A stretch of DNA of 64,000 bases, taken from Fundidesulfovibrio terrae. Lineage in GTDB: Bacteria > Desulfobacterota > Desulfovibrionia > Desulfovibrionales > Desulfovibrionaceae. The notes under the pieces were generated by a model. It was given only the letters and a program-made list of their open reading frames with translations, made no database searches and had not been told where the DNA came from. The DNA is taken from contig NZ_JAKZFS010000001.1 in the NCBI RefSeq assembly GCF_022808915.1, positions 620,001 through 684,000 on the forward strand. Direction: 5' to 3'. This document shows positions 1-64,000 of this stretch, piece after piece. The position numbers were made by a program, and so were the translations under genes. Each line of letters starts with the position of its first letter. The first letter of the stretch is position 1.

Positions 1-572
1 ACCTGATAGGGCGGCTCGCCTGCCAGAAACGAATCGCCCACCGCGTCGGCCTCGATGAACCGGATGCGCGAGAGCGCCTCGGGCGAGAGGCGCGCGCCTC
101 CGTCCTCCACGACAAGATGCCCGCCGTGGTCCTTGAGCGCCCCCCGCAGGCTGGCGGGGCCGAACCGTCCGGTGCGGGCCTTGTCCAGGGCCTCGGGGCT
201 GGCGTCCACGGCGTCGATGAGGAATTCCTCCGGCGCAAGGCCCGCTTCCAGGAAGGTGATGGCCATGGACGCCGGTTCCTCGCCGGTGGCACAGGGGACG
301 CAGAGCGCGCGCACGGGCCTGGGCAGGGCGGCGGCCATGCCGGCCAGTTGGGCGAAGGTGTCAGGATCGCGGAAGAGCCAGGTCTCCTGCACCACGGCTT
401 CCCCGGCCAGAAGGCGGCGCTCCCCGGCGTCGGCGTCGAGCCGTGAAAGGTAGGCATGCGCGTCGAGACCCAGGCGAGCGGCCCCGCGCACGAAGGCGCG
501 ACGGATATTGGCCGCCCCCACCGCCATGGGATCGAGCCCGCACAGCGAGGCCGCGCGTTCGAACTGGTTCAT
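1..572 (-). CDS. cheR: CheR-type chemoreceptor methyltransferase (WspC-like), truncated by window edge
   Basis: SAM-dependent glutamate methyltransferase that adapts the receptors encoded just upstream. The frame read on the minus strand starts MNQFERAASLCGL and carries the two CheR hallmarks, the catalytic-site motif ETWLFRDPDTF (about residue 61) and the SAM-binding loop CVPCATGEEPAS (about residue 86). About 190 residues are visible; the C-terminus lies beyond base 1. The ATG (572-570) overlaps the TGA of the cheW gene by 4 nt (ATGA), so the two are translationally coupled. Given the WspA-like receptor in the same operon it may be a WspC-type methyltransferase with a C-terminal TPR region, but that part is not in the window. 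Confidence 0.9.
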   Translation of the reverse strand, partial: MNQFERAASLCGLDPMAVGAANIRRAFVRGAARLGLDAHAYLSRLDADAGERRLLAGEAVVQETWLFRDPDTFAQLAGMAAALPRPVRALCVPCATGEEPASMAITFLEAGLAPEEFLIDAVDASPEALDKARTGRFGPASLRGALKDHGGHLVVEDGGARLSPEALSRIRFIEADAVGDSFLAGEPPYQ

Positions 573-1012
573 GCGGCCTCCAGGGCGGCCTTGAGGCTCG
601 CCAGCAGTTCGGGCGGGAGCACCGCGCCAAGGGTCAGCACCTGCACCACCTGGCCTTCGTCGGTCACGACGCCCGCCACGTATGGCGCGGCCGGAGCTCC
701 GGGCGGGACCAGGGCGGCCGGGTCGAGGTCCAACGTCTTGAGCACCCGCTCGGCCATGAGGCCGACGGCCAGGCCCGGAGCGGCCATGCCCACCAGGATG
801 CGCGTGGAGGCGAAGGGCCGCGAGGGACGCCCGGCCAGCAGAACGGTCATGTCCGCCACGGGCAGGCTCGCGCCCCGGTGGTTCATGAGCCCTGCCACGT
901 AAGGGGGCGCTCCCGGTAGGGGGGCCAGCTCCACCAGGGGGGTGATCTCCTCCACGTCCCGGGCGGGGAGGGCGAAACGGGCCCCGGCGGCCTTGAAGGT
1001 CACATGGAGCAT
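569..1012 (-). CDS. CheW-like coupling protein
   Basis: Single CheW domain of 147 aa, with no membrane segment or signal peptide. The fold is recognisable from FALPARDVEEITPLVELAPLPGAPPYVAGLMNHRG near the N-terminus (shown here as the family pattern of residues 13-46) and VAGVVTDEGQVVQVLTLG near the C-terminus. It should link the receptor to a CheA kinase encoded beyond the window. The ATG is 6 nt after the stop of the receptor gene and its own stop overlaps the cheR start, so it sits in one operon. In a Wsp-type system it would be WspB or WspD; the sequence alone does not decide which. Confidence 0.88.
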   Translation of the reverse strand: MLHVTFKAAGARFALPARDVEEITPLVELAPLPGAPPYVAGLMNHRGASLPVADMTVLLAGRPSRPFASTRILVGMAAPGLAVGLMAERVLKTLDLDPAALVPPGAPAAPYVAGVVTDEGQVVQVLTLGAVLPPELLASLKAALEAA

Positions 1013-1018
1013 GCCGTG

Positions 1019-3109
1019 TTATCCCAGGTCGAAGCGGGTGATGAGCTCCTTGAGCCCGGCCGCCGTGGTGGTCAGCTCCTCGGCGGCCTGCCTGAACTCG
1101 GCCAGGGAGTCGCGGGTCTGCCCGGCGCTGTCGGCCAACTGGGCGATGACCACGCTGATCTGGTCCGCGCCCTCGGCCTGCAGGCGCATGCCCCCGGTGA
1201 CGCTCGAGAACCTGGGCGTGAGCTCCTCGCCCGCCTCGAGGATGCGGCCGAGCTTGGCGTTGACCCCGCGCGAGGTGTCCGACGCCTGCCCGGCCAGGGA
1301 GGCGAAGCCCTCCATGGCCGCCGAACCGGACTGGACCGACGCCTGCATGTCGCGGATGGTGCGCTCGATGTCCAGGGCTGCTGCTGCTGTCTGGTCGGCG
1401 AGGCGGCGAATCTCGCGGGCCACCACGGCGAATCCGGGGCCGAACTCTCCGGCTTTTTCGGCCTCGATGGCCGCATTGAGCGAGAGCAGGTTCGTCTGGG
1501 CGGCCACCTTGGCGATGGTGGAGAGCAATTGGCCGATGCCGGAGGTCTTTTCCTTGATGAGCGTGAGCTTGGCGGTCATCTCCCGGCTGGCCCCGGAGAG
1601 GTCGTCCATGGCCTGCCCCATGCGGGCCAGGCTTTCGCGGCCTTCCTCGGCCAGGGACGAGCTGCGGTTGGCCACGCCCAGCACCTCGGCCATGGTGTCG
1701 GCCAGCTCCCCGGCCGTGGCCGAGATCTGCTTGCTGGTGGCCCCGACCTCCACGGTGGAGGCGGCCTGCTGGGTGGCCGCGGCCTCGATCTGCCGGGCCG
1801 TGGCCGCGATGCGCCCGGCAGACGCCTGCAGCTGGCCGCCGGTGGAGTTCACCGCGCCCAGAAGCTCCTCCAGGCCATGGATCATGACCGCCACGGCGGA
1901 ATAGAGCTGGCTGGTCTCGGAGCGCGACCGGCTGCCCGCCAGGAGCCTTTCGCGGGTGCAGCTGCCGGAGGGGCAGGAGCGCTCGAGCAGGGCCGCGGCC
2001 TCGCGCACCTTTCCCGCCGCGATGGTGGTGGCGATGCGGGCCACTCGGGCCAGGGGCCTGGTGACGGCGGTGACGATGGTCCAGGAGAGGATCGCCGCCA
2101 GGGCCACTGAGGCCAGGCTCACGGCCAGCACCATGGCCACGCGGGTCTTGAGGGCCATGGTCCGGTTATTGAGAAGATCCGTGAACACGGGATAGCATTG
2201 GTCCCACAGCGAGGCTCCGGTGTCGCGGGCCTCCTGCCCCGCCTTGAGGTAGGCTTGCAGGGTCACGGACGGGTCCTTGCGGCTGACGGCCTGGGCCATG
2301 TGCAGAAATGTGCGGGAGGCGTCCGCGTATGCCTGCACCGCCTTGGGCAGCGAAGAGAGCCTGTCCCCTCCCAAGGCCCGTTGCGCCTTGGTCAGCTTGT
2401 CCAGCAGCCGGTCCACCACGGACTGTTCCCAGGCGGCGCTGACCTGTTCCATCTTGGCCCGCTCCGCGTCGGCGGTCGGGAGTCCGGCCAGGGCGATGAA
2501 GCCGGAGGAGTACAGAATGCCCAGGCGCTCCTGAGCCCTGGGGATGTCGAAGACCAGCAGGTACATCAGATAGTAGGTGGACAGCTCCGGGTCCAGCACC
2601 AGTTGGGCCGAGTCGGCCACGTAATCGCGCATCTCCGCCAGCAGCACCTGGAACTTCATGTGCAAGGCCACGGCCTCTTCGGGCGTGGCCGGTTTGCGAT
2701 CGAAGATGTCCTTGAGACTCTTGATGAACGCCTGGGGCTCCAGATGGGCCAGTCCCTTGGGGGCCAGAACGGCCGGTTCCAGGCCCAGGGCGGGGGCTTC
2801 CCTGGTCAGGCGCAGGACCATCTCGTTCCAGCGGCCGTGGAGCGACGCGTCGAGTTGGGCGAGCCGGGCATCGACGTCCTCTCCGGACATACGCCCGAGA
2901 ACCAGCCGCAGGTGCTCGGCCACGCCCTCGGTGACATCCTCCATGGGCTCGATGACGCTTATGCCCTGGGCCTCCACCCGGGTCAGGCAGATCTCCTTGG
3001 ACATCTGCCCGAGCAGCAGGGCCAGCAGCAGAACGATTGGAACCAGGAAGCTCAGGCCGCACAGGGCGAGCTTGGAACTCAGCTTGAGGTCGCGCCACCA
3101 GGCGATCAT
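1019..3109 (-). CDS. Methyl-accepting chemoreceptor, WspA-like
   Basis: Transmembrane chemoreceptor of 696 aa. TM1 is at residues 11-35, followed by a large extracytoplasmic helical region to about 315, TM2 at 318-345, a HAMP region, and the signalling hairpin around residues 525-575. The hairpin core [19 protein letters not shown] and the following [13 protein letters not shown] match the WspA (surface-sensing) subgroup better than flagellar receptors, which read [14 protein letters not shown] and [10 protein letters not shown]. Two oddities: a Cys-pair insertion (CPSGSC, about residue 376) in the HAMP region, and Pro instead of the usual Arg in GRGFAVVA just after the tip. It lacks a C-terminal NWETF pentapeptide. 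Its ATG overlaps the stop of the upstream receptor gene by 4 nt. Confidence 0.9.
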
Positions 3110-4143
3110 GAGCGGCCGTCCTTTGTTTCGGGTTCGACGTCCGCCAGGCCTTGGGCGGCGCGGACGACATCTTCGGCCAGAGAGGCCAGGGCGTCCAGGG
3201 AGAAGGCCATGGCCCTGGCCGTGCCCTGGAGTTTTTCCAGTTCGCCGGGCACTCCCCGGGCGTAGCCTCCGGCCTCGGACAGGCGGGGGGCCAGTTCATC
3301 CAGGGACTTGACCGCCTGGTCCAACGACGCCTGGGCCTCGCGCAGCTTGCGCTCGCCCGCGCCGGTCTCCCGGGCGAAGGTGTCCATCTCCATGACCTCG
3401 GCGGCCACGGCCTGGCGCATGCGGCTGACCAGTCGCTCGATGTCCTCCGCGCCGATCCCGGCGGTGTCGGCCAGGCGTCGCACCTCGCGGGCCACCACGG
3501 CGAATCCTCGTCCGTGCTCCCCTGCCTTCTCGGCCTCGATGGATGCGTTGAGCGAAAGCAGGTTGGTCTGTTCGGCCATGGCCGCCATGCCCGCCACCAG
3601 GGTCTGGGCCTGCTCGGCGCTTCCGGCGATGACGGTGAGCTTGGCCGATGCGCTGGTTGTCCCGGACAGGATGCGCTCCATGGCCAAGGCCAGCCCGGAC
3701 AGGGACTCCCTGCAGGCCAGCAGGACGCCTGCCGCCTGCTCCACGGGGCCCAGGGACTCCCCGGAGGCCCTGACGGCGTTCTCGGCCTTGGCCTTGGCTG
3801 CGCTCAGGCCGGAAAACAGGTCGCCCAGGGCCGCTCCCGGCTGGCGCGCGGCCGTGGCCAGGGCCTGCGACAGCCGCGGCAGGTGGTCATGCCCGGCGGG
3901 AGGTGGTCCGGCCGGGACCGACGGCTCGGGAATCTCCGGTGGCAGGGCCTCACCCGGTGGCCGGGCGAAAAGGACGCGCCCGGCCAGCGCGCCGAGCGCG
4001 GCGGCGCAGGCCGTCCCGGCGGCAAGGGTGAGGACGGGCGCGACTTCGCCCAGGAAAAACCGGACGGCCTCCTCCAGCCCGCCCGCAACCAGGGCCGCCA
4101 CCGCGCAGAGGAGGGCCGCAGTCTTACCAGGAGTGCTTGACAT
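3106..4143 (-). CDS. Short chemoreceptor-like protein without a periplasmic sensor
   Basis: First gene of the minus-strand chemosensory operon, 345 aa. Two closely spaced hydrophobic segments (residues 9-30 and 35-60) form a membrane hairpin with almost no extracytoplasmic loop. After a Pro-rich linker (65-85) comes a cytoplasmic signalling domain with the tip [19 protein letters not shown] followed by [17 protein letters not shown]. This is the same WspA-like subgroup as the next gene, but here the GRG Arg is intact. There is no HAMP domain. It may form mixed arrays with the downstream receptor or sense membrane state directly. The start lies 86 nt from the divergent histidine kinase gene, so the two share a control region. 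Confidence 0.82.
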
Positions 4144-4228
4144 GGCGGATGATTACCCCGCATCCAAGGAGTACGCAACACGGGGATGGTTGAAGACGGC
4201 CTGGAAAAAAGGTAGTTCTCAAAACGTC

Positions 4229-5404
4229 ATGAAAGTTCAAGCTGTTTCGATGGATTGCGCTCCCGCCGAACGCGGCTCTCCCGAACTTGTCCGGGAGCAG
4301 AACGCACTGTTGCAACGCAATTTCATCGCCACCACCCTGGACGCCATTCCGGTGGTGCTGCTGGTGCTCAACCAGCATCGGCAGATCGTCCTGGCCAACG
4401 CCCAGGCCGAGCGGACCACCGGGAGGGACCGGCAGGACCTCGTGGGGCTTCGTCCCGGCGAGGCCTTCGGGTGCGTCCATGCCTACGGCGAGCCCGCGGG
4501 TTGCGGCACCACGGAGTTCTGTTCCAGGTGCGGGGCCTTGCGGTCCATCCTCGCGGGCATGGAGGGGAAGAAAAGCGTGCAGGAGTGCAGCTTCCTCAGG
4601 CGCAAGGAATTCGGCATCGAGGCAGTGGACCTGCAGGTGAGTTCCTCGCCCATCCAGGTGGAGGGCAACTCCTTCGTGATGTTCTGCATCCAGGATCAAA
4701 GCGACCTGAAACGCCGCCGCACCCTGGAACGGCTGTTCTTCCACGACATGCTCAACACCGCCGGAGGGCTCAAGGGCCTCATGGACATCCTGCGGAGCGA
4801 GGTCCCTGAGGCCCTCAAGCCGGATGCGGATTTCATCCACTCCACCCTGGCCCATCTGGTGGACGAGCTGATCGGCCAGAAGGACCTCATGGCCGCCGAG
4901 AACAACGAACTCACCCCGGTGTTCACCACCCTGCGCAGCACCGAGGTGCTCCAGGGGGCGGCGAAGATCGGCTCCAGCCTGGCCCAGGCCCGGGGCAAGG
5001 CCATCAGCGTCGCGCCGGGCTGCGCCGACGTGGAGTTCATAAGCGACGTGACGCTGGTCAAGCGGGTGATCGGCAACATGGTGAAGAACGCCCTGGAAGC
5101 TTCCGCCACCGGCGACAGTGTCCTTCTCGCCTGCGCCTGCGAAAACGGCCGGGTGACGTTCGCGGTCAACAATTCGGCCGTGATGGAAGACGACGTGCGC
5201 CTGCGCGTGTTCAAGCGCAACTTCTCCACCAAGGGGCGCGGCCGGGGGCTCGGCACCTACGGCATGAAGCTTCTGGGCGAGCGCTATCTGGGAGGCGAGG
5301 TGGGCTTCACCACCCTGGCGGGCAAAGGCACCACCTTCACTTTCTCCCTGCCGCTCGCGCCGGAAAAAGCCTGTCCAGATCCGGGAGCGCCCGGCCAGCC
5401 GTGA
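4229..5404 (+). CDS. PAS-domain sensor histidine kinase with a four-cysteine cluster
   Basis: Soluble kinase of 391 aa with no membrane segment. A PAS domain (about residues 30-160) contains an insertion with Cys82, Cys92, Cys98 and Cys101 (GCVHA, GCG and CSRCG), a spacing suited to an Fe-S cluster or zinc. The phosphoacceptor box is FFHDMLNTAGG (His172), the N box NMVKNALEA and the G box GRGRGLGTYGMKLLGE, so it is a complete HATPase. No receiver domain is fused. Start chosen at ATG 4229 with AAAAGG about 12 nt upstream; an earlier in-frame ATG overlaps the divergent receptor gene. Its TGA overlaps the GTG of the Rad50-like half gene (GTGA), so kinase and ATPase are co-translated, which is unusual. 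No cognate response regulator is adjacent. Confidence 0.85.
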   Translation: MKVQAVSMDCAPAERGSPELVREQNALLQRNFIATTLDAIPVVLLVLNQHRQIVLANAQAERTTGRDRQDLVGLRPGEAFGCVHAYGEPAGCGTTEFCSRCGALRSILAGMEGKKSVQECSFLRRKEFGIEAVDLQVSSSPIQVEGNSFVMFCIQDQSDLKRRRTLERLFFHDMLNTAGGLKGLMDILRSEVPEALKPDADFIHSTLAHLVDELIGQKDLMAAENNELTPVFTTLRSTEVLQGAAKIGSSLAQARGKAISVAPGCADVEFISDVTLVKRVIGNMVKNALEASATGDSVLLACACENGRVTFAVNNSAVMEDDVRLRVFKRNFSTKGRGRGLGTYGMKLLGERYLGGEVGFTTLAGKGTTFTFSLPLAPEKACPDPGAPGQP

Positions 5405-6633
5405 TCCGTCGCCTGACCCTGACTAATTTCATGGCCCACGCCAGCACCATCCTGGAGCTGGCTCCGGGCCTCAACGTGCTGTGCGGCCCCAACAACACCG
5501 GCAAGTCCGCCGTGGTGGAGGCGTTGCGCTGCCTGGCCAACAACCCCTCGCCGCGCCACTACATCCGCCATGGAGCGTCCGAGGCCCGCGTCGAAGCCCT
5601 GCTGGACGACGGCTGGCGCGTGGCCTGGGTGCGGCGCAAGGCCCACGCCCTGTACGAGGTCTACGCGCCCGGCCAGGACGAACCCCAGGTGTTCGCCAAG
5701 CTGGGCCGCAGCATGGTCCCTCCCGAGGTGGCCAAACTCGTCAAGCTCGCCCCGGTGGGGTTCGACAAGGGCGACGAGGTGGACGTCCACCTGGGCGACC
5801 AGCGCCATCCCATCTTCCTCCTGGATAAGCCGGGCTCCCTGATGGCGGATTTTCTGGCCTCGTCCACGGAGAGCGCCCACCTCATGGCCATGCAGGACGC
5901 GCTACGCGAAAAGACCCGGCGCATGAAGACCGAGCAGCGCAAGCTCGAAGAAGCCGCCGAGCGGGCCCGGTCCGGCCTGGACAGGCTTTCCGCCCTGCCG
6001 GGCGTGTCCCTGTCCCTGGAGCGGCTGCGCGAGGACGGCCGCGTCCTCCAGGACCGGGCCGCCCGCATGCCCGCCGTCCAGGCCGATGTGGAGCGCATGG
6101 AGCGCCTGACCGGGGAGGCGCGGACCCTGCGCTCCCGGACTTCCCTCCTTGGTGGTTTGGCGAAGCCGCCGAGTCCTGCTCCGGCGGCGGACCTGGCCGC
6201 GACCCTCGCGGCCGTGGACGCGCTGCGCTCACGGTCCGCGTCGATCCGGGCCACGCTCGCCCGCCTGGCCCCCCTGGCCGCCCCCGGCGGTCTGCGCCTT
6301 TGCGCGCCCCTGGCCGACGCCTGCGCCCAGGCGGGCAGCCTGCGCGCGCTCAAGGCCCGCGCCTCGGGCAGGCTCGCGGCCCTGGCCGGGCTTTCACCGC
6401 CGCCCGGGCTGCCCGATCCGGCCCCCCTGGCCGGACTGGTCGAATCCATGGATGTGCTGGCCGGGCGCATCGCCAAGGGCCGGGCCTGGCTTGTCGAGCG
6501 GGAAACGGCCCTTTCGGCCCTGTCCGAACGAATTGCCGCGCGGCTTGCCGAGGTGGGCGAATGCCCGCTGTGCGGGGCCGGGCTGGACGCTGCGAAATTC
6601 TTAAGGAAGGCGGGCGGACATGGGGCTGCCTAG
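5401..6633 (+). CDS. Rad50/SbcC-like ATPase, N-terminal half ending in a zinc-hook motif
   Basis: 410 aa, GTG start overlapping the kinase stop. Residues 1-40 are a Rad50-type head start (IRRLTLTNFMAH, then Walker A GPNNTGKSA), followed by the N-lobe to about 165, then charged helical coiled coil (about 175-230) and an Ala/Leu-rich helical region. The protein ends with ECPLCGAGLDAAKFL, a CxxC zinc-hook-like motif only about 20 residues from the C-terminus. There is no Walker B or ABC signature: these occur in the gene at 7968-8693. I read it as one arm of a Rad50-like SMC protein split at the hook. The next gene overlaps its 3' end by 14 nt. The family of such split halves is not one I can name. 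Confidence 0.8.
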   Translation: MIRRLTLTNFMAHASTILELAPGLNVLCGPNNTGKSAVVEALRCLANNPSPRHYIRHGASEARVEALLDDGWRVAWVRRKAHALYEVYAPGQDEPQVFAKLGRSMVPPEVAKLVKLAPVGFDKGDEVDVHLGDQRHPIFLLDKPGSLMADFLASSTESAHLMAMQDALREKTRRMKTEQRKLEEAAERARSGLDRLSALPGVSLSLERLREDGRVLQDRAARMPAVQADVERMERLTGEARTLRSRTSLLGGLAKPPSPAPAADLAATLAAVDALRSRSASIRATLARLAPLAAPGGLRLCAPLADACAQAGSLRALKARASGRLAALAGLSPPPGLPDPAPLAGLVESMDVLAGRIAKGRAWLVERETALSALSERIAARLAEVGECPLCGAGLDAAKFLRKAGGHGAA

Positions 6634-7570
6634 AATCGCGGGCCAGGGCCTGTTCGTCATCTGCGACCCCCACGTGGCCGCCACACCGCCCATGCAGCGC
6701 CTGGAGGGCTACCGCGAGCAGGTGACGGCCAAGCTGACCGCCTGCCTGGAGCGGGCCCGTGAACTCGGCTGTCATCCGGTCATAGCCGGGGACCTCTTCC
6801 ACTGGCCCCGGGAGAATCCCAACTCCCTGATCGTGGAGTTGATCGAGCTTTTGCGGCCCCACATGCCGTCGGTGCTGGTGGGCAACCACGACAAGTACCT
6901 GGCCCGGTTCACCCGCGACGTATCCCTGGCGGTGCTGGACGCGGCCGGAGCGGTGCGACTCATGAGCGAGCCCGGCCCGCAGTTCTGGCTGGACACCCCC
7001 GAGGGCCCCGCGCTGGTGGGGGCCTCGCCCGACGGCTCGCACCTGCCCCGGCAGGTGGACCGGAACGGGGCCGTGGCCACGGTGTGGTTCTCCCACCACT
7101 CCATCAGCTTCCCCGACTTCCAGGACCGCCTGCTCTTCCCCAAGGAGATCCCCGGCCTGGACTGGGTGATCAACGGGCACATCCACCGGCCCCAGCCCAT
7201 GGTGGTCAAGGGAGCGACGCGCTGGTGCAACCCGGGCAACATCACCCGCCTGACCTTCACCCAGCGCACCAGGGAGCGCGTCCCGGCGGCCTCGGTCTGG
7301 CGGCCCGGCGCGCAGGAGCTCACGCGCTGGCCCGTGCCGGTGCTTCCCTTCGAGAAGGTCTTCCCGGACCAGCCGTTCGCTCCGGAGCCGGGGCCGGAGG
7401 AGCGGAAGTCGCTCTTCCTCAAGGGCCTGGAGCGCCTAGCCTGGCGTCGCACCCAGGAGGGCCTGGGGCTCAAGGATTTTCTGTCAGCGAACCTGAACCC
7501 GGAGCACCCCGAGACGGGGCTCATCTGGGAACTCTACGAGGAGGTGGCCGGTGGCTCGAAACGCCCCTGA
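6620..7570 (+). CDS. Mre11/SbcD-like metallophosphoesterase
   Basis: 316 aa calcineurin-like phosphoesterase. All metal-site motifs are present in order: DPH (residues 14-16), GDLFH (about 56), GNHDK (about 91), FSHHS (about 158) and GHIHRPQ (about 189), followed by CNPGNITR. This is the Mre11/SbcD pattern for a dinuclear Mn nuclease. A tail of about 80 residues after the catalytic domain could serve as a capping or ATPase-binding region. RBS AAGGAAGG precedes the ATG, which lies inside the 3' end of the preceding Rad50-like gene. Its stop lies within the next gene. Position between the two Rad50-like halves supports a nuclease-ATPase complex acting on DNA ends; substrate unknown. Confidence 0.85.
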   Translation: MGLPRIAGQGLFVICDPHVAATPPMQRLEGYREQVTAKLTACLERARELGCHPVIAGDLFHWPRENPNSLIVELIELLRPHMPSVLVGNHDKYLARFTRDVSLAVLDAAGAVRLMSEPGPQFWLDTPEGPALVGASPDGSHLPRQVDRNGAVATVWFSHHSISFPDFQDRLLFPKEIPGLDWVINGHIHRPQPMVVKGATRWCNPGNITRLTFTQRTRERVPAASVWRPGAQELTRWPVPVLPFEKVFPDQPFAPEPGPEERKSLFLKGLERLAWRRTQEGLGLKDFLSANLNPEHPETGLIWELYEEVAGGSKRP

Positions 7571-7868
7571 CGGCCCTGACGCCGCGCTCGAGCGCGAATT
7601 GGGCCAGCTCAAGGCCGAATACGAGAAACTGCGCGAGGAACAGGTGCGGGCCGAGCAGACGCTCGCGCACCTGGAGGCGGAACTCTCGTCCCTGGAGGAA
7701 AAGGCCCGCCAGGAGTATGGCACCTCCGATCCGGCCGAACTCAAGGCCAGGCTCGAATCCATGCGCGCTGAGAACGAACGGATGGTGGCGGCCTACCGCG
7801 AGCACATCGCCTCGGTGCGGGGGGGGCTGGACGCCCTGGAGCGCGGCGTGAACGACGATGCCCGCTAG
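7551..7868 (+). CDS. Small coiled-coil protein between Mre11-like and Rad50-like genes
   Basis: 105 aa, GTG start with GAGGAGG just upstream, overlapping the phosphoesterase gene by 20 nt. Residues 10-65 and 73-100 are heptad-rich, charged, strongly helical (LERELGQLKAEYEKLREEQ and onward). There is no enzymatic motif or cysteine. It could supply additional coiled coil for the split Rad50-like protein or act as a bridging subunit; both are inference from position and composition. The tight overlap says it is expressed with the nuclease. I do not recognise a named family. Confidence 0.7.
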   Translation: MARNAPDGPDAALERELGQLKAEYEKLREEQVRAEQTLAHLEAELSSLEEKARQEYGTSDPAELKARLESMRAENERMVAAYREHIASVRGGLDALERGVNDDAR

Positions 7869-7891
7869 ATTCGCGCCGTGCCCCTCCGTTC

Positions 7892-7931
7892 GGGAGTCCG
7901 GAGGGCGCAGCCCTTTGGTCGCCGGAGGCTT
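7892..7931 (+). repeat. 40-bp intergenic repeat element, copy A
   Basis: Begins GGGAGTCCGG and ends CGCCGGAGGCTT. An inverted copy at 8721-8760 matches at 38 of 40 positions by eye. It sits inside the operon between the small coiled-coil gene and the second Rad50-like half, so transcripts would carry two complementary copies around that gene. Confidence 0.85.
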
Positions 7932-7967
7932 CTCCCCTGCGGCCTCGCCGTTCCGGAACCATACAGC

Positions 7968-8693
7968 ATGAGCGAAACGTTCTCCTCTTCCCTCTCCTTC
8001 CTCCTGTCCGAACTGGACGGCCTCGACCGCCGGGCCGGGCGTCTGGAGGGGCTTGCCGACGCCTTCGTGCGCGAGCACCAGCGCATCCGGCGCGATCTGG
8101 ACGAGGTGCGCGCCTTCCTGGAGATGGCCCCCCAGGCCCAGGCGCGCCTGGAAGAGCTCTCGCGCGAGCTTTTCGGCGAGCTCATGGAGGAGGTGGAGTC
8201 CAACCTGACCCACGCGGTTCGCGAGATCCTGGGGCAGGACCGCCGGGTGGTGAGCCGCAGGGAGGTCAAGCAGGGCAAGTTCCACATCACACTGGAGATG
8301 GAGAACCAGGGGCAGGTGGAGGATATCCTGCACGGCCAGGGCGGTTCGGTGTGCAACATCCTGTCCGTGGGGCTGAGGCTCATCGGCCTGGCCCAGCTGG
8401 ACCCGGAAAAACACCGGCGCTTCCTGGTGCTGGACGAGCAGGACTGCTGGCTGCGCCCTGAGCTGGTGCCCACGTTCACCCGGCTCATCGCGGCCATCGG
8501 CGAGAAGCTGGGCCTGCAGGTGCTCACCATCAGCCACCACGCGGTGGACGCCTTCTACGGCCACGCGGGCCGGGTGTTCCAGTTGTCCCCCAGCCGGGAG
8601 AGCGGGGTCACGGTGACGGTGCTGGGCGGGACGAGGGTCGAGGAGCCGGAGGAAGGGGAATCGGTCCGGGACGACGAGACGGAGGAAAGCTAG
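7968..8693 (+). CDS. Rad50/SbcC-like ATPase, C-terminal half
   Basis: 241 aa. A helical N-terminal region (residues 1-90) leads into an ABC-type head: a glycine-rich signature-like segment GQGGSVCNILSVGLRL (about 123-138), Walker B FLVLDEQDCWL (about 152-162) and an H-loop TISHHAVDAF (about 186). There is no Walker A, which is supplied by the protein at 5401-6633, so the two should pair to make a composite ATP site. Start taken at ATG 7968, the first Met followed by helical sequence; the upstream frame runs through a repeat element and is unlikely to be translated. An acidic tail ends the protein. It is separated by about 100 nt from the preceding gene, unlike the tight overlaps upstream. Confidence 0.78.
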   Translation: MSETFSSSLSFLLSELDGLDRRAGRLEGLADAFVREHQRIRRDLDEVRAFLEMAPQAQARLEELSRELFGELMEEVESNLTHAVREILGQDRRVVSRREVKQGKFHITLEMENQGQVEDILHGQGGSVCNILSVGLRLIGLAQLDPEKHRRFLVLDEQDCWLRPELVPTFTRLIAAIGEKLGLQVLTISHHAVDAFYGHAGRVFQLSPSRESGVTVTVLGGTRVEEPEEGESVRDDETEES

Positions 8694-8720
8694 GCCTGCG
8701 CGGCGAAGCGTCGTCTGGGA

Positions 8721-8760
8721 AAGCCTCCGGCGGCCAAAGGGCTGCGCCCTCTGGACTCCC
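8721..8760 (-). repeat. 40-bp intergenic repeat element, copy B (inverted)
   Basis: Inverted relative to copy A at 7892-7931, differing by eye at two positions. It lies just after the stop of the second Rad50-like half. Internal complementarity could form a hairpin, so it may act as a transcription end or mRNA-stabilising structure. A related, diverged copy lies at 17749-17788. Confidence 0.85.
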
Positions 8761-8800
8761 GTTTAATTTGCGCTGTGTGGTGCGGTCTCGCGTCAGGCCG

Positions 8801-9658
8801 TCACACCCACAGCCCACGCGCCCTGCGCCGGGCCTTCAGGTCCTCCAGGACCGATTCGGGCACGGCCAGCTTGCCCTTGCCCACGCCGATGCGGATGCCG
8901 GGCTTTATGATCCCGTGGAAGTCGGAGCCGCCGCACACGCCCAGGTCCAGGCGGCGGGCCAGCTCGATGTATTCGCGGGTGCGGGTGGGGGAATGCTCGG
9001 TGTAGTAGGCCTCGATGGCGTCCACGCCCAGTCCGGCGTAGCGGCGCACCAGGTCCTCCATGGCCCTGCCGTTCTCCCCCAGCAGGTAGGGGTGGGCCAG
9101 GGCCACGGTGGCCCCCTGGGCCTTGAGCACGTCCACGGCGGTGGCCAGGGAGAGTTCCCGCTTGGGGGCGAAGGCCCGGCCGTGGCGTCCCAGATATTGC
9201 CTGAATGCGGCCTCGTAGTCGCGCACCACGCCGCGCTCCACCAGGATGCGGGCGATGTGGGGCCTGCCCACGGAACCCTGGGCCAGGTCCTGCACCTCCT
9301 CGTAGTCGATGGGGATGCCGATCGCGGTAAGCTTTTCCACGATGAGCCTGTTGCGGTCGTCGCGGCTTTCCCTGAGCGAGGCCAGCACGGTCTCCAGTTC
9401 TCCGGGGCCGGGCCGCACCCAGAGTCCCAGGATGTGCAGCTCGCGGGAACCGTCCACCACCGAAAGCTCGCACCCGGGGATGACCTCGATGCCGTGCTCG
9501 GCTCCCGCGCGGGCGGCCGCGTCCAGGCCGATCAGGGTGTCGTGGTCGGTGAGGGCCACGGCCGCGAGCCCGGCCTTGGCGGCGAGTCCGACCACCTCCG
9601 CCGGGGGCAGCTGTCCGTCGGATGCGTCGGAGTGGGTGTGCAGGTCTACGGTGCGCAT
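8801..9658 (-). CDS. PHP-domain phosphoesterase (YciV/TrpH, RNase AM-like)
   Basis: 285 aa. Metal-binding PHP motifs: HTHSDASDG at the N-terminus, TDHDTLIGL, GCELSV, HPYLLGE and GGSDFHG near the C-terminus. The family hydrolyses short oligonucleotides or 3',5'-nucleoside bisphosphates and in E. coli trims 5' ends of RNA. ATG 9658 is chosen because the protein then begins MRTVDLHTHS, the usual PHP N-terminus; a 26-residue in-frame extension has no homologous look and overlaps the promoter region of the Trm112-like gene. Divergent from the gene at 9760. Confidence 0.88.
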   Translation of the reverse strand: MRTVDLHTHSDASDGQLPPAEVVGLAAKAGLAAVALTDHDTLIGLDAAARAGAEHGIEVIPGCELSVVDGSRELHILGLWVRPGPGELETVLASLRESRDDRNRLIVEKLTAIGIPIDYEEVQDLAQGSVGRPHIARILVERGVVRDYEAAFRQYLGRHGRAFAPKRELSLATAVDVLKAQGATVALAHPYLLGENGRAMEDLVRRYAGLGVDAIEAYYTEHSPTRTREYIELARRLDLGVCGGSDFHGIIKPGIRIGVGKGKLAVPESVLEDLKARRRARGLWV

Positions 9659-9759
9659 GTTCCACAGGTAGGAGGTATTGCCCGGTGCGTCAACGCGGGC
9701 CTTGAGCGGGGGGCAAAGCTCGCGTATAGAGGGCAAAACGTCACGGAGGCCTTCTCATC

Positions 9760-9963
9760 ATGCCTATAGCGTCCGAACTGCTCGAAATCCTGGCCTGCCC
9801 CAAGTGCAAGGGCGACATCGCCCCCACGCCCCAGGGCGACGGCCTGGTATGCGCCAAATGCGCGGTGGTCTATCCCATCCGCGAGGACATTCCCATCATG
9901 CTCGTCGAGGAAGCGGTGGAGCTTTCCCGCTGGGAAGCCGGGGACCGTCAGGCCAAGCCGTAA
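9760..9963 (+). CDS. Trm112-family zinc-ribbon protein (YcaR-like)
   Basis: 67 aa. Compact zinc ribbon with ACPKCKGDI (residues 12-20) and VCAKCAVVYPIREDIPIML (about 30-48), the Trm112/YcaR signature. Eukaryotic homologues activate methyltransferases; the bacterial role is uncertain. Good RBS (CGGAGG) before the ATG. It is followed by hsp20 after 75 nt. Confidence 0.88.
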   Translation: MPIASELLEILACPKCKGDIAPTPQGDGLVCAKCAVVYPIREDIPIMLVEEAVELSRWEAGDRQAKP

Positions 9964-10038
9964 GCCTTGACACGCACCCCCCAATGGTTAAGTACCCTGA
10001 ACGCTGAGTAAACCCGGCGCGACAAGAGGTATTTCCGG

Positions 10039-10491
10039 ATGGCCAAACTCAATTGGAACCCGTGGATGGGCCTGGCCGACATGAAGGCCGAACTGGAACG
10101 GGCCATGGCCGAGGCCGCCCGCGGGGGCCGCGCCCCCAGGGCCGTGTCCGACAAGGCGTACTTCTGGGCTCCGGCCGCCGACGTGCTCGAGACGGCCGAC
10201 GCATTCGTCATCACCGTGGAGATTCCGGGCGTGGACCGCGAGGACGTGGCCGTGGAGGTCAAGTCCCGCACGCTGTGGGTCTATGGCGAGCGCAGGTTCG
10301 TGAAGCTCTGCGAGGGCGAGGGCGTGTACCACTCCCTGGAGCGCTCCTACGGCCCATTCGCCCGGCGCTTCGCTCTTCCCAAGGGCGTGGACCGGGCCGG
10401 TGTGGGCGCGGTGTTCAAGAACGGCCTACTGGAGATCACCCTCCCCAAGGAATGCCGCGAGGCGCGCTGCCGGCGCATCCAGATTCTTTAG
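10039..10491 (+). CDS. Small heat-shock protein, Hsp20/alpha-crystallin
   Basis: 150 aa chaperone that holds unfolding proteins. The alpha-crystallin domain spans about residues 45-140: [18 protein letters not shown], then [14 protein letters not shown], and the C-terminal strand pattern [13 protein letters not shown]. The family's usual C-terminal IxI anchor may be the terminal RRIQIL. It is followed 38 nt later by htpX, so heat-shock chaperone and membrane-protein protease probably share a stress transcript. No clear heat-shock operator (CIRCE) was seen upstream. Confidence 0.9.
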
Positions 10492-10529
10492 CGTCGCGGC
10501 GCAATCCCTTTCCTTTCCGGAGGAATCAG

Positions 10530-11381
10530 ATGACCAGTCAGATCAAGACCGGCCTTCTCCTGGGCCTGCTCACCGCCGTGCTCGTGCTCATGGGCCAGGC
10601 CCTGGGCGGCAAGGGAGGCATGGTGATCGCGCTCGCGTTCGCTGTGATCATGAACGTGGGCAGCTATTGGTTCTCCGACAGGATCGTCCTGTCCATGTAC
10701 CGGGCCCAGGAGCTTTCCGAAGAGGATGCCCCGGGCCTTTTCGACCTGGTGCGCCAGCTTTCGACCAATGCCGGGCTGCCCATGCCCAAAATCTACCTGG
10801 TGCCGCAGGAGCAGCCCAACGCCTTCGCCACCGGGCGCAACCCGGAGCACGCCGCCGTGGCCGTCACCGAGGGGCTCCTGCGCCTGGTGTCCCCTGACGA
10901 ACTGGCGGGCGTGCTGGCCCACGAGATGGGCCACATCAAGAACCGGGACATCCTGGTGCAGACCGTGGCCGCCGTGGTGGGCGGAGCCATCACCGGCATC
11001 GCGGGCATGCTCAAGTGGGGCGCGATTTTCGGCATGGGCCGCGACAGCGAGGAGGGCGGCGGAGGCGGCGCCTTCGGGGCCATCCTCATGGCTCTTGTGG
11101 CCCCCATCGCGGCTATGCTCATCCAGATGGCCATCTCGCGCTCGCGCGAGTACCTGGCCGACGAGACCGGCGCGAAGCTGGCCGGCAACCCCCTGCCCCT
11201 GGCCGGGGCGCTCAAGAAGCTCGACGAATACGCCCAAGCCGTGCCCATGCAGGGAGCCAACCCCGCCACGGAGAACATGTTCATCATAAATCCCCTGAGC
11301 GGTGGCGGCGTGGCCAGCCTGTTCTCGACGCACCCGCCCACCGAGGAACGCATCCGCAGGCTCAGGGCCATGGCTGGCTAG
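10530..11381 (+). CDS. htpX: HtpX-type membrane zinc metalloprotease (M48)
   Basis: 283 aa inner-membrane protease for quality control of misfolded membrane proteins. TM segments at about residues 8-24 and 27-45, then the M48 site [12 protein letters not shown] (about 128-139), two further hydrophobic segments (about 145-170 and 185-205), and the third zinc ligand region [27 protein letters not shown] before ATG 10530. The length is normal for HtpX. It ends with a strong terminator. Confidence 0.95.
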
Positions 11382-11430
11382 TAGCCCTTTTACGCGGCGC
11401 AGGACGGCTGCGCCCAGATAGACAAACGCG

Positions 11431-11463
11431 AAAGGCGGCCCATGTGGGCCGCCTTTCTGTTTT
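11431..11463 (+). terminator. Rho-independent terminator after htpX
   Basis: Stem AAAGGCGGCCC / GGGCCGCCTTT with an ATGT loop followed by CTGTTTT. The A-rich 5' side makes it partly bidirectional, serving also the convergent zinc-ribbon gene. Confidence 0.9.
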
Positions 11464-11483
11464 CCGGACAGTTAATCAAAGAA

Positions 11484-11681
11484 TTACAGCTGCAGGAAGT
11501 AGTTGCTGCCGCACACGGGGCAGCAGGTCTCCTTGCTGGCCAGATAGCCGCAGGAGGTGCACTTCTTCTCCGGCACGGGCAGGGCGGGATTGTGCTCGCC
11601 GCAGATGCGGCAGTGGGTGAAATCCGGATCGTTGGACACGTTGCACTTGGGGCAGATCCATTCTTTGCGCTCGTCCGTCAT
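11484..11681 (-). CDS. Small double zinc-ribbon protein
   Basis: 65 aa starting MTDERKEWICPKC. Four CxxC knuckles (CPKC, CRIC, CTSC and CPVC, the last preceded by another Cys) form two zinc ribbons. No catalytic region. ATG 11681 is preceded by GGAGG; the longer upstream frame is not needed. Function unknown; possibly nucleic-acid or protein binding. Confidence 0.75.
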   Translation of the reverse strand: MTDERKEWICPKCNVSNDPDFTHCRICGEHNPALPVPEKKCTSCGYLASKETCCPVCGSNYFLQL

Positions 11682-11761
11682 CGCATGCCTCCGGATCAAG
11701 GTGGATGTTTGCGAGGACCATACGCCAAGAATGCGAAGAGAACAACGCGGATGCGAGAGCA

Positions 11762-12154
11762 CTAATTATCCGTCATGAGTTCGATGTAGCGCAGCAGGTC
11801 GTCCTCGCGCAAGTCGCCCCTGGCGATCCGGCCCTTGAATTCGGCCAGCCTGGCCGCCTTGGTGGCGCCGGGGAAGAAGCGCGCTCCGCCGTTGCCGTCG
11901 TAGGAAAGCACGTGGCGGGCGAAGGCCGGGTCGTGCTCCATGCGTGATACGACTTCTTTGTAGACTTCGAGCGTAGCGAGAATGCCATCGCGCTTGCGCC
12001 GGTTGGACAGGTGTTTCATGGAGTTTTCCGCCATGGCCTTGAGTAGGCCTGCGTCCAGTTCCATCTCTCCGTGGTGGCCGTAGAGCTTGACCCGGCGGGG
12101 ATTGGTGACGGGCTTGTGGGCGGGGAGCCGCCCCTGGCAATGCGGACAATGCAT
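11762..12154 (-). CDS. Unknown protein with N-terminal CxxC
   Basis: 130 aa beginning MHCPHCQGRLPAH, one zinc-knuckle half followed by a basic, helical region (KLYGHHGEMELDAGLL, then MKHLSNRRKRDGILATLEVYKEVV) and an acidic C-terminus. No family recognised. ATG 12154 has a strong AAGGAGGAT RBS. Its start codon lies 77 nt from a palindrome (12231-12261) that belongs to a set found at two other start sites in the window, so it is probably co-regulated with the M23 gene on the other side. Confidence 0.65.
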   Translation of the reverse strand: MHCPHCQGRLPAHKPVTNPRRVKLYGHHGEMELDAGLLKAMAENSMKHLSNRRKRDGILATLEVYKEVVSRMEHDPAFARHVLSYDGNGGARFFPGATKAARLAEFKGRIARGDLREDDLLRYIELMTDN

Positions 12155-12230
12155 GAAGGTATCCTCCTTGGGATGTGGTGTGGTCCGGTCCGCGCCGGAC
12201 AATGCTGGAGGATAGCCGGGTCCGGAAATA

Positions 12231-12261
12231 TTTCACCCCATATAGGTGCATGTGGGTGAAA
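12231..12261. promoter_or_regulatory. Palindromic operator-like site 1
   Basis: Arms TTTCACCC and GGGTGAAA flank an interior reading CATATAGGTGCATGT. The interior resembles sites at 12303-12324 and 24956-24978 (CCCATATAG and ATGTGGG halves). It lies 77 nt upstream of the minus-strand gene starting at 12154. Probably a repressor or activator site; the regulator is not identified. Confidence 0.55.
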
Positions 12262-12302
12262 AGATCGATTGAAGAGAATTTTTTATTTTTTTTATCATTC
12301 AT

Positions 12303-12324
12303 CCCCATATAGCGCTATGTGGGG
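12303..12324. promoter_or_regulatory. Palindromic operator-like site 2
   Basis: Near-perfect inverted repeat with core CCCATATAGCGCTATGTGGG and one extra C and G outside; one mismatched pair. It lies 70 nt upstream of the M23 gene at 12394. An AT-rich stretch (12278-12298) separates it from site 1. Confidence 0.6.
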
Positions 12325-12393
12325 TAAAATTTTTCTTCGCCTGCATATGATCCTCTGAAATTCGCGCGGCACGGCCGCGGCAAGGAGGATCGC

Positions 12394-13383
12394 ATGGTTC
12401 TGGAGTTCGAGGGCTCTTTCGGGGACGGATCGGATGGTGTCGGCGGAAGCTGGGATTTCGGTGGCGGGAGCGGGAGTGCGGGTGGAGACGACATCGGTCG
12501 CCAGTACGGGTTCGCCCGCGACGTGGACACGTTCTTGAGCGCCGGGAGCCCGCCCGATGGCGGCGATGGCTCAGTGGGCGAGGCTGACGGTGGAGGCGCT
12601 CCGGTTGGTGACACCTCCGGCGGTGGCATGTCGAGCGCGAGCATGCCGGGCACGGATGCAAACGGCGGGCTCAGCTACCAGCAGCGCCTTCAACTGGAAG
12701 GCGCGAACAAGCTGAACGTCTTCCTGGACGCGGGCAAGAACTGGAGGGCCGGTTCACCCGGATACGGGAGCAACGCCTGGGAGACCACCGGCCGCAACGG
12801 CAACTTCGGCTTCGGAGAGAATTCGAACGACCTGCTCGCCAAGACCGCGAGCACTCCTCCGAGCGCGGATCAGGCCGCAGGTGGCGGCGGCGCGGGAGGA
12901 ACTCCACCCGATGGGGGCAGCCAGCCGGGGCAACGAGAGACGTGGGATAAGCTGAAAGGGCTTGACCCGGAGTCGCAACGTATCATTCATGCACCGGAGT
13001 GGCCAGTTCCGGGAGAGGTATCTTCTCCTTTTGGGGAGCGAATCGACCCGTATACTGGAGAGAAAACGACACACAAGGCTATTGATATCCGGAATACTAA
13101 AGGTGCGGAGGTGCGTGCAAGTGAATCCGGACGGGTTGTAAGCATTACGCCCGGGTCAAAGCATGGGGAAAATCAAGTAAGAGTTAGGAATCGGGATGAG
13201 ACAGAGTCAATTTATGCACACACGAAGCCATCTGTAGAAGTTGGAGACCGTGTGTTTCCTGGAACTGTTGTCGGAAACACCGATCTCAGCGGGAGAAGTA
13301 CCGGACCGCATCTTCATTACGGTGTTTTTGATCCAAAAACTGGGAAGCATATTGATCCATTAAGCCGATTGCCGAAAAGATAG
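12394..13383 (+). CDS. M23 peptidase with Gly-rich N-terminal region (candidate polymorphic effector)
   Basis: 329 aa. Residues 1-90 and 160-180 are rich in Gly, Asp and Ser, with a short helical block between (SYQQRLQLEGANKLNVFLD). A LytM/M23 endopeptidase domain occupies about 205-325 with zinc ligands His227 and Asp231 (HKAID) and the HLH motif His306-Leu-His308, plus YAH at 274-276, so it looks catalytically complete against peptidoglycan crossbridges. There is no signal peptide. DNA changes from GC-rich to visibly AT-richer near base 13000, at the linker before the peptidase domain, suggesting a swapped C-terminal module. RBS AAGGAGGATCGC. Followed by two secreted-protein genes that could provide immunity. 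Confidence 0.75.
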   Translation: MVLEFEGSFGDGSDGVGGSWDFGGGSGSAGGDDIGRQYGFARDVDTFLSAGSPPDGGDGSVGEADGGGAPVGDTSGGGMSSASMPGTDANGGLSYQQRLQLEGANKLNVFLDAGKNWRAGSPGYGSNAWETTGRNGNFGFGENSNDLLAKTASTPPSADQAAGGGGAGGTPPDGGSQPGQRETWDKLKGLDPESQRIIHAPEWPVPGEVSSPFGERIDPYTGEKTTHKAIDIRNTKGAEVRASESGRVVSITPGSKHGENQVRVRNRDETESIYAHTKPSVEVGDRVFPGTVVGNTDLSGRSTGPHLHYGVFDPKTGKHIDPLSRLPKR

Positions 13384-13474
13384 GCACATTGATTGTGCGA
13401 TGTCACTTGGTCGCGCTGGATGGCCAGAGGGCGTATTTATTCTTGGTCTTGCCGTGAAAATATAAGGAGGTAAT

Positions 13475-13879
13475 ATGGCAGTCGTACTTGTTCAGTGTTT
13501 GACAATCTTCATGTGCATCGCATGTGGTTATGAAGTAGCACAAAGTGAAATTTCAAGTTATCACTATGGTGTAGATATCGATAATCAGGAAGGAGCGGAT
13601 GTTCAGGCAACTGATTCGGGGACAGTTTTGAGCGTGACTCCGTTCAAGCGCGGTGAAGGGCAAATAACTGTAAGCAATATAGATGGTAGCGAGTCAATGT
13701 ATGTGTATGTGAAGCCATTCGTCGAAGTCGGACAGCGGGTTCACGCCGGACAGAAGATTGGAATTACTGATACGAATGGTTTTGAAGTAAAGAATATAAT
13801 ACATTATGGCTTTCGCCCGTCTCCGGGCGCCTTGTTTGTTGACCCCATGAGCCATCTTCCGCAAAAAGAGAAGGAGTAG
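13475..13879 (+). CDS. Degenerate secreted M23-like protein
   Basis: 134 aa with an N-terminal hydrophobic segment (residues 2-18, possible signal peptide with Cys at 17; the lipobox is not canonical). The rest aligns by eye with the M23 domain of the preceding gene: HYGVD (30-34), GADVQATDSGTVLSVTP, VEVGQRVHAGQKIG, IHYGF (109-113) and DPMSHLP. The first His of HLH is Ile and the YAH His is Tyr, so it is probably inactive. Perfect AAGGAGGT RBS. AT-rich codons unlike the flanking chromosome. A dead paralogue exported to the periplasm could shield peptidoglycan or bind the active enzyme; this is inference. Confidence 0.65.
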   Translation: MAVVLVQCLTIFMCIACGYEVAQSEISSYHYGVDIDNQEGADVQATDSGTVLSVTPFKRGEGQITVSNIDGSESMYVYVKPFVEVGQRVHAGQKIGITDTNGFEVKNIIHYGFRPSPGALFVDPMSHLPQKEKE

Positions 13880-13881
13880 AT

Positions 13882-14328
13882 ATGAAAAAATATATTTTAA
13901 TATCCACGTCACTTTTGTGGAGTATGGTGCTCTTTCACAACATCTGCTTTTCACAGGAGAGGTCTCCGGCAGTCATGTCCATCGCAAAAGATATCCAGAG
14001 GGCAATAATCGCGGAAGATGCCGGTCGATTGATGTCGCACGTTCGGAAGAGGGTTGTGTTTGTCGATGAATATTATTCGAAGGAAATTCTTGGCGAGTTG
14101 ATCAAAGACAGGGAGAGTTGGCTGCAGAGGAATTTGTTTGTCGGGGATGATTCGTTGAAAAAATATTTCGAAACGGCACGCGATGTGAAGATAATTCTTA
14201 ATAACGTCGGCTCAGAAGTTGTCATATCATATCAATCGTCGAATTATCCTGCTCATGCATGGCCATGGTGTTCGATCGTTGTTGAAAATGAGCGCTGGTA
14301 CTTCAGTGATATGTTTGCGTACAGATGA
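13882..14328 (+). CDS. Secreted protein of unknown function (candidate immunity protein)
   Basis: 148 aa, starting 2 nt after the preceding stop with RBS AAGGAG. Clear signal peptide: MKKYILISTSLLW and a hydrophobic core to about residue 24, with likely cleavage at CFS-QE. The mature part is mixed alpha/beta (MSIAKDIQRAIIAEDAGRLM, a pattern seen in NTF2/SnoaL-like and DUF4440-like folds, ending ENERWYFSDMFAY). No enzyme motif. AT-rich. Position directly behind an M23 gene and its dead copy suggests a periplasmic immunity or accessory role, not proven. Confidence 0.6.
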   Translation: MKKYILISTSLLWSMVLFHNICFSQERSPAVMSIAKDIQRAIIAEDAGRLMSHVRKRVVFVDEYYSKEILGELIKDRESWLQRNLFVGDDSLKKYFETARDVKIILNNVGSEVVISYQSSNYPAHAWPWCSIVVENERWYFSDMFAYR

Positions 14329-14400
14329 GGCGGGTAAAAAGCAAATCTTGGTCTGAAGCGAGGTTTGATATCCGGCGGTTACTGGCGAGCAAAAGCGCCC

Positions 14401-15351
14401 TCACCCCCTCCCGCCGCCAGCCATGGTCACCACCTCGCCCAGCCTCTTCACGCCGAACCCCTGCGCCTTGAGCTGCTCCTGGCGCCACAAATCCTGAAGA
14501 TACAGCCATACCGTGTCCAGGGGCACATGGGCGCGCAGGTACTCCTCGCACTTCGAGAAGCTGTAGTGGTGGGCGATGGCCCGGCTGACCACGGCGTTCT
14601 TCCACTTGCGGGCGTGCATCACCGAGTTGACGGTCATCTCGTCGGAGCAGGGCGAGCCCAGCACCTTTTCCGTGGGCAGGGGGAGTACCGCCTCGATGAG
14701 CCTGCGGTCGTAGATCACGCAGTTGATGGTGGCGAACCCTGGGTAGAAGTACGGCTGCGGGTTGGACCCCAGCCAGCCCTCAACGAAGTTCTCGCCCGTG
14801 ACTTTTTCCCACATCCAGCGGTGGTATACCCAGTTCTCCTCCACCACCTCGCCCTCGAACATGGCCCGCTCGGCGGCGTGCTCGGCCTTGAGGTAGCGGC
14901 CCAGGGCGAAGCGTCCAGGAGGGCTTACCGGCGACAGGGCGCTGACGATGGGGATGTCCTTGCTTATGCGGTGCGCCCGGTAGCCTTCCAGCAGATGCTC
15001 CAGCCACAGGGGGGCGACGAACACGTCCTCGTCCATCTTGATGATGACGTCGTCGATGTGACGGACCAGGATTTCGTTCTGCACGGCGTTGACAGCGGGC
15101 ACCAGCCCCCTGGGGGAGCAATGGATCACCTCCACGTTCGTGCGGGTGTGCATGAAGCGGTGGAGGATGGCCGCGTGGTCAGGGCTGACCGCGTTGGCGA
15201 TGATGTAGATCTTCTTGAAGCGCTCGAGATTGGTGAAGCGTTCCAGGCTGCGCAGGCAGAGCAGGATGCAGTCGATCCGGTGCGATGTCAGAAGCATCAG
15301 CACGGGGCGGATAGTGTCGCGGTTTGGCCGCAATGCGACGATCTTGCTCAT
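14401..15351 (-). CDS. Glycosyltransferase, GT-A type
   Basis: 316 aa. N-terminal Rossmann-like nucleotide-binding part (PVLMLLTSHRIDCILLCLRS), a region describing acceptor search, then the metal motif DDVIIKMDEDVF (about residues 98-109, DED as DxD) typical of GT-A fold enzymes. C-terminal half contains aromatic segments (YFYPGF and KWKNAVVSRAIAHHYSF). No transmembrane segment. Start at ATG 15351 gives MSKIVALRPNRD; the upstream in-frame extension of 97 codons lacks coding character. Monocistronic, facing the accessory locus tail-to-tail. Substrate unknown; likely cell-surface glycan. Confidence 0.75.
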   Translation of the reverse strand: MSKIVALRPNRDTIRPVLMLLTSHRIDCILLCLRSLERFTNLERFKKIYIIANAVSPDHAAILHRFMHTRTNVEVIHCSPRGLVPAVNAVQNEILVRHIDDVIIKMDEDVFVAPLWLEHLLEGYRAHRISKDIPIVSALSPVSPPGRFALGRYLKAEHAAERAMFEGEVVEENWVYHRWMWEKVTGENFVEGWLGSNPQPYFYPGFATINCVIYDRRLIEAVLPLPTEKVLGSPCSDEMTVNSVMHARKWKNAVVSRAIAHHYSFSKCEEYLRAHVPLDTVWLYLQDLWRQEQLKAQGFGVKRLGEVVTMAGGGRG

Positions 15352-15665
15352 GTTCCAGCCTGTCCTTGGCCGTTGAGGTGCAATCCAGCTGACTCCGCCT
15401 AACTTATCGGACCAACAGGGGGCGTTCTTTAGGGGCGGGAAAAAGTTTTTTTCCCGAGGGGCGAAAAAGCTTGTACGGGCTTGCTCCGCCCGGCTTGACA
15501 GGGCTTCGGTTGGGAGGCTAAGGCTGTGCTCATCTGGACCGGGTTGCTTTGCAGCTCTATCTAAATCACTTATATCATTTGGTTTTTTGGGCGAGTCCAA
15601 CGTCCTGGGGGACCGCCCTCGACAAAGAACGCAACAAACCAAACTTGAGATTGGAGGTTAGGACC
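15352..15665. other. Intergenic region between glycosyltransferase and ferredoxin genes
   Basis: Divergent control region with no gene. It holds an A/T-rich hairpin at 15436-15456 (CGGGAAAAAG / TTTTTTTCCCG) and, nearer the ferredoxin, a possible promoter with TTGCAG and TATCAT spaced 18 nt (around 15553-15582). The ferredoxin RBS (TTGGAGG) lies at about 15651. Nothing else recognised. Confidence 0.5.
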
Positions 15666-15854
15666 ATGGGTTACAAGGTCACTGTCGATGAGGAAAAGTG
15701 CACCGGCGACGGCGAATGCGTGGACGTGTGCCCCGTTGAAGTCTACGAACTCCAGGACGGAAAGTCCGTCGTGATCAACGAAGAAGAGTGCCTGGGCTGC
15801 GAATCGTGCGTGGAAGTGTGCGATCAGGATGCCATCACCGTCGAGGAAGAATAA
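15666..15854 (+). CDS. Ferredoxin, seven-cysteine type with interconvertible [3Fe-4S]/[4Fe-4S] site
   Basis: 62 aa electron carrier. Second cluster motif is complete (CLGCESCVEVC). First motif reads KCTGDGECVDVCP: the second Cys of CxxCxxCxxxCP is Asp15 (Asp14 without the initiator Met). This is the arrangement of Desulfovibrio africanus ferredoxin III, whose Asp14 site holds a [3Fe-4S] cluster that takes up Fe or another metal. Near-perfect agreement with that protein's layout gives high confidence. Acidic C-terminus. Monocistronic, with its own promoter region and terminator. Confidence 0.95.
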   Translation: MGYKVTVDEEKCTGDGECVDVCPVEVYELQDGKSVVINEEECLGCESCVEVCDQDAITVEEE

Positions 15855-15879
15855 TCCCCTTCCCCGGTTGAATTAAAAC

Positions 15880-15922
15880 AGGCGGGAGCGGGTCCGTAGG
15901 GGGCCGCTCCCGCCTGTGTTTT
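15880..15922 (+). terminator. Rho-independent terminator after ferredoxin
   Basis: Stem AGGCGGGAGCGG / CCGCTCCCGCCT with a short loop, then GTGTTTTA. Strong and in the correct orientation. Confidence 0.92.
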
Positions 15923-15989
15923 ACTCTTGCCCGGACCCAAAGCGGGCTTATATCATGGGCTGCCGCGACCAGCGGCCGGGAGCGTGTTT

Positions 15990-16658
15990 GTGATCGACGC
16001 CGATTTTTCCGATATCTTCGCCGAGTACGAGGCCCTTCTGGCCGAAGTGGACGCCGTCTTCGCCAAGGTCAAGGCGGTCTGTCCCGAGCAGGTGCGCTGC
16101 GAGGTGGCCTGCGCCGACTGCTGCCACGCGCCCTTCGACGTCACCCTGGTGGAGGCGCTGGCCATCAACAAGCGCTTCAACGAGCTCCACCCCAAGGGCG
16201 ACGGGCGCTACCGCCTCACCGAGGCCGCCAACCGCTCCGACCGGGAGCACTACCGCCTCAAGCACAAAGCCTGGAAGGCCCACAAGGCCGGGGTCCCCGA
16301 CGAGAAGATCGTGGAGGACTTCGCCCGTGAGCGCATCCGCTGCGCGCTTTTGGGCGACGACGACAAGTGCTCCATGTACGAAGCGCGCCCCGTCACCTGC
16401 CGCCTCTACGGCGCGCCGCTCAACGTGAACGGCCAGCTGCGCGTGTGCGGCAAGTCCGGCTTCGCGCCGGGCGGCAAGTACCCGGCCGTGAACATCGCCA
16501 GGCTCCAGCAGCGCCTGCTCGATCTTTCCGCGCGCGCCGTCGAGCGTGTGGGCGGCAAGTACGACTATCTGGCGGACATGCTCGTGCCCGTGTCCATGGC
16601 CATGCTCAGCAAATACGACGAAGAGTTCTTCGGCCTCAAGGAGTCCAAGGAGGACTAA
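15990..16658 (+). CDS. YkgJ-family cysteine-cluster protein
   Basis: 222 aa if the GTG at 15990 is used (GGGAG 7 nt upstream); a GTG at 15984 is also possible. N-terminal helix, then CEVACADCCHAPFDVT (about residues 33-48), and later CALLGDDDKCSMYEARPVTCRLYG and VCGKSG, the CxnC...CRxYG pattern of YkgJ/FliB-related Zn or Fe binding proteins. Enzymatic role not established in this family. First of three tightly linked genes (2 nt and 6 nt gaps), so it probably acts with the unknown and TPR proteins that follow. Confidence 0.75.
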   Translation: MIDADFSDIFAEYEALLAEVDAVFAKVKAVCPEQVRCEVACADCCHAPFDVTLVEALAINKRFNELHPKGDGRYRLTEAANRSDREHYRLKHKAWKAHKAGVPDEKIVEDFARERIRCALLGDDDKCSMYEARPVTCRLYGAPLNVNGQLRVCGKSGFAPGGKYPAVNIARLQQRLLDLSARAVERVGGKYDYLADMLVPVSMAMLSKYDEEFFGLKESKED

Positions 16659-16660
16659 CC

Positions 16661-17044
16661 GTGCTGCCCAAGACGCTCACTCCCGAGGAAGAGGCCCACA
16701 AGCGCGCCATCTACGACAAGATCGCCCCGCGCAGGCGCAAGTTCATCGACAAGATGGGCTACGACAACTGGGACCCGTTCCAGAAGCCGTTCGATCCCAT
16801 CGACATCCGCATCGACACCTCCAAGCGGACCTCTCAGCAACTCATGAACGAGTTCATGCGGTCCCTGCCCCCCGGCGCGCCGGTCAGCACGGACTACTCC
16901 CAGGGCGCCTGGGAACTCTGCATGGGCGTGATCAACGGCGCGGAACGCGTCAAGGGCATGTTCGATTTCGTCCTATGGTACGCCGAGCTCCTCAACAAAG
17001 AGGGGCGGCTCGATGAATACACGCAGTCCAAACGATTGGGGTAG
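16661..17044 (+). CDS. Unknown protein, YkgJ-TPR operon
   Basis: 127 aa, GTG start with RBS AAGGAGG at the end of the YkgJ gene. Mostly helical and charged (LTPEEEAHKRAIYDKIAPRR; MGYDNWDPFQKPFDPIDIRID). No Cys cluster, membrane segment or enzyme motif. I do not recognise the family. The Trp/Pro-rich centre could be a binding surface. Confidence 0.7.
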   Translation: MLPKTLTPEEEAHKRAIYDKIAPRRRKFIDKMGYDNWDPFQKPFDPIDIRIDTSKRTSQQLMNEFMRSLPPGAPVSTDYSQGAWELCMGVINGAERVKGMFDFVLWYAELLNKEGRLDEYTQSKRLG

Positions 17045-17050
17045 AACACC

Positions 17051-17677
17051 ATGTCCATGAACGCCGAGAATATCGACGACTACATCGCCGGACTTGAAGA
17101 GAAGCTGGATAAGAACGACCAGTGCGCCACCTCCCACTACAACCTGGGAGTGGCCTACCTCTCCAAGCGCCGCTTCGACGATGCCAAGACCAGCTTCCTG
17201 CGCGCGGCCGAGCGCTCCCCGGCCATGGCCGAAGCCTACGTGCAGCTGGGCGGGCTGGCCATGAACGAGGGCGACATCGAAGGCTGCCTGCGCATGAACC
17301 AGGCCGCTCTCAAGGCCCGCGCCCGCTTTGCCGTGCCCCACGCCAACATCGGCTTCTGCCTGCTCCAGATGGGACAGGTGGAGGACGCCATCAAGGCCCT
17401 GCGCCAGGCCATCAAGTTCGACTCCAAGTTCGTCCAGGCCTACGGCACGCTGGGCAGCGCCCTGTACATGGCCGGCGAGATGGACGAGTCCATGGAGATG
17501 AGCAAGAAGGCCGTGGAACTCCACCCCAAATTCGGCCCCGCCTGGAACAACCTGGCCCTGGTCTACCTGGAGAAGGGCGACGCCGCGCAGGCCATGAACT
17601 GCGTCAAGCAGGCCCAGGCGAGCAACTACGACGTGCATCCGGGCCTGATCGCCGAGATCGAGGCCAAACTGAAATAG
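17051..17677 (+). CDS. Tetratricopeptide-repeat protein
   Basis: 208 aa, about five TPR units from residue 28 on (for example SHYNLGVAYLSKRRFDDAKT, AYVQLGGLAMNEGDIEGCLR, AYGTLGSALYMAGEMDESME, AWNNLALVYLEKGDAAQAMN). No signal peptide, so cytoplasmic scaffold. Ends the operon; followed by a diverged repeat element and a strong terminator. Partners are presumably the two upstream products. Confidence 0.85.
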   Translation: MSMNAENIDDYIAGLEEKLDKNDQCATSHYNLGVAYLSKRRFDDAKTSFLRAAERSPAMAEAYVQLGGLAMNEGDIEGCLRMNQAALKARARFAVPHANIGFCLLQMGQVEDAIKALRQAIKFDSKFVQAYGTLGSALYMAGEMDESMEMSKKAVELHPKFGPAWNNLALVYLEKGDAAQAMNCVKQAQASNYDVHPGLIAEIEAKLK

Positions 17678-17748
17678 TTCGAGGTGATGAGGCCGGAGGG
17701 AAGGTGCCTGGGCGGCTGGAAAGGCGCCCAGGAGTAAGATTTTAAGAT

Positions 17749-17788
17749 GCCTCCGGCGGCCAAAGGAACTGCGTTCCTTTGGAATCCT
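17749..17788 (-). repeat. Diverged intergenic repeat element, copy C
   Basis: Shares the 17-nt block CCTCCGGCGGCCAAAGG with copy B at 8721, then diverges but keeps a hairpin (CCAAAGG / CCTTTGG). Conserved pairing with changed sequence suggests the structure matters. Confidence 0.65.
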
Positions 17789-17798
17789 CAAGAGCTTC

Positions 17799-17838
17799 GC
17801 GGGCCCGACCGGAATGCCGGTCGGGCCCGCGTGTTTTT
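17799..17838 (+). terminator. Rho-independent terminator after TPR gene
   Basis: Stem GCGGGCCCGACCGG / CCGGTCGGGCCCGC with an AATG loop followed by GTGTTTTT. Confidence 0.92.
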
Positions 17839-17863
17839 GAAGCCGGGACGGGGCGCGGCGTGA

Positions 17864-18046
17864 TCAGCCGATGCCCAGATGGTCCTTGATGGCCTGGATA
17901 TCCTTTTGCAACTCGGCCGTGGCCTGCTGCATGGACTCCATGCGGCTCACCAGCTTTTCCAGCTGCCGGAAGATCTTTTCGTTCTCGTAGCCGCCGCGTG
18001 TTTCCTTGATCAGGTTCTTCTGAGCCAGGTCTGCATCGTGGGACAT
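17864..18046 (-). CDS. Small helical protein of unknown function
   Basis: 60 aa, MSHDADLAQKNLIKETRGGY at the N-terminus, then one long amphipathic helix (EKIFRQLEKLVSRMESMQQ and on). RBS GGGAGGAAC before ATG 18046. Probably an oligomeric coiled coil. It is divergent from the large dehydrogenase gene. No family recognised. Confidence 0.65.
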   Translation of the reverse strand: MSHDADLAQKNLIKETRGGYENEKIFRQLEKLVSRMESMQQATAELQKDIQAIKDHLGIG

Positions 18047-18296
18047 TGTTCCTCCCGTGGCCGTTGCGGGCGCGCCGGTTGACGTGGTGTCTGCGGGGCC
18101 GGCGTGCGCGCCCGGATGCGGCGGGCTGGCGTGACGGCTCCGTTTCCCTTCTGATTCAGCGAGGATATGAGCAAATTCAAGCCCGCTTGTCCACGGGAAA
18201 AAGCGAGGCGTTCCCCCCATCGAAACGCCTTGCCATCCGTCCCGGCCGGTACTAAATGTATACGCCTTCCCATTACTGATCGCAGGTATTCCCCCC

Positions 18297-21200
18297 ATGC
18301 CAGAAAAGAATCCCCATATATCGATTCCGCTCAACCGTCTGGTCCCGCGCGTGCTGGGAATCGGCGAACGAGAGTTCGGAACGTGGCCCGAGGACGTCCA
18401 GGAACTGGCGGTTTCGCTCGCCAGCGAACTTTTTTTGGTGCGCTACAACCCCTTCATCGACGCCTCCGACGTGCGCGAGTCCGTGGAGAAGCGCCTCACC
18501 CAGTCCACCACCATGCTCACCCCGGAATACTTCCGGGCCATCTCCAAGGCAGTGAAGGACTTCTGGACCGTCTTCGACGACGACGTCCGCTTCCGCGAGG
18601 ACTTAAAGGCCAAGGTCTCCCAGTTCCTGGACGAGAAGGCCATCCTGGACGGACCCCACAACTTGGTGGAATGCTCCACCGACGCCACCGACCTGCGCAT
18701 GGAGCTGCCTCTCATGGTGCTGGCCCCGGACAAGCCCGTCCACGTGCAGCGCATCATGCAACTGGCGGACGAGATGGGCTTCTCCATCATCCCGCGCGGC
18801 GGCGGCTCCGGCTGCACCGGCGGCGCCGTGCCCGCCCGGCGGCGCACCGTGGTGCTTTCGGTGACGCGGCTCAAGCAGATCCTCTCGGTGAACCCCGAGG
18901 ACCGCACCATCTGCGTGCAGTCGGGCGTCATCACCCTGCAGGCCATCAGGGCCGCCGCCGAAAAGGGGCTTGTCCTTACCGTGGACCCGGCCTCCAAGGC
19001 CTCGAGTTCCATCGGCGGCAACATCTCAGAGAACGCGGGCGGCCCCTACGCCTTCGAATACGGCACCACGCTCGACAACCTGCTCTCCTACAAGATGGTC
19101 ACGCCAGGCGCCAGCATCATCGAGATCCGGCGCGTGGACCATCCCCGGCACAAGATTCTCGAGAGCGAAACCGCCCTTTTCGAGATCGTGGACGAGAAGG
19201 GCCAGGTGGTCGACACCGTGGTCCTGCCCGGCAGCGAGATCAGGGGGGCGGGCCTTGGAAAGGACGTCTCCAACAAGTACCTGGGCGGCCTGCCCGGCAT
19301 GCAGAAGGAAGGCGTGGACGGCGTCATCACCGAGGCCTGCTTCATCTGCTACGAGAAGCTGGCCTACTCCAAGGTGCTTGTGCTGGAGTTCTATGGGCGT
19401 TCCATGCACAACGCCATGCTTACCATCCAGGGCGTGGTGGCCCTTCGCGACAAGATCCGCCTCGAGGGCGACCTGGTGAAGATCTCCGCCCTGGAGGAGT
19501 TCAACTCCAAGTACGTCAAGGCCATCGAATACCAGAAGAAGTCCGCCAAGTGCGAGGGCGAGCCCATAAGCGTGCTCACCCTCCAGCTCGACGGCAACGA
19601 CCTCTCCGCCCTGGAGAAGTCCGTGGCCGACATCGTGGCCATCGCCGAGAAGCACGAGGGCGTGGACGCTTTCGTGGCCCGCGACGAGAAGGAGGCTGAA
19701 CTCTTCTGGGAGGACCGCCACAAGCTCTCGGCCATCGCCAAGCGCACCTCGGGCTTCAAGATCAACGAGGACGTGGTCATCCCCCTCAAGGTCATCCCCC
19801 AGTTCTCCGACTTCCTGGAGGAGCTGAACCTCAGCTACCTGGCCAAGGCCTACCGCAAGGCCCTGCAGGAGGTGACGCGCCTGCCCGGATTCCCGGACTC
19901 CGACGGCTTCGTCTCCATGGAGATGCAGTTCGCGGCCGAGATCCTGCGCGGCCTCCGCACCACCGCCGAGCTCAACGACCAGGAGCTGGAGGTCCAGGCC
20001 TACTACTTCTTCACGGACTTGAAGACCCGCTATCCCAAGCTCTACAACGACATCGAGGCCATCCACCAGGACATGCTGGCCCGGCGCATCATCGTGGCCA
20101 ACCACATGCACGCCGGCGACGGCAACTGCCACGTGAACCTGCCCGTGAACTCCAACGATCCCGAGATGCTGGCCCAGGCCCACGAGGCCGCTGACCGCGT
20201 GTTCGAGAAGGTCATGGAGCTTGGCGGCGCGGTGTCCGGCGAGCATGGCATCGGCATCACCAAGATCGCGTTTTTGCCCGAGGACAAGATCACCGCCCTG
20301 CGGGCCTACAAGCAGCAGGTGGATCCCAAGAACATTCTGAACCCGGGCAAGCTGGTCAAGCGCGACCTGGACTGCGAGCCCTACACCTTCTCCTTCAACC
20401 GGCTCATAAGAGACATCCGCAAGACCGCGCTGCCGGACAAGGACAAGCTCATCAACCTGCTGACCAACATCCAGGTCTGCACCCGCTGCGGCAAGTGCAA
20501 GCAGGTCTGCCCCATGTACCATCCCGAGCGCGGGCTCATCTATCATCCGCGCAACAAGAACATAAGCCTGGGCGCGCTCATCGAGGCCATCTACTACTCC
20601 CAGGTGCACCACGGACGCCCTTCGGCCGAACTCCTGGACAGCCTGCGCAAGATGACCGAGCGCTGCACCACCTGCGGCAAGTGCACCGCCGCCTGCCCGG
20701 TGAAGATCAACACCGCTGGGGCCATCCTGGACATGCGGGGCTTCCTGCAGGAGAAGGGCGCGGGCGGGCACGGGCTCAAATCCAAGGTGCTGCACTATAT
20801 CGCGGAGAAGCCCGAGGAGCGCGCGCCCAGCATGGCCAAGATGGCCGCCTGGGGCCAGGCCGTGGGCAACCACCTGGTTGGGCTGATCCCCGGCCCGTGG
20901 CGGTCACGCTTCGCCAACCCCATGCTGCACGGCTCGGGGCCCATCACCGGGTTCAAGAACCTGGCCGACGCCCTGTCCCTGGACAAGGGGGGCATCTTCA
21001 TCCCCGAGCGCCCCACCGGCGAGTCCGTGTTCTACTTCCCCGGCTGCGGAGCGGCCCTGTTCTGGCGCACCATCGGCATGAGCGCCATCCACCTGCTCTT
21101 GCGCGCGGGAGTGTCCGTGGTCATTCCGGAGCGGCACATGTGCTGCGGCTATCCGCTGCTGTCCTCCGGCTACCAGGACGCCTACCGCAAGAACCGCGCC

Positions 21201-21872
21201 CGCAACATCGAGGCCCTGGGCGAGATATTCGTCAAGGCCGCCAACGAGGGAGTGAAGCCCCAGGCCGTGCTCACCGCATGCGGCACCTGCCGCGAGACTT
21301 TGTCCGGCTACGAGACAGAGGTCATTGCCGGGAACAAGATTCCGCACTTCGACGTGGTGCAGTATCTGCTCTCGCGCCTTCCGGAGCGGGCCGCCGACGG
21401 GCTGAAGCCGTCCTCCAGGCTGATCTACCACGCCGCCTGCCACGCCGAGTGGGAGGGCGTGTCCCTGGCCAAGGCCCCGGAAATGTACCGCCAGGCCCTC
21501 GCGGACCTGACGGCCTCCAAGGTGGACATGTCCCCCGGCTGCTGCGGCGAATCGGGACTTGGCGCCATGACCAGCCCGGACATCTTCAACCGCATCCGCC
21601 TGCGCAAGCAGGAGCAGCTGCACAAGGACCTGGGCGACGCCGGCAGCGAGACCCAGCCCGTCCTGGTGGGCTGCCCCTCGTGCAAGATCGGCATCAAGCG
21701 CTGCCTTCTGCGCATGGGCCGCAAGCAGAGCGTGTACCATACGCTCGAGTATCTGGCCGCCGTGTGGGAAGGCCCCAAGTGGAAGCGGACCTTCAGGAAG
21801 GCCCTGGCCCACGCCCGCCAGGAGGGCAAAAAGCGCGTGGTGTCCTACGGCGAGACAGTGACGACCGGCTGA
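18297..21872 (+). CDS. Fused FAD-linked oxidase / Fe-S / CCG-domain dehydrogenase (D-lactate dehydrogenase-like)
   Basis: 1191 aa. An FAD_binding_4 domain (PRGGGSGCTGGAVPA at about 164-178; SSSIGGNISENAGGPY) and FAD-oxidase C-terminal domain (HMHAGDGNCHVNLPV; SGEHGIGITK) are fused to two ferredoxin motifs, CTRCGKCKQVCPMY (about 728) and CTTCGKCTAACPVK (about 790), and to two CCG modules (FPGCG and CCGYPLL at about 914-950; HAACH and CCGESGLG at about 1045-1085). This is the GlcD plus GlcF or DLDH arrangement in one chain, oxidising a 2-hydroxy acid (D-lactate or glycolate) and passing electrons to the membrane quinone or heterodisulfide-type partners. Substrate not determined. Weak RBS. Its TGA overlaps the ruvX ATG by 1 nt. 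Confidence 0.9.
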   Translation: MPEKNPHISIPLNRLVPRVLGIGEREFGTWPEDVQELAVSLASELFLVRYNPFIDASDVRESVEKRLTQSTTMLTPEYFRAISKAVKDFWTVFDDDVRFREDLKAKVSQFLDEKAILDGPHNLVECSTDATDLRMELPLMVLAPDKPVHVQRIMQLADEMGFSIIPRGGGSGCTGGAVPARRRTVVLSVTRLKQILSVNPEDRTICVQSGVITLQAIRAAAEKGLVLTVDPASKASSSIGGNISENAGGPYAFEYGTTLDNLLSYKMVTPGASIIEIRRVDHPRHKILESETALFEIVDEKGQVVDTVVLPGSEIRGAGLGKDVSNKYLGGLPGMQKEGVDGVITEACFICYEKLAYSKVLVLEFYGRSMHNAMLTIQGVVALRDKIRLEGDLVKISALEEFNSKYVKAIEYQKKSAKCEGEPISVLTLQLDGNDLSALEKSVADIVAIAEKHEGVDAFVARDEKEAELFWEDRHKLSAIAKRTSGFKINEDVVIPLKVIPQFSDFLEELNLSYLAKAYRKALQEVTRLPGFPDSDGFVSMEMQFAAEILRGLRTTAELNDQELEVQAYYFFTDLKTRYPKLYNDIEAIHQDMLARRIIVANHMHAGDGNCHVNLPVNSNDPEMLAQAHEAADRVFEKVMELGGAVSGEHGIGITKIAFLPEDKITALRAYKQQVDPKNILNPGKLVKRDLDCEPYTFSFNRLIRDIRKTALPDKDKLINLLTNIQVCTRCGKCKQVCPMYHPERGLIYHPRNKNISLGALIEAIYYSQVHHGRPSAELLDSLRKMTERCTTCGKCTAACPVKINTAGAILDMRGFLQEKGAGGHGLKSKVLHYIAEKPEERAPSMAKMAAWGQAVGNHLVGLIPGPWRSRFANPMLHGSGPITGFKNLADALSLDKGGIFIPERPTGESVFYFPGCGAALFWRTIGMSAIHLLLRAGVSVVIPERHMCCGYPLLSSGYQDAYRKNRARNIEALGEIFVKAANEGVKPQAVLTACGTCRETLSGYETEVIAGNKIPHFDVVQYLLSRLPERAADGLKPSSRLIYHAACHAEWEGVSLAKAPEMYRQALADLTASKVDMSPGCCGESGLGAMTSPDIFNRIRLRKQEQLHKDLGDAGSETQPVLVGCPSCKIGIKRCLLRMGRKQSVYHTLEYLAAVWEGPKWKRTFRKALAHARQEGKKRVVSYGETVTTG

Positions 21873-22333
21873 TGCGCGTGCTCGGCGTGGACTTCGGTCT
21901 CAAGCGTGTGGGGCTGGCCCTGTCCGATCCGGGGGGCTCCATGGCCTTTCCGCACAAAACCGTGGAACGCACGGAAAAGGGCGGGCGCGAGGCCCTGTTC
22001 TCCGAGATCGCGGGGATCGTGGCCTCCGAGTTCGTCGAGCTGGTCGTGGTGGGCTGGCCCGCCCCGGCCGAGGGGCGTGACAGCCTCACGGCCCGGCAGG
22101 CGGCCAACTTCGCGGCCAGCCTGGCCCGGCGCGTGGCCGTGCCCGTGAAGCTCATGGACGAGACCCTCTCCAGCGAGGAAGCCCTGGACGACCTGCGCGC
22201 CGCCGGGCTTAAAGCTTCGAAGCGCAAGGCGGCGCTGGACCAGCAGGCCGCCGTGCGCATCCTGCAAAGTTATCTGGGCGCGCCGGAGGCCGCCCGCGAC
22301 GTGACGGCGCAGTGGCGTCCGCAGACGCCTTAG
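21872..22333 (+). CDS. ruvX: RuvX/YqgF-type Holliday junction resolvase or pre-16S rRNA nuclease
   Basis: 153 aa RNase H-like fold. Motifs VLGVDFGLKRVGLAL with the first catalytic Asp (residue 7), VVVGWP, LMDETLSSEEA and the closing DQQAAVRILQSYL. The family is essential in many bacteria and processes the 5' end of 16S rRNA. Coupled to the dehydrogenase (TGATG) and followed 17 nt later by mltG, a common ruvX-mltG pairing. Confidence 0.93.
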   Translation: MRVLGVDFGLKRVGLALSDPGGSMAFPHKTVERTEKGGREALFSEIAGIVASEFVELVVVGWPAPAEGRDSLTARQAANFAASLARRVAVPVKLMDETLSSEEALDDLRAAGLKASKRKAALDQQAAVRILQSYLGAPEAARDVTAQWRPQTP

Positions 22334-22350
22334 CCCGCAAGGAATTCCTG

Positions 22351-23364
22351 ATGTACAGACGCGCCCTTTCGGTCCTGGTCTTCATGGTGATGGCCTGCGC
22401 CGCCATAGTGGCTTGGCGTGCCCACCGCTTCCTGACCGTTCCCCCTGAGACCCCCGGCAAGGAAATCACCGTCACCATCGAGCAGGGCATGGGCTTCGAC
22501 GCCATCGCGGGCCTGCTCTACAAGGAGGGCGTGGTCACGGACCCGCTGGCCTTCAAGATCCTGGCGCGATTCTCCAAGCAGGACGTGAAGCTCAAGGCCG
22601 GTCAGTATCTGCTCTCCACCGGCGCCACTCCCCAGAAGGTGCTGGATCTTTTGGTGAGCGGCCAGGCCATCCTCTACAAGGTGGCCGTGCCCGAGGGCCT
22701 GACCCTGCGCCAGATCGCCAGGCTCGCCGAGCAGGCCGGGCTCGGAAGCGTGGAGAGCTTCGACCGGGCGGCCCGCGACAAGGACGTGCTGGCGAAATAC
22801 GGCGTCCCGGCCGACAACGCCGAGGGGTTCCTCTTCCCCGAAACCTACTTGTTCACGAAAAAGCCCGGCAACGACGCCCGGCAGGTGGTGGAGGCCATGC
22901 TGGCCCAGTTCCAGAAGGCCGTGGCCAAGGCCTGGCCCCAGGGAGCGCCGCAAGGGCGGGCGCTCTTCGATGCGGTGACGCTCGCCTCCATCGTGGAGAA
23001 GGAGACCGGCCAGGCAGGCGAGCGCGGCAGGATCGCCGGGGTGTTCGCCAACCGGCTGAGGCTCAAGATGCTTCTGCAGACCGACCCCACCATCATCTAC
23101 GGCCTGGGCGAGAAGTTCGACGGCAATTTGAAGCGCGTCCACCTGGACGACCCGAAAAACCCCTACAACACCTACCAGCACCCGGGCCTGCCGCCCGGCC
23201 CCATCTGCAATCCCGGCCTGGAGGCGCTCAAGGCCGCGGCCAATCCCGAACCGCATGATTTCCTGTATTTCGTCTCGAAGAACGACGGCACCCACTACTT
23301 CTCGAAATCGCTAGAGGAGCATAACTCGGCGGTGGTGAAATATCAGTTGAGGAAGGGGAAATAG
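22351..23364 (+). CDS. mltG: MltG endolytic murein transglycosylase
   Basis: 337 aa single-pass inner-membrane protein (TM at about residues 5-22). YceG domain with the catalytic segment LASIVEKETG (Glu at about 215) and TDPTIIYGLG, YNTYQHPGLPPGPICNPG, all family signatures. It cleaves nascent glycan strands and terminates their growth. ATG 22351 with AAGGAA 6 nt upstream; the ORF extends 13 codons further but overlaps ruvX. Confidence 0.95.
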   Translation: MYRRALSVLVFMVMACAAIVAWRAHRFLTVPPETPGKEITVTIEQGMGFDAIAGLLYKEGVVTDPLAFKILARFSKQDVKLKAGQYLLSTGATPQKVLDLLVSGQAILYKVAVPEGLTLRQIARLAEQAGLGSVESFDRAARDKDVLAKYGVPADNAEGFLFPETYLFTKKPGNDARQVVEAMLAQFQKAVAKAWPQGAPQGRALFDAVTLASIVEKETGQAGERGRIAGVFANRLRLKMLLQTDPTIIYGLGEKFDGNLKRVHLDDPKNPYNTYQHPGLPPGPICNPGLEALKAAANPEPHDFLYFVSKNDGTHYFSKSLEEHNSAVVKYQLRKGK

Positions 23365-23459
23365 TCTTGACGAATTTTTGGTTCGGCGTAGGCTATTCTG
23401 GCAGTGGGTAATGCCGCCGCCGGGGTTCGAGCTGTCGCAAGGGAGGGTGCGCGGAGACA

Positions 23460-23707
23460 ATGAAGATCAAAGTACTTTCAATTTGTTGGTAATCGCAGCG
23501 CTGGCATGTTTATTCCACAACGATTCTGCATGGGATTGTGATCTTGATATTTCGTAGCCAGATGTGAGCCTCTTTCTTGGAGAATTGAACTCGGAATAGA
23601 ATGCGGATCGGGGCTGGAGCGGGAGCAAACATGGGCCGATTGCGGATCTTTTTAGAAATCCTGAGGTGGGCGATATTTACGGTGATGTTTTCTTGGTTCG
23701 TCATTAG
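23460..23707 (+). pseudogene. Possible decayed small secreted-protein gene
   Basis: ATG 23460 with a GGGAGGG-type RBS starts MKIKVLSI and hits a stop after 10 codons. A frameshift near 23484 would continue into LVIAALACLF, a signal-peptide-like core, then a frame with TAG at 23555 and 23597 and a last run GWSGSKHGPIADLFRN to TAG 23705. The run lengths between stops are no longer than chance would give, so this is weak. AT-rich like the genes at 13475-14328. A 78-codon open frame on the other strand (23510-23746) is an alternative. The rest of the 23365-23763 gap shows no other gene. Confidence 0.3.
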
Positions 23708-23734
23708 TGTTTCAAGGTGCATGTCATTATGAAT

Positions 23735-23757
23735 GCGGCGGCCCAAAGGACCGCCGC
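23735..23757. terminator. Strong stem-loop, probable end of the 24876-23764 operon
   Basis: GCGGCGGCCC / GGACCGCCGC-type hairpin just after the stop of the minus-strand gene at 23764. There is no T-run on either side, so it may be a Rho-dependent or stabilising structure instead of a classical terminator. Confidence 0.5.
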
Positions 23758-23763
23758 AAGACG

Positions 23764-24141
23764 CTAATCCCAGTTGCGATAGTAATTCTGGTAGTCGTTT
23801 TCGTCCCAGTTTTCAAAAACTGGTTCGGAAGCCTTTGATCGGATGTCGTTTTCTATTGCCGGGCGGTTCCCGAGGTATGCTCCGCCTCCTATGGCGGCAA
23901 CTCCCAGTGGAACCGGGCCAAGGCCGCCCGCAAACGTTCCGACACCGGCGACTATGCCATCCAACTTGGCCATGGTCTTGTCCGCTTCTTCCTTGGTCGG
24001 AAGCCTCCATTTGGGATTTGCGTAGGATTCTCCCGTCACGGGGTCCTTGTCGAACTGCCCCTGCCTGACCAGCATGTCCTGCTGCCTGGGCTTGTCCTTG
24101 GCCTCGATATACGCTTCCGCGACTCGTTCCGAGTACGGCAT
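23764..24141 (-). CDS. Unknown protein with glycine-rich hydrophobic centre
   Basis: 125 aa. Charged helical N-terminus (MPYSERVAEAYIEAKDKPRQQ), then a glycine-rich hydrophobic block (about residues 63-95, GIVAGVGTFAGGLGPVPLGV and on) and an acidic, aromatic tail ending NYYRNWD. No signal peptide; the glycine-zipper-like block could insert into membranes. RBS AAGGAG. Second gene of a minus-strand pair. No family recognised. Its layout is reminiscent of the end of the protein at 63415-64000, a loose resemblance only. Confidence 0.55.
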   Translation of the reverse strand: MPYSERVAEAYIEAKDKPRQQDMLVRQGQFDKDPVTGESYANPKWRLPTKEEADKTMAKLDGIVAGVGTFAGGLGPVPLGVAAIGGGAYLGNRPAIENDIRSKASEPVFENWDENDYQNYYRNWD

Positions 24142-24243
24142 CGTCTGTCTCCTTGATTGTTTCGGGGTGAGGCGAGTTCCCCCGGTTCTTCCGTGCGCCT
24201 TCTCGGGGTGGCGTGCCTCATCCGCTCATCCAGGAGGAAAAGT

Positions 24244-24876
24244 TCAGTCGGCGTTCCGGCTGGAGGCCTTGCGGGAGTGGCGCTTGCGGACCACCTTCTC
24301 GGCGATCCGGCGGATCTCCCGGTAGAACTCCAAGGCATCTCCGGGGCAGCGGGTGAACATCCGCTGCATGGCCCGCTGGGCGGAGGGCGGCAGGCCCTCC
24401 ACATAGAAGTCCATCACGTCCCTGGTCAGCCCGAACAGCGGGTCGGACTGGGCCAGCTTGCCGAAAAGCTTTTCCACCCGCTGGCGCACCCGGTGCTTCT
24501 TGGCGTCCTCGAAGTCGAGCTTGTGGCGCTTGTGATGGTGCTCGTTCAGGTCGCGCAGGATGTACCAGCGCAGCTGACCTGTCGCGTCGCCGGGCGGGGG
24601 GCCGAGGTCGTGGGGTTTGAAGGCGTCGTTCCAGTGGTCCTGGAAGAGGGCGGCGACTTTCGGGTCGCCCAGGAGAGTCGCATGCACTTCATCGAAGGGC
24701 TGGATGGCGGGCGGTTGCGAAGCGGCCCATTGCCCGGCCAGCCGGTCCGGTTGCTGGACGACGGCTCCGTGCTGGTTCGGATCGTCGGGATGCGTGCCGT
24801 CCGGCACCTCGAAGGCCGTGTTGGATTGCCGCCAATACTTGGCCAGGTTTTCCTTGAGCTCCTGCTCTGTCCTCAT
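24244..24876 (-). CDS. Unknown helical protein
   Basis: 210 aa, first gene of the pair. Pro/Asp-rich N-terminal half, a His-rich stretch (LNEHHHKRHKLDFEDAKKHRV, around residues 110-130 in the full frame) and a basic helical C-terminus (RRIAEKVVRKRHSRKASSR). No signal peptide, membrane segment or known motif. ATG 24876 follows GAGGATTTCACCAC. A palindrome like those near 12.3 kb lies 80 nt upstream, linking it to that locus. Confidence 0.6.
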   Translation of the reverse strand: MRTEQELKENLAKYWRQSNTAFEVPDGTHPDDPNQHGAVVQQPDRLAGQWAASQPPAIQPFDEVHATLLGDPKVAALFQDHWNDAFKPHDLGPPPGDATGQLRWYILRDLNEHHHKRHKLDFEDAKKHRVRQRVEKLFGKLAQSDPLFGLTRDVMDFYVEGLPPSAQRAMQRMFTRCPGDALEFYREIRRIAEKVVRKRHSRKASSRNAD

Positions 24877-24955
24877 GTGGTGAAATCCTCTGTGAAAGGT
24901 GTCCCGGTTCAGTCGGGCGATGACCACGCAGGATATTCAAAATCGCCTCCTTGTC

Positions 24956-24978
24956 TCCCAATACAGCGCTATGTGGGA
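24956..24978. promoter_or_regulatory. Palindromic operator-like site 3
   Basis: Core CCAATACAGCGCTATGTGG sharing AGCGCTATGTGGG with site 2 at 12303-12324 and placed at a similar distance (80 nt) upstream of a start codon (24876). It lies 145 nt from the divergent molbindin gene, so it could serve either. Confidence 0.55.
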
Positions 24979-25122
24979 AACTTCCGAAAATATTCCTCCC
25001 ACACTTTTGAGTCACGAATATAAATCGTGGCATGACTTTTCGTTTTCGGTCTATGATGGATCTTTCTCTGCGTCGCGCCCTGCGCGGCACTCCTGATAAC
25101 CGCAAAGACAAGGAGAACGACC

Positions 25123-25332
25123 ATGAAAGTCAGCGCCCGCAACCTGCTTCCCGGCAAGATCGTCAAGCTCACCAACGGAGCCGTCAACTCCGAGGTGGTC
25201 ATCGAAGTGGCTCCCGGCATCGAGGTGGTGTCCATCATCACCAAACATTCCGTCGAATCCATGGGCCTCAAGGTAGGCATGACCGTGAAGGCCATGGTCA
25301 AGGCCTCCAGTGTCATGGTGGTCACCGACTAG
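25123..25332 (+). CDS. Molbindin (Mop domain), molybdate/tungstate-binding protein
   Basis: 69 aa single TOBE/Mop domain: MKVSARNLLPGKIVKLTNGA, VNSEVVIEVAPGIEVVSIIT, and SVESMGLKVGMTVKAMVKAS, the standard molbindin fold that assembles into hexamers storing oxyanion. RBS AAGGAG. Fits a sulfate reducer using Mo or W formate dehydrogenases. No ModE-like site or transporter genes next to it. Confidence 0.93.
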   Translation: MKVSARNLLPGKIVKLTNGAVNSEVVIEVAPGIEVVSIITKHSVESMGLKVGMTVKAMVKASSVMVVTD

Positions 25333-25347
25333 CTTCAGCCCGCACGG

Positions 25348-25384
25348 AAAAGCCCCGGAACGCGGCCGCGCTCCGGGGCTTTCC
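25348..25384 (+). terminator. Rho-independent terminator after molbindin
   Basis: Stem AAAAGCCCCGGA / TCCGGGGCTTT with a GC-rich loop, then CCTG; the T-run is within the stem end. Confidence 0.85.
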
Positions 25385-25503
25385 TGCTTTGTCCGTCTGT
25401 CCCGTCCGTCTTGGCGGCAAGCGTCCTTTTTTCCTGTTCCCCCCTGGCAACGCCGCCTGAATTCCCGTATGGGTGTCCCAGAACCTTCTCAAGGAGACCC
25501 CGT

Positions 25504-26412
25504 ATGCGAATCGGTCTGGCTGGTCTTGGGCGCATGGGCATGAACATGGTCCGCCGCCTCATTCAGAGTGGGCATGAAGTCGTGGCGTACAACCGCACCC
25601 CGGCCAAGGTGGACGAGATCGCCGCCGAAGGGGCCATCGCCTCCTATTCCCTGGCGGAGGTGGTCTCCAAGCTGCCCGCGCCGCGCGTGGTCTGGCTCAT
25701 GCTCCCGGCCGGGGACGTGACCGAGGAGCACATCGAGGAATTGAAACCCCTTCTTTCACCCGGCGACATCCTGGTTGAGGGCGGCAACTCCCGCTTCTCC
25801 GACGACGTCCGCCGCGCCCCGGAGCTTGCCACGCTTGGGGTCACCTACGTGGACGCGGGCGTGTCCGGCGGCATCTGGGGCCTCAAGGTGGGCTACTGCA
25901 CCATGGTGGGCGGCCCCAAGGCGGCTTTCGAGCACATCGAACCGATACTTAAGTCCCTGGCCCCGCCCGAGGGATACATGCACTGCGGGGACACGGGCTC
26001 GGGCCATTACGTGAAGATGGTGCACAACGCCATCGAGTACGGCATGATGCAGGCATACGCCGAGGGCTTCGCCCTGCTCGACGCCTCGCGCTACTCCGGT
26101 GGCCTCGACTTCGCCAAGCTGTCGCACCTGTGGAACCAGGGCAGCGTGGTGCGCTCCTGGCTGCTGGAGCTCTGCGAGGACATGTTCGCCAAGGACCCGC
26201 GCCTGGATCAACTGACCGCCTTCGTGCAGGATTCCGGCGAGGGCCGCTGGAGCGTACAGGAGGCCGTGGACAACGCCGTGCCCGCCCCTGTGCTGACGCT
26301 TTCGCTCATGGAGCGCTTCCGCTCCCGCAATGCGAACGACTTCGGCGACCGCGTCCTGGCCGGGCTGCGCAACGAGTTCGGCGGGCACGCCGTGGTCAGG
26401 AAGGAGAAATAG
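25504..26412 (+). CDS. gnd: 6-phosphogluconate dehydrogenase, decarboxylating, short form
   Basis: 302 aa, the compact form (about 300 aa) compared with the 470-aa enterobacterial enzyme. N-terminal Rossmann GLAGLGRMGMNM, then VEGGNSRFSDD, the active-site segment VDAGVSGGIWGLKVGYCTMVGG, and VKMVHNAIEYGMMQAYAEGF. Oxidises 6-phosphogluconate to ribulose 5-phosphate; short forms often prefer NAD. RBS AAGGAG before ATG 25504. It starts the gnd-zwf-pgl operon. Confidence 0.95.
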   Translation: MRIGLAGLGRMGMNMVRRLIQSGHEVVAYNRTPAKVDEIAAEGAIASYSLAEVVSKLPAPRVVWLMLPAGDVTEEHIEELKPLLSPGDILVEGGNSRFSDDVRRAPELATLGVTYVDAGVSGGIWGLKVGYCTMVGGPKAAFEHIEPILKSLAPPEGYMHCGDTGSGHYVKMVHNAIEYGMMQAYAEGFALLDASRYSGGLDFAKLSHLWNQGSVVRSWLLELCEDMFAKDPRLDQLTAFVQDSGEGRWSVQEAVDNAVPAPVLTLSLMERFRSRNANDFGDRVLAGLRNEFGGHAVVRKEK

Positions 26413-26414
26413 CC

Positions 26415-27965
26415 GTGGTCCTGTCCCCGACGATTTCCGACGACTCCATGGGCTGCCGCGTGACCTCGCGCCCGGAGGATTGCGCCATCGTCATTTTCGG
26501 CGCTTCAGGAGACCTGTCCTCGCGCAAGCTCTTCCCCGCCCTGGCGCGGCTTTTCGAGTCGGGAGACCTGCCCGAGCGCTTCGCCATCGTGGGAACCTCG
26601 CGCACGGAGATGACCACCGATTCCTTTCGGGAGAAGGTCCGGCAGTGGCTTGAAGCCTCGGGGAACCTGGCGAAGATCGACTGGAGCGCCTTGGCCCCCC
26701 GCCTGTACTACCAGACTCTGGAGTACGCCGATCCGGACAGCTACGAGAGGCTTCGCCTGACCATCGAGGAGGCCGAGCTGGCCATGAACCTGCCCGGCCA
26801 CCGCATGTTCTACCTGGCCATCCCCCCCACGCTCTACGAGAGCGTGGCCGGGGTGCTCGGCCGGGCCGGTCTCTCCGGCAACAAGTGCAAGAACACCTGG
26901 ACCAGGATCGTGGTGGAGAAGCCCTTCGGGCGCGACCTGGCCTCCTCGCGGGTGCTGGACGCGGCCCTGCACGAGCATTTTGGCGAAGACCAGATATTTC
27001 GCATCGACCACTACCTGGCTAAGGACACCGTACAGAACGTGCTGTTGTTCCGCTTCGCCAACGCGGTGTTCGAGCCCGTGTGGAACCGCAACTTCGTGGA
27101 CTACGTCTCGGTGCTGGCCGCGGAGGAACTGGGGGTCGAGCACCGGGCCGGGTATTACGAGGAGGCCGGGGTACTCCGGGACATGTTCCAGAACCACATG
27201 ATGCAGCTTCTGGCCCTGGCGGCCATGGAGCCGCCGTCGGTGTTCCGGGCCAGGGAGGTGCTGGACGAGAAGACCAAGCTCTACAGGAGCCTGCGTCCCT
27301 TCGACCCGCAGAAGGGCTTCGGGCATCTGGTGCTCGGCCAGTACGCCGCCAGCGAGGACGCATCCGTTCCGGGCTACCGGCAGGAGCCGGGCGTCTCGCC
27401 CGCATCCAGCACGCCGACCTTCGCCATGCTCAAGGTTTACGTGGACAACTGGCGCTGGCAGGGGGTGCCCTTCTACATCTGTTCCGGAAAGCGCCTGAAG
27501 CGCAAGATCACCCGCATGGTGGTGCAGTTCAAGGAAGTGCCGCACTCCATCTACCGCGACATTGTGGGCGAGCGCATCCTGGCCAACCGCCTGGTCATGG
27601 AGGTCTACCCCAACGAAACCATCCACATGACCCTGCAGGCCAAGAAGGCCGGCGAGGGATTCTGCCTGCGCACCGCCTCCATGAACTTCAACCTCAAGGA
27701 GGGGGACGCCGGCCCCACGGTGGATTCCTACGAGAAGGTGCTGGTGGACTGCATGCTGGGCGACCACATGCTGTTCTGGCGCCAGGACGGCGTGGAGCTC
27801 TCCTGGGAGTATCTGACCCCGATCCTTGCGATGTGCGAGCAGCGCGAGGTGATCGAGGAGAACCTCAAGTTCTATCCGTCCGGAAGTTGGGGGCCCCGCG
27901 ACGCCAGCATGGTACACCCCCGCTATCTGAAGGATCTGTTGACCGATGACCGCCAGAAGCCTTGA
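26415..27965 (+). CDS. zwf: Glucose-6-phosphate 1-dehydrogenase
   Basis: 516 aa with GTG start 2 nt after gnd (RBS AAGGAG); ATG 26448 is an alternative. NADP-binding IFGASGDLSSRKLFPAL, substrate site RIDHYLAKDTVQNVLLFRFAN and the catalytic His there, plus KPFGRDLASS. It makes 6-phosphogluconolactone and NADPH. All three oxidative pentose phosphate enzymes are adjacent; the gene order gnd-zwf-pgl is shared with some other proteobacteria and cyanobacteria-like clusters. Confidence 0.96.
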   Translation: MVLSPTISDDSMGCRVTSRPEDCAIVIFGASGDLSSRKLFPALARLFESGDLPERFAIVGTSRTEMTTDSFREKVRQWLEASGNLAKIDWSALAPRLYYQTLEYADPDSYERLRLTIEEAELAMNLPGHRMFYLAIPPTLYESVAGVLGRAGLSGNKCKNTWTRIVVEKPFGRDLASSRVLDAALHEHFGEDQIFRIDHYLAKDTVQNVLLFRFANAVFEPVWNRNFVDYVSVLAAEELGVEHRAGYYEEAGVLRDMFQNHMMQLLALAAMEPPSVFRAREVLDEKTKLYRSLRPFDPQKGFGHLVLGQYAASEDASVPGYRQEPGVSPASSTPTFAMLKVYVDNWRWQGVPFYICSGKRLKRKITRMVVQFKEVPHSIYRDIVGERILANRLVMEVYPNETIHMTLQAKKAGEGFCLRTASMNFNLKEGDAGPTVDSYEKVLVDCMLGDHMLFWRQDGVELSWEYLTPILAMCEQREVIEENLKFYPSGSWGPRDASMVHPRYLKDLLTDDRQKP

Positions 27966-28767
27966 GGCGTTTCCCGGACTGGAGGCCGCGAGCCTCCGGG
28001 CCGCCGCCCTGACCGCTGCCGCCGCCCGCGACGCCGTGGCCGCACGGGGGCGGTTCTCCCTGGCCCTGTCCGGGGGAGCGACCCCGGCCCGCTATTTCGA
28101 ACTGCTGGCCGCCGAGGACCTGCCCTGGGACAAGGTTCACGTTTTCTGGGCCGACGAGCGCCTCGTGGCGCCCGATTCCCCGGACAGCAACTACCGCATG
28201 GCCCGGGAGCGCCTGCTGTCGCGCGCGCCCATCCCCGAGGCCAACGTCCACCCCATGCGGGGGGCCATGTGGCCCGGAGGCGTCAACGGGGCCGGGCCGA
28301 GCCCGGACGCCCCGGGAGCATCCGCGCCCGGAGCGGGGCAGCCTGTCCAGGAAGGCCGGGCGATTCATGCGGACGCAACGGACCGTTCGGTCCAAGGGGA
28401 AGCCGCGGCCGGCTATGAAGCCGTCCTGCGGCGGTTCTTCGGGGAAGGGGGTATCCCCGCTTTCGATGTGGTCCATCTCGGGCTCGGGGGCGACGGCCAC
28501 ACCGCGTCGCTCTTTCCGGGACAGCCCGCCCTGGGCGAGCGCGTCCGCTGGGTCGTCCCCGTGTTCTATGCCGGGGCCTCGCCGCCGGTTCCCCGCCTGA
28601 CCCTGACCCTGCCGGTGCTGAACGCCGCGTGCCTCGTGCTCTTCCTGGCTTCGGGGGCGGACAAGGCGGCTCTGGCCCGGTCGGCCTTTTCGGACGACGG
28701 GGGCGGCTACCCGGCGGGACTGGTGCGCCCGGCGGGCAAGCTCGTCTGGTTGGTGGGGGAGGCGTAG
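27946..28767 (+). CDS. pgl: 6-phosphogluconolactonase with a central insertion
   Basis: 273 aa, overlapping zwf by 20 nt. DevB-type motifs: LALSGGATPARYFELLA, FWADERLVAPDSPDSNYRMA, HLGLGGDGHTASLFPG and a C-terminal domain. Between VHPMRG (about 103) and GEAAAGYEAVLRRFF (about 148) lies about 40 residues of Gly/Pro/Ala-rich, low-complexity sequence that typical lactonases lack. It ends 1 nt before the stop of the convergent gene at 28769. Confidence 0.92.
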   Translation: MTARSLEAFPGLEAASLRAAALTAAAARDAVAARGRFSLALSGGATPARYFELLAAEDLPWDKVHVFWADERLVAPDSPDSNYRMARERLLSRAPIPEANVHPMRGAMWPGGVNGAGPSPDAPGASAPGAGQPVQEGRAIHADATDRSVQGEAAAGYEAVLRRFFGEGGIPAFDVVHLGLGGDGHTASLFPGQPALGERVRWVVPVFYAGASPPVPRLTLTLPVLNAACLVLFLASGADKAALARSAFSDDGGGYPAGLVRPAGKLVWLVGEA

Positions 28768-28768
28768 C

Positions 28769-29371
28769 TCAGGGAGTCTGGATGCGTGAAGGGCCCAGGT
28801 GCTGCGGGATGGTCTCCTGGATGTCGTCGTCCGTGTTGGGCTTGCCGTCGGGGCCGGCCGAGCTGACCACGTCGGGGGGACACCAGACTCCGAACAGGCC
28901 GCACGACGCCTCGGACTGGTCCAGCAGGTAGGGGGCTCCCCAGCGGTCGCGTTTGAGCGCCTCCGGCACGGGCGGCGCGTCCGGGCCATGGGCCGCCTTC
29001 CAGATGCGCGCCAGGGCGGCGTCCCAGGCAGCCGCGCAGGGCGAGGCCGGGGCCAGGCCGCGCATGTCGTCCAACTTCGAGCACGGGGCCGACAGGCCGA
29101 AGTCGCCGGTGATGTCCTTGAGCAGGGAGTTCCGGCGCACCTTGGCCAGGTAGATGGCCGAGGACAGGCTTTTGAGACGCAGCCGTTCCTCGATCGCATA
29201 TTCCGCCCGCACTGCCTCGCGGGCGTAGCCGGGCAGCGGGGCCAGCCGGGCTTCGCGAAAGCCCAGCCACGCGGCCAGGGCCAGAAGCGCCGCCGCCAAG
29301 CACAGCCCGGCCAAGCGCACGCGCGCAAGGGCTGCGCGCTCCCGGGAGTCGATCCACGCCGCCAGATCCAC
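28769..29371 (-). CDS. Single-pass membrane protein with a pseudopilin-like C-terminal motif
   Basis: 200 aa, GTG start 3 nt after the stop of the TtuA-like gene. One TM helix at about residues 17-38 with the N-terminus inside, then a helical extracytoplasmic part. The C-terminal segment DRWGAPYLLDQSE and SSAGPDGKPNTDDDI resembles the calcium-binding loop of type II secretion pseudopilins (DPWGNPY, then SxGADGxxGGxGxDADI). No prepilin cleavage site. Two Cys pairs may form disulfides. Function unknown; not clearly related to its tRNA-thiolation neighbours. Confidence 0.6.
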   Translation of the reverse strand: MDLAAWIDSRERAALARVRLAGLCLAAALLALAAWLGFREARLAPLPGYAREAVRAEYAIEERLRLKSLSSAIYLAKVRRNSLLKDITGDFGLSAPCSKLDDMRGLAPASPCAAAWDAALARIWKAAHGPDAPPVPEALKRDRWGAPYLLDQSEASCGLFGVWCPPDVVSSAGPDGKPNTDDDIQETIPQHLGPSRIQTP

Positions 29372-29374
29372 CGC

Positions 29375-30271
29375 CTAGCTCTCCAGAAGCCTCTTGATGC
29401 GACAGACCCCGCACATGTCCTGGGAGGACGGGAAGCCGCAGTCGGAGCATTCCTTGAGCGGCGGGGCGTTTTCCACCACAGCCTCGAAGGCCGGTTTGCC
29501 GGTGGCGAGGAAGTGGCCGTAGAACTGCATCTTCATGCCCGGACTTCTCTCCTCCAGGTCGGCCAGCAGCTTTTTGTGGCCGGTGAAGCTGGCCCCGCCC
29601 GAATAGGGGCAGGCGGCCAGCACGTGGTCGATGCCCTTCAGAAAGCACCACACGGCGGTCTCGTATTCGGTCAGGCGGCACAAAGGCTTGACCTTCTTCA
29701 CGAAGCGGCCTTCGGCGGGCATCACCGGCCCCTGCCCGGCCAGGTATGCCTGGTCCCAGCGCAGGGTGTTGGCGAAGAGCCGGGCCACCTCGTCGTCCAG
29801 GTTGTGGCCGGTGGCCAGCACATCGAAGCCTTCCTCGAAGGCGTAGCGGTTGAACCAGTGGCGCTTGATCTTGCCGCACACCGAGCAGATTGGCCGGTTG
29901 ACCTTCTTCTTCACCTCGGGGATGGGCAGGCCCTTCCCGGCCATCTCCAGGATGTGGCAGGGGATGGAGTGCTTGGCGCAGAACGCCTCCACCGTGCTCC
30001 GGGCGTTCTCCGACGACACGGGGATGGCCAGATCGATGTGCAGCGCGGTGACGGCGTAGCCGAGCTCGGTCAGGGCCAGCAGAAGCCCCAGCGAGTCCTT
30101 GCCGCCCGAGACGGCCAGCACCAGCTTGTCTTCCTTTGTGAACTGCTTGTGCTCGTGGATGCCCCGTTCCACCTGTCGCAGGAAATAGTTTTCGAAGCAG
30201 GGGGCGCAGAAGCCGGTGTGGTGGCTGGGGAGGGCCACCTGGGCCAGTTCCCCGCAGCGGCGGCATTTCAT
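29375..30271 (-). CDS. TtuA/NcsA-like tRNA 2-thiolation enzyme
   Basis: 298 aa PP-loop ATPase. N-terminal zinc finger CRRC...CAPC, PP-loop VLAVSGGKDSLG (about residues 51-62), CSVCG (about 129) and AACPYSGGASF (about 221), which match the three [4Fe-4S]-ligating cysteines of TtuA, and a C-terminal zinc finger CSDCG...CGVC. It should thiolate a tRNA uridine using sulfur delivered by a ubiquitin-like carrier, here the adjacent ThiS-like gene. Which tRNA position (32, 34 or 54) is not decided. Confidence 0.88.
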   Translation of the reverse strand: MKCRRCGELAQVALPSHHTGFCAPCFENYFLRQVERGIHEHKQFTKEDKLVLAVSGGKDSLGLLLALTELGYAVTALHIDLAIPVSSENARSTVEAFCAKHSIPCHILEMAGKGLPIPEVKKKVNRPICSVCGKIKRHWFNRYAFEEGFDVLATGHNLDDEVARLFANTLRWDQAYLAGQGPVMPAEGRFVKKVKPLCRLTEYETAVWCFLKGIDHVLAACPYSGGASFTGHKKLLADLEERSPGMKMQFYGHFLATGKPAFEAVVENAPPLKECSDCGFPSSQDMCGVCRIKRLLES

Positions 30272-30277
30272 GGTCGC

Positions 30278-30475
30278 TTACCCCCTGGACACGACGTGGC
30301 GGATGCGGATCTCGCCCTGGGTGCCGATTTCGCGGTCCGGCGTGAGCAGTTCCCTGCCACGGATGACCAGCACCTCGGACGACTTCAGCTTGAGCTTGTT
30401 CAGGAGCTGGATCACCGTGTTCAGCTTGCGGAACTCGTGGCGCTCTCCCGTGGATTCCATGACGATCGTTACCAT
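30278..30475 (-). CDS. ThiS/MoaD-like sulfur carrier protein
   Basis: 65 aa ubiquitin-like beta-grasp protein (MVTIVMESTGERHEFRKL; TVIQLLNKLKLKSSEVLVIR; GREL). The C-terminus reads VVSRG, with one Gly, whereas sulfur carriers normally end in GG. Start ATG 30475; the gene is 6 nt upstream of the TtuA-like gene, so they form one unit. The lone terminal Gly could still be thiocarboxylated, but that is inference. Confidence 0.75.
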   Translation of the reverse strand: MVTIVMESTGERHEFRKLNTVIQLLNKLKLKSSEVLVIRGRELLTPDREIGTQGEIRIRHVVSRG

Positions 30476-30608
30476 GGGCGGGGTCCTACCCCGAGCCGCC
30501 CGGAAGGGCAAGCGTGGCGCGGCGGGGAAACGTATTGACCGGGCCGATGTTTTTGAGCATACCGTAGACTTGTAAGAGCGCGTGACGCGCCAAGCTCCGG
30601 AGGTCTCC

Positions 30609-30986
30609 ATGAGTTCGAAAAAGGTCCTGGTGGTGGACGACGAGAAGCACATCCGCATGCTCTACCAAGAAGAACTCGAAGGCGAAGGCTACGAGGTCGC
30701 CACCTCCGACGGCGAGGAGCCTATCCTCTCCGTCCTCGAACGCGAGAAGCCCCTGGTGGTGGTGCTGGACATCAAGCTCGGCCCCAACCGTTCCGGCCTC
30801 GACCTGCTCCAGGAGATCCGCGGCAAGGACCAGGTCATCCCGGTGATCCTCTCCACCGCCTACGACTCCTTCCAGCACGACCTCAAGTCCATCGCGGCCG
30901 ACTACTACGTGGTCAAGTCCGTTGACCTGGCCGAGCTCAAGTCCAAGGTTTCCCTGGCCCTGGGCAAGGCTTCGGCAGGCGCGTAA
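30609..30986 (+). CDS. Single-domain response regulator
   Basis: 125 aa receiver with no output domain. Acidic pocket Asp10-Asp11, phosphoacceptor Asp54 (VVVLDIKLG), conserved Thr in LSTAYDS and Lys in YVVKS. Start at ATG 30609 with CCGGAGG; a TTGACC / CATACC pair spaced 17 nt around 30536-30564 is a possible promoter. A PAS/HATPase kinase elsewhere, including the orphan at 4229, could be its partner; not shown. Confidence 0.9.
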   Translation: MSSKKVLVVDDEKHIRMLYQEELEGEGYEVATSDGEEPILSVLEREKPLVVVLDIKLGPNRSGLDLLQEIRGKDQVIPVILSTAYDSFQHDLKSIAADYYVVKSVDLAELKSKVSLALGKASAGA

Positions 30987-30999
30987 ACAAGCCCGACCC

Positions 31000-31038
31000 A
31001 AGGGGCCGGAGGGCGTCGCCCTCCGGCCCCTTGCTCTT
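31000..31038 (+). terminator. Rho-independent terminator after response regulator
   Basis: Stem AAGGGGCCGGAGGGC / GCCCTCCGGCCCCTT with a GTC-type loop, then GCTCTTG. Confidence 0.88.
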
Positions 31039-31071
31039 GCCCTCCCCCGGGCTTCATGCTAGCCCCTGCCC

Positions 31072-31719
31072 ATGTTTTTCCAGGATATGAGCCAGTTTCT
31101 GCTGAAACTGGCGATCTTCGCTCCCCCCATGCTGATGGCCGTCACCTTCCACGAGGTTTCCCACGGAGCCATGGCCGCCCTGCTGGGTGACCCCACCGCG
31201 AGACTCGCCGGACGCCTGACGCTCAATCCGCTCAAGCACCTCGATCCCATGGGGCTTTTGGCCTTCGTGCTCACCCAGATGATCGGCTGGGCCAAGCCCG
31301 TGCCCGTGGACGGACGCTATTTCCGCAACCCCCGCATGGGCATGGTGCTGGTGTCGGCGGCCGGGCCGCTCTCCAACTTCGTGCTGGCCCTGCTTTCGGC
31401 CTTGGCCCTCTCCGGGCTCGAGTACGCGGGCGGAGCCCTGGGCGCGTCCCCGCTCAAGGGCTACGTGCTGGTGCCGCTTCTCTACATGACCATCGCCAGC
31501 GTGCAGGTGAACCTCGCCCTGGGCGTGTTCAACCTGCTGCCCATCCCGCCCCTGGACGGCGGACACCTGCTCATGGGCCTTCTGCCCAAGCGCTGGGCCT
31601 ATGAGCTCGCGCGCCTGGAGCGATGGGGCTTCGTCGTCGTGATCCTGCTCGCCATCACCGGGGTGCTCGGGCGCATCCTCGGCCCGGTGGTGTCGTCCCT
31701 CTACAACCTTCTGATCTAG
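31072..31719 (+). CDS. Site-2-protease-family membrane metalloprotease (M50)
   Basis: 215 aa polytopic zinc protease. His27-Glu-x-x-His31 (FHEVSH) in a TM helix, and NLLPIPPLDGGHLL (about 156-169) with the third ligand Asp. About five hydrophobic segments; no PDZ or CBS domain, so the minimal family. It would cleave membrane segments of regulatory proteins; target unknown. It is followed by trpS 10 nt later. Confidence 0.9.
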   Translation: MFFQDMSQFLLKLAIFAPPMLMAVTFHEVSHGAMAALLGDPTARLAGRLTLNPLKHLDPMGLLAFVLTQMIGWAKPVPVDGRYFRNPRMGMVLVSAAGPLSNFVLALLSALALSGLEYAGGALGASPLKGYVLVPLLYMTIASVQVNLALGVFNLLPIPPLDGGHLLMGLLPKRWAYELARLERWGFVVVILLAITGVLGRILGPVVSSLYNLLI

Positions 31720-31729
31720 CGAGCCGCCC

Positions 31730-32722
31730 ATGACCGCCAACAACCGTATCGTCTCCGGCATGCGTCCCACCGGCCCCCTGCACCTGGGGCACTATTTCGG
31801 CGTTTTGGTCAACTGGATCGACTTCCACAAGGACCACGACTGCCTCTTTTTCGTGGCCGACTGGCACGCCCTGACCACCGAATACGCCGATCCCCAGAGG
31901 ATCAAGGGATTCGTGCCCGAGCTGGTGAAGGACTGGGTGGCCGCCGGACTCGACCCCAACCGCTGCGTCATGTTCCAGCAGTCCCAGGTCAAGGAGCACG
32001 CCGAGCTGAACCTCCTGCTCTCCATGATCACCCCCGTGAGCTGGCTGGAGCGCAACCCCACCTACAAGGACGTGCGCGATCAGCTCGACGGCACCAAGGA
32101 CCTCTCCACCTTCGGCTTCCTGGGCTATCCCGTGCTCATGGCCTCGGACATCCTCATCTACAACCCCAAGTGGGTTCCCGTGGGACACGACCAGCTGCCC
32201 CACCTGGAACTCACCCGCGAGATCGCCCGGCGCGCCAACCACCTCTGGGGCGAGACCTTCGTGGAGCCCGAGGCCAAGCTCACCCAGGCCCCCAAGCTCC
32301 CCGGCCTGGACGGGCGCAAGATGTCCAAAAGCTACGGCAACGCCATCTACCTGGGCGAGGACCCGGAAGCGATCCGCAAGAAGGTCACGGGCATGGTCAC
32401 CTGCGTCAAGCGCGTGCGCCTCAAGGACCCCGGCGAGCCCGACGAGTGCAACCTGTTCCCCTACCACCAGCTGGTCACCCCGGCCGCCGAGGTGGCCGAG
32501 GTCGCCTGCGCCTGCCGCGCCGCCACCATGGGCTGCGGCGATTGCAAGAAGAAGATGTTCGCCAACCTGCTCAATTTCCTGGAGCCCATGCAGGCGCGGC
32601 GCCGCGAGTTCGATCAAGATCCTGATCTGGCCTGGGATATTCTGAAGAACGGGAACGACAAGGCCCGCGAGGCCGCGGCCGTGGTCATGGACGACCTGAA
32701 GGGGAAGCTGAACTTCTGTTAA
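31730..32722 (+). CDS. trpS: Tryptophanyl-tRNA synthetase
   Basis: 330 aa class Ic synthetase. MRPTGPLHLGHYFGVL carries the HIGH motif (HLGH) and GRKMSKSYGNAIYLG the KMSKS motif. It has a C-terminal cysteine cluster (VACACRAATMGCGDCKKKM) typical of some bacterial TrpRS with a zinc or Fe-S site. The start ATG is 10 nt after the M50 gene. Confidence 0.95.
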   Translation: MTANNRIVSGMRPTGPLHLGHYFGVLVNWIDFHKDHDCLFFVADWHALTTEYADPQRIKGFVPELVKDWVAAGLDPNRCVMFQQSQVKEHAELNLLLSMITPVSWLERNPTYKDVRDQLDGTKDLSTFGFLGYPVLMASDILIYNPKWVPVGHDQLPHLELTREIARRANHLWGETFVEPEAKLTQAPKLPGLDGRKMSKSYGNAIYLGEDPEAIRKKVTGMVTCVKRVRLKDPGEPDECNLFPYHQLVTPAAEVAEVACACRAATMGCGDCKKKMFANLLNFLEPMQARRREFDQDPDLAWDILKNGNDKAREAAAVVMDDLKGKLNFC

Positions 32723-32732
32723 AGAAGATGCA

Positions 32733-32802
32733 GGAGCCGGGCTCCGCCCGGACCCGCCAGGGGGATGATCCCCCTGGACCCTCAGTAGGCTTCGCGGGAT
32801 TC
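32733..32802 (+). repeat. Intergenic repeat element, copy D (related family)
   Basis: Two hairpins in tandem: CCGGGCTCCGCCCGG and CCAGGGGGATGATCCCCCTGG, ending in TAGGCTTCGCGGG, a tail shared with the element near 17790 (GCTTCGCGGG). It lies between trpS and the terminator below. Confidence 0.6.
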
Positions 32803-32820
32803 GTGAGATGTTGTGAACGG

Positions 32821-32851
32821 CCGGCCGGGACGAAAGTCCCGGCCGGTTTTT
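32821..32851 (+). terminator. Rho-independent terminator downstream of trpS
   Basis: Stem CCGGCCGGGAC / GTCCCGGCCGG with GAAA loop followed by TTTTT. It faces the convergent AraC gene. Confidence 0.92.
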
Positions 32852-32867
32852 GCGTGAAGAGGGGAGG

Positions 32868-33758
32868 TTATTTCTCTTCCAGCGGCATGTTGATCTCGGT
32901 CAGAAGCTCTGCCGGCGCGGTGGTGCACGGGTCGTTCAGGTACACCTCGTAGCCGGGCCGCACGGCCGGCTCCCGCCCGGACTGGGGCAACCACACCCCG
33001 TAGAACCACATGTAGGTCTTTTCCAGCTCTTCGTAGGGCCCCTTGTGAACCACCGTGGCATACTCGCCGCCCGGCAGCTCCGTGACCACGACTTCCCCCT
33101 CGCCGTCCACGTCCGGCCCCACGGTGACGCAGGCGTCGTAGCGCAGAAGCTCCGGCGCGGTGGTGTTGGGGTTGTCGTAGCCGACCCCGATGAAGCGGGT
33201 GCTCGGGCCGAAAAGCCCCTTGGGTCCGGCCCAAGCCATCATCTTGCCCCAGGCCTCCTTGGCGGACTGGGCATAAGGCCCCACGGCCCGGGTGCAGGCC
33301 ACTCGCAGGGCTTCCTTACGGCTTACGATCACGTCCACGGCGACAGCTCCTTTGAGATTGTGGTTGAGAAAATCCTCGGGGAAGGGGAACAGCTCGGCCA
33401 CGCGCTCCCGGCGGCGCTTTCGGGAATACTCCCGGAACCGGCTGGGCGATTCCCCGTACTGGGCCTTGAAGGCCCTGCTGAATGCCTCGGCCGCATCGTA
33501 TCCGGCCTCCAGTCCCGTTTCTGTGACGCTCGCCCCGGTGAACTCCAGGCGCCATGCGGCCCGGGTCAGGCGAAGGCGGCGGATGTGCGCCCCCACGGTC
33601 TCCCCGGTCATGCCCAGGAAGATGCGGTGGAAATGAAAACGCGAGAACCCGGCGATGCGCGAGAGCCCCTCCAGGGTGAGCTCACCGTCCAGGTTCTCCT
33701 GGATGTGCGAAAGCACCGTGAGCATGCGGCGGCGGTAGCTTTTTTCCGTCTCGGACAT
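32868..33758 (-). CDS. AraC-family regulator with GyrI-like domain
   Basis: 296 aa. N-terminal double helix-turn-helix (about residues 10-110: LEGLSRIAGFSRFHFHRIFLGMTG, then ALRLTRAAWRLEF-type second helix and AFSRAFKAQYGESPSRFREY). C-terminal GyrI-like/SRPBCC-type ligand-binding domain (about 140-296) as in Rob, SbmC and BmrR-like proteins that bind small organic cations. Probably controls efflux or drug response. It is divergent from the CDF efflux gene at 33878, a likely target. Confidence 0.88.
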   Translation of the reverse strand: MSETEKSYRRRMLTVLSHIQENLDGELTLEGLSRIAGFSRFHFHRIFLGMTGETVGAHIRRLRLTRAAWRLEFTGASVTETGLEAGYDAAEAFSRAFKAQYGESPSRFREYSRKRRRERVAELFPFPEDFLNHNLKGAVAVDVIVSRKEALRVACTRAVGPYAQSAKEAWGKMMAWAGPKGLFGPSTRFIGVGYDNPNTTAPELLRYDACVTVGPDVDGEGEVVVTELPGGEYATVVHKGPYEELEKTYMWFYGVWLPQSGREPAVRPGYEVYLNDPCTTAPAELLTEINMPLEEK

Positions 33759-33877
33759 GTTGGGTGTCTAACAGAACCTGTTCGCGGCCGCTTGACATTT
33801 TTTGCGCTGTCCGGAGCAATTATGACAATCAGCTTCACAACTTCACAAAAACCCCTCTGATAGGCTACTGGCCGACG

Positions 33878-35335
33878 ATGCACATCGACAGCCATGAAGC
33901 CGGGAAGGAAAAGCGCGGGGCGGCCATGTCCTCGCTCGTGGCGGCGGTCTTTCTCACCTCCATGAAGCTGGCCGTGGGCCTGTCCACCAACTCCCTGGGC
34001 ATCCTCTCCGAGGCGGCCCATTCGGGCCTGGACCTGGTTGCCGCCGCCGTCACCTATTTCGCGGTGCGCTACTCCTCCGTTCCCGCCGACACCCGCCACC
34101 CCTACGGGCACGGCAAGATGGAGAACCTCTCCGCCCTGGTGGAGACGCTCCTTCTGCTGCTGACCTGCGTCTACATCGTGCGCGAGGCCGTGAACCGGCT
34201 CTTCTACGCCCCCGAGGCTGTGGAGGTCACCTGGTGGAGCTTCGGGGTCATGGCCGTGTCCATCGTCATCGATATTTCACGCTCCCGCATGCTCAAGAGG
34301 ATGGCCGAAAAGCACAACAGCCAGGCCCTGGAGGCCGACGCCCTACACTTCTCCACGGACATCTGGTCCTCGGCGGTGGTCATTCTGGGCCTCGGCTGCG
34401 TCTGGATCGCGCAGATGCTCCCCGTCGGCTCCCCCTGGCGCTCCGTGCTGGAGCGCGCCGACGCCGTGGCCGCGCTTGGCGTGAGCGCCATCGTGGTCTG
34501 GGTGAGCGTGCGCCTGGGGCGCGAGGCCATAGACGTGCTCCTGGACGGCGGTTCGCAGGACATGGTGGATGAGATACGCTCCGCCGTGGAGGACATCCAA
34601 GGGGTGCGTGGCGTGGGGCAGGTTCGGGCCAGGATTTCCGGTCCGTCGGCCTTCGTGGACCTGATCCTGGACATCTCCCGCCATGCGAGCTTCGAGGAGG
34701 CCCACAAGATCGGGGCCCGGGCTGAGGACGCGGTGAAGGAGATTCTTCCCGGCGCGGACGTGGTGGTGCACCTGACGCCCGTTGCCGCCCAGGAGCGCGA
34801 CCTGTTCGAACTGGTGCGCGGGGTGGCCGCCAGGCAGGCCCTGGGGGTTCACGGGCTGCGCGCTCATCAGAGCCCGAGCGGCCTGCACCTGGAGATGCAT
34901 GTGGAGGTGCCGGACGGCTTAAGCCTGGCCCGGGCGCACGAGCTGGTCACGCAGTTCGAGGACGAAGTGCGCGGGGTGCTCAAGGAGCCCGTGACCATCG
35001 CCAGCCACATCGAGCCCGTGGGCGAGGCCGATCTGGCCAGGGACAACCGGGTGGACCATTCCGAGGACGTGAAGCGCCGGGTGGAGCATCTGGTGGGCAC
35101 AACCGACGGGGTGACGGACTGCCACGGCGTGGCCGTGCACCGGCTGGGGACGAAGTATGCGGTGAGCTTCCACTGCCGCATGGACCCGTCGGTGTCCATC
35201 GGCCACGCCCACGAGATGACGGCCCGCCTGGAGGACATGGTCCGGGCCGCCGTCGAGGACATCGGGCGGGTGGTGATCCACGTGGAGCCCGAGGAGGGCG
35301 CTCCGGCCAGCGGTTATCCTGCGGGCGGGCCGTAG
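33878..35335 (+). CDS. Cation diffusion facilitator with three C-terminal dimerisation-like domains
   Basis: 485 aa. TM core of about 200 residues with the metal motifs SEAAHSGLDL (TM2) and ADALHFSTDIWSS (TM5, HxxxD), and TRHPYGHGKMENL between TM2 and TM3. The cytoplasmic tail is long: three ZT-dimer-like units begin near MVDEIRSAVEDIQGVRGV, ERDLFELVRGVAARQAL and DVKRRVEHLVGTTDGV, each ending HVEP-type beta strands, whereas most CDFs have one. ATG 33878; possible promoter TTGACA near 33792 is weak. Likely exports Zn, Fe or Mn. Confidence 0.88.
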   Translation: MHIDSHEAGKEKRGAAMSSLVAAVFLTSMKLAVGLSTNSLGILSEAAHSGLDLVAAAVTYFAVRYSSVPADTRHPYGHGKMENLSALVETLLLLLTCVYIVREAVNRLFYAPEAVEVTWWSFGVMAVSIVIDISRSRMLKRMAEKHNSQALEADALHFSTDIWSSAVVILGLGCVWIAQMLPVGSPWRSVLERADAVAALGVSAIVVWVSVRLGREAIDVLLDGGSQDMVDEIRSAVEDIQGVRGVGQVRARISGPSAFVDLILDISRHASFEEAHKIGARAEDAVKEILPGADVVVHLTPVAAQERDLFELVRGVAARQALGVHGLRAHQSPSGLHLEMHVEVPDGLSLARAHELVTQFEDEVRGVLKEPVTIASHIEPVGEADLARDNRVDHSEDVKRRVEHLVGTTDGVTDCHGVAVHRLGTKYAVSFHCRMDPSVSIGHAHEMTARLEDMVRAAVEDIGRVVIHVEPEEGAPASGYPAGGP

Positions 35336-35348
35336 GAAATACCCCGGT

Positions 35349-37733
35349 TCAATGCATCGTCCGCACCACGGGCGGCCCGTCCGGCGACTCCCAGGTGGCG
35401 GTGATCGCCCCGGCGTAGGCCGTGGAGAGCGTGGCCGCGCCCGACTGCGCAAGCGTCTGGACCACGTCCGGGGCGGGGAAGCCGAAAGTGTTGCCGCGCC
35501 CGCAACTGATGAGCGCCCATGTGGCCCCCACGCTCCGGTAGAACCCTGGAGCCAGGGCGCTCTTGCTGCCGTGGTGGGGCGTGACCAGCACGTCGGCGGC
35601 CATGTCCCGCCCTGAGCCTCCCAGGGGGATGAGGGCGTCCTTGCCCGCGTCTCCCGGGAGCATCGCCAGCCCCCGCCCGTGCCAGACCACCCGCAAGACC
35701 AGCGACGCGTCGTTGCCGTTCCTGTGATAGCCCTCGGCGGGGTGCAGCACCTCCAGGAACAGGTCCGGTTGCAGCTCGATGCACTCCCCGGCGCGCCAGG
35801 CGCGGGGCGTGAGCCCGCTTGCGTGAAGCGCCGTGTTGAAATCTTCTGCCTTGGGCAGCTCGCCGTTGCCCGCCAGAAATCCCACCCGGTAAGTGTTCAG
35901 CAGGTAGACGAATCCCCCTGTGTGGTCCCGGTCCGGGTGGGACATGACGATCCCTTCAACCGCAGGCGGCCGTCCCCAGGTGAGCGCGGGCGAGAGGACT
36001 GAGCGCCCCAGGTCGAAGCTTCCGGACAGCGTTCCTCCTCCGTCCACCAGGTAGCGCCGTCCTCCGGGCGCTTCCAGGAGCACCGACTGGCCCTGGCCCA
36101 CGTCCAGCACGGTCAGGCGCACCCGGTCGCTGCTCAAGTCCCAGGCGCGGTACAGCGGCGGCGCAATCAAAAGCGCAAGGCCGAGCGCCAGCCAGGCGGC
36201 GCGGTGCCTGTTCGGGAGGCCGCGTATCCAGGCCAGTCCGCCAAGGAGGACTGCGTACCCCAACACCTCCGGCTGCCAGGGGCGCTGCACCGGAAACACC
36301 GCGAGCCAGCCGCGCGCGTCCATGTACTTGAGGCTTTCGAGCAATATCTCGCAGACCCTGGCCGACCAGGAGAGCAGCGGATCGCCCAGGCCGGGCCACC
36401 AGGTGACCGTGAGCGCCCCCAGGTAGGCCAACGGCTGCGCGGCCCAATCCACCAGGGGGGCCCAGAGCAGGTTCAGGTACAGGTGCGGGCTGGCCTCCCC
36501 GAATACCGAGAACTGGATGGGCAGCACCGAGAGCTGGGCCGCCAGCGTCACCAGCAGCCAGCCGAGCGGGACCACGGCGATACGCCGAGGGCCGGCCTTG
36601 CCGAGCCAGGTGAAAACGGGCTCCGCCAGGGGCAGGAGCAGCACCAGCCCGCACACGGCGGCGGCCGAGAGCTGCAGGCCCACGTCGAAGACGCACAGCG
36701 GGTCCCACGCGAACATGGCCGCCAGGGCGAAGAACAGGCCGTCCAGCAGCACCCGGGGGCGGCCGAGCCAGACCAGCACCCCCCAGGCCGCGAACATGAG
36801 CGCCGCGCGCATGAGCGACGGCTCGAATCGCCCCAGCCACAGGTAGCAGGCCACCAGGGGGAACCCGGCGGCCACGGCCAGCTTGGGCCTGGGCAGGCGC
36901 AGGTACACGCCCGGCCAGGCGAGACCGGCAAGCCAGGCCAGTCCCCAGCCCATGGCCACCACCGCCGCCAGGTTCATGCCGGACACGGCCAAAAGGTGCG
37001 ACAGCGACGCCCGGCGCACCCGGTCCAGGTCGGCCGGGGCGATGGCGAAACGCTCGCCCGTGGTGAGTCCGAGCACCATGCCGCCGGGAGAGCCGCCCCC
37101 CGCGCCGCGCAGGATGGCGTCGCGCAGCCCCGTGCGCCAGCGCTCCAGGGGAGTCGCGTCCGCCTGGGCGGCCACGGCGGCGCCCTTGGCGCCAAGCGAG
37201 AACGCCCGGAAGAACACACCCCGGATGCGCCAGCGCCAGGCCCAATCCGTGCCGCCGGGGTTGTCGAAGCCGCCGGTGGCGTGGGGGCGCGCGGCCACCT
37301 CCACGCGGCTGCCGGGAACGGGCCGGAAGGTCGGGTCCTGCCAGGTCCAGACCAGATCGCCGGGGATGGGGCCCGTCTCGCCCGAGGGGAAGCGGAATTC
37401 GGGGGATTCGAGGAGGACCTCCAGGCGGTTGCCCGGCTTCTCCTCCACGCTCGCGACCTGCCCGGCAAGAACCCCCCTGGGGCGCTGATCGATCCAGGCG
37501 GGAATCTCGGGGGCATGCGGCAGGCGCAGCCAGGCGTAGGCAAAGCCCGTAAGCGCCGCCAGGGCAAAAATAAAAACGCGGGGCGATTTCCGCCCCGCGA
37601 TCAGATTGCAGAGTGCGGCAAGCGATGCCGCGCCAAATCCGGTGAAAGGGTCGTGGATGGCCCAGGCCCCCCCGGCGCAGGCCAGGAACAGAACCTGCCA
37701 GGGCAGGAGCCCGGGGACCTTGGCCGTGGCCAA
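35349..37733 (-). CDS. comEC: ComEC/Rec2-type DNA internalisation protein
   Basis: 794 aa. N-terminal hydrophobic and DUF4131-like part, a Competence domain with about ten TM helices (residues 200-510), and a C-terminal metallo-beta-lactamase domain: SHPDRDHTGGF and VTPHHGSKS with the metal ligands. It forms the inner-membrane channel for transforming DNA. TTG start 1 nt after the murA stop, with AAGGA upstream, so it is coupled to murA. Natural competence is not otherwise shown here. Confidence 0.93.
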   Translation of the reverse strand: MATAKVPGLLPWQVLFLACAGGAWAIHDPFTGFGAASLAALCNLIAGRKSPRVFIFALAALTGFAYAWLRLPHAPEIPAWIDQRPRGVLAGQVASVEEKPGNRLEVLLESPEFRFPSGETGPIPGDLVWTWQDPTFRPVPGSRVEVAARPHATGGFDNPGGTDWAWRWRIRGVFFRAFSLGAKGAAVAAQADATPLERWRTGLRDAILRGAGGGSPGGMVLGLTTGERFAIAPADLDRVRRASLSHLLAVSGMNLAAVVAMGWGLAWLAGLAWPGVYLRLPRPKLAVAAGFPLVACYLWLGRFEPSLMRAALMFAAWGVLVWLGRPRVLLDGLFFALAAMFAWDPLCVFDVGLQLSAAAVCGLVLLLPLAEPVFTWLGKAGPRRIAVVPLGWLLVTLAAQLSVLPIQFSVFGEASPHLYLNLLWAPLVDWAAQPLAYLGALTVTWWPGLGDPLLSWSARVCEILLESLKYMDARGWLAVFPVQRPWQPEVLGYAVLLGGLAWIRGLPNRHRAAWLALGLALLIAPPLYRAWDLSSDRVRLTVLDVGQGQSVLLEAPGGRRYLVDGGGTLSGSFDLGRSVLSPALTWGRPPAVEGIVMSHPDRDHTGGFVYLLNTYRVGFLAGNGELPKAEDFNTALHASGLTPRAWRAGECIELQPDLFLEVLHPAEGYHRNGNDASLVLRVVWHGRGLAMLPGDAGKDALIPLGGSGRDMAADVLVTPHHGSKSALAPGFYRSVGATWALISCGRGNTFGFPAPDVVQTLAQSGAATLSTAYAGAITATWESPDGPPVVRTMH

Positions 37734-37734
37734 C

Positions 37735-38988
<1,254 letters not shown>

Positions 38989-39109
38989 GGGTTTCCTCGG
39001 AAATCGTCGGGATGGCTGTGGCTTCTCTAGCCCGAAGAGGGGCCGGGCTCAAGGGCTGTAAAAGGGTCTTGACCAGGGGGCACAGCTCATGTATTCCTCC
39101 CCGTCCGAC

Positions 39110-39186
39110 GGTGGCTGTAGCTCAGTTGGCAGAGCACCAGGTTGTGGCCCTGGGGGCCGTGGGTTCAAGCCCCATCAGCCACCCCA
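39110..39186 (+). tRNA. tRNA-His (anticodon GTG)
   Basis: Cloverleaf folds: acceptor GTGGCTG / CAGCCAC, D-arm, anticodon stem CCAGG / CCTGG with loop TTGTGGC, T-arm with GGGTTCAAG. It has the extra G at -1 (39110) opposite C73, the tRNA-His identity mark, and an encoded CCA (39184-39186). Confidence 0.97.
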
Positions 39187-39197
39187 TCGTTATCGGC

Positions 39198-39233
39198 AAT
39201 GCCGGGCAGGAAACTGCCCGGCATTTTCAGTTT
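39198..39233 (+). terminator. Terminator after tRNA-His
   Basis: Stem AATGCCGGGCAG / CTGCCCGGCATT with GAAA-like loop, then TTCAGTTT. Confidence 0.9.
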
Positions 39234-39340
39234 GACAGACCCCTGGTCCGCGGTGGAGAGAATGGGGGATTCCGGGTGGATGCCTCCGCCTGGACGACGC
39301 CGCCGGGGCCGGGAACCCCCGGGCACAGGAGGTCGATGCC

Positions 39341-39583
39341 GTGGACAGGCTGGAAATTCTCGCTCGGGCATGGACGGTGGGGGCCAATGTGGACGGTATG
39401 GGCAGGGTGGACGCCATCCGGGCCATACAGCGCGCCGAGGGCTTTGAGGCCTGCTTCGGATGCGGCTGCGCGGATACTTGCGGCCAGGCCGGGTGCGCCT
39501 TCCGGGAAGAATGCGAACCGATCAAGCTCATCGAGGATCCCTGTGAGGTCGTGGCCTGCGACCTGCCCGGACCGGGAAAATGA
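39341..39583 (+). CDS. Small cysteine-rich protein, SAP/HeH-like
   Basis: 80 aa, GTG start with AGGAGG 8 nt upstream. The segment GRVDAIRAIQRAEGF resembles the second helix of SAP/HeH motifs, followed by a cysteine cluster CFGCGCADTCGQAGCAFREEC (8 Cys, broken here as CFGCGC, DTCGQAGC and FREEC) and one later Cys. Metal-binding or redox role likely; I recall similar short SAP-plus-Cys proteins in Desulfovibrio but cannot confirm identity. It follows tRNA-His and an inverted repeat (39584-39619) that may end it. Confidence 0.6.
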   Translation: MDRLEILARAWTVGANVDGMGRVDAIRAIQRAEGFEACFGCGCADTCGQAGCAFREECEPIKLIEDPCEVVACDLPGPGK

Positions 39584-40053
39584 TTTCAAGGCGCTTTTTC
39601 GCTATCCAAACGCCTTGAATCCCTGTAGAAGCCTCTTGCCTTAATCACTGCCACAGGGCGGCGGGAACCTCGCTACTGCCAAACTAGCCCCCGCCGCCCA
39701 TTAACTCTCCAGAATTTCTTCCGAAAAGTTCACGCTGGCCTTGCGCCGAGCACGCCGCGTGGTGCCACCTTGCATGAGGTCGCGTCATGGAATCCTGTTG
39801 TTGCGCTCGATGAAATAACTGGATAATCCTGGTGTGGAATGGACTGGTGCATGCTTGACAAACTGTCTATTCGTTAGATGTTTTATTATGAGGCTGTATC
39901 GGGGCCTTGCGTCGAGGTGGCGCTACCCGGCGAGGGGCGCCGAGAGGGATTAATCATGCGGCGAAAGGGGTTCGTGTCTCCAGGGGCGGAAGGCGGACCC
40001 GGTTTTCGGCAGCGGAACATTTTCGTGAAACCTTGTTGTTTGTGGGGGTGTGC
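39584..40053. other. Intergenic region upstream of chemoreceptor
   Basis: No supported gene. It holds an inverted repeat CAAGGCG / CGCCTTG (39587-39616), a long perfect-arm inverted repeat GGGCGGCGGG / CCCGCCGCCC (39656-39700), and a TTGACA at 39853 with a poor -10 near 39876. The chemoreceptor start codon is GTG 40054. Confidence 0.5.
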
Positions 40054-41889
40054 GTGAACAACGTCCGTGTCGGAGTCCGTCTGGTGACGGCGTTCATCCT
40101 GGTTTCCCTGCTGGCCACCGTGGTGGGCGCCGTGGGTTATTGGGGGCTTAAGTCCACCAACGCCTATCTGGACGCGAGCAACAAGAAGTACGTGCCCGCC
40201 ATCCAGTATCTGGCGGCGGTGCGCTTCAATCTGCGCAATCTCGTGGTGGCCCAGCGCACCCTTCTCATCGACAAGATCACCCCCCAGGAGCGTCAGCGCC
40301 AGAAAGACAACTTCGAGCTTTTCCGCAAGGCCTACGCCGAAGCCAGGGCCAAGTACGAGACCCTCCCCCAGACTCCGCAGGAAAAGGCCGCCTGGGGCGT
40401 GTTCCTCGCCGCCTTGGAGAAAACGCGCGCCATCAACGACCAGGCCATGCAGCTTGTCGGCGAATGGGAAAAGGACATGGCAAACGACGCCCTTTTCCAG
40501 AAGCTCACCGACCTGGCCATGATCCAGACCGCCGCCGCCAACCGGGAGCTGAACGACGCCATCGCCAAGGTGATGGAGATAAACGTCCAGAACGCCCGCA
40601 ACGATTCCCTCTCGGCCGACAAGGAGGCGGGCGTCCTGTCCTGGCTCATGCTGTCGCTGGCCGTGGGCACGCCCGTGGCGTCCATCCTGATCGGGCTGTG
40701 GGTGACGCGCTCCATCGTGTCGCCGCTCAAGAAGAACATGGCTTTCTCCGAGGCCGTCGCGGGAGGCGATCTGGACGCCGTGCTGGACGTCTCCTGCAAG
40801 GATGAGACAGGCAAGCTGGCCGACGGGTTGCGCTTCATGGTGAAGACCCTCAAGGAGAAGATCGCCGAGGCCGACGCCAAGAGCGCCCAGGCCGCGCGGG
40901 AGGCGGAAAACGCCCGCGTCGCCATGGCCGAGGCCGAGGCGGCCAAGGAGCAGGCCGAGGCCGCCAAGCGCGAGGGCATGCTCCAGGCCGCCGGGCAACT
41001 GGAGGGCGTGGTGGAGATCGTCACCTCCGCCTCGGAGGAGCTTTCGGCCCAGGTGGAGCAGTCCAGTCGGGGCTCGGAGAGCCAGGCCCAGCGCATCGGA
41101 GAAACCGCCACGGCAATGGAGCAGATGAACGCCACCGTCCTGGAGGTGGCCAAGAGCGCCTCCCAGGCCGCGAGCACCTCGGCCAGGGCCGGTGAGAAGG
41201 CCGATGAAGGGGCCAGGATCGTGGGCCGGGTGGTGGAGGGCATCGGAGAGGTGCAGCGCCAGGCCTTGGCCCTCAAGGGAGGCATGACGGAACTCGGCGT
41301 CCAGGCAGAGGGCATCGGCCGGGTCATGAACGTCATCTCCGACATCGCGGACCAGACCAACCTGCTGGCCCTGAACGCCGCCATCGAGGCCGCCCGGGCC
41401 GGAGAGGCCGGGCGCGGCTTCGCCGTGGTGGCCGACGAGGTGCGGAAGCTGGCCGAGAAGACCATGACCGCCACCAAGGAAGTGGGCGACGCCATCGGCG
41501 GCATCCAGACGGGCACCCGGCGCAACATCGACAACGTGGACCAGGCCGCTGTGAAGATCGACGAAGCCACGGCCCTGGCGGGCGAGTCCGGCGAGGCCCT
41601 GCGCGAGATCGTCGCCCTGGTGGAGACCACCGCCGACCAGGTGCGCTCCATCGCCGCGGCCAGCGAGGAGCAGTCCGCCGCCAGCGAGGAGATCAACCGC
41701 TCCATCGAGGAGATCAGCCGGATTTCAACCGAGACCTCGGAGGGAATGCGCCAGTCCGCGACGGCCGTGGCCGAACTGGCCGACCAGTCCCAGGTGCTCA
41801 AGGGGCTCATCGAGGAAATGCAGTCCGACGGAGGCGCAGGGGCGAGCCTGCCCGCCGGGCGGCGCAAGCCCCGCGCCATCGGGCGTTAG
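40054..41889 (+). CDS. Methyl-accepting chemoreceptor with 4-helix-bundle sensor
   Basis: 611 aa, GTG start ([14 protein letters not shown]). TM1 at about 8-28, a helical periplasmic domain to about 190 (4HB_MCP type), TM2 at about 192-215, HAMP, then a long cytoplasmic helix with the canonical tip [20 protein letters not shown] and [17 protein letters not shown]. This is an ordinary chemotaxis receptor, unlike the WspA-like pair at the start of the window. No C-terminal pentapeptide. Ends with a strong terminator. Confidence 0.93.
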
Positions 41890-41923
41890 TCCGCAGCCCG
41901 CGCGCCGTCATCCCGTTGACCAT

Positions 41924-41951
41924 CGGCGGCCCCTCCGGGGGCCGTTTTTTT
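41924..41951 (+). terminator. Terminator after chemoreceptor
   Basis: CGGCGGCCCCT / GGGGGCCG stem followed by TTTTTTT. Confidence 0.93.
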
Positions 41952-42018
41952 GTCGCTGCCCGGCCCCGGGAGCCGTGCGGGCGTGGTATTTCGGACCAAC
42001 CTGGGTTAGAAGCGCAGC

Positions 42019-43386
42019 ATGCGCCCCATCACCACCTCCGTTTTCGAACTTTTCAAGATCGGCCCCGGCCCTTCCAGCTCCCACACCATCGGCCCCATGC
42101 TGGCCGCCCGCGAATTCGTGGACCAGGCCGGGCAGCTGCCCCCGGCCGTGCTCGACCAGGTGCGCGCCGTCGAGGTCCGCCTGTTCGGGTCCCTGGCCGC
42201 CACGGGCCGCGGGCACGGCACGGTGCGCGCCGTTCTGGCGGGGCTCCTGGGGCACCGCCCCGAGAGCTGCCCGCCGGACATCCTGGACTCCATGGCCGGA
42301 TTCGAGGCCGGGACGGTGCGCCTGGGCGGGCGCGACGTGCCCATATCCGAGGCCACGGTGGTCTTCGACCTGTTCGACCTGCCGGATCGCCACCCCAACA
42401 CCATCCGGTTCAGCCTCAAGGGCGAATCCGGAGACATCCTCCTCGAACGGGAAGCCTATTCCGTTGGCGGTGGGTTCATCGAGTGGAAGGACGACGTTCC
42501 GGCCGAGCGGCCCGCTCCGGCGCATCCCTTCTCCACCATGGCGGAGCTGCTTGACGTGATCGATTCCACGGGGCTTTCCCTGCCCGAGGTGATGCTGGAC
42601 AACGAGGCCGCGCTGACCGGGCTTACGCGCCAGGAGATCGGCGCGAAGCTCGAGCACGTCATGCGGGTCATGGAGGATTCCGTGGAGCGCGGGTTGGAGG
42701 CCGAGGGGCCGCTGCCCGGGCCGCTGGGGCTTCACCGCAAGGCTCACGCTCTGTTCGAGCGCTACCGCCAGGACCCCCAGATGCAGGACCGCCCCATCCT
42801 GGCCCTGTGCGCCTGCGCCTTCGCGGCGGCCGAGGAGAACGCCTCGGGGCACACCATCGTCACCGCGCCCACGGCCGGGGCGTCGGGAGTGCTTCCGGCG
42901 GTCCTCTACGTCACCAAGAACCTGCGCCCCACGGCCGGGGTGTTCCGCAAGGTGCTGCGCGAGGCCTTGCTGGCCTCGGCTGTGGTGGGGATGCTGGCCA
43001 AGCACAACGCCTCGGTGAGCGGGGCGGAGGTAGGCTGCCAGGGCGAGGTGGGGGTGGCGTCGGCCATGGCGGCGGCTTTCCTGGCCCAGGTGTACGGCCA
43101 TCCCGCCTGGGTCATCGAGAACGCGGCCGAGACGGCCCTGGAGCACCACCTGGGCCTCACTTGCGACCCGGTGCAGGGCTACGTGCAGATCCCCTGCATC
43201 GAGCGCAACGCCATGGGCGCGGTGAAGGCGTTCGCCGCTTACCAGATCGCGGCGGCCGAGGTGCCGGGCCACCATATGGTGGGCCTGGACCAGGCCATGA
43301 AGGCCATGGCCGAGACCGGCCGGGACATGTGCGCCAAATACCGCGAGACCGCCCAGGGCGGGCTCGCGGCCATCGTGCGCTGCTGA
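42019..43386 (+). CDS. sdaA: L-serine ammonia-lyase, Fe-S, single chain
   Basis: 455 aa, full single-polypeptide length. FKIGPGPSSSHTIGPMLAA (beta domain), then alpha domain with the cluster cysteines in EVGCQGEVGVASAMAA and GLTCDPVQGYVQIPCIERNAMG. It deaminates L-serine to pyruvate with a catalytic [4Fe-4S]. ATG 42019. Monocistronic. Confidence 0.96.
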   Translation: MRPITTSVFELFKIGPGPSSSHTIGPMLAAREFVDQAGQLPPAVLDQVRAVEVRLFGSLAATGRGHGTVRAVLAGLLGHRPESCPPDILDSMAGFEAGTVRLGGRDVPISEATVVFDLFDLPDRHPNTIRFSLKGESGDILLEREAYSVGGGFIEWKDDVPAERPAPAHPFSTMAELLDVIDSTGLSLPEVMLDNEAALTGLTRQEIGAKLEHVMRVMEDSVERGLEAEGPLPGPLGLHRKAHALFERYRQDPQMQDRPILALCACAFAAAEENASGHTIVTAPTAGASGVLPAVLYVTKNLRPTAGVFRKVLREALLASAVVGMLAKHNASVSGAEVGCQGEVGVASAMAAAFLAQVYGHPAWVIENAAETALEHHLGLTCDPVQGYVQIPCIERNAMGAVKAFAAYQIAAAEVPGHHMVGLDQAMKAMAETGRDMCAKYRETAQGGLAAIVRC

Positions 43387-43392
43387 TCGCCT

Positions 43393-44409
43393 CTAGGTTC
43401 TCGTCCGCGAGCGCCTGCGGGCCAGGGCGGCCAGCGCGCCGATCCCGGCCAGGGCCAGGGTGGCCGGTTCCGGGGTGGCCACCTGGTCGAAGTTGATGTT
43501 GTCGATTCCCGCCGTGCCGTTGGCTCCGAACAGCAGGTGCAGTTCGCGGGCGCGCACCCCGGGCCTGTACGTGCTGAACCCGGTGGCGCTCTCCCCGAAG
43601 ACGATGGTGTTGGACGTGCCGTCGGTTATGGACCGCAGGGTCAGCGGCGGCGGGGTCTCCGCGAACAGGAGGGTGTTGGAGGTCCCGTCGGCGATGGTGC
43701 GCAGGGCGCCGCCCGTCGGCGGGAGGTTGTCCCACAGCAGGTTGCCGTCGCCGTCCCTGATCTGCAGAAGCCCTAAGGCCCGGTTGCTCTCGGTCCCGGC
43801 CAAATCGAAGGAGTTGAGCAGCACCGTAAAGCCCGGGTCCGCCGACAGGATCACCTCCCCGTTGCCCAGGAACCCGTCCGGATAGGCGATGTTGGTCAAT
43901 CCGCCGAAACCGCCGCTCCAGAAGCGCATGAAGCCGCTCTGGGCGAGGCCGGGGATGGTGCGCACCGAGCCGTCCCCGAAGGCCACTGTGCCGTCCCCCA
44001 GCACTCCGGTCGATCCGTCCGAGACGAAACGCACCGAGCCGTCCGCCAGGATGACGGTGGTCCCGTCGCCCACGCGCACCGAACCGTCGGCGAAGCGTAC
44101 CGAGCCGTCCCCGAAGCGCACCGAACCGTCCCCGAAGATGATGGTGTTGGACGTGCCGTCCACGATGGGCGCGGCCGCCGTCACGGCGCGGGTGCGGTAT
44201 TCGGTCAGGACGTTGGGCGTGAAGCCGTTCCCCGGGGCGTAGAGGCCAGTGGCGTCGCTTGGGGAGGCAACCCGGTCGCCGTAGCTGTTGGGGATGATGC
44301 TTGCGTTGGTCGAGCCGAAGATGTCGAAGGTCAGGACCGTGGCCCGGACCAGGTCCGGAGACAAGACAATCGCGGCCAGGACTGCGAAGACTGCTGCATG
44401 GCGTTTCAT
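43393..44409 (-). CDS. PEP-CTERM protein with DGSVR / DGTSNT repeats
   Basis: 338 aa exported protein: signal peptide at 1-23 and the C-terminal sorting signal TPEPATLALAGIGALAALARRR (as pattern TPEP, then helix, then RRR). Five DGSVR units (residues 94, 101, 108, 123 and 146) and three DGTSNT units (84, 241, 263) recur. DGTSNTI(I/L/V)F and DGSVRF recall the DUF1559 prepilin-like proteins of Planctomycetes. RBS AAGGAGG. The exosortase that would process PEP-CTERM is not in the window. Role unknown; likely surface or biofilm matrix. Confidence 0.82.
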   Translation of the reverse strand: MKRHAAVFAVLAAIVLSPDLVRATVLTFDIFGSTNASIIPNSYGDRVASPSDATGLYAPGNGFTPNVLTEYRTRAVTAAAPIVDGTSNTIIFGDGSVRFGDGSVRFADGSVRVGDGTTVILADGSVRFVSDGSTGVLGDGTVAFGDGSVRTIPGLAQSGFMRFWSGGFGGLTNIAYPDGFLGNGEVILSADPGFTVLLNSFDLAGTESNRALGLLQIRDGDGNLLWDNLPPTGGALRTIADGTSNTLLFAETPPPLTLRSITDGTSNTIVFGESATGFSTYRPGVRARELHLLFGANGTAGIDNINFDQVATPEPATLALAGIGALAALARRRSRTRT

Positions 44410-44553
44410 GGGCGGCCTCCTTGGAATGCAGTGTCGCAGCAACAACCATTCCACAAGGCCGCTCAATCATTGCGGATGCTTGTCCGCAAGAGTGTCCCGA
44501 AAAGTGTCAAATCCTCCGACGGAGTGTCGTGAATTTCAAAATGGGCGGAGTTG

Positions 44554-45627
44554 CTATCGCCCCCCTTTCATCCGTGCCGACACCCAGGCGGCGGTCTTGT
44601 CCAGCCAGTCCCCCTCCTTGACGCTCAGTATCCAGCCCAGGACGCACAGGGTGAAGAACTTGCACCAGGGCGTGAACGACCCCACGGCCACGTCCAGGTA
44701 GGAGAGCACCGGCTGGTGCGCCAGGTAGATGGCGTAGGACGCGCCTGAAAGCCACAGCACGCCCTTGCGCTGGCCCCACGTGACGGACATGGGCAGCGAG
44801 AAGAGCACCACGAACACGGCCAGGGTCCAGGCGATGGTGGAGAACCAGGGCTGGTGCGCCCCGAAGAGGTACAGTGCGAAGCTCAGTCCGCAGGTGCCGA
44901 AGATGAGCCAGGCCAGGGGCCTGTCCACGATCCATTCCCGGTCCGGGGAGGCTTTCCACAGCTCGGCCATCCACATGCCGATGAGGAACTCCGGCAGCCG
45001 GGCGGGCAGGTTGAAGGTGGACAAAAAGGCCAGCGTGCCGCCGATGCCCTCCGGCGCGGCGCGTCCCCACATCTTGATGGCCTCGGTGAGCGGCCACACG
45101 ATGGCGACCGTGACGATGGTGAATTTCGCCGCGCCGTGCTTGCGGTACTGGGTCAGTATCCAGGGCCAGGCCAGGGTGAATTGCAAGAGGAGCCCAAGCC
45201 ACCAGTAGGCGGCCGTGTTGGACATGAAGGACTGCGTGCGCAGCGGGTCCAGGAAGAAGATGTGCGAGAGCGCCGGGGGCAGCCAGTCACCGGGACTGGT
45301 TATGCGGTAGACCACGGCGTTGCCCACGATCACCAGGAGCACGGCGGCGTAATAGTGCGGGCAGAGCCGGGAAAGGCGCTTGGGCACGAAGTCGGCCAGC
45401 CTGGGGATGGGGGCGGGGTTGTCGCCCACGTAGGGCATGGCCAGGAGGAAGCTGGTCATGACGTTGAAGACCACCACGCCCAGGGCCAGATCCACGAAGG
45501 CGTCGCCGAGGAGCGTTCCGGCGTATGCGTCCCGCAGGGGGCCGATGCCCTGGAAGAGGTGGTGCAGGAAGATGCCGACCATGGCCAGGGCGCGGATGAA
45601 ATGCAGCTGGGGGATGTCTCGCTTCAC
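44554..45627 (-). CDS. Acyltransferase 3 family membrane protein
   Basis: 357 aa, GTG start (AGGAGG 7 nt upstream). Ten or so TM segments; LHFIRALAMVGIFLHHLF with the conserved His near the start and YAIYLAHQPVLSYLD near the end are family hallmarks. It O-acylates surface sugars or lipids using cytoplasmic acyl donors. It lies convergent with no neighbour; possible partner of the PEP-CTERM/glycan genes but not shown. Confidence 0.88.
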   Translation of the reverse strand: MKRDIPQLHFIRALAMVGIFLHHLFQGIGPLRDAYAGTLLGDAFVDLALGVVVFNVMTSFLLAMPYVGDNPAPIPRLADFVPKRLSRLCPHYYAAVLLVIVGNAVVYRITSPGDWLPPALSHIFFLDPLRTQSFMSNTAAYWWLGLLLQFTLAWPWILTQYRKHGAAKFTIVTVAIVWPLTEAIKMWGRAAPEGIGGTLAFLSTFNLPARLPEFLIGMWMAELWKASPDREWIVDRPLAWLIFGTCGLSFALYLFGAHQPWFSTIAWTLAVFVVLFSLPMSVTWGQRKGVLWLSGASYAIYLAHQPVLSYLDVAVGSFTPWCKFFTLCVLGWILSVKEGDWLDKTAAWVSARMKGGR

Positions 45628-45729
45628 GGGTACGCCTCCTGGGATTTCCAACAAAACCCTAGCCTTAAAGCGGGGTCCCCGCAAGCCGGGAGGCGTGGTA
45701 AGGGAGGGGGACGCGTGGCGAGAGGCGCG

Positions 45730-47193
45730 TCATTCCTCCTCGAAGCGGATCACCACCAGGGTCAGGTCGTCGTCCTGGGCGGCGCCGTCCAGGAAGGTGC
45801 GCCAGTCGTTCGTGACCGCATCCATGATCTCCAGGGCGCCCTTGTCCGCGTTCTCGCGCACCACCCGGCGCAGGCGCTCCTTGCCGTACATGCTCCCGTC
45901 CGGGCCGAAGCTCTCCCAGAGGCCGTCGGTCCCCAGCACCAGGACGCACCCTTCGGGCCAGCGGCCCAGGTGCTGGGCCAGGTATGCGCTCTCCTGGTCC
46001 ACTGCCAGGGGCAGGCCCCGGCCCCGCAGTTCCGAGAATTCGTCCGTGCGCGGATCGTAGAGGATGGCCGGGTCGTGCCCGGCCCGCACCCATTCCACCT
46101 GCCGGGCGGCCGGGTCCAGAACCAGCAGGAACAGGGTGATGAAGTGTCCGCTTCCGGCCACGTCGCGCGCCAAGTGGCGGTTCAGGGTGGTGACGATGCG
46201 CGAGGTGTCCGACAGGCACAGCGCTCCCTGGCGCAAAAAGCCCCGGGCCGAGGCCATGAGCAGGGCCGAATCCACACCGTGTCCGGAGACGTCCGCCACC
46301 ACCACTGCCAGGGTGTCCCCGGCCAGTTCCAGGAAGTCGTAGTAGTCGCCGCCGGTCTGCTCCGGATAGATGGCCGAGGCCGCGATATCCAGCCCCATGC
46401 GCCGGGGAATCTGGCCCGGCAGCAGGCTCTTCTGCACGGCCTGGGCCTGGGCCAGGGCCTGCATGAGCCGGGTGCGGTGGCGGAGTCCCTCGATCATGGA
46501 ATTGGTGCGCGCCGCGATGACCCCGAACTCGTCGGCCGTGGCCACCGGGATGTACTGGCCGAACTCGCCCAGGCTCACGGCCTCGAGCACCCGGGTCTGC
46601 TCGGCCATGAGCCTGCGCAGGTTCTCGGAGTAGCGCAGGATCAGCGCGCCGACTCCAGCGATGAGCACCGTGGTCACGTACACCACGTCCAAGGTCACGG
46701 AGCGCTTGGCCTCGGCCAGGGCCGTCGGGCTGTATGCGTTGCCGGCCAGCCAGTCCACGCCGTTTATGAGGATGACGGACAACAGCGCCGCCACCAGCAG
46801 GGCGAGCCCCATGGCCACCACGGCGAATTTGCGCGCCAGGGGGCGGATGGTCTCGGGCGGAGAGTGCCAGGTCCTGGTGCAGGCCCGGTCGATGATGCGG
46901 CGCTGGCGGGTGATGGCGCAGTCCAGGGCCAGGAAGAAGGCCACGGCCGCCATGCCTGTCCAGAGCTTGATCCCGCTGAAAAGGGGAAAGCCGAGCACCA
47001 GCGAGTTGAATGACGCCGCCAGGGAACCCGCAACCAGGCCGAGCGCGAAATCGAGCAGGAACTGCGCCCTTGGCTGGGTGAAGATGTCGCGGTTCTCCAC
47101 CAGGGCCCGCTCGAGCCGGGGCCGCATGGCCAGGGCCGCCGCCGCCGCCCCGAATATGATCGCCCCCAGCGTCACGGGGGGCAGGGCATTCAT
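45730..47193 (-). CDS. SpoIIE-type PP2C serine phosphatase with membrane and HAMP regions
   Basis: 487 aa. Four or more hydrophobic segments in residues 1-190, a HAMP-like helix (about 188-235), then a PP2C/SpoIIE domain: GGDYYDFLEL, VVVADVSGHGVDSALLMA, TDGLWES and DDDLTLVVIR carry the metal Asp residues. Such proteins dephosphorylate anti-anti-sigma factors, but none is adjacent. It begins 6 nt after a 27-residue membrane peptide ORF and shares the direction of nrfHA. Confidence 0.9.
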   Translation of the reverse strand: MNALPPVTLGAIIFGAAAAALAMRPRLERALVENRDIFTQPRAQFLLDFALGLVAGSLAASFNSLVLGFPLFSGIKLWTGMAAVAFFLALDCAITRQRRIIDRACTRTWHSPPETIRPLARKFAVVAMGLALLVAALLSVILINGVDWLAGNAYSPTALAEAKRSVTLDVVYVTTVLIAGVGALILRYSENLRRLMAEQTRVLEAVSLGEFGQYIPVATADEFGVIAARTNSMIEGLRHRTRLMQALAQAQAVQKSLLPGQIPRRMGLDIAASAIYPEQTGGDYYDFLELAGDTLAVVVADVSGHGVDSALLMASARGFLRQGALCLSDTSRIVTTLNRHLARDVAGSGHFITLFLLVLDPAARQVEWVRAGHDPAILYDPRTDEFSELRGRGLPLAVDQESAYLAQHLGRWPEGCVLVLGTDGLWESFGPDGSMYGKERLRRVVRENADKGALEIMDAVTNDWRTFLDGAAQDDDLTLVVIRFEEE

Positions 47194-47199
47194 GAAGGG

Positions 47200-47283
47200 T
47201 CAGACCTTGCCGCCGTATATGGCCAGCAACACCGACGCCAGCAGGTAGCCCGCCCAGACGCGAAGGGTGGGTTTGTCGCTCAT
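47200..47283 (-). CDS. 27-residue single-TM peptide ORF
   Basis: MSDKPTLRVWAGYLLASVLL then AIYGGKV, one predicted TM helix (residues 9-24). ATG 47283; no strong Shine-Dalgarno. Located between nrfA and the SpoIIE phosphatase, ending 6 nt before the phosphatase start, so co-translation is plausible. The size invites caution, but the composition is not random for this GC content. Confidence 0.5.
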   Translation of the reverse strand: MSDKPTLRVWAGYLLASVLLAIYGGKV

Positions 47284-47361
47284 GGGACAAGGCATATCCC
47301 AGAGCGAAAGGGGAGGGAATAGGAAAGTCCCGGGAATTCGCCCGGAGCGGAGGTCCAACGG

Positions 47362-47397
47362 AAAACGGGCCGCCGGAGGTGTTCCGGCGGCCCGTTG
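47362..47397 (-). terminator. Terminator after nrfA
   Basis: Stem AACGGGCCGCCGGA / TCCGGCGGCCCGTT; on the minus strand it is followed by TTCC, on the plus strand preceded by AAAAC. It separates nrfA from the peptide/phosphatase genes. Confidence 0.75.
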
Positions 47398-47415
47398 GTT
47401 GGCGGTCAGTTTGGA

Positions 47416-48882
47416 CTAGAACTGTTCCTGGATGCCCATGGGGTCCTTGAATTCGACGGCGGGCTGGTTGGGCAGCTTCTTCTCGCCGCGTCCCTCCAGG
47501 TACTTGGCCAGTTCCAGGTTCACCTTCATGGGCACGTCGACCCCGGCCTTGGTCAGGGCCTGGCGCAGGAAGCCCTCGGCCTTGGTGGCGAAGGCGATTG
47601 AATCGCCCAGCACTCGCATGGCTTCGGTGGGGTTGTGGAAGCCGATGGAGTTCTCCGCGCCGATGTAGAGCGAGCGGTAGAAGGCCTGTTCGTAGAATTC
47701 CTTGGCCTTGTCGTAGAGGGACTGGTCGATCTGCTTGCCCGCGGCCTGGGCCATGTGGGCGGATTCGAACAGCTTGGCCACCACGGCGGTGGCGTAGCCG
47801 GCGCGCAGCTGCAGGGACAGGGTGCGGTCCTGGATGGCCGTGACCTGCTGCTTGAGCCAGTCGGCGGTTTCGGTGTGGCACTGCATGCAGGCGCGCATGT
47901 CGTTCTTCAGGGGGCTCATGACCCGGTGGTCGGACACCTTGTGCACGCCGACCTTGGTGTAGGGCATGTGGCAGTCGGCGCAGGCGGCCCCGGCCTTCCA
48001 GTGCACGGAATTGTTGGAGAAGAGCTCGAACTCGGGGTGGCGGATGAATCCCATCTTGAACCCGGTGACGTTCTGCTTCCATTCCTTGACGGAGGGGTCA
48101 CTCTGAATCTTCTTGATGATGTCTTCGATGGTGATGGCGCCCCACTTGCTGTTCTGCCAGGGGAAGTACACGCCAACGGACTGCATCTCGGCGTTCTTGG
48201 GGATGTTGTAGGTCACGTGGCATTGGGCGCACACCGCGGAACGCATCTCCTGGCGGGAAAGCTTGTGCCAGTCGACGCCCATGGATTCCAGCGCGGGCTG
48301 CAGGGTGTAGTCCCTGGAGATCTTGAGCGACATGTCCTTGTTGTCGTGGCAGTCGATGCAGGCCACGCCGAGGTTCCTGTTCTTCTCGGGAATCCTGTTC
48401 AGGATGTCCTTGTAGGGCAGCTTGTAGTAGTCCTCGCCCAGTTCCTTTCGCAGGCCGGGGGAATAGGGGGTTTTGCAGGAGAGGCACACGCCGCCGGCCT
48501 TGAGCCTGGAGGCGTCGATCTCGAGCTGGTCGCGCACCATGTTGGCGTGGCCCTTGGGCTCGTTGTACTCCACGCCGAAGCCCCAGCCGTTGAACAAGAG
48601 GGCCATATAGGGATATTCGGCCAGCTTGTCGTAGGTGACGTGGTCGGCGTCGTATCCGCGCTTGTACTTGCTCTTGCCGGCGGGCTCGGGCTTCTCGGTC
48701 TGCTTCCAGAGGTCGTACTCGTCAGGGTACGCCTTGCCCCAGAGTGTGGGATCGATCTCTCCGTCGGGGATGGTGACGGTCTTCACCGGTTCGGGCTTCG
48801 GCGGGGAGCAGGCATACGGCGCAACCAGAAACAACGCCGCCAGTCCGGCCAGAATGATATACCCTACCTTCTTGCTCCGCAT
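47416..48882 (-). CDS. nrfA: Pentaheme cytochrome c nitrite reductase NrfA
   Basis: 488 aa. It reduces nitrite to ammonium in the periplasm with six electrons. Catalytic heme motif CLSCK (Cys133-Lys137, the NrfA lysine ligand) plus four CxxCH motifs: CIDCH, CAQCH, CADCH and CMQCH. N-terminal signal/TM anchor at about 8-25. RBS ACGGAGG. Paired with NrfH upstream in the standard nrfHA order of sulfate reducers. Confidence 0.97.
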   Translation of the reverse strand: MRSKKVGYIILAGLAALFLVAPYACSPPKPEPVKTVTIPDGEIDPTLWGKAYPDEYDLWKQTEKPEPAGKSKYKRGYDADHVTYDKLAEYPYMALLFNGWGFGVEYNEPKGHANMVRDQLEIDASRLKAGGVCLSCKTPYSPGLRKELGEDYYKLPYKDILNRIPEKNRNLGVACIDCHDNKDMSLKISRDYTLQPALESMGVDWHKLSRQEMRSAVCAQCHVTYNIPKNAEMQSVGVYFPWQNSKWGAITIEDIIKKIQSDPSVKEWKQNVTGFKMGFIRHPEFELFSNNSVHWKAGAACADCHMPYTKVGVHKVSDHRVMSPLKNDMRACMQCHTETADWLKQQVTAIQDRTLSLQLRAGYATAVVAKLFESAHMAQAAGKQIDQSLYDKAKEFYEQAFYRSLYIGAENSIGFHNPTEAMRVLGDSIAFATKAEGFLRQALTKAGVDVPMKVNLELAKYLEGRGEKKLPNQPAVEFKDPMGIQEQF

Positions 48883-48916
48883 GGCTGTCCTCCGTTTGAT
48901 GTGCGATGCACGCGCC

Positions 48917-49378
48917 TTAGCGCGTTAAGATTGAGCCCGTCTTCTTGTGGGTGATGCCCCGGTGGCAGTCCCAGCAGAGCCTCGTGGTGTCCATGCGCGA
49001 GACGGCGGTCTCGTGGCAGCGCACACAGTTGGCCTGCACGGCGGCCTTGCCGTGGTCGGTGAGGCGGATGTCCTCGGGGACGTGCCCGGAATAGAAGAAG
49101 ATGACATCCTTCATGCCGTCGATGGACTTCCACAGGTAATGCACGGGAAGATTCTGGTTGGGCAGGTGGCAGTCCACGCAGGCCTTCCGGCGGTGGGCTC
49201 CCTGGTGGAACCATGCCTCGTATTCGGATTCCATGACGTGGCACGAGGAACAGAAAAGCGGCGATTCGGATTTTGCCAGCAGCTGAGGCGGGCCGAAGGC
49301 GAGAAACAATCCGACGCCGGCGAAGAGGAGGGCCAGGACGGCCGCGAGCCTCAGTGCGCGACGACTCGAAGTACCCAT
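48917..49378 (-). CDS. nrfH: NrfH tetraheme quinol dehydrogenase
   Basis: 153 aa NapC/NirT family. N-terminal TM helix (10-28), then CSSCHVM (heme 1, Met49 as in NrfH), CVDCH, CVRCH and CWDCH. It takes electrons from menaquinol and hands them to NrfA. Start ATG 49378 (RBS GGAGGAGG). A TGTGA/TCACA palindrome lies 190 nt upstream. Confidence 0.96.
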   Translation of the reverse strand: MGTSSRRALRLAAVLALLFAGVGLFLAFGPPQLLAKSESPLFCSSCHVMESEYEAWFHQGAHRRKACVDCHLPNQNLPVHYLWKSIDGMKDVIFFYSGHVPEDIRLTDHGKAAVQANCVRCHETAVSRMDTTRLCWDCHRGITHKKTGSILTR

Positions 49379-49568
49379 TTTCCTCCTCCTGGTTGCGGTC
49401 CCGGATCGCTTGCCGGGCCGGTTTTCTCTGGTAGCGCGCGACCCCGTTTGCATGGGGGTCGGCAGCAGGAAGCGCGAGGTCCCGGGCTTGCGCCGAAGCG
49501 GGAGCAAATCAAGAGTACATGATAATACCGGGACTTGGAAGACCGTAGACGCAAAAAGCGCTCAAAAA

Positions 49569-49584
49569 TGTGACCTAGATCACA
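49569..49584. promoter_or_regulatory. CRP/FNR-family binding site upstream of nrfHA
   Basis: TGTGACCTAGATCACA, a perfect CRP-type TGTGA-N6-TCACA palindrome. In Desulfovibrio such sites are used by HcpR-type regulators of nitrosative stress genes. It lies 190 nt upstream of the nrfH ATG and 56 nt before the 3' end of the upstream gene's stop. Confidence 0.65.
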
Positions 49585-49639
49585 AAAGCTCGAAAATATG
49601 ACGGCGCTCCGCCATGGCCGCCGTCCGGGACGCACCGGC

Positions 49640-49972
49640 TCACCGATAGTCCGGGTTCTGCTGGGCCTGCCGTGCGTCCTGGACGCGTTTTTCCATCTGG
49701 GCCTGCTGCAGCTGCGCGTTGAGGGCCAGGTACGCCTCGTACGCCTTGTTCTTGGCCTGCTGGTAGACGGACGCGCGTTCCGGGGAGTCGTCCTTCAGGG
49801 CTTCGCGCTCGGCCAGTTCGATCCGGTAGTAGGCGTTGCGCTGCTCGTCGAGCTTGTTCTTGAGCTCCTGCAGGGTGTTGGAGGTCACTCTCTGCTGGGC
49901 CAGGGCGGGTCCGACGGTCCCCGGCAGAACGGCGATAGCGGTCACGGCGGCGATCAATACGAAACGAATCAT
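49640..49972 (-). CDS. Small exported coiled-coil protein
   Basis: 110 aa. Signal peptide 1-24 (MIRFVLIAAVTAIAVLPGT, cleavage after ALA). Mature part is a charged helix (LQELKNKLDEQRNAYYRIELA). RBS ACGGAGG. Divergent from 50278; both have the layout signal peptide plus helical rod with a DSPE/KSPE motif. Function unknown. Confidence 0.7.
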   Translation of the reverse strand: MIRFVLIAAVTAIAVLPGTVGPALAQQRVTSNTLQELKNKLDEQRNAYYRIELAEREALKDDSPERASVYQQAKNKAYEAYLALNAQLQQAQMEKRVQDARQAQQNPDYR

Positions 49973-50277
49973 GGCGCATACCTCCGTCCATGCCCCTCCT
50001 GCCGATGGGGGGGCGATTCGTCGTTGAAATGTAGCACTCGGCCCGGGTCGTAGCAATACGGGCCGTAAAAAAGCGGGCTGCCCGCAACGGCTCCGCCCGG
50101 GGGGACTGCCGCTGTGATCCGGGCGTCCTGTATCCATGGGGGCTTGTCGTTCGCTCTTCCCGATGGAAGGCAACTGCCCCGAGCGGCACCACGCCGGAGG
50201 CGGCGAAAAAAAACGGATTGTCCCGAACGGGGATCTTTTGCTATGTGCGGGGAAAGACGAGAGAATGCGAGGTCAGC
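49973..50277. other. Intergenic region between two exported coiled-coil genes
   Basis: 305 nt divergent control region. No gene, no clear promoter pair; GC-rich with short inverted repeats. Nothing else recognised. Confidence 0.4.
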
Positions 50278-50601
50278 ATGAAGAGAATAGCGAGTTTCGC
50301 GGCCCTCCTGGCCCTTGTTGCATGCCTTTGCGCCTCCGGCGCGGCCCTGGCCGCAGACAAGCAGGATTACGCCTCCATGACCACGCCCCAGCTCCAGGAG
50401 GCGATGCGGGTCGAGAAACAGGCCTACAAGTCGGTCCGCAAGCAGGTCCGGCGGCTGGTGAACGGGAAGATGGACAAGAAGAGCCCCGAGTACAAGGCCC
50501 GCCTCGACTCCCTGACGAAAGAGGCTGAAGACCGCAAGGTGGCCCTGGATTCCATGAAGGAAGCCCTGATCGACCGGAAGAAGGCCGGAGCAGGGAACTA
50601 G
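50278..50601 (+). CDS. Small exported coiled-coil protein
   Basis: 107 aa. Signal peptide 1-25 (cleavage near AALA-AD), then a Lys-rich helix (TTPQLQEAMRVEKQAYKSVR). Probable distant paralogue of the divergent gene at 49640. Function unknown. Confidence 0.7.
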   Translation: MKRIASFAALLALVACLCASGAALAADKQDYASMTTPQLQEAMRVEKQAYKSVRKQVRRLVNGKMDKKSPEYKARLDSLTKEAEDRKVALDSMKEALIDRKKAGAGN

Positions 50602-50716
50602 CCGGCCGGAACCGGCCGATTCCTGGCGGGTGGGCCGCGCGGGCTTCCTGCCCGGTCTATCCGGCCGGTTCAGACCGGCTGGGCGACGGCACGCCGCGAG
50701 GCTTCGCGCGGGGCGA

Positions 50717-51235
50717 TCAAGCCGGGCGCATGAGCACGCGTTCCCGCATGTCTTCGGGGCCGATGGTCTCGTAGAGGCGGGTCATGGCCCGGAAGCAGTG
50801 GCCGATGTCCCGGTAGAGGCTCAGCTGGTCCAGGCAGGCTTTCTTGATCTCGGCCATGAGCATCGGGCCCGGGCGGATGGCCCGCACGGCCCGCACGGTG
50901 GCGTCCGGGAAGTCGCAGAGCACGAGGTGGGCGATCCCCATGGCGGGATTGGACTCGAAAAAGGTCCGGCGCTTGTCTTCGGGTTCGGCGTAGATGTTGA
51001 AGGCCACCTCGAGGCCGCCGAATCCCTCGATGTCGATGACAAGCACGGGCACGGCGTCTTCCACGTAGACGCCGCAGCTGAGCGCCCCGGCGGCGAATCC
51101 CCGCGCTTCGGCGTCCGAGATATCCTCATAGAAGAAGAAAACCTCGAATCCTCCGCCCGCCAGAACGGGAGCGGGCCCTTCCCCGGCGGGCCGAATCCCC
51201 AGGGACTGGCCCACCTTCAGGTCCAGGGCGCTCAT
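50717..51235 (-). CDS. Unknown cytoplasmic protein
   Basis: 172 aa, no signal peptide. Mixed alpha/beta, with FFFYEDISDAEARGF and CGVYVEDAVPVLVIDIEGFGGLEV. No recognisable motif. It follows the exported protein at 51249-51743 by 13 nt on the same strand, so they probably share a transcript. Confidence 0.65.
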   Translation of the reverse strand: MSALDLKVGQSLGIRPAGEGPAPVLAGGGFEVFFFYEDISDAEARGFAAGALSCGVYVEDAVPVLVIDIEGFGGLEVAFNIYAEPEDKRRTFFESNPAMGIAHLVLCDFPDATVRAVRAIRPGPMLMAEIKKACLDQLSLYRDIGHCFRAMTRLYETIGPEDMRERVLMRPA

Positions 51236-51248
51236 GCGCGTTGCCCAG

Positions 51249-51743
51249 CTATTTGCCGCGCTTGGACAGGTCCTGGCGCAGCTTGGCCAGGTTGTCCTCG
51301 ATGGGGTCGCCCTTCACCTTGAGCAGGGCCATGCCGTACATCAGGTCGTAGGGGATGATGCTGTTGGCCTTGTCCTGGTAGAGGCTGTTCATGGCTTCCT
51401 TCACCAGGGCGGTCTGGTAGGGGAACTGGGCCAGGAAGCATTCCTTGAAGCGCTTGTCGGCTTCCTGGGGATTCTGGGGCTTGGTTTCCCCGGACATCAC
51501 GACGTTCATGCACAGGATCCTGAAAGCGGTGGCGATGCCTTCCAGGAATACTTCGTGCTCATGGTCGGTCATGGCGTTCCAGCGCTGGCCGAAGTTGGTG
51601 ACCGAGGGGCCGGGCTTGGCGGCTGCGGAGGGAGAGGCTGCGAGCGGCGCGGGGGCCTTGTCGGCGGATTTCTTCTGGGCCAGGGCCGGAACGGCGAACG
51701 CGAGGATCAGGGCCAGGGCGATGAGCAAGGCTTTGCGGGCCAT
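51249..51743 (-). CDS. Unknown exported protein
   Basis: 164 aa. Signal peptide 1-22 (LILAFAVPALA-QK), Pro/Ala-rich linker to about 48, then a helical domain with two Cys (FRILCMNVV and FKECFLAQF) that may form a disulfide. RBS AAGGAG. Upstream neighbour on the same strand is selB, 86 nt away. No family recognised. Confidence 0.65.
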   Translation of the reverse strand: MARKALLIALALILAFAVPALAQKKSADKAPAPLAASPSAAAKPGPSVTNFGQRWNAMTDHEHEVFLEGIATAFRILCMNVVMSGETKPQNPQEADKRFKECFLAQFPYQTALVKEAMNSLYQDKANSIIPYDLMYGMALLKVKGDPIEDNLAKLRQDLSKRGK

Positions 51744-51829
51744 GTGCGACTCCTTGTGTGTGGTTGCGCCCCGAGGGGCCAAAGGGGTGTAGCCCCATGG
51801 GTGAAAAAAGCAAGTCCCGGCCCGGGGGG

Positions 51830-53734
51830 TCAGCGTCCTCGGGGGAGGCGCTTGTCGCCCACGCGCATGGTGACTTTTTCCTTGTCCAGGTATTCGAGCA
51901 GGGGGATGGCGAATTTGCGCGAGAGCCCGGTAAGTTCCCGGAATTCCTGGGGTCCGAGCTCGGCGTTGTCCGCGAAATACGCCACCACCTTGGCCTTCAG
52001 GCCCTCCAGGGCCGAGGAGGCGAAATACATCTCCTCCTTGATGCGCGATACCAGACCCTCGTCCTGCAGGAGTTTGTACACGGGCTGAGCCTGCTTGAAG
52101 GTGAGCGCAAGCTCCTCCAGCACGTCCTTCAGGTTGGGTGGGGTCAGCCCGCCGGACTCGTAGACCCCGAGGATGCGCGCGCGAAGGTCCTCTTGGTCCG
52201 AGGCCAGGCTGACCGTGTGGCCGGGCAGGCGCAGGAATTCCTGCTCCTGGGCCAGCCTGCCGGATTTCAAAAGCCGCTCCACCAGAAAATGCATGAGCTT
52301 GGGCGCGAGCTCGCGCCCCCAGGTGGAGGCCAGCTCGCCCCGGGCAACGCCCTGCTTCAAGGTCTCGCGCTTGTGGAAGGCGGCCATGTGCTCGAGAAGA
52401 CCGGCGCCTAGGCCCTCCAGCACCTCGCCGGATATCCACTGGCGCGTGTCCTTGTCCCAGAGGCTGGCCTGTCCCTTGCCGGAAAATCCCTGCAGAATCT
52501 TCTCCAGCTCCCGGCTTTCCAACCCTGTCAGGGCCATGAGCGCCGCGAAGCTCGCGCCCTCGCGCCCCTTGAGCTTCAGGTGCAGGCGCACCGTCTCTTC
52601 CGGGGACGCCTGGGGCAGGGCCGCCAGGTCCGCAAGTTCCGGGCCGTTTCGCTTGAGGCGCGCGGCCATGGGCGAGAGGATGGTGCCGCCCGCCACGGTG
52701 CGCAGCGGCGAGAAGGCCCGCATGACGCAACGGTCTCCTGAGACTCCTGCCAGGGGCGATTCGAACCGCGCCTGGCACAGGGCGGTCTGGCCGGGCTCGA
52801 GCTTGTCGCGGTCCGGGAAGTAGAGCCTGGCCATGACCTCGCGGGTGCCGTGGTGGAAGTGCACCTCGCCCCGGTGCCTGAGCGCGCGCGGCGACGAGGA
52901 CAGGCAGGTGACCTCCAGGTTCCAGGCCAGGCTCGGAAAAAGCGTGCCGGGGTGGGCCAGCACCTCTCCGCGCTCCACGTCGTCCACCTCCAGGCCCATG
53001 ACGTTGACGGCGGTGCGCTGTCCGGCCTGGGCCACATCGGAGGACGAGCCGTGCACCTGAAGCCCGCGCACCTTGGTGGGCCTGCCGGACGGGTAGAGCA
53101 CGGCCTCGTCGCCGGCCTTGAGTTGCCCGGCGATGAGCGTCCCGGTGACCACCGTGCCGTGGCCCTTCATGGTGAAAACGCGGTCGATGGGGAGCCTGGC
53201 CAGGTCGGAGCGGCGTTTGGGAGTGAACTCGGAAGCCAAGCGGGAAAGTTCGGCCTTGAGGGCGTCCAGGCCCAGCCCGGTGTGGGCCGAAACGGGGACG
53301 AGCGGGGCTTCGGCCAGAAAGCTCGGGGCGAGGAAGGCCTTCACGTCCTCGGTGACCAGGGCCAGCCATTCCTCGTCCACGGCGTCGGCCTTGGTCAGGG
53401 CGACCACGCCGTGGCGGATGCCCAGCAGGGTGCAGATTTCCAGGTGTTCGCGGGTCTGGGGCATGACGCCCTCGTCGGCGGCGATCACCAGCACCACGAA
53501 GTCGATGCCCGCTGCTCCGGCCACCATGTTCTTCACGAAGCGTTCGTGCCCGGGCACGTCCACCACGCCCACGCGGTGGCCGCCGGGCAGTTCCATGAAG
53601 GCGAATCCCAGCTCTATGGTGATGCCGCGCTTCTTCTCCTCGGCCAGTCGGTCGCAATCGACGCCCGTGAGGGCTTTGACGAGGGTGGTCTTGCCGTGGT
53701 CGATGTGACCGGCCGTGCCCATGATGACCGGCAT
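51830..53734 (-). CDS. selB: Selenocysteine-specific elongation factor SelB
   Basis: 634 aa. GTPase with G1 [14 protein letters not shown]3 [12 protein letters not shown]; then EF-Tu domains 2 and 3 and four C-terminal winged helices (from about 370) that bind the SECIS hairpin. It delivers Sec-tRNA to UGA codons. selA lies about 7.5 kb away; no selC tRNA was found between. Confidence 0.95.
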
Positions 53735-53831
53735 GCGTCTCTCCCGTGATGCTGATGGCGGGCGCGAAAATGCGCCCGGAGAGAGTATCGCCGGACTCGG
53801 CCGGTCTGTAAAGGACCGGGCGAAAGAGCGT

Positions 53832-54458
53832 CTACGCGGCGGCGCTTTGGCTGCAGGCGCGGCGTTTGACCATGAAATAGAGCGAATGACGGGCCACCGC
53901 GCGCTTGTATTCGATATCCGGCGCGTGCCGGGCGGCCAGGTCGTCTATGGCTTTGGTGACCAGGGGCAGGTCGCCGCCGTAGTCGTGGAAGGCCACCACG
54001 CCGCCGGGGCTCAGCTTCCGCCAGACCATCCTGAAGTCGCTTTGCACGTAGTCCGCCTGGTGGTTGCCGTCGATGAAGGCGAAGGCCACCGCCCCGGTGG
54101 GCAGCACCACCTTTTTCGAATCCCCCCGGAGGGTGTGCACGTTGGAGAGGCCGTGCACGTTGCACAGGTAGAGCAGCCACTGCGAGGGCGCGCCGGTGGC
54201 GGCCAGCCATTCGTTGTAGAGGGCCTTCATGTTGAGCCCGCCGCTGGTCTCGGTGACGTCGAAATCCGGATCGAACACGTCGATGACGAAGAGCCGCTTC
54301 TCCCGGCATTCGCGGGAAAGGTAGTGCGAGAGCTGGCGCGTGCCGGTGCCGAAGAGGGCGCCGATCTCCACGAAGTCGCCGGGCACCTGGTAGATCTTGC
54401 GCCAATGGCAGAAGTTGATGAGGCTTTGGTACTTGTCCTGCGCGTCGGGGATGAGCAT
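53832..54458 (-). CDS. Class I SAM-dependent methyltransferase (Methyltransf_24-like)
   Basis: 208 aa. SAM motif GDFVEIGALFGTGTRQL, acidic FVIDVFDP, FAFIDGNHQADYVQSD and PGGVVAFHDY. Similar proteins modify glycans or methylate sugar moieties. Divergent from the methyltransferase/glycosyltransferase operon that follows. Confidence 0.8.
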   Translation of the reverse strand: MLIPDAQDKYQSLINFCHWRKIYQVPGDFVEIGALFGTGTRQLSHYLSRECREKRLFVIDVFDPDFDVTETSGGLNMKALYNEWLAATGAPSQWLLYLCNVHGLSNVHTLRGDSKKVVLPTGAVAFAFIDGNHQADYVQSDFRMVWRKLSPGGVVAFHDYGGDLPLVTKAIDDLAARHAPDIEYKRAVARHSLYFMVKRRACSQSAAA

Positions 54459-54659
54459 GGCGGAGCCTCCTGGGCGTCGGTTTCACGGGTTCACTGGGCT
54501 ATGCACAGGGCGTGCCGCGTAAGCGCCGTTGGCTGGCGGTTGGAACGCAATATGCAATTGCCCGCACGGCATCCGCCTGCCGCCTGCCCAGGCGAGCGGC
54601 AGGGACAGGCGGGGCCGCCGCGCGCGAGCGGGACTCGCGACAGCGCCAAGGAGGCTCCC

Positions 54660-55700
54660 ATGGACATCGTGGTGTGGGGAACGGGCAAGGACGCCGTGGA
54701 GATGCTCGGCCATCTCGAGCTTGAGGACATCAACCTGCTGGCCTTCGTGGACGAGAACGCCCAGGCCGGGGCCACGTTCCTCAACCGGCAGGTGATCCGG
54801 CCCGAAATGTTAGGCGGACAAAATTTTGACGCCCTCTTCATCACCTCCGCCCGCTGGGAGGAGCCCCGGCGCCGGGCCCTGGAAGACTGCGGCGTGCCCG
54901 AGGACAAGATCCACGCCTACCACCACAAGCGTTTCGGCCTGCTCAGGCGCTTCGGCAAGAAGGGCGTCCTGCCCGGCCACCTCACGGACGACGACATCGC
55001 CGCGCTCGATTCCAAGGCCTGGTACCATCAGGTGGACCTGTTTCCCGGCGTGACCACCCCTGGGCCGGCCAGCCTGCAGGGTTTCCTGCTCGACCAGGTG
55101 GGGCCGCGCGGCTTCGAGGGCAAGCGGGTGCTGGACATCGGCGCCTGGACCGGCCCCTACAGCTTCGAGGTGGAGCGCCGGGGCGGCGTCGTCACCTCCT
55201 ACGACATCCAGGACCCCGAAACCAGCGGGTACAACCTGCTGAGGGCCCTCAAGGGGTCGAACGCCGAGTACGTGCGCGACTCCGTCTACAACCTGTCCAC
55301 CCATTTCAGGAACCACTTCGACGTCATTTTGTTCTTCGGGGTGTTCTACCACCTGAAGAACCCGGTGTGGGCCTTCGAGAACATCCACGCCGCCTTGAAG
55401 GACGGCGGCATCATGCTCTACGAGGGCGCGGTGCTGGAGTACGCCTACACCCTGGACCCGGTCTGGGCCGCCCGCAAGGACCGCATGCAGCCCTACCTGG
55501 AGGTCCCCATGGCCTACTACACCACGGGCGACTGCCTGGGCCATTTCAGCAACTGGTACGTGCCGAACGTGCTGTGCCTGCGCGAATGGATCACCTCGTC
55601 CGGGTTCGAGACCAAGGACATGTACCTGCTGCCCGGCGGATCGCGGGCCTACGGTTCGGCCAGAAAGCTCGCGGACGTGCCGCTCGAGCATTCGAGCTAG
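54660..55700 (+). CDS. SAM-dependent methyltransferase, wbdD/DUF1698-like
   Basis: 346 aa. N-terminal 90 residues look like a sugar-nucleotide modification or wbdD-type domain (MDIVVWGTGKDAVEMLGHLE; VDENAQAGATFL), then a methyltransferase with RVLDIGAWTGPYSFEVERRG, YDIQDPE, FDVILFFGVFYHLKNP and DGGIMLYEGAV. RBS AAGGAGG. It starts a three-gene operon. Confidence 0.8.
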   Translation: MDIVVWGTGKDAVEMLGHLELEDINLLAFVDENAQAGATFLNRQVIRPEMLGGQNFDALFITSARWEEPRRRALEDCGVPEDKIHAYHHKRFGLLRRFGKKGVLPGHLTDDDIAALDSKAWYHQVDLFPGVTTPGPASLQGFLLDQVGPRGFEGKRVLDIGAWTGPYSFEVERRGGVVTSYDIQDPETSGYNLLRALKGSNAEYVRDSVYNLSTHFRNHFDVILFFGVFYHLKNPVWAFENIHAALKDGGIMLYEGAVLEYAYTLDPVWAARKDRMQPYLEVPMAYYTTGDCLGHFSNWYVPNVLCLREWITSSGFETKDMYLLPGGSRAYGSARKLADVPLEHSS

Positions 55701-55705
55701 CGGGT

Positions 55706-57283
55706 ATGGACGTGAAAACGCTCAAACTCCTCATATACCGTCCGGGCGTCGATTTCTCCGTCCCGCCGGAAACAGCTCGGACTCCCATCTGCATCCCGGC
55801 CGAGCCCTCGGGCGAGTGGCTGGAGCAGCACGGCGCGTGCCTCGTCCAGGACCCGGACGAGGCGGACTGGATCGTCTTCCCCCTGGAACTGTGCCATTTC
55901 ATCTCCCGCTTCGGGTACGCGCGCATACGCGACTTTCTGGACACGCTCCCGCATTTTCTGGCCCACGAGAACAAGCACGTCTTTTACGAGTCGGGAGACC
56001 TGGACAACCCGCTGGGGATCGGCTCGGTCATCTTCAAGACCAGCGCCAACCGGGTGCGCAAGGACGTAAACTGCGTGCCCTTCCCCTATGCGGCCCACGA
56101 TTTCGTCCGGGCCCACGCCCCCATGACGGACTTCGCCGCCATCCGGTACGACGTCAGCTTCGTGGGATCGGTGCAGCACGTGGTGCGCATCCCGCTCATG
56201 TTCTCCCTGGTGCACGAGCCCGGCCTCGAGGCTTTCGTGGAAACCCCGGAGGAGCGCGACGTCACCAAGTCCTCCTGGTACTACCTGCCCGAGGGCGATC
56301 GGAAACGGGGCATGGAGGACCGCTACGTCGAGTCCCTCAAGAACAGCCTGACCGTCCTCGCTCCCCGGGGTATCGGCCACATCTGCTTCCGTTTTTATGA
56401 AACCATGTACATGGCCCGCATCCCCGTGCTGGTGGACGACGAGGGCTGCCTGCCCTTCGAGGACGAGATCGACTACGACGCCTTCTGCCTGCGCATCCCG
56501 GAGGACCGGGCCAAGGAGGCGGGGGGCATCCTGAGGGATTGGCTCGCCTCGAAGACCCCGGCCCAGCTCAAGCTCATGTGCCTGACGGCGCGCCAGGTCT
56601 GGGAAAAATATTTCCGCAACGAAGCGCTCGCCTCCCAGATGTTTCGCGTCTTGCGCACGCTTCCCGGGCAGCGCCCCGGGGTCTGGACCGAACGGCCCCA
56701 CGAACTCACGTCCGAGGCCGCTCCCAAAAGGGTGCGCAGGCCCGGTGCGCTTGAGCCCCTGGTCATCGACTCCCCGGGGCTCGGCCGCAGCGACCAGTTC
56801 TGGGCCACGCGGGGCGTGGAGCTGAGCGAGGTTCCCGGGCGCGCGGGGTGGATCGAGGCCAACGGGGTCCCCGGACCGCTTCGCGTCGCGGACGTGGAAG
56901 CGCTCTTCGAGGCTGGGGGCGACCTTCCCCAGGACGGCGTGGCCGTGGTGCTCGGGCCGCTTTCGGGCCTCGCCACGGCGCTTGTGGCCAGCGGGGCCAT
57001 GGGCAGCCTGCGCCTGGACGCCACGGTGTACGCCCTGGCCGGGCAGGTGGACGATTCCCTCGCTTCGAACCTGGCCTCGGCCGGCATCGAACACATGGTC
57101 CGCGTCCTGCCGGTGCCTCCGGATCAGGGGGCCGGACTCTTCCGGGACCAGAGCGTGGACCTGCTCCTCGTGGAGAGGCACGGCCTGCCCGCCGGGACCG
57201 TCCCGGTCCTGCTCGACGCCTGGAACCGGACCCTGAAGCCCGGTTCCAGGGTGATCGTCAATTCCGGGAGCGGGAAACAATGA
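55706..57283 (+). CDS. Exostosin-like glycosyltransferase fused to a Rossmann-like domain
   Basis: 525 aa. Residues 1-320 resemble GT47 exostosins (SFVGSVQHVVRIPLMFSLVHE; RFYETMYMARIPVLVDDEG; LPFED). Residues 380-525 have a Rossmann-like pattern (VVLGPLSGLATALVASGAMG; ALAGQVDDSLASNLA; DLLLVERHGLPAG; NRTLKPGSRVIVN) without SAM or NAD glycine motif. Start ATG 55706, 5 nt after the previous stop. It likely transfers a sugar to a surface glycan; the C-terminal domain role is unknown. Confidence 0.7.
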   Translation: MDVKTLKLLIYRPGVDFSVPPETARTPICIPAEPSGEWLEQHGACLVQDPDEADWIVFPLELCHFISRFGYARIRDFLDTLPHFLAHENKHVFYESGDLDNPLGIGSVIFKTSANRVRKDVNCVPFPYAAHDFVRAHAPMTDFAAIRYDVSFVGSVQHVVRIPLMFSLVHEPGLEAFVETPEERDVTKSSWYYLPEGDRKRGMEDRYVESLKNSLTVLAPRGIGHICFRFYETMYMARIPVLVDDEGCLPFEDEIDYDAFCLRIPEDRAKEAGGILRDWLASKTPAQLKLMCLTARQVWEKYFRNEALASQMFRVLRTLPGQRPGVWTERPHELTSEAAPKRVRRPGALEPLVIDSPGLGRSDQFWATRGVELSEVPGRAGWIEANGVPGPLRVADVEALFEAGGDLPQDGVAVVLGPLSGLATALVASGAMGSLRLDATVYALAGQVDDSLASNLASAGIEHMVRVLPVPPDQGAGLFRDQSVDLLLVERHGLPAGTVPVLLDAWNRTLKPGSRVIVNSGSGKQ

Positions 57284-57349
57284 TCCGCGACGTGGCCCGC
57301 TCTTTCTTCAGGACACAAGGCAATCGTGGAAAAACGACTGGAGGTGCCT

Positions 57350-58681
57350 GTGGCTCACGCTGAACTGGCGATCCTTGGCGGCGGCGTCTGCGGCCTGTAC
57401 ATCGGTTCGGAACTCAGGAAGCTCGGCCACGGCTTCTCCCTGTTCGAGGCCCAGTCCGTGCCCGGCGGCCTGTCGCGCACCCTAAGGACCGGGCATTTCT
57501 CCTGGGACCTGGGCGTGCACGCCCTCTACGGCAAGGACCCGGCTTTCGCCGGATACCTGCGCTCCCTGCCCATCGAGTACCAGTCCTGCGACCGGGAGGT
57601 GAAGGTCTGCCACGTCTCGGACGGGGCCGTCCACCAGCTCGACTACCCCTTCGAGAACGGCCTGCACCAGCTCCCCGACGACGACTGGGAGGACTGCGTG
57701 GTGGGGTACATGGAGTCCCTGGCCGCCGGCCGCAAGGACTTCGCCCACCTCGAAGACTGGATCCGCGGCGGCCTGGGTTCGGGCATCGCCCGCTGCTTCA
57801 TGCTCCCCTACAACCGCAAGATCTGGAACAGCCCGCTGGACCGCATTTCCCTCAAGCTGGTGTCCAACAAGATCGAGCCGGAGCCCTTCGAGAAGGTGCT
57901 GCGCGGGGCCATGGGCCAGAATTTCGTGGGCCGGGCCTACCAGGCCAAGTTCCTCTACCCCAAGGGTGGCATCCAGGAACTCGTGGACCACTATTACGGG
58001 GCCGTCCGGGATCAGGCCCGCCTCGACGCGCCGGTCTCGCGCATCTACCCGGCCGACGGAGGACACACGGTGGAGTTCGCCGATGGAAGCTCCGGGACCT
58101 TCCGCAACCTGATTTCCACCATCCCCCTGACCACCTTGATCGACGCGCTGCCCTACCGGGAACTCGCGCCGGTGCGCCGGGAGCTCAGGCACAATAACAC
58201 CCTGTTCGTCATGGTGGGCTTGAAGGACGGGCGGAGCTTCGGCAATTTCGATTCCTGCCACTGGGTCTTCTTCGCGGGCGACGAGGTTTTCTACCGCCTC
58301 ACCATGATGCACAACTACTCCGACGGCTTCCCTGCCTCGGTGGTGGCCGAGTACACCGTGAAGGACGGCGAGTCCCCAAGGCCGGGCGCCGTGGCCGAGC
58401 GTGTGGTGGACGACCTTTTGCGCCGCGGGATTCTGCGCCGCATGGACGACATCGAAACCGTCGACATGCGCTGCCAGGACCACACCTATCCGATCCCCAC
58501 GGTGGGGCTCACGCGCTCCAAGGAGTTCGCCACGCGGTTCTTGGCCGAGCGGGGCATCCATCTGGTGGGGCGCAGCGGCGCCTGGAACTACCAGAACATC
58601 GACGGCGTGGTGGCCTCGGCCGACGCGTTTTTGAAAGCGTTCACGCCGCGCCTGAGCAGGGAACTGCTCCCGGCGGCTTAG
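57350..58681 (+). CDS. FAD-dependent amine-oxidase-like / UDP-galactopyranose-mutase-like protein
   Basis: 443 aa. FAD fold AELAILGGGVCGLYIGSELRK (GxGxxG type) and PGGLSRTLRTGHFSWDLGVHALYG at the N-terminus; C-terminal GRSGAWNYQNIDGVVASA. Such proteins desaturate or isomerise sugars or carotenoids; this one, in a glycan cassette, fits a UGM- or sugar-oxidising role. GTG 57350 (GGAGG upstream) chosen over GTG 57326. No later gene in the operon. Confidence 0.72.
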   Translation: MAHAELAILGGGVCGLYIGSELRKLGHGFSLFEAQSVPGGLSRTLRTGHFSWDLGVHALYGKDPAFAGYLRSLPIEYQSCDREVKVCHVSDGAVHQLDYPFENGLHQLPDDDWEDCVVGYMESLAAGRKDFAHLEDWIRGGLGSGIARCFMLPYNRKIWNSPLDRISLKLVSNKIEPEPFEKVLRGAMGQNFVGRAYQAKFLYPKGGIQELVDHYYGAVRDQARLDAPVSRIYPADGGHTVEFADGSSGTFRNLISTIPLTTLIDALPYRELAPVRRELRHNNTLFVMVGLKDGRSFGNFDSCHWVFFAGDEVFYRLTMMHNYSDGFPASVVAEYTVKDGESPRPGAVAERVVDDLLRRGILRRMDDIETVDMRCQDHTYPIPTVGLTRSKEFATRFLAERGIHLVGRSGAWNYQNIDGVVASADAFLKAFTPRLSRELLPAA

Positions 58682-59167
58682 CGGGTACGGTCGAGGGATG
58701 CGGCCTTGACGGCGTTTCGGCTCTTGTACCGTTTCATTCGACAGCCGGAACCCTGTAGGAAGTTCGTACTCTTTCGTTGCTGGCCGAAGTTGCACAGATG
58801 TGATTGACGGCGTTTGGCCCGTTGCGTATCAACCTCTCACTCAACCGCCTTTTCAACAGAGGTTTTTTTGAGAACCAATACACTGGATCTTGTGGCGCGG
58901 GTTGTCGGCGAGAGCCGCGGCCGGTAAGCGCTCCCAAGACGTGGGCCTCCTTGCCTGGGGAGGCGTCTTCCCCTGCGGAGCGATCTCTTCCGCCCATCCT
59001 GGTCCTGCCCGGCATCCTCGGGGAGGACTCCCTTTACTCTCGTTCGGCAACCACCCCATGGCGTTTTTCATGGCAATCACAGGCCGCATGCGCCGCATGG
59101 GGCGGGCCTGGCGCCCGTCTGACCCCATGCCTGCCGTGTGACACCATCGCGCACAAGGAGTGCCTCG
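58682..59167. other. Intergenic region between FAD protein and GNAT genes
   Basis: 486 nt with no supported gene. Frames on both strands are open but lack start sites with RBS and coding composition. A T-run follows AACAGAGG near 58855. Nothing else recognised. Confidence 0.4.
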
Positions 59168-59683
59168 ATGCAGATCAGAGACGAACGTCCCGATGACGTT
59201 TTATGCATTTCGCAGATACAGTACGCCGCCTTCAAGGGGCATCCGGTTCATGCGCCCGGCGCTGAGCCCTTCGAGCATCGTATTGTCGAACGCCTGCGCG
59301 CTTGCGGCGCCATGACCCTTTCCCTGCTGGCGGAAGTCGACGGGGAGGGCGTGGGGCATATCGCCCTCTCGCCCTGTGTCGTGGGCGAAGACCGTAGCGG
59401 CTGGTTCCTGCTTGGACCCGTCGGCGTCCTGCCACGCCTCCAAGGCCAGGGCATAGGTTCCGCCCTGGTCCGCGAGGCGCTTGGGCGGTTGCGCGACTTA
59501 GGGGCCTCCGGCATCGTTCTCGTGGGCGATCCCGGATTCTATGCCCGCTTTGGATTCGGGAACGTGCGGGGCCTCGCCTACCGGGGAGTGCCGGACCAGT
59601 ATGTTCTTGCGGCGTGTTTGCGCGACAAGGCTCCCAAAGGTGAAATCGTGGCCCACGAGGCCTTTGACGTGCCGGGCGTGTAG
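59168..59683 (+). CDS. GNAT N-acetyltransferase (YhbS-like)
   Basis: 171 aa. Acetyl-CoA binding GPVGVLPRLQGQGIGSALVREAL with the (Q/R)xxGxG/A motif (GQGIGSA), and FYARFGFGNVRGL as in YhbS-type enzymes. RBS AAGGAG. Substrate unknown. Confidence 0.88.
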   Translation: MQIRDERPDDVLCISQIQYAAFKGHPVHAPGAEPFEHRIVERLRACGAMTLSLLAEVDGEGVGHIALSPCVVGEDRSGWFLLGPVGVLPRLQGQGIGSALVREALGRLRDLGASGIVLVGDPGFYARFGFGNVRGLAYRGVPDQYVLAACLRDKAPKGEIVAHEAFDVPGV

Positions 59684-59740
59684 CGTCCGCGCATCCTGAC
59701 GGTAGCCGGCGACACAGACGCCGAGCTGGCTGAAAAACGA

Positions 59741-59773
59741 AACGGCCCGGCGCGCAAAGCGCGCCGGGCCGTT
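59741..59773. terminator. Bidirectional terminator between GNAT and M18 genes
   Basis: AACGGCCCGGCGCGC / GCGCGCCGGGCCGTT with AAA loop; A-rich before it (TGAAAAACGA) gives a T-run on the minus strand. Confidence 0.85.
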
Positions 59774-59795
59774 GTGGTTGTCGGGGAAGCCGTGC

Positions 59796-61199
59796 TCAGC
59801 TTTGCAGGAAGGCCTGGTAGGCCTTGAACGAGGCGTACAGGTCCGCCTTGGAGCACAGCTCGAAGGGGCTGTGCATGGAGAGCACCGGCGGTCCGAAGTC
59901 GATGATGTCCATGCAGTGCTCGGCCAGGAACTTGGCCACGGTACCGCCGCCGCCCAGGTCCACCTTGCCCAGTTCCGCCATCTGCCAGGGCACCCCGGCC
60001 GTATCCATGACGCCCCTGATCCAGGCCACGTACTCGGGGTGGGCGTCGCTGGCCCCCACCTTGCCGCGGTGGCCGGTGAACTTGTTGAAGGTGGGGCCGT
60101 GGCCCAGAAGGCACGCGTTCATCTTCTCGTGCACGTCCTGGTAGTCCGGGTCCAGGGCCGCGTTGACGTCGGCGGATACGGCCTTGGAGGCGTGCAGCAC
60201 GCGCGAAAGCCTGGCGCCCGGCTCCCAGTCGTCCACCAGGTCCTCCAGGCAGTGCTCGAAATAGCGGGAGCGCGCGCCCGTGGAACCCTCGGAGCCGATC
60301 TCCTCCTTGTCCCAGAAGAGCACGATCTGGGCGTGCTCGGGCTTCGGCGCGGCCAGGATGGCTTCCAGCCCCGCGAACACGCACAGCCGGTCGTCATGGC
60401 CGTAGCCGCCGATGAGCGAGCCGTCCAGGCCCACGAAGCGGGCCGGACCGGCGGGCACGGCCTGCAGTTCGGCGGAGTACAGGTCGGATTCGCTCACCCC
60501 GTAGCGGTCGTTGAGAAGCTTCAGCACCTTGGACTTCACCTTGGAGGCCTTGGAGTTGGTCTCCTTGCCGTCCTTGCCCTTGGCCTCTTCCGCTTGGGGA
60601 GCGTGGCCCATGATGATGTTGAGCTTCTCGGCCTCGAAGGCGTCGGAAACCTTCTGTTCCATCTGCTTGTAGGCCAGGTGGGGCAAGAGGTCCGGGATGG
60701 CGAAGACCGGGTCCTCGGAGTTCTCGCCGATGACCACGTCCACCACGCTGCCGTCGGTCTTGGCCACCACGCCGTGCAGGGCCAGGGGCCGGGCCAGCCA
60801 CTGGTGCTTGCGGATGCCGCCGTAGTAGTGGGTCTTGGCCTGGGAGACGTTGCAGTCCTCGTAGATGGGGTGCTGCTTGAGGTCCAGCCTGGGGGTGTCG
60901 GCGTGCGCGCCCAGGAGCCTGAAGCCCTCGGACAGCGGTTTGACGCCCTTGCGGGCGATGAACACGGTCTTGCCCTTGAATATCTTGAAGCTGGCGTCGC
61001 CTTCGAACTTGCCGTTCACGTTCTCGGTGAATCCGGCCTCGAGCAGGCGCCCCCGCACGTAGACCATGGTTTCGCGCTCGGTCTTGCAGGCAGTGAGGAA
61101 CTCCACGTAGCGCTTGGCCAGCTTGTCCATGGCCGCCAGGTCCTTCTTGGAGGAATAGACGTCCCAGCAGCTTTTCGATTCGTGTTCCAGAGGATTCAT
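59796..61199 (-). CDS. M18 aspartyl aminopeptidase
   Basis: 467 aa. Dinuclear zinc sites GAHADTPRLDLK, GGYGHDDRLCVFAGL, DKEEIGSEGSTGARS and HSPFELCSKAD. It releases N-terminal acidic residues. It follows selA by 9 nt on the same strand, so likely one transcript. Confidence 0.93.
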   Translation of the reverse strand: MNPLEHESKSCWDVYSSKKDLAAMDKLAKRYVEFLTACKTERETMVYVRGRLLEAGFTENVNGKFEGDASFKIFKGKTVFIARKGVKPLSEGFRLLGAHADTPRLDLKQHPIYEDCNVSQAKTHYYGGIRKHQWLARPLALHGVVAKTDGSVVDVVIGENSEDPVFAIPDLLPHLAYKQMEQKVSDAFEAEKLNIIMGHAPQAEEAKGKDGKETNSKASKVKSKVLKLLNDRYGVSESDLYSAELQAVPAGPARFVGLDGSLIGGYGHDDRLCVFAGLEAILAAPKPEHAQIVLFWDKEEIGSEGSTGARSRYFEHCLEDLVDDWEPGARLSRVLHASKAVSADVNAALDPDYQDVHEKMNACLLGHGPTFNKFTGHRGKVGASDAHPEYVAWIRGVMDTAGVPWQMAELGKVDLGGGGTVAKFLAEHCMDIIDFGPPVLSMHSPFELCSKADLYASFKAYQAFLQS

Positions 61200-61208
61200 C
61201 GTGTCTCC

Positions 61209-62621
61209 TTAAGCGTGGTTCTTCAGGGCGGCCTGGGACAGCGCCCGGGCGGCCAGGGGAAATTCATCCTTGGCGAGGGTGCGCGGGTCCAGGCAGAAGG
61301 CGTCGTCCTCCACGCGTCCCACCAGGGGCGGGTCGGTGTCCAGGAGCCGCGCGCGCAGTTCGTCCACGGTCAGGGACGAATCCTTTGGATATAAACACAC
61401 CAGCGAGGTTGGTAAATCCCTTTCCGGAAACGCGCCGCCGCCCACGCGCGACGAGCCGGGCCGCACGCGCACGTCGTACATGCCTCCCACGGCCTTGCGC
61501 ACCGCCGAGGCCAGGGAGCGGGCCTTGCGGGAAAGCTCCTCGGGAGCGGCGCAGATCATGGCCAGGGTGGGGATCTCGCGCCGGGCCGCTTCCGGGTCCA
61601 GGTAGAGGCGCAGCACGGCCTCAAGGGCGGCCAGGGTCATCTTGTCCAGGCGAAGGGCCCGGGCCAGCTGGTTTTTGCGGATGGCGTCCACGTACTCGCG
61701 TTTGCCCACGATGATCCCGGCCTGTGGCCCACCCAGCACCTTGTCGCCCGAGAAGGTGACCACGTCGGCCCCGGCGGCCACCACCTCGCGCACCGTGGGC
61801 TCGCCAGGCAGCCCGGCCTGGGCGAAGTCGAAGAGCGTGCCGCTGCCCAGGTCCTCGATCACCGGCAGGCCGCGCTCGCGGCCCAGGGCCACCAGTTCGT
61901 CCAGGGGCACTTCCTTGGTGAAGCCGATCATGCGGAAATTGGAGGTGTGCACGCGCATGAGCGCGGCGGTGTCGGGGCCGATGGCCGCTTCGTAGTCGCG
62001 CAGGTGGGTGCGGTTGGTGGCCCCGACCTCTTTCAGGATCGCGCCGCTCTTGGCCATGACCTCGGGCACGCGGAAGGACCCGCCTATTTCCACCAGCTGC
62101 CCGCGCGACACCACCACCTCGCGGCCCTTGCACAGGGTCTCGAGCGTCAGGAGCACGGCGGCGGCGTTGTTGTTGACGGCCATGGCCGCCTCGGCCCCGG
62201 TGAGGGCGCACAGGACGGCCTCGATGTGGCTGTGGCGGCTGCCGCGCTGGCCGGTTGCCAGGTCGAACTCCAGGTTGGAGTAGTGGCGGCAGGCGTCCAC
62301 CACGGCCGCAACGGCCGACTCGGGAAGCACGGATCGGCCCAGGTTGGTGTGCACCACCACTCCGGTGGCGTTCAGCACCCTACGCAGGCGCGGCCGGGCG
62401 TAGGCGCGGGCGAAGCAGGCTATGCGGGGGGACAGGGCGTCGAAGGCCAGCTCCGCCTCGCCGGTGACGAGGCCGGATTTTATCTCCTCGCGCAGGCCGT
62501 CCAGGAAGGCTTGGGCGGCCTCGCGGACCAGGGGCCTGGGCGCGGCGGCCAGGGCCTTGTCGCCCTCCAGGACGGCGAGCACCCGGTCCATGGACGGCAG
62601 GAGTCGGAACAGGTTGTTCAC
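61209..62621 (-). CDS. selA: L-seryl-tRNA(Sec) selenium transferase
   Basis: 470 aa, GTG start (AAGGA 9 nt upstream). PLP enzyme; the lysine motif is FSGDKVLGGPQAGIIVG, with VNNNAAAVLLTL and GGGAFPERDLPT also typical. It converts Ser-tRNA(Sec) to Sec-tRNA(Sec). selB lies at 51830-53734; no selC in the window. Confidence 0.95.
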   Translation of the reverse strand: MNNLFRLLPSMDRVLAVLEGDKALAAAPRPLVREAAQAFLDGLREEIKSGLVTGEAELAFDALSPRIACFARAYARPRLRRVLNATGVVVHTNLGRSVLPESAVAAVVDACRHYSNLEFDLATGQRGSRHSHIEAVLCALTGAEAAMAVNNNAAAVLLTLETLCKGREVVVSRGQLVEIGGSFRVPEVMAKSGAILKEVGATNRTHLRDYEAAIGPDTAALMRVHTSNFRMIGFTKEVPLDELVALGRERGLPVIEDLGSGTLFDFAQAGLPGEPTVREVVAAGADVVTFSGDKVLGGPQAGIIVGKREYVDAIRKNQLARALRLDKMTLAALEAVLRLYLDPEAARREIPTLAMICAAPEELSRKARSLASAVRKAVGGMYDVRVRPGSSRVGGGAFPERDLPTSLVCLYPKDSSLTVDELRARLLDTDPPLVGRVEDDAFCLDPRTLAKDEFPLAARALSQAALKNHA

Positions 62622-62763
62622 GCTAGGGTATCCTTCAGGAAAGATACCGGAAACTAGCGTACATCATGGGTGATGGCAATCGGGAGGCTGGCGTAGCCTG
62701 ATTCGCACCATTCCCGAAGGCAGGTACTTGTTGAGGGGAGCCCCGAAAAACGCTACGCGAATA

Positions 62764-62792
62764 TTGACCATACGATTTGTTCCGCATATCGT
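62764..62792 (+). promoter_or_regulatory. Putative sigma-70 promoter of the small-membrane-protein locus
   Basis: TTGACC and TATCGT spaced 17 nt, then an AT-rich leader with TATAAT at 62808-62813 close to the RBS AGGAG. It drives the 94-residue protein at 62825. Confidence 0.5.
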
Positions 62793-62824
62793 GATTTATA
62801 TATGGCTATAATGAGGAGTCTGCC

Positions 62825-63109
62825 TTGAACGGCGTCACGATGAACGAAAGGATGCTGGCGATCCTAGTGGCTGCAGGCGTGGTGGTTTATGTTCTGTGGA
62901 TCAACATAGCCATCATGTTTCGGAGTAAGGCGAAGGGGCGGATGCCGTCTCCCCAGGGGGACGATGACGGCGTGGAAGCAGGAACGTCGTTGCGCGGGTG
63001 GCGGAGGGCGGCGTATGAGCTTGCGGTGTTTCTTGTCGCTACATCCTTGTCATTCCTCATGATTTTGCTGTATAGAAAGCTGGTCCACTCTGGGTGGTTC
63101 CTGGGATGA
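62825..63109 (+). CDS. Small two-TM membrane protein, unknown
   Basis: 94 aa if the TTG at 62825 is used (AGGAG 6 nt upstream); ATG 62840 gives 89. TM1 about 9-32 (AILVAAGVVVYVLWINIAIM) and TM2 about 65-87 (AVFLVATSLSFLMILL), with a charged loop between. No family. Followed by two smaller ORFs. Confidence 0.55.
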   Translation: MNGVTMNERMLAILVAAGVVVYVLWINIAIMFRSKAKGRMPSPQGDDDGVEAGTSLRGWRRAAYELAVFLVATSLSFLMILLYRKLVHSGWFLG

Positions 63110-63131
63110 CAACCGTTTGATCGGGGGAAAT

Positions 63132-63254
63132 ATGCTCGTGAGGGTGACGGAAGAAAATTGGAAGAAGATACTCCTGTACGACGCGCTGATAACGTCTCAG
63201 CTTACCACGCTGGTTATTATCTTTGCGATGGGTTTTGATTCTTTTTGTCGATGA
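63132..63254 (+). CDS. 40-residue peptide ORF, unknown
   Basis: MLVRVTEENWKKILLYDALI then a hydrophobic C-terminal half (TTLVIIFAMGF) ending SFCR. ATG 63132 with GGGGG upstream. AT-rich. Could be membrane-associated; low certainty. Confidence 0.4.
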   Translation: MLVRVTEENWKKILLYDALITSQLTTLVIIFAMGFDSFCR

Positions 63255-63270
63255 GGTTCGGAGGTGTTTC

Positions 63271-63369
63271 ATGGTTGACAGATATATAGTGGCGGTATTT
63301 TGCTTCTTCGTTTGGCATTTTTTTTATTATATAGGCATATCTCGCCATGTGCTGACATCCTGCCATTGA
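63271..63369 (+). CDS. 32-residue membrane peptide ORF, unknown
   Basis: MVDRYIVAVFCFFVWHFFYY then IGISRHVLTSCH. One TM helix (about 5-23) rich in aromatic residues. Excellent GGAGG RBS 7 nt before ATG 63271. Ends just before the terminator. Its RBS quality makes translation plausible. Confidence 0.5.
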   Translation: MVDRYIVAVFCFFVWHFFYYIGISRHVLTSCH

Positions 63370-63375
63370 ATCAGG

Positions 63376-63408
63376 ACGAGGCCGGGCGCGTACGCGCCCG
63401 GCCTCGTT
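63376..63408. terminator. Bidirectional terminator at 63.4 kb
   Basis: ACGAGGCCGGGCGCG / CGCGCCCGGCCTCGT with a TA-centred loop between the small-peptide ORFs and the convergent gene. Confidence 0.88.
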
Positions 63409-63414
63409 GACAGC

Positions 63415-64000
63415 TTAGTCGTAGTATCCGCTGGCTGCTCGTTGCAGCAGCCCCTTGTAGACTTCTCCGGAATGCTCCTGAAGGGGCTCGTTCACTCTGT
63501 CCAACATCACTCCGGTATACAGTCCTCCGACACCGGATGTCAGGGTGCCCAGGAGCCCCGTGATGCCCATTGCGTCCACGGCCGCGCTTAGCCCCGTCCC
63601 GGCCCCGATGCCAGTAAGGGTCGAGAGGTAGGAGGGCATGCGCTCCTTGAGCATCGACTGCGTCTCGGGGCTGAGTTGGTTGAACGTGTCGCCCGCGATG
63701 CCCCCGATGTAGGTTCCCTTCGGGTTGATGATTCCGTTTTTTATCAGGCTGTTGGCCACCCCCACGGCGTAGGGGGCGCCTTCCGTGATGTAGGAACCCT
63801 CGTCTTCGCCCGAGGTGTCGGATCCGCCGGTTCGAAACCCCATGTGCTGCTGCAGGCCAGACATGGTTTTCCCAAAAGGATTTGGGGGGGGGAACATAGC
63901 CCCCAGCTTGTATTCCGCGTCCTTGGAAAAGGGATTCGAGGGCTCGAAAGAATCGGCCATGTCGCCCAGTGTCCGCTCGGCGGAGGCGTCACCCTCGCCG
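63415..64000 (-). CDS. Glycine-rich unknown protein, C-terminal part (runs off window)
   Basis: At least 195 aa; the frame remains open to base 64000 and the first in-frame ATG (63960) lacks an RBS, so the true start is likely outside. Contains GAMFPPPNPFGKTMSG, then two glycine-rich hydrophobic helices (GIGAGTGLSAAVDAMGITGL and GTLTSGVGGLYTGVML) and ends AASGYYD. No signal peptide visible, no known motif. The helices could be membrane-inserting. Composition recalls the small unknown at 23764-24141, loosely. Confidence 0.55.
   Translation of the reverse strand, partial: GEGDASAERTLGDMADSFEPSNPFSKDAEYKLGAMFPPPNPFGKTMSGLQQHMGFRTGGSDTSGEDEGSYITEGAPYAVGVANSLIKNGIINPKGTYIGGIAGDTFNQLSPETQSMLKERMPSYLSTLTGIGAGTGLSAAVDAMGITGLLGTLTSGVGGLYTGVMLDRVNEPLQEHSGEVYKGLLQRAASGYYD

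Follow-up and report, generated by a model that had tools for sequence, protein, structure and literature searches.

A candidate Mre11-Rad50-type gene set with the two Rad50 lobes on separate chains in Fundidesulfovibrio terrae and other bacteria

The four-gene locus

The window analysed here is a stretch of 64,000 nucleotides from the sulfate reducer Fundidesulfovibrio terrae. Four genes, here called A, N, CC and B, are tightly packed on its + strand between positions 5401 and 8693. Gene A (5401-6633, 410 aa) encodes a Rad50 N-lobe followed by a repeat arm and a C-terminal zinc-hook motif, gene N (6620-7570, 316 aa) a predicted Mre11-like nuclease of the calcineurin fold, gene CC (7551-7868, 105 aa) a helical protein, and gene B (7968-8693, 241 aa) an 87-residue N-terminal helix joined to a Rad50/SMC C-lobe. 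A and N overlap by 14 bases, and N and CC by 20 bases. All four open reading frames were found as the initial annotation had described them. The start of B is taken as the ATG at 7968. Initiation at an upstream GTG (7878) would lengthen the protein by 30 residues, and in the alignment the relatives of B mostly start near the equivalent of the later site.

A PAS histidine kinase ORF (4136-5404, + strand, start uncertain) overlaps A by 4 bases and had been noted as translationally coupled to the split genes. However, such a kinase lies within the fetched stretch of only 9 of 38 relatives and adjoins A in 7 of them, which does not support it as a partner; we treat it as a lineage-specific neighbour outside the system.

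Two lobes and a putative nuclease

The head of A carries the Walker A motif GPNNTGKS (residues 29-36, 5485-5508, + strand), which is found in 83 of 83 A proteins checked. The profile of A matches the Rad50 N-lobe structures 5f3w, 1ii8 and 1f2t, its best profile matches being SMC6 heads, and the Pfam families AAA_15, AAA_23 and AAA_27 match above cut-off, while the NCBIfam models touching A are all far below it. The AlphaFold model of A (pLDDT 83.0, pTM 0.40) is matched by Foldseek to 1ii8_A and 1f2u_C/A, closely over the head only. The proposed assignment of A as a Rad50/SMC N-lobe is thus borne out by both profile and predicted structure.

At the other end of A the sequence reads CPLCG. The CPLC motif (residues 388-391, 6562-6573, + strand) is identified as a hook by alignment and by separate profile matches of this region to the Rad50 hook structures 6zff and 1l8d. 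C388 and C391 are invariant in 37 of 37 aligned A proteins (39 were at hand, L042 and L044 being left out) and in all 46 taken from a wider set. Of 92 distinct cellular A proteins all but one, L124, have a terminal CxxC, as do 25 of 25 phage A proteins. The chain ends just after this motif, so the break does fall at the zinc hook, as had been claimed.

The complementary motifs are found in B, all on the + strand. The signature position is occupied by GQGGS (residues 123-127, 8334-8348), located by alignment and by the start of helix 125-142; Walker B is LVLDEQD (8424-8444), with the catalytic glutamate kept, and the aligned H-loop is SHH (8532-8540). GQGGSV, LVLDEQD and ISHH are invariant in 38 of 38 B proteins except for Q158, and Walker A is absent from all 102 B proteins checked. 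The signature is not of the LSGGE type, although in the model the two glycines are retained at the helix start. It reads GQGGS in 114 of the 117 cellular B proteins at hand (one of the other three, L125, has GTGGS) and RGGG or NGGG in phages. No NCBIfam model matches B. Its AlphaFold model (pLDDT 86.7, pTM 0.65) has the SMC head 5h66_B as best Foldseek match, followed among others by Pyrococcus furiosus (Pf) Rad50 9a9j_B and by 1f2u_B/D. The TM-scores by query are moderate, 0.36-0.49 for the best 20 rows; still, this fold match rules out that B is an unrelated ATPase, and together with the Walker B and H-loop it agrees with the suggestion that B is a Rad50/SMC C-lobe lacking Walker A.

The gene between the halves is Mre11-like, as first proposed. 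The profile of N matches the TmMre11/SbcD structures 2q8u and 3qg5, while no NCBIfam model matches, and the metal-binding motifs DPH, GDLFH, GNHD and GHIH are kept: residues D16, H18, D58, N89, H90, H187 and H189 are invariant in 39 of 39 proteins. Among N proteins of at least 290 aa, 92 of 95 have all of DxH, GDx[FIVL], GNHD and G[HY]xH, and the three missing GDx[FIVL] are phage proteins.

The arm of A is a variable tandem repeat

The stretch between head and hook had been read as coiled coil. It is largely a tandem 39-residue helical repeat punctuated by prolines. Three units, with boundaries set by eye, cover residues 250-288, 289-327 and 328-366 (6148-6498, + strand); in the alignment of A, L265, L289 and P335 of these units are invariant, and L250, P257 and L292 nearly so. 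The lag-39 score of the arm is 0.32 compared to -0.65 +/- 0.014 in 50 shuffles. Among 92 distinct cellular A proteins, 177 of 212 gaps from one PP to the next are 38-40 residues long. The copy number of the repeat varies and the arm length is quantised. Homologues differ by single units, so that in the rod model proposed below each unit would have to move the hook by the same step.

Across 89 distinct loci the cellular arm is 179-498 residues long, whereas CC stays at 97-123 aa; B is also nearly constant in length. Neither can therefore be a full-length descending strand, and CC as the missing strand along the whole arm is ruled out. The correlation between arm and CC length is weak (Spearman 0.27, p 0.009, uncorrected for kinship). 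An ordinary coiled coil cut at its hook, as the initial annotation pictured it, does not fit a variable-copy arm whose putative descending pieces are nearly constant. Judged by eye, CC is probably a hairpin around a YGTSDP turn.

A structural SMC-like or bridging machine, in which DNA is tethered by ATPase and hook and nuclease action is rare or restricted to special structures, would agree with the SMC heads among the best matches of A and B and with the quantised arm. However, the Mre11 metal site is kept in N, the hook region matches Rad50 hooks, and the library searches gave no kleisin match for CC, the sole other small gene of the operon. We regard such a machine as very unlikely.

Distribution and phage relatives

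The set occurs in one main copy in 42 of 150 genomes of the order Desulfovibrionales, and A and B co-occur in these same 42 genomes, in two of which A is seen only as contig-edge fragments. It is also found in distant genomes: all 68 loci that show the four genes, from Thermodesulfobacteriota, Planctomycetota, Bacillota and Poribacteria, have the order A-N-CC-B. The expectation that related genomes would conserve the cluster therefore held. Twelve loci lack one or more of the four genes. Eight of these are cut by contig ends, while L086, L119, L126 and L152 are not; in two of the latter four genomes A lies elsewhere, and in the other two, both MAGs, A was not found. B lies outside the operon in 7 of 37 fetched loci.

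Two half-ATPases flanking other genes are also what an SbcC gene would look like if a frameshift had disrupted it or N and CC had been inserted into it. However, the same arrangement across phyla, a related one in phages, the strong constraint on both halves and the absence of any single ORF with both A and B in 108 loci searched leave such an artefact with almost no probability; conservation rules out a broken SbcC.

A related set in the order A-B-N is present in phages and prophages of Firmicutes, seen on 27 viral contigs, with a helicase and a Holliday junction resolvase close to A, N and B. The three phage sets that were tested match the profiles built from cellular proteins, whereas a canonical SbcC and a canonical SbcD match none of the four. 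In Bacillus phage vB_BboS-125 the set consists of gp32 (exonuclease), gp34, gp35 (ATPase) and an unannotated Mre11-like ORF. As in the cellular set, the same halves are split just after a terminal CPLC, and a small helical gene precedes B. However, N comes after B, the arm has a period of 47 without PP, as phage A arms do, and an extra gene annotated AP2 lies between A and CC. Homology between cellular and phage CC is unsupported (hhalign probability 0.4%). Viral contigs searched with the cellular B alignment gave 21 pattern matches, none of them confirmed, and phage records searched with B as query gave no match.

These relatives raise the question of whether the bacterial set is a phage-type recombination or defence module, processing foreign or phage DNA ends rather than repairing the chromosome. 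In PADLOC, A matches LmuB, GajA and PtuA models, with one of the LmuB matches spanning residues 2-396 (1.2e-7), and B matches mad8 at 6.7e-4. However, of the 25 matches to A listed among 85, nearly all stay within the first ~55 residues, in the common Walker A lobe, and the 42 genomes of the order have the set in one main copy. The flanking genes include HflX, malate synthase and an efflux protein. Ten flanking proteins, a small sample drawn from five loci, include nine with a Pfam match and no defence-like one, so the roles in defence or plasmid control that had been considered find no support there, and PADLOC together with these neighbours gives no clear support for identity with a defence system. 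A phage-type module is thus an improbable reading, if less so than the other alternatives.

Comparison with known systems

Gabija GajA is an ABC ATPase fused to a TOPRIM nuclease. TOPRIM was not found in A or B by Pfam, and the GajA matches to A, among those listed, are confined to residues 1-55. According to PMC10586767, LmuB of Lamassu is a single protein of ~650 aa, a small ATPase resembling Rad50 that in many cases has a zinc-hook motif and in which the Walker B glutamate is generally replaced by glutamine. The present set differs from it in its split chains and in the Walker B DE kept in B. T4 gp46/gp47 and other phage SbcCD are likewise phage-borne MR complexes, but their SbcC has both lobes on one chain, according to PMC5105663.

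The closest resemblance is to SbcCD and Mre11-Rad50, which share with the split set the N- and C-lobes, the CxxC hook and an Mre11-like nuclease with the same metal-binding motifs encoded by a neighbouring gene. In contrast to SbcCD, Rad50 is here in separate chains, the arm is confined to one chain and made of 39-residue repeats, CC is present as an additional small protein, and GQGGS stands at the signature position where the canonical SbcC compared has LSGGE. In the canonical SbcC of genome G011 a single chain carries Walker A at 37, CPLC at 538 and LSGGE at 984; lobes joined on one chain by similar antiparallel strands are not seen in the split set. By fold, A and B match chains C/A and B/D, respectively, of 1F2U, the catalytic domain of Pf Rad50 solved as separate chains. 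There the coil was reportedly removed by the experimenters, while here the split is natural and A retains arm and hook. In the open-access journal literature searched, by title and beginning of abstract, no description of a naturally split Rad50 was found.

The genome of the window has no match to the canonical SbcC and SbcD models TIGR00618 and TIGR00619, which are also absent among the NCBIfam matches of the four window proteins. With 4-5 candidates scored per genome, none of the 42 genomes with the split system has an intact canonical SbcC, and 89 of the 150 have neither. Since these 89 have neither, and canonical SbcC accompanies the split system in 3 of 25 genomes chosen among 80 loci, a clean replacement of SbcCD is unsupported as a rule.

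A model for the proposed complex

We suggest that the products of A, B and N, probably together with CC, make up a DNA-end-processing complex of the Mre11-Rad50 type whose Rad50 component is naturally produced in separate chains, a reading that we hold to be likely. Lobe A, with Walker A and a probable Q-loop, and lobe B, with the signature position, Walker B and H-loop, would assemble into one ABC ATPase head. Two such heads would enclose ATP between them and position two N subunits, the putative nucleases, above a DNA end in the manner of SbcCD. Only A would contribute the arm and the hook: (i) the N-terminal helix of B (residues 2-88) may pair only with the arm base, (ii) the remaining arm would be a rod of 39-residue helix-PP units with no matching descending strand, and (iii) the CxxC hook at its tip would join two complexes through zinc. 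CC may brace the arm or the head-arm junction. Since the units are of fixed length (39 residues in cells, 47 in phages), the reach of the rod would be set by copy number. The complex would serve break repair in a housekeeping role. It may equally well, or not, represent an ancient separate branch of Mre11-Rad50 spread over several phyla and phages, which would dispense with the antiparallel coiled coil and be defined by a two-chain head and a single-chain modular rod with a zinc hook.

Implications

The set is a candidate DNA-end-processing enzyme for bacteria where no canonical SbcCD was found, and its two-chain head would allow assembly to be started in vitro by mixing the chains. Models of Rad50 and SMC proteins start from a single chain in which an antiparallel coiled coil links the two lobes and carries signals between head and tip. 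The split family suggests that the lobes can evolve as separate chains, with the arm carried by just one of them. Smc arms are reported to be functional only in periodic length regimes, and a critical role of periodic elements in the Rad50 arm is called unclear by the same source (PMC5344682); the split family, with homologues whose arms differ naturally by whole units, is relevant to whether such elements are critical.

A natural split of a Rad50-like protein, with a probable nuclease partner

The split system of this 3.9 Mb genome is encoded by four open reading frames on the forward strand: A (5401-6633), with a Rad50 N-lobe, a helical arm and a terminal CPLC hook; the Mre11-like nuclease N (6620-7570), sharing 14 bases with A; the 105-aa helical protein CC (7551-7868), sharing 20 bases with N; and B (7968-8693), in the same direction, a C-lobe protein with Walker B and no Walker A. 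Of the named relatives, Fundidesulfovibrio agrisoli is closest at this locus, its B being 78% identical. On the minus strand (569-4143), upstream of a PAS kinase, are a CheW gene and two chemoreceptor-signalling-domain genes.

In Pfam, the AAA N-lobe of A and the calcineurin-like phosphoesterase of N are above cut-off, the Rad50 zinc hook of A (residues 376-398) is sub-threshold, and B has a weak hemerythrin match and nothing else. N and B match no NCBIfam model, and the Rad50, SMC and related models of that library match A only partially and far below cut-off. PHROGs assigns A to an 'exonuclease' family (4.6e-21) and B to an 'ATPase' family (2.9e-4).

The initial annotation had described two Rad50-type halves with a Mre11-like gene between them, and profile and fold comparisons bear this out. 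The profile of 37 A proteins matches PDB Rad50 N-lobes (5f3w 3.4e-7, 1ii8 6e-7), SMC6 heads being its top rows, and its positions 366-436 match the Rad50 hook structures 6zff (4.7e-4) and 1l8d (2.5e-3). The invariant Q134 of A is presumably the Q-loop; motif functions and ABC mechanics follow the textbook picture of these protein families. TmMre11/SbcD is matched by the profile of 39 N proteins (2q8u 9.3e-5, 3qg5 1.7e-4). The profile of 38 B proteins finds at most SMC1 and ABC transporters, weakly (6qpw 2.8e-3). The AlphaFold model of B (mean pLDDT 86.7), a helix of 87 residues followed by the C-lobe, is matched by Foldseek to an SMC head (5h66_B 9.7e-8), Pf Rad50 (9a9j_B 6.9e-7), and 1f2u_B (1.4e-5) and 1f2u_D (1.6e-5), with TM by target of 0.67-0.68. 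The model of A (pLDDT 83.0; pTM 0.40, too low to show a rod) matches 1ii8_A, 1f2u_C and 1f2u_A, the close fit being the head (3.6 A over 113 columns against 1f2u_C). 1F2U was reportedly made as two chains, and since the models of A and B match different ones, the two natural halves, as modelled, correspond to its separate chains.

The arm of A is a repeat

In 92 distinct cellular A proteins, 177 of the 212 PP-to-PP gaps in the arm are 38-40 residues long (185/221 with duplicates left in), and 27 more are near multiples of that spacing. Autocorrelation of 96 cellular arms peaks at lags 39 (z 5.2) and 78 (z 4.1); the mean score at lag 39 is 0.32, compared with -0.65 for 50 shuffles (sd 0.014). 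The phage arms (25, of which many are near-copies) peak at 47 (z 4.2); in one canonical SbcC arm no peak is comparable, the best having z 2.8 at lag 58. Arm lengths fall into classes of 179, 218-233, 257-274, 298-309, 339-348, 375-387 and 495-498 residues; the best-fitting period of 35 distinct lengths is 39.0, its strength equalled by none of 5000 uniform random sets.

A coiled coil requires strands of similar length. Across 89 distinct loci the arm varies from 179 to 498 residues and CC only from 97 to 123, while B has 106-130 residues upstream of its signature in 78/88 (longer in ten, up to 183, where the start choice is uncertain). Thus, CC and B cannot provide a descending strand matching the arm. 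Homologues differ by single units, and if the units ran up and down in a bundle, each such difference would move the hook to the opposite end. We therefore infer a rod, every unit carrying the hook further along.

Conservation and spread in cells

Among 150 genomes of the order, B matches strongly in 42 (all at E 1.2e-96 or better; G037, at 3.6e-4, was left out) and A in 40, with contig-edge fragments of A in the B-containing G102 and G124. That the set is conserved in relatives is now clear: the order A-N-CC is kept in 38/38 fetched relatives, and A-N-CC-B in all 68 loci of a wider scan in which the four genes are recognised. B lies within the fetched stretch in 37 of the 38, immediately following CC in 30 and at a distance of 0.8 to 5.5 kb in seven (on the opposite strand in L039 and L046); in G036 it is on another contig.

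The wider scan covered 84,980 species, one genome each. The best 80 of 100 confirmed B loci belong to Desulfovibrionaceae, Syntrophobacteraceae, Desulfobaccaceae, Desulfobacterales, Pirellulaceae and other Planctomycetota, two Bacillota bins, one Poribacteria bin and some ill-named bins. The four genes are recognised on one strand in 68/80, invariably as A-N-CC-B; contig ends cut short eight of the remaining 12 loci but not the last four. Across the phylum, B was found in 20/395 genomes drawn. A quick-method tree of B separates a Desulfovibrionaceae/Syntrophobacterales side from a planctomycete side, the latter also including Desulfobacterales and Bacillota; some transfer may have taken place.

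In the two Bacillota bins (L120, L125) the B proteins resemble each other closely and share a long stem within the planctomycete side; the L125 signature reads GTGGS. In L086 and L119 B is alone: A, N and CC are all absent from the nearly 6 kb before it, and no A was found elsewhere in these bins. One planctomycete A (L124, 2383-4647) has no CxxC; judged by eye, its end seems to be a membrane-spanning segment followed by a new tail.

Phage versions

A search of 50,697 phage records with A gives six relatives, all weak, and one with B gives none. The best relative of A is in Bacillus phage vB_BboS-125, whose gp32 ends in CPLC, gp34 has 78 aa and gp35 contains RGGG, FLDE and ITHN. With gp35 as query, 27 viral contigs were found (one 100% identical to gp35), with the gene order A, B, N. 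The cell profiles recognise A and N in 27/27 and B in 23/27; for the remaining four contigs, the gp35 match itself is B, in the same place. For three phages, A, N and B match at 1e-24 to 1e-29, 1e-13 to 1e-17 and 1e-4 to 1e-6; at the identical setting, with E up to 10, none of the four profiles picks up the canonical SbcC or SbcD of genome G011. Cell and phage B align profile-to-profile (96%, 4.6e-9); the CC profiles do not align.

In the vB_BboS-125 record, an ORF for a complete Mre11-like nuclease (L033, 9250-10230) is without annotation. Several phages have an AP2-annotated gene (annotation from vB_BboS-125) between A and CC (L155 5179, L156 5062, L171 5113, L180 4811), the L155 copy having no Pfam match at 1e-5; other phages have a different small ORF there. 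The top three BFVD fold matches of B (A0A6J7XLB5, A0A516LLJ2, A0A8S5ME05) are separate proteins 193-219 aa long; two bear tailed-phage labels and the third is unnamed. They hint at possible further split Rad50 halves.

Canonical SbcCD and the likely role

Curated models find no canonical SbcC or SbcD in this genome; in known genomes they match 14/14 and 13/14. The 42 carriers of the split system were searched with the SbcC family and one canonical SbcC protein and, short or weak matches aside, yield only an interrupted SbcC in G115 and, in G125, a piece of 75 residues. The 108 non-carriers give canonical matches, some just pieces, in 19 (18 by the protein search at E 1e-20, G091 by the family). 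Among 25 genomes picked from the best 80 of 100 loci, 3 have canonical SbcC and 22 no match at 1e-10 (control 11/14). All of these are raw counts that ignore kinship.

G115 is the one genome among these carriers to have most of a canonical SbcC (L183, 2316-6813). This copy shares 86-96% identity with the SbcC of another genus, and a gene with integrase-core (rve) domains, resembling an insertion-sequence transposase, breaks it up.

Of the gene clusters near at least four operons, none that adjoins them is shared between phyla. One, a PAS-domain cluster as judged by eye, is near operons of Desulfovibrionaceae and Syntrophobacterales, and an ABC-transporter-like cluster lies 1.9-5.4 kb away at four loci, one of them planctomycete. 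From the canonical survey and the lack of a recurrent adjoining cluster, we favour a role in which the split system would process chromosomal DNA ends in cells; phages carry a version of their own, which in vB_BboS-125 is close to genes for a resolvase and a helicase.

By its features, the split system would work like Mre11-Rad50. However, the one chain, paired coil and LSGGE of that family all lack a counterpart here, and the system is therefore best classed as a novel form of Mre11-Rad50, distinct from SbcCD proper.
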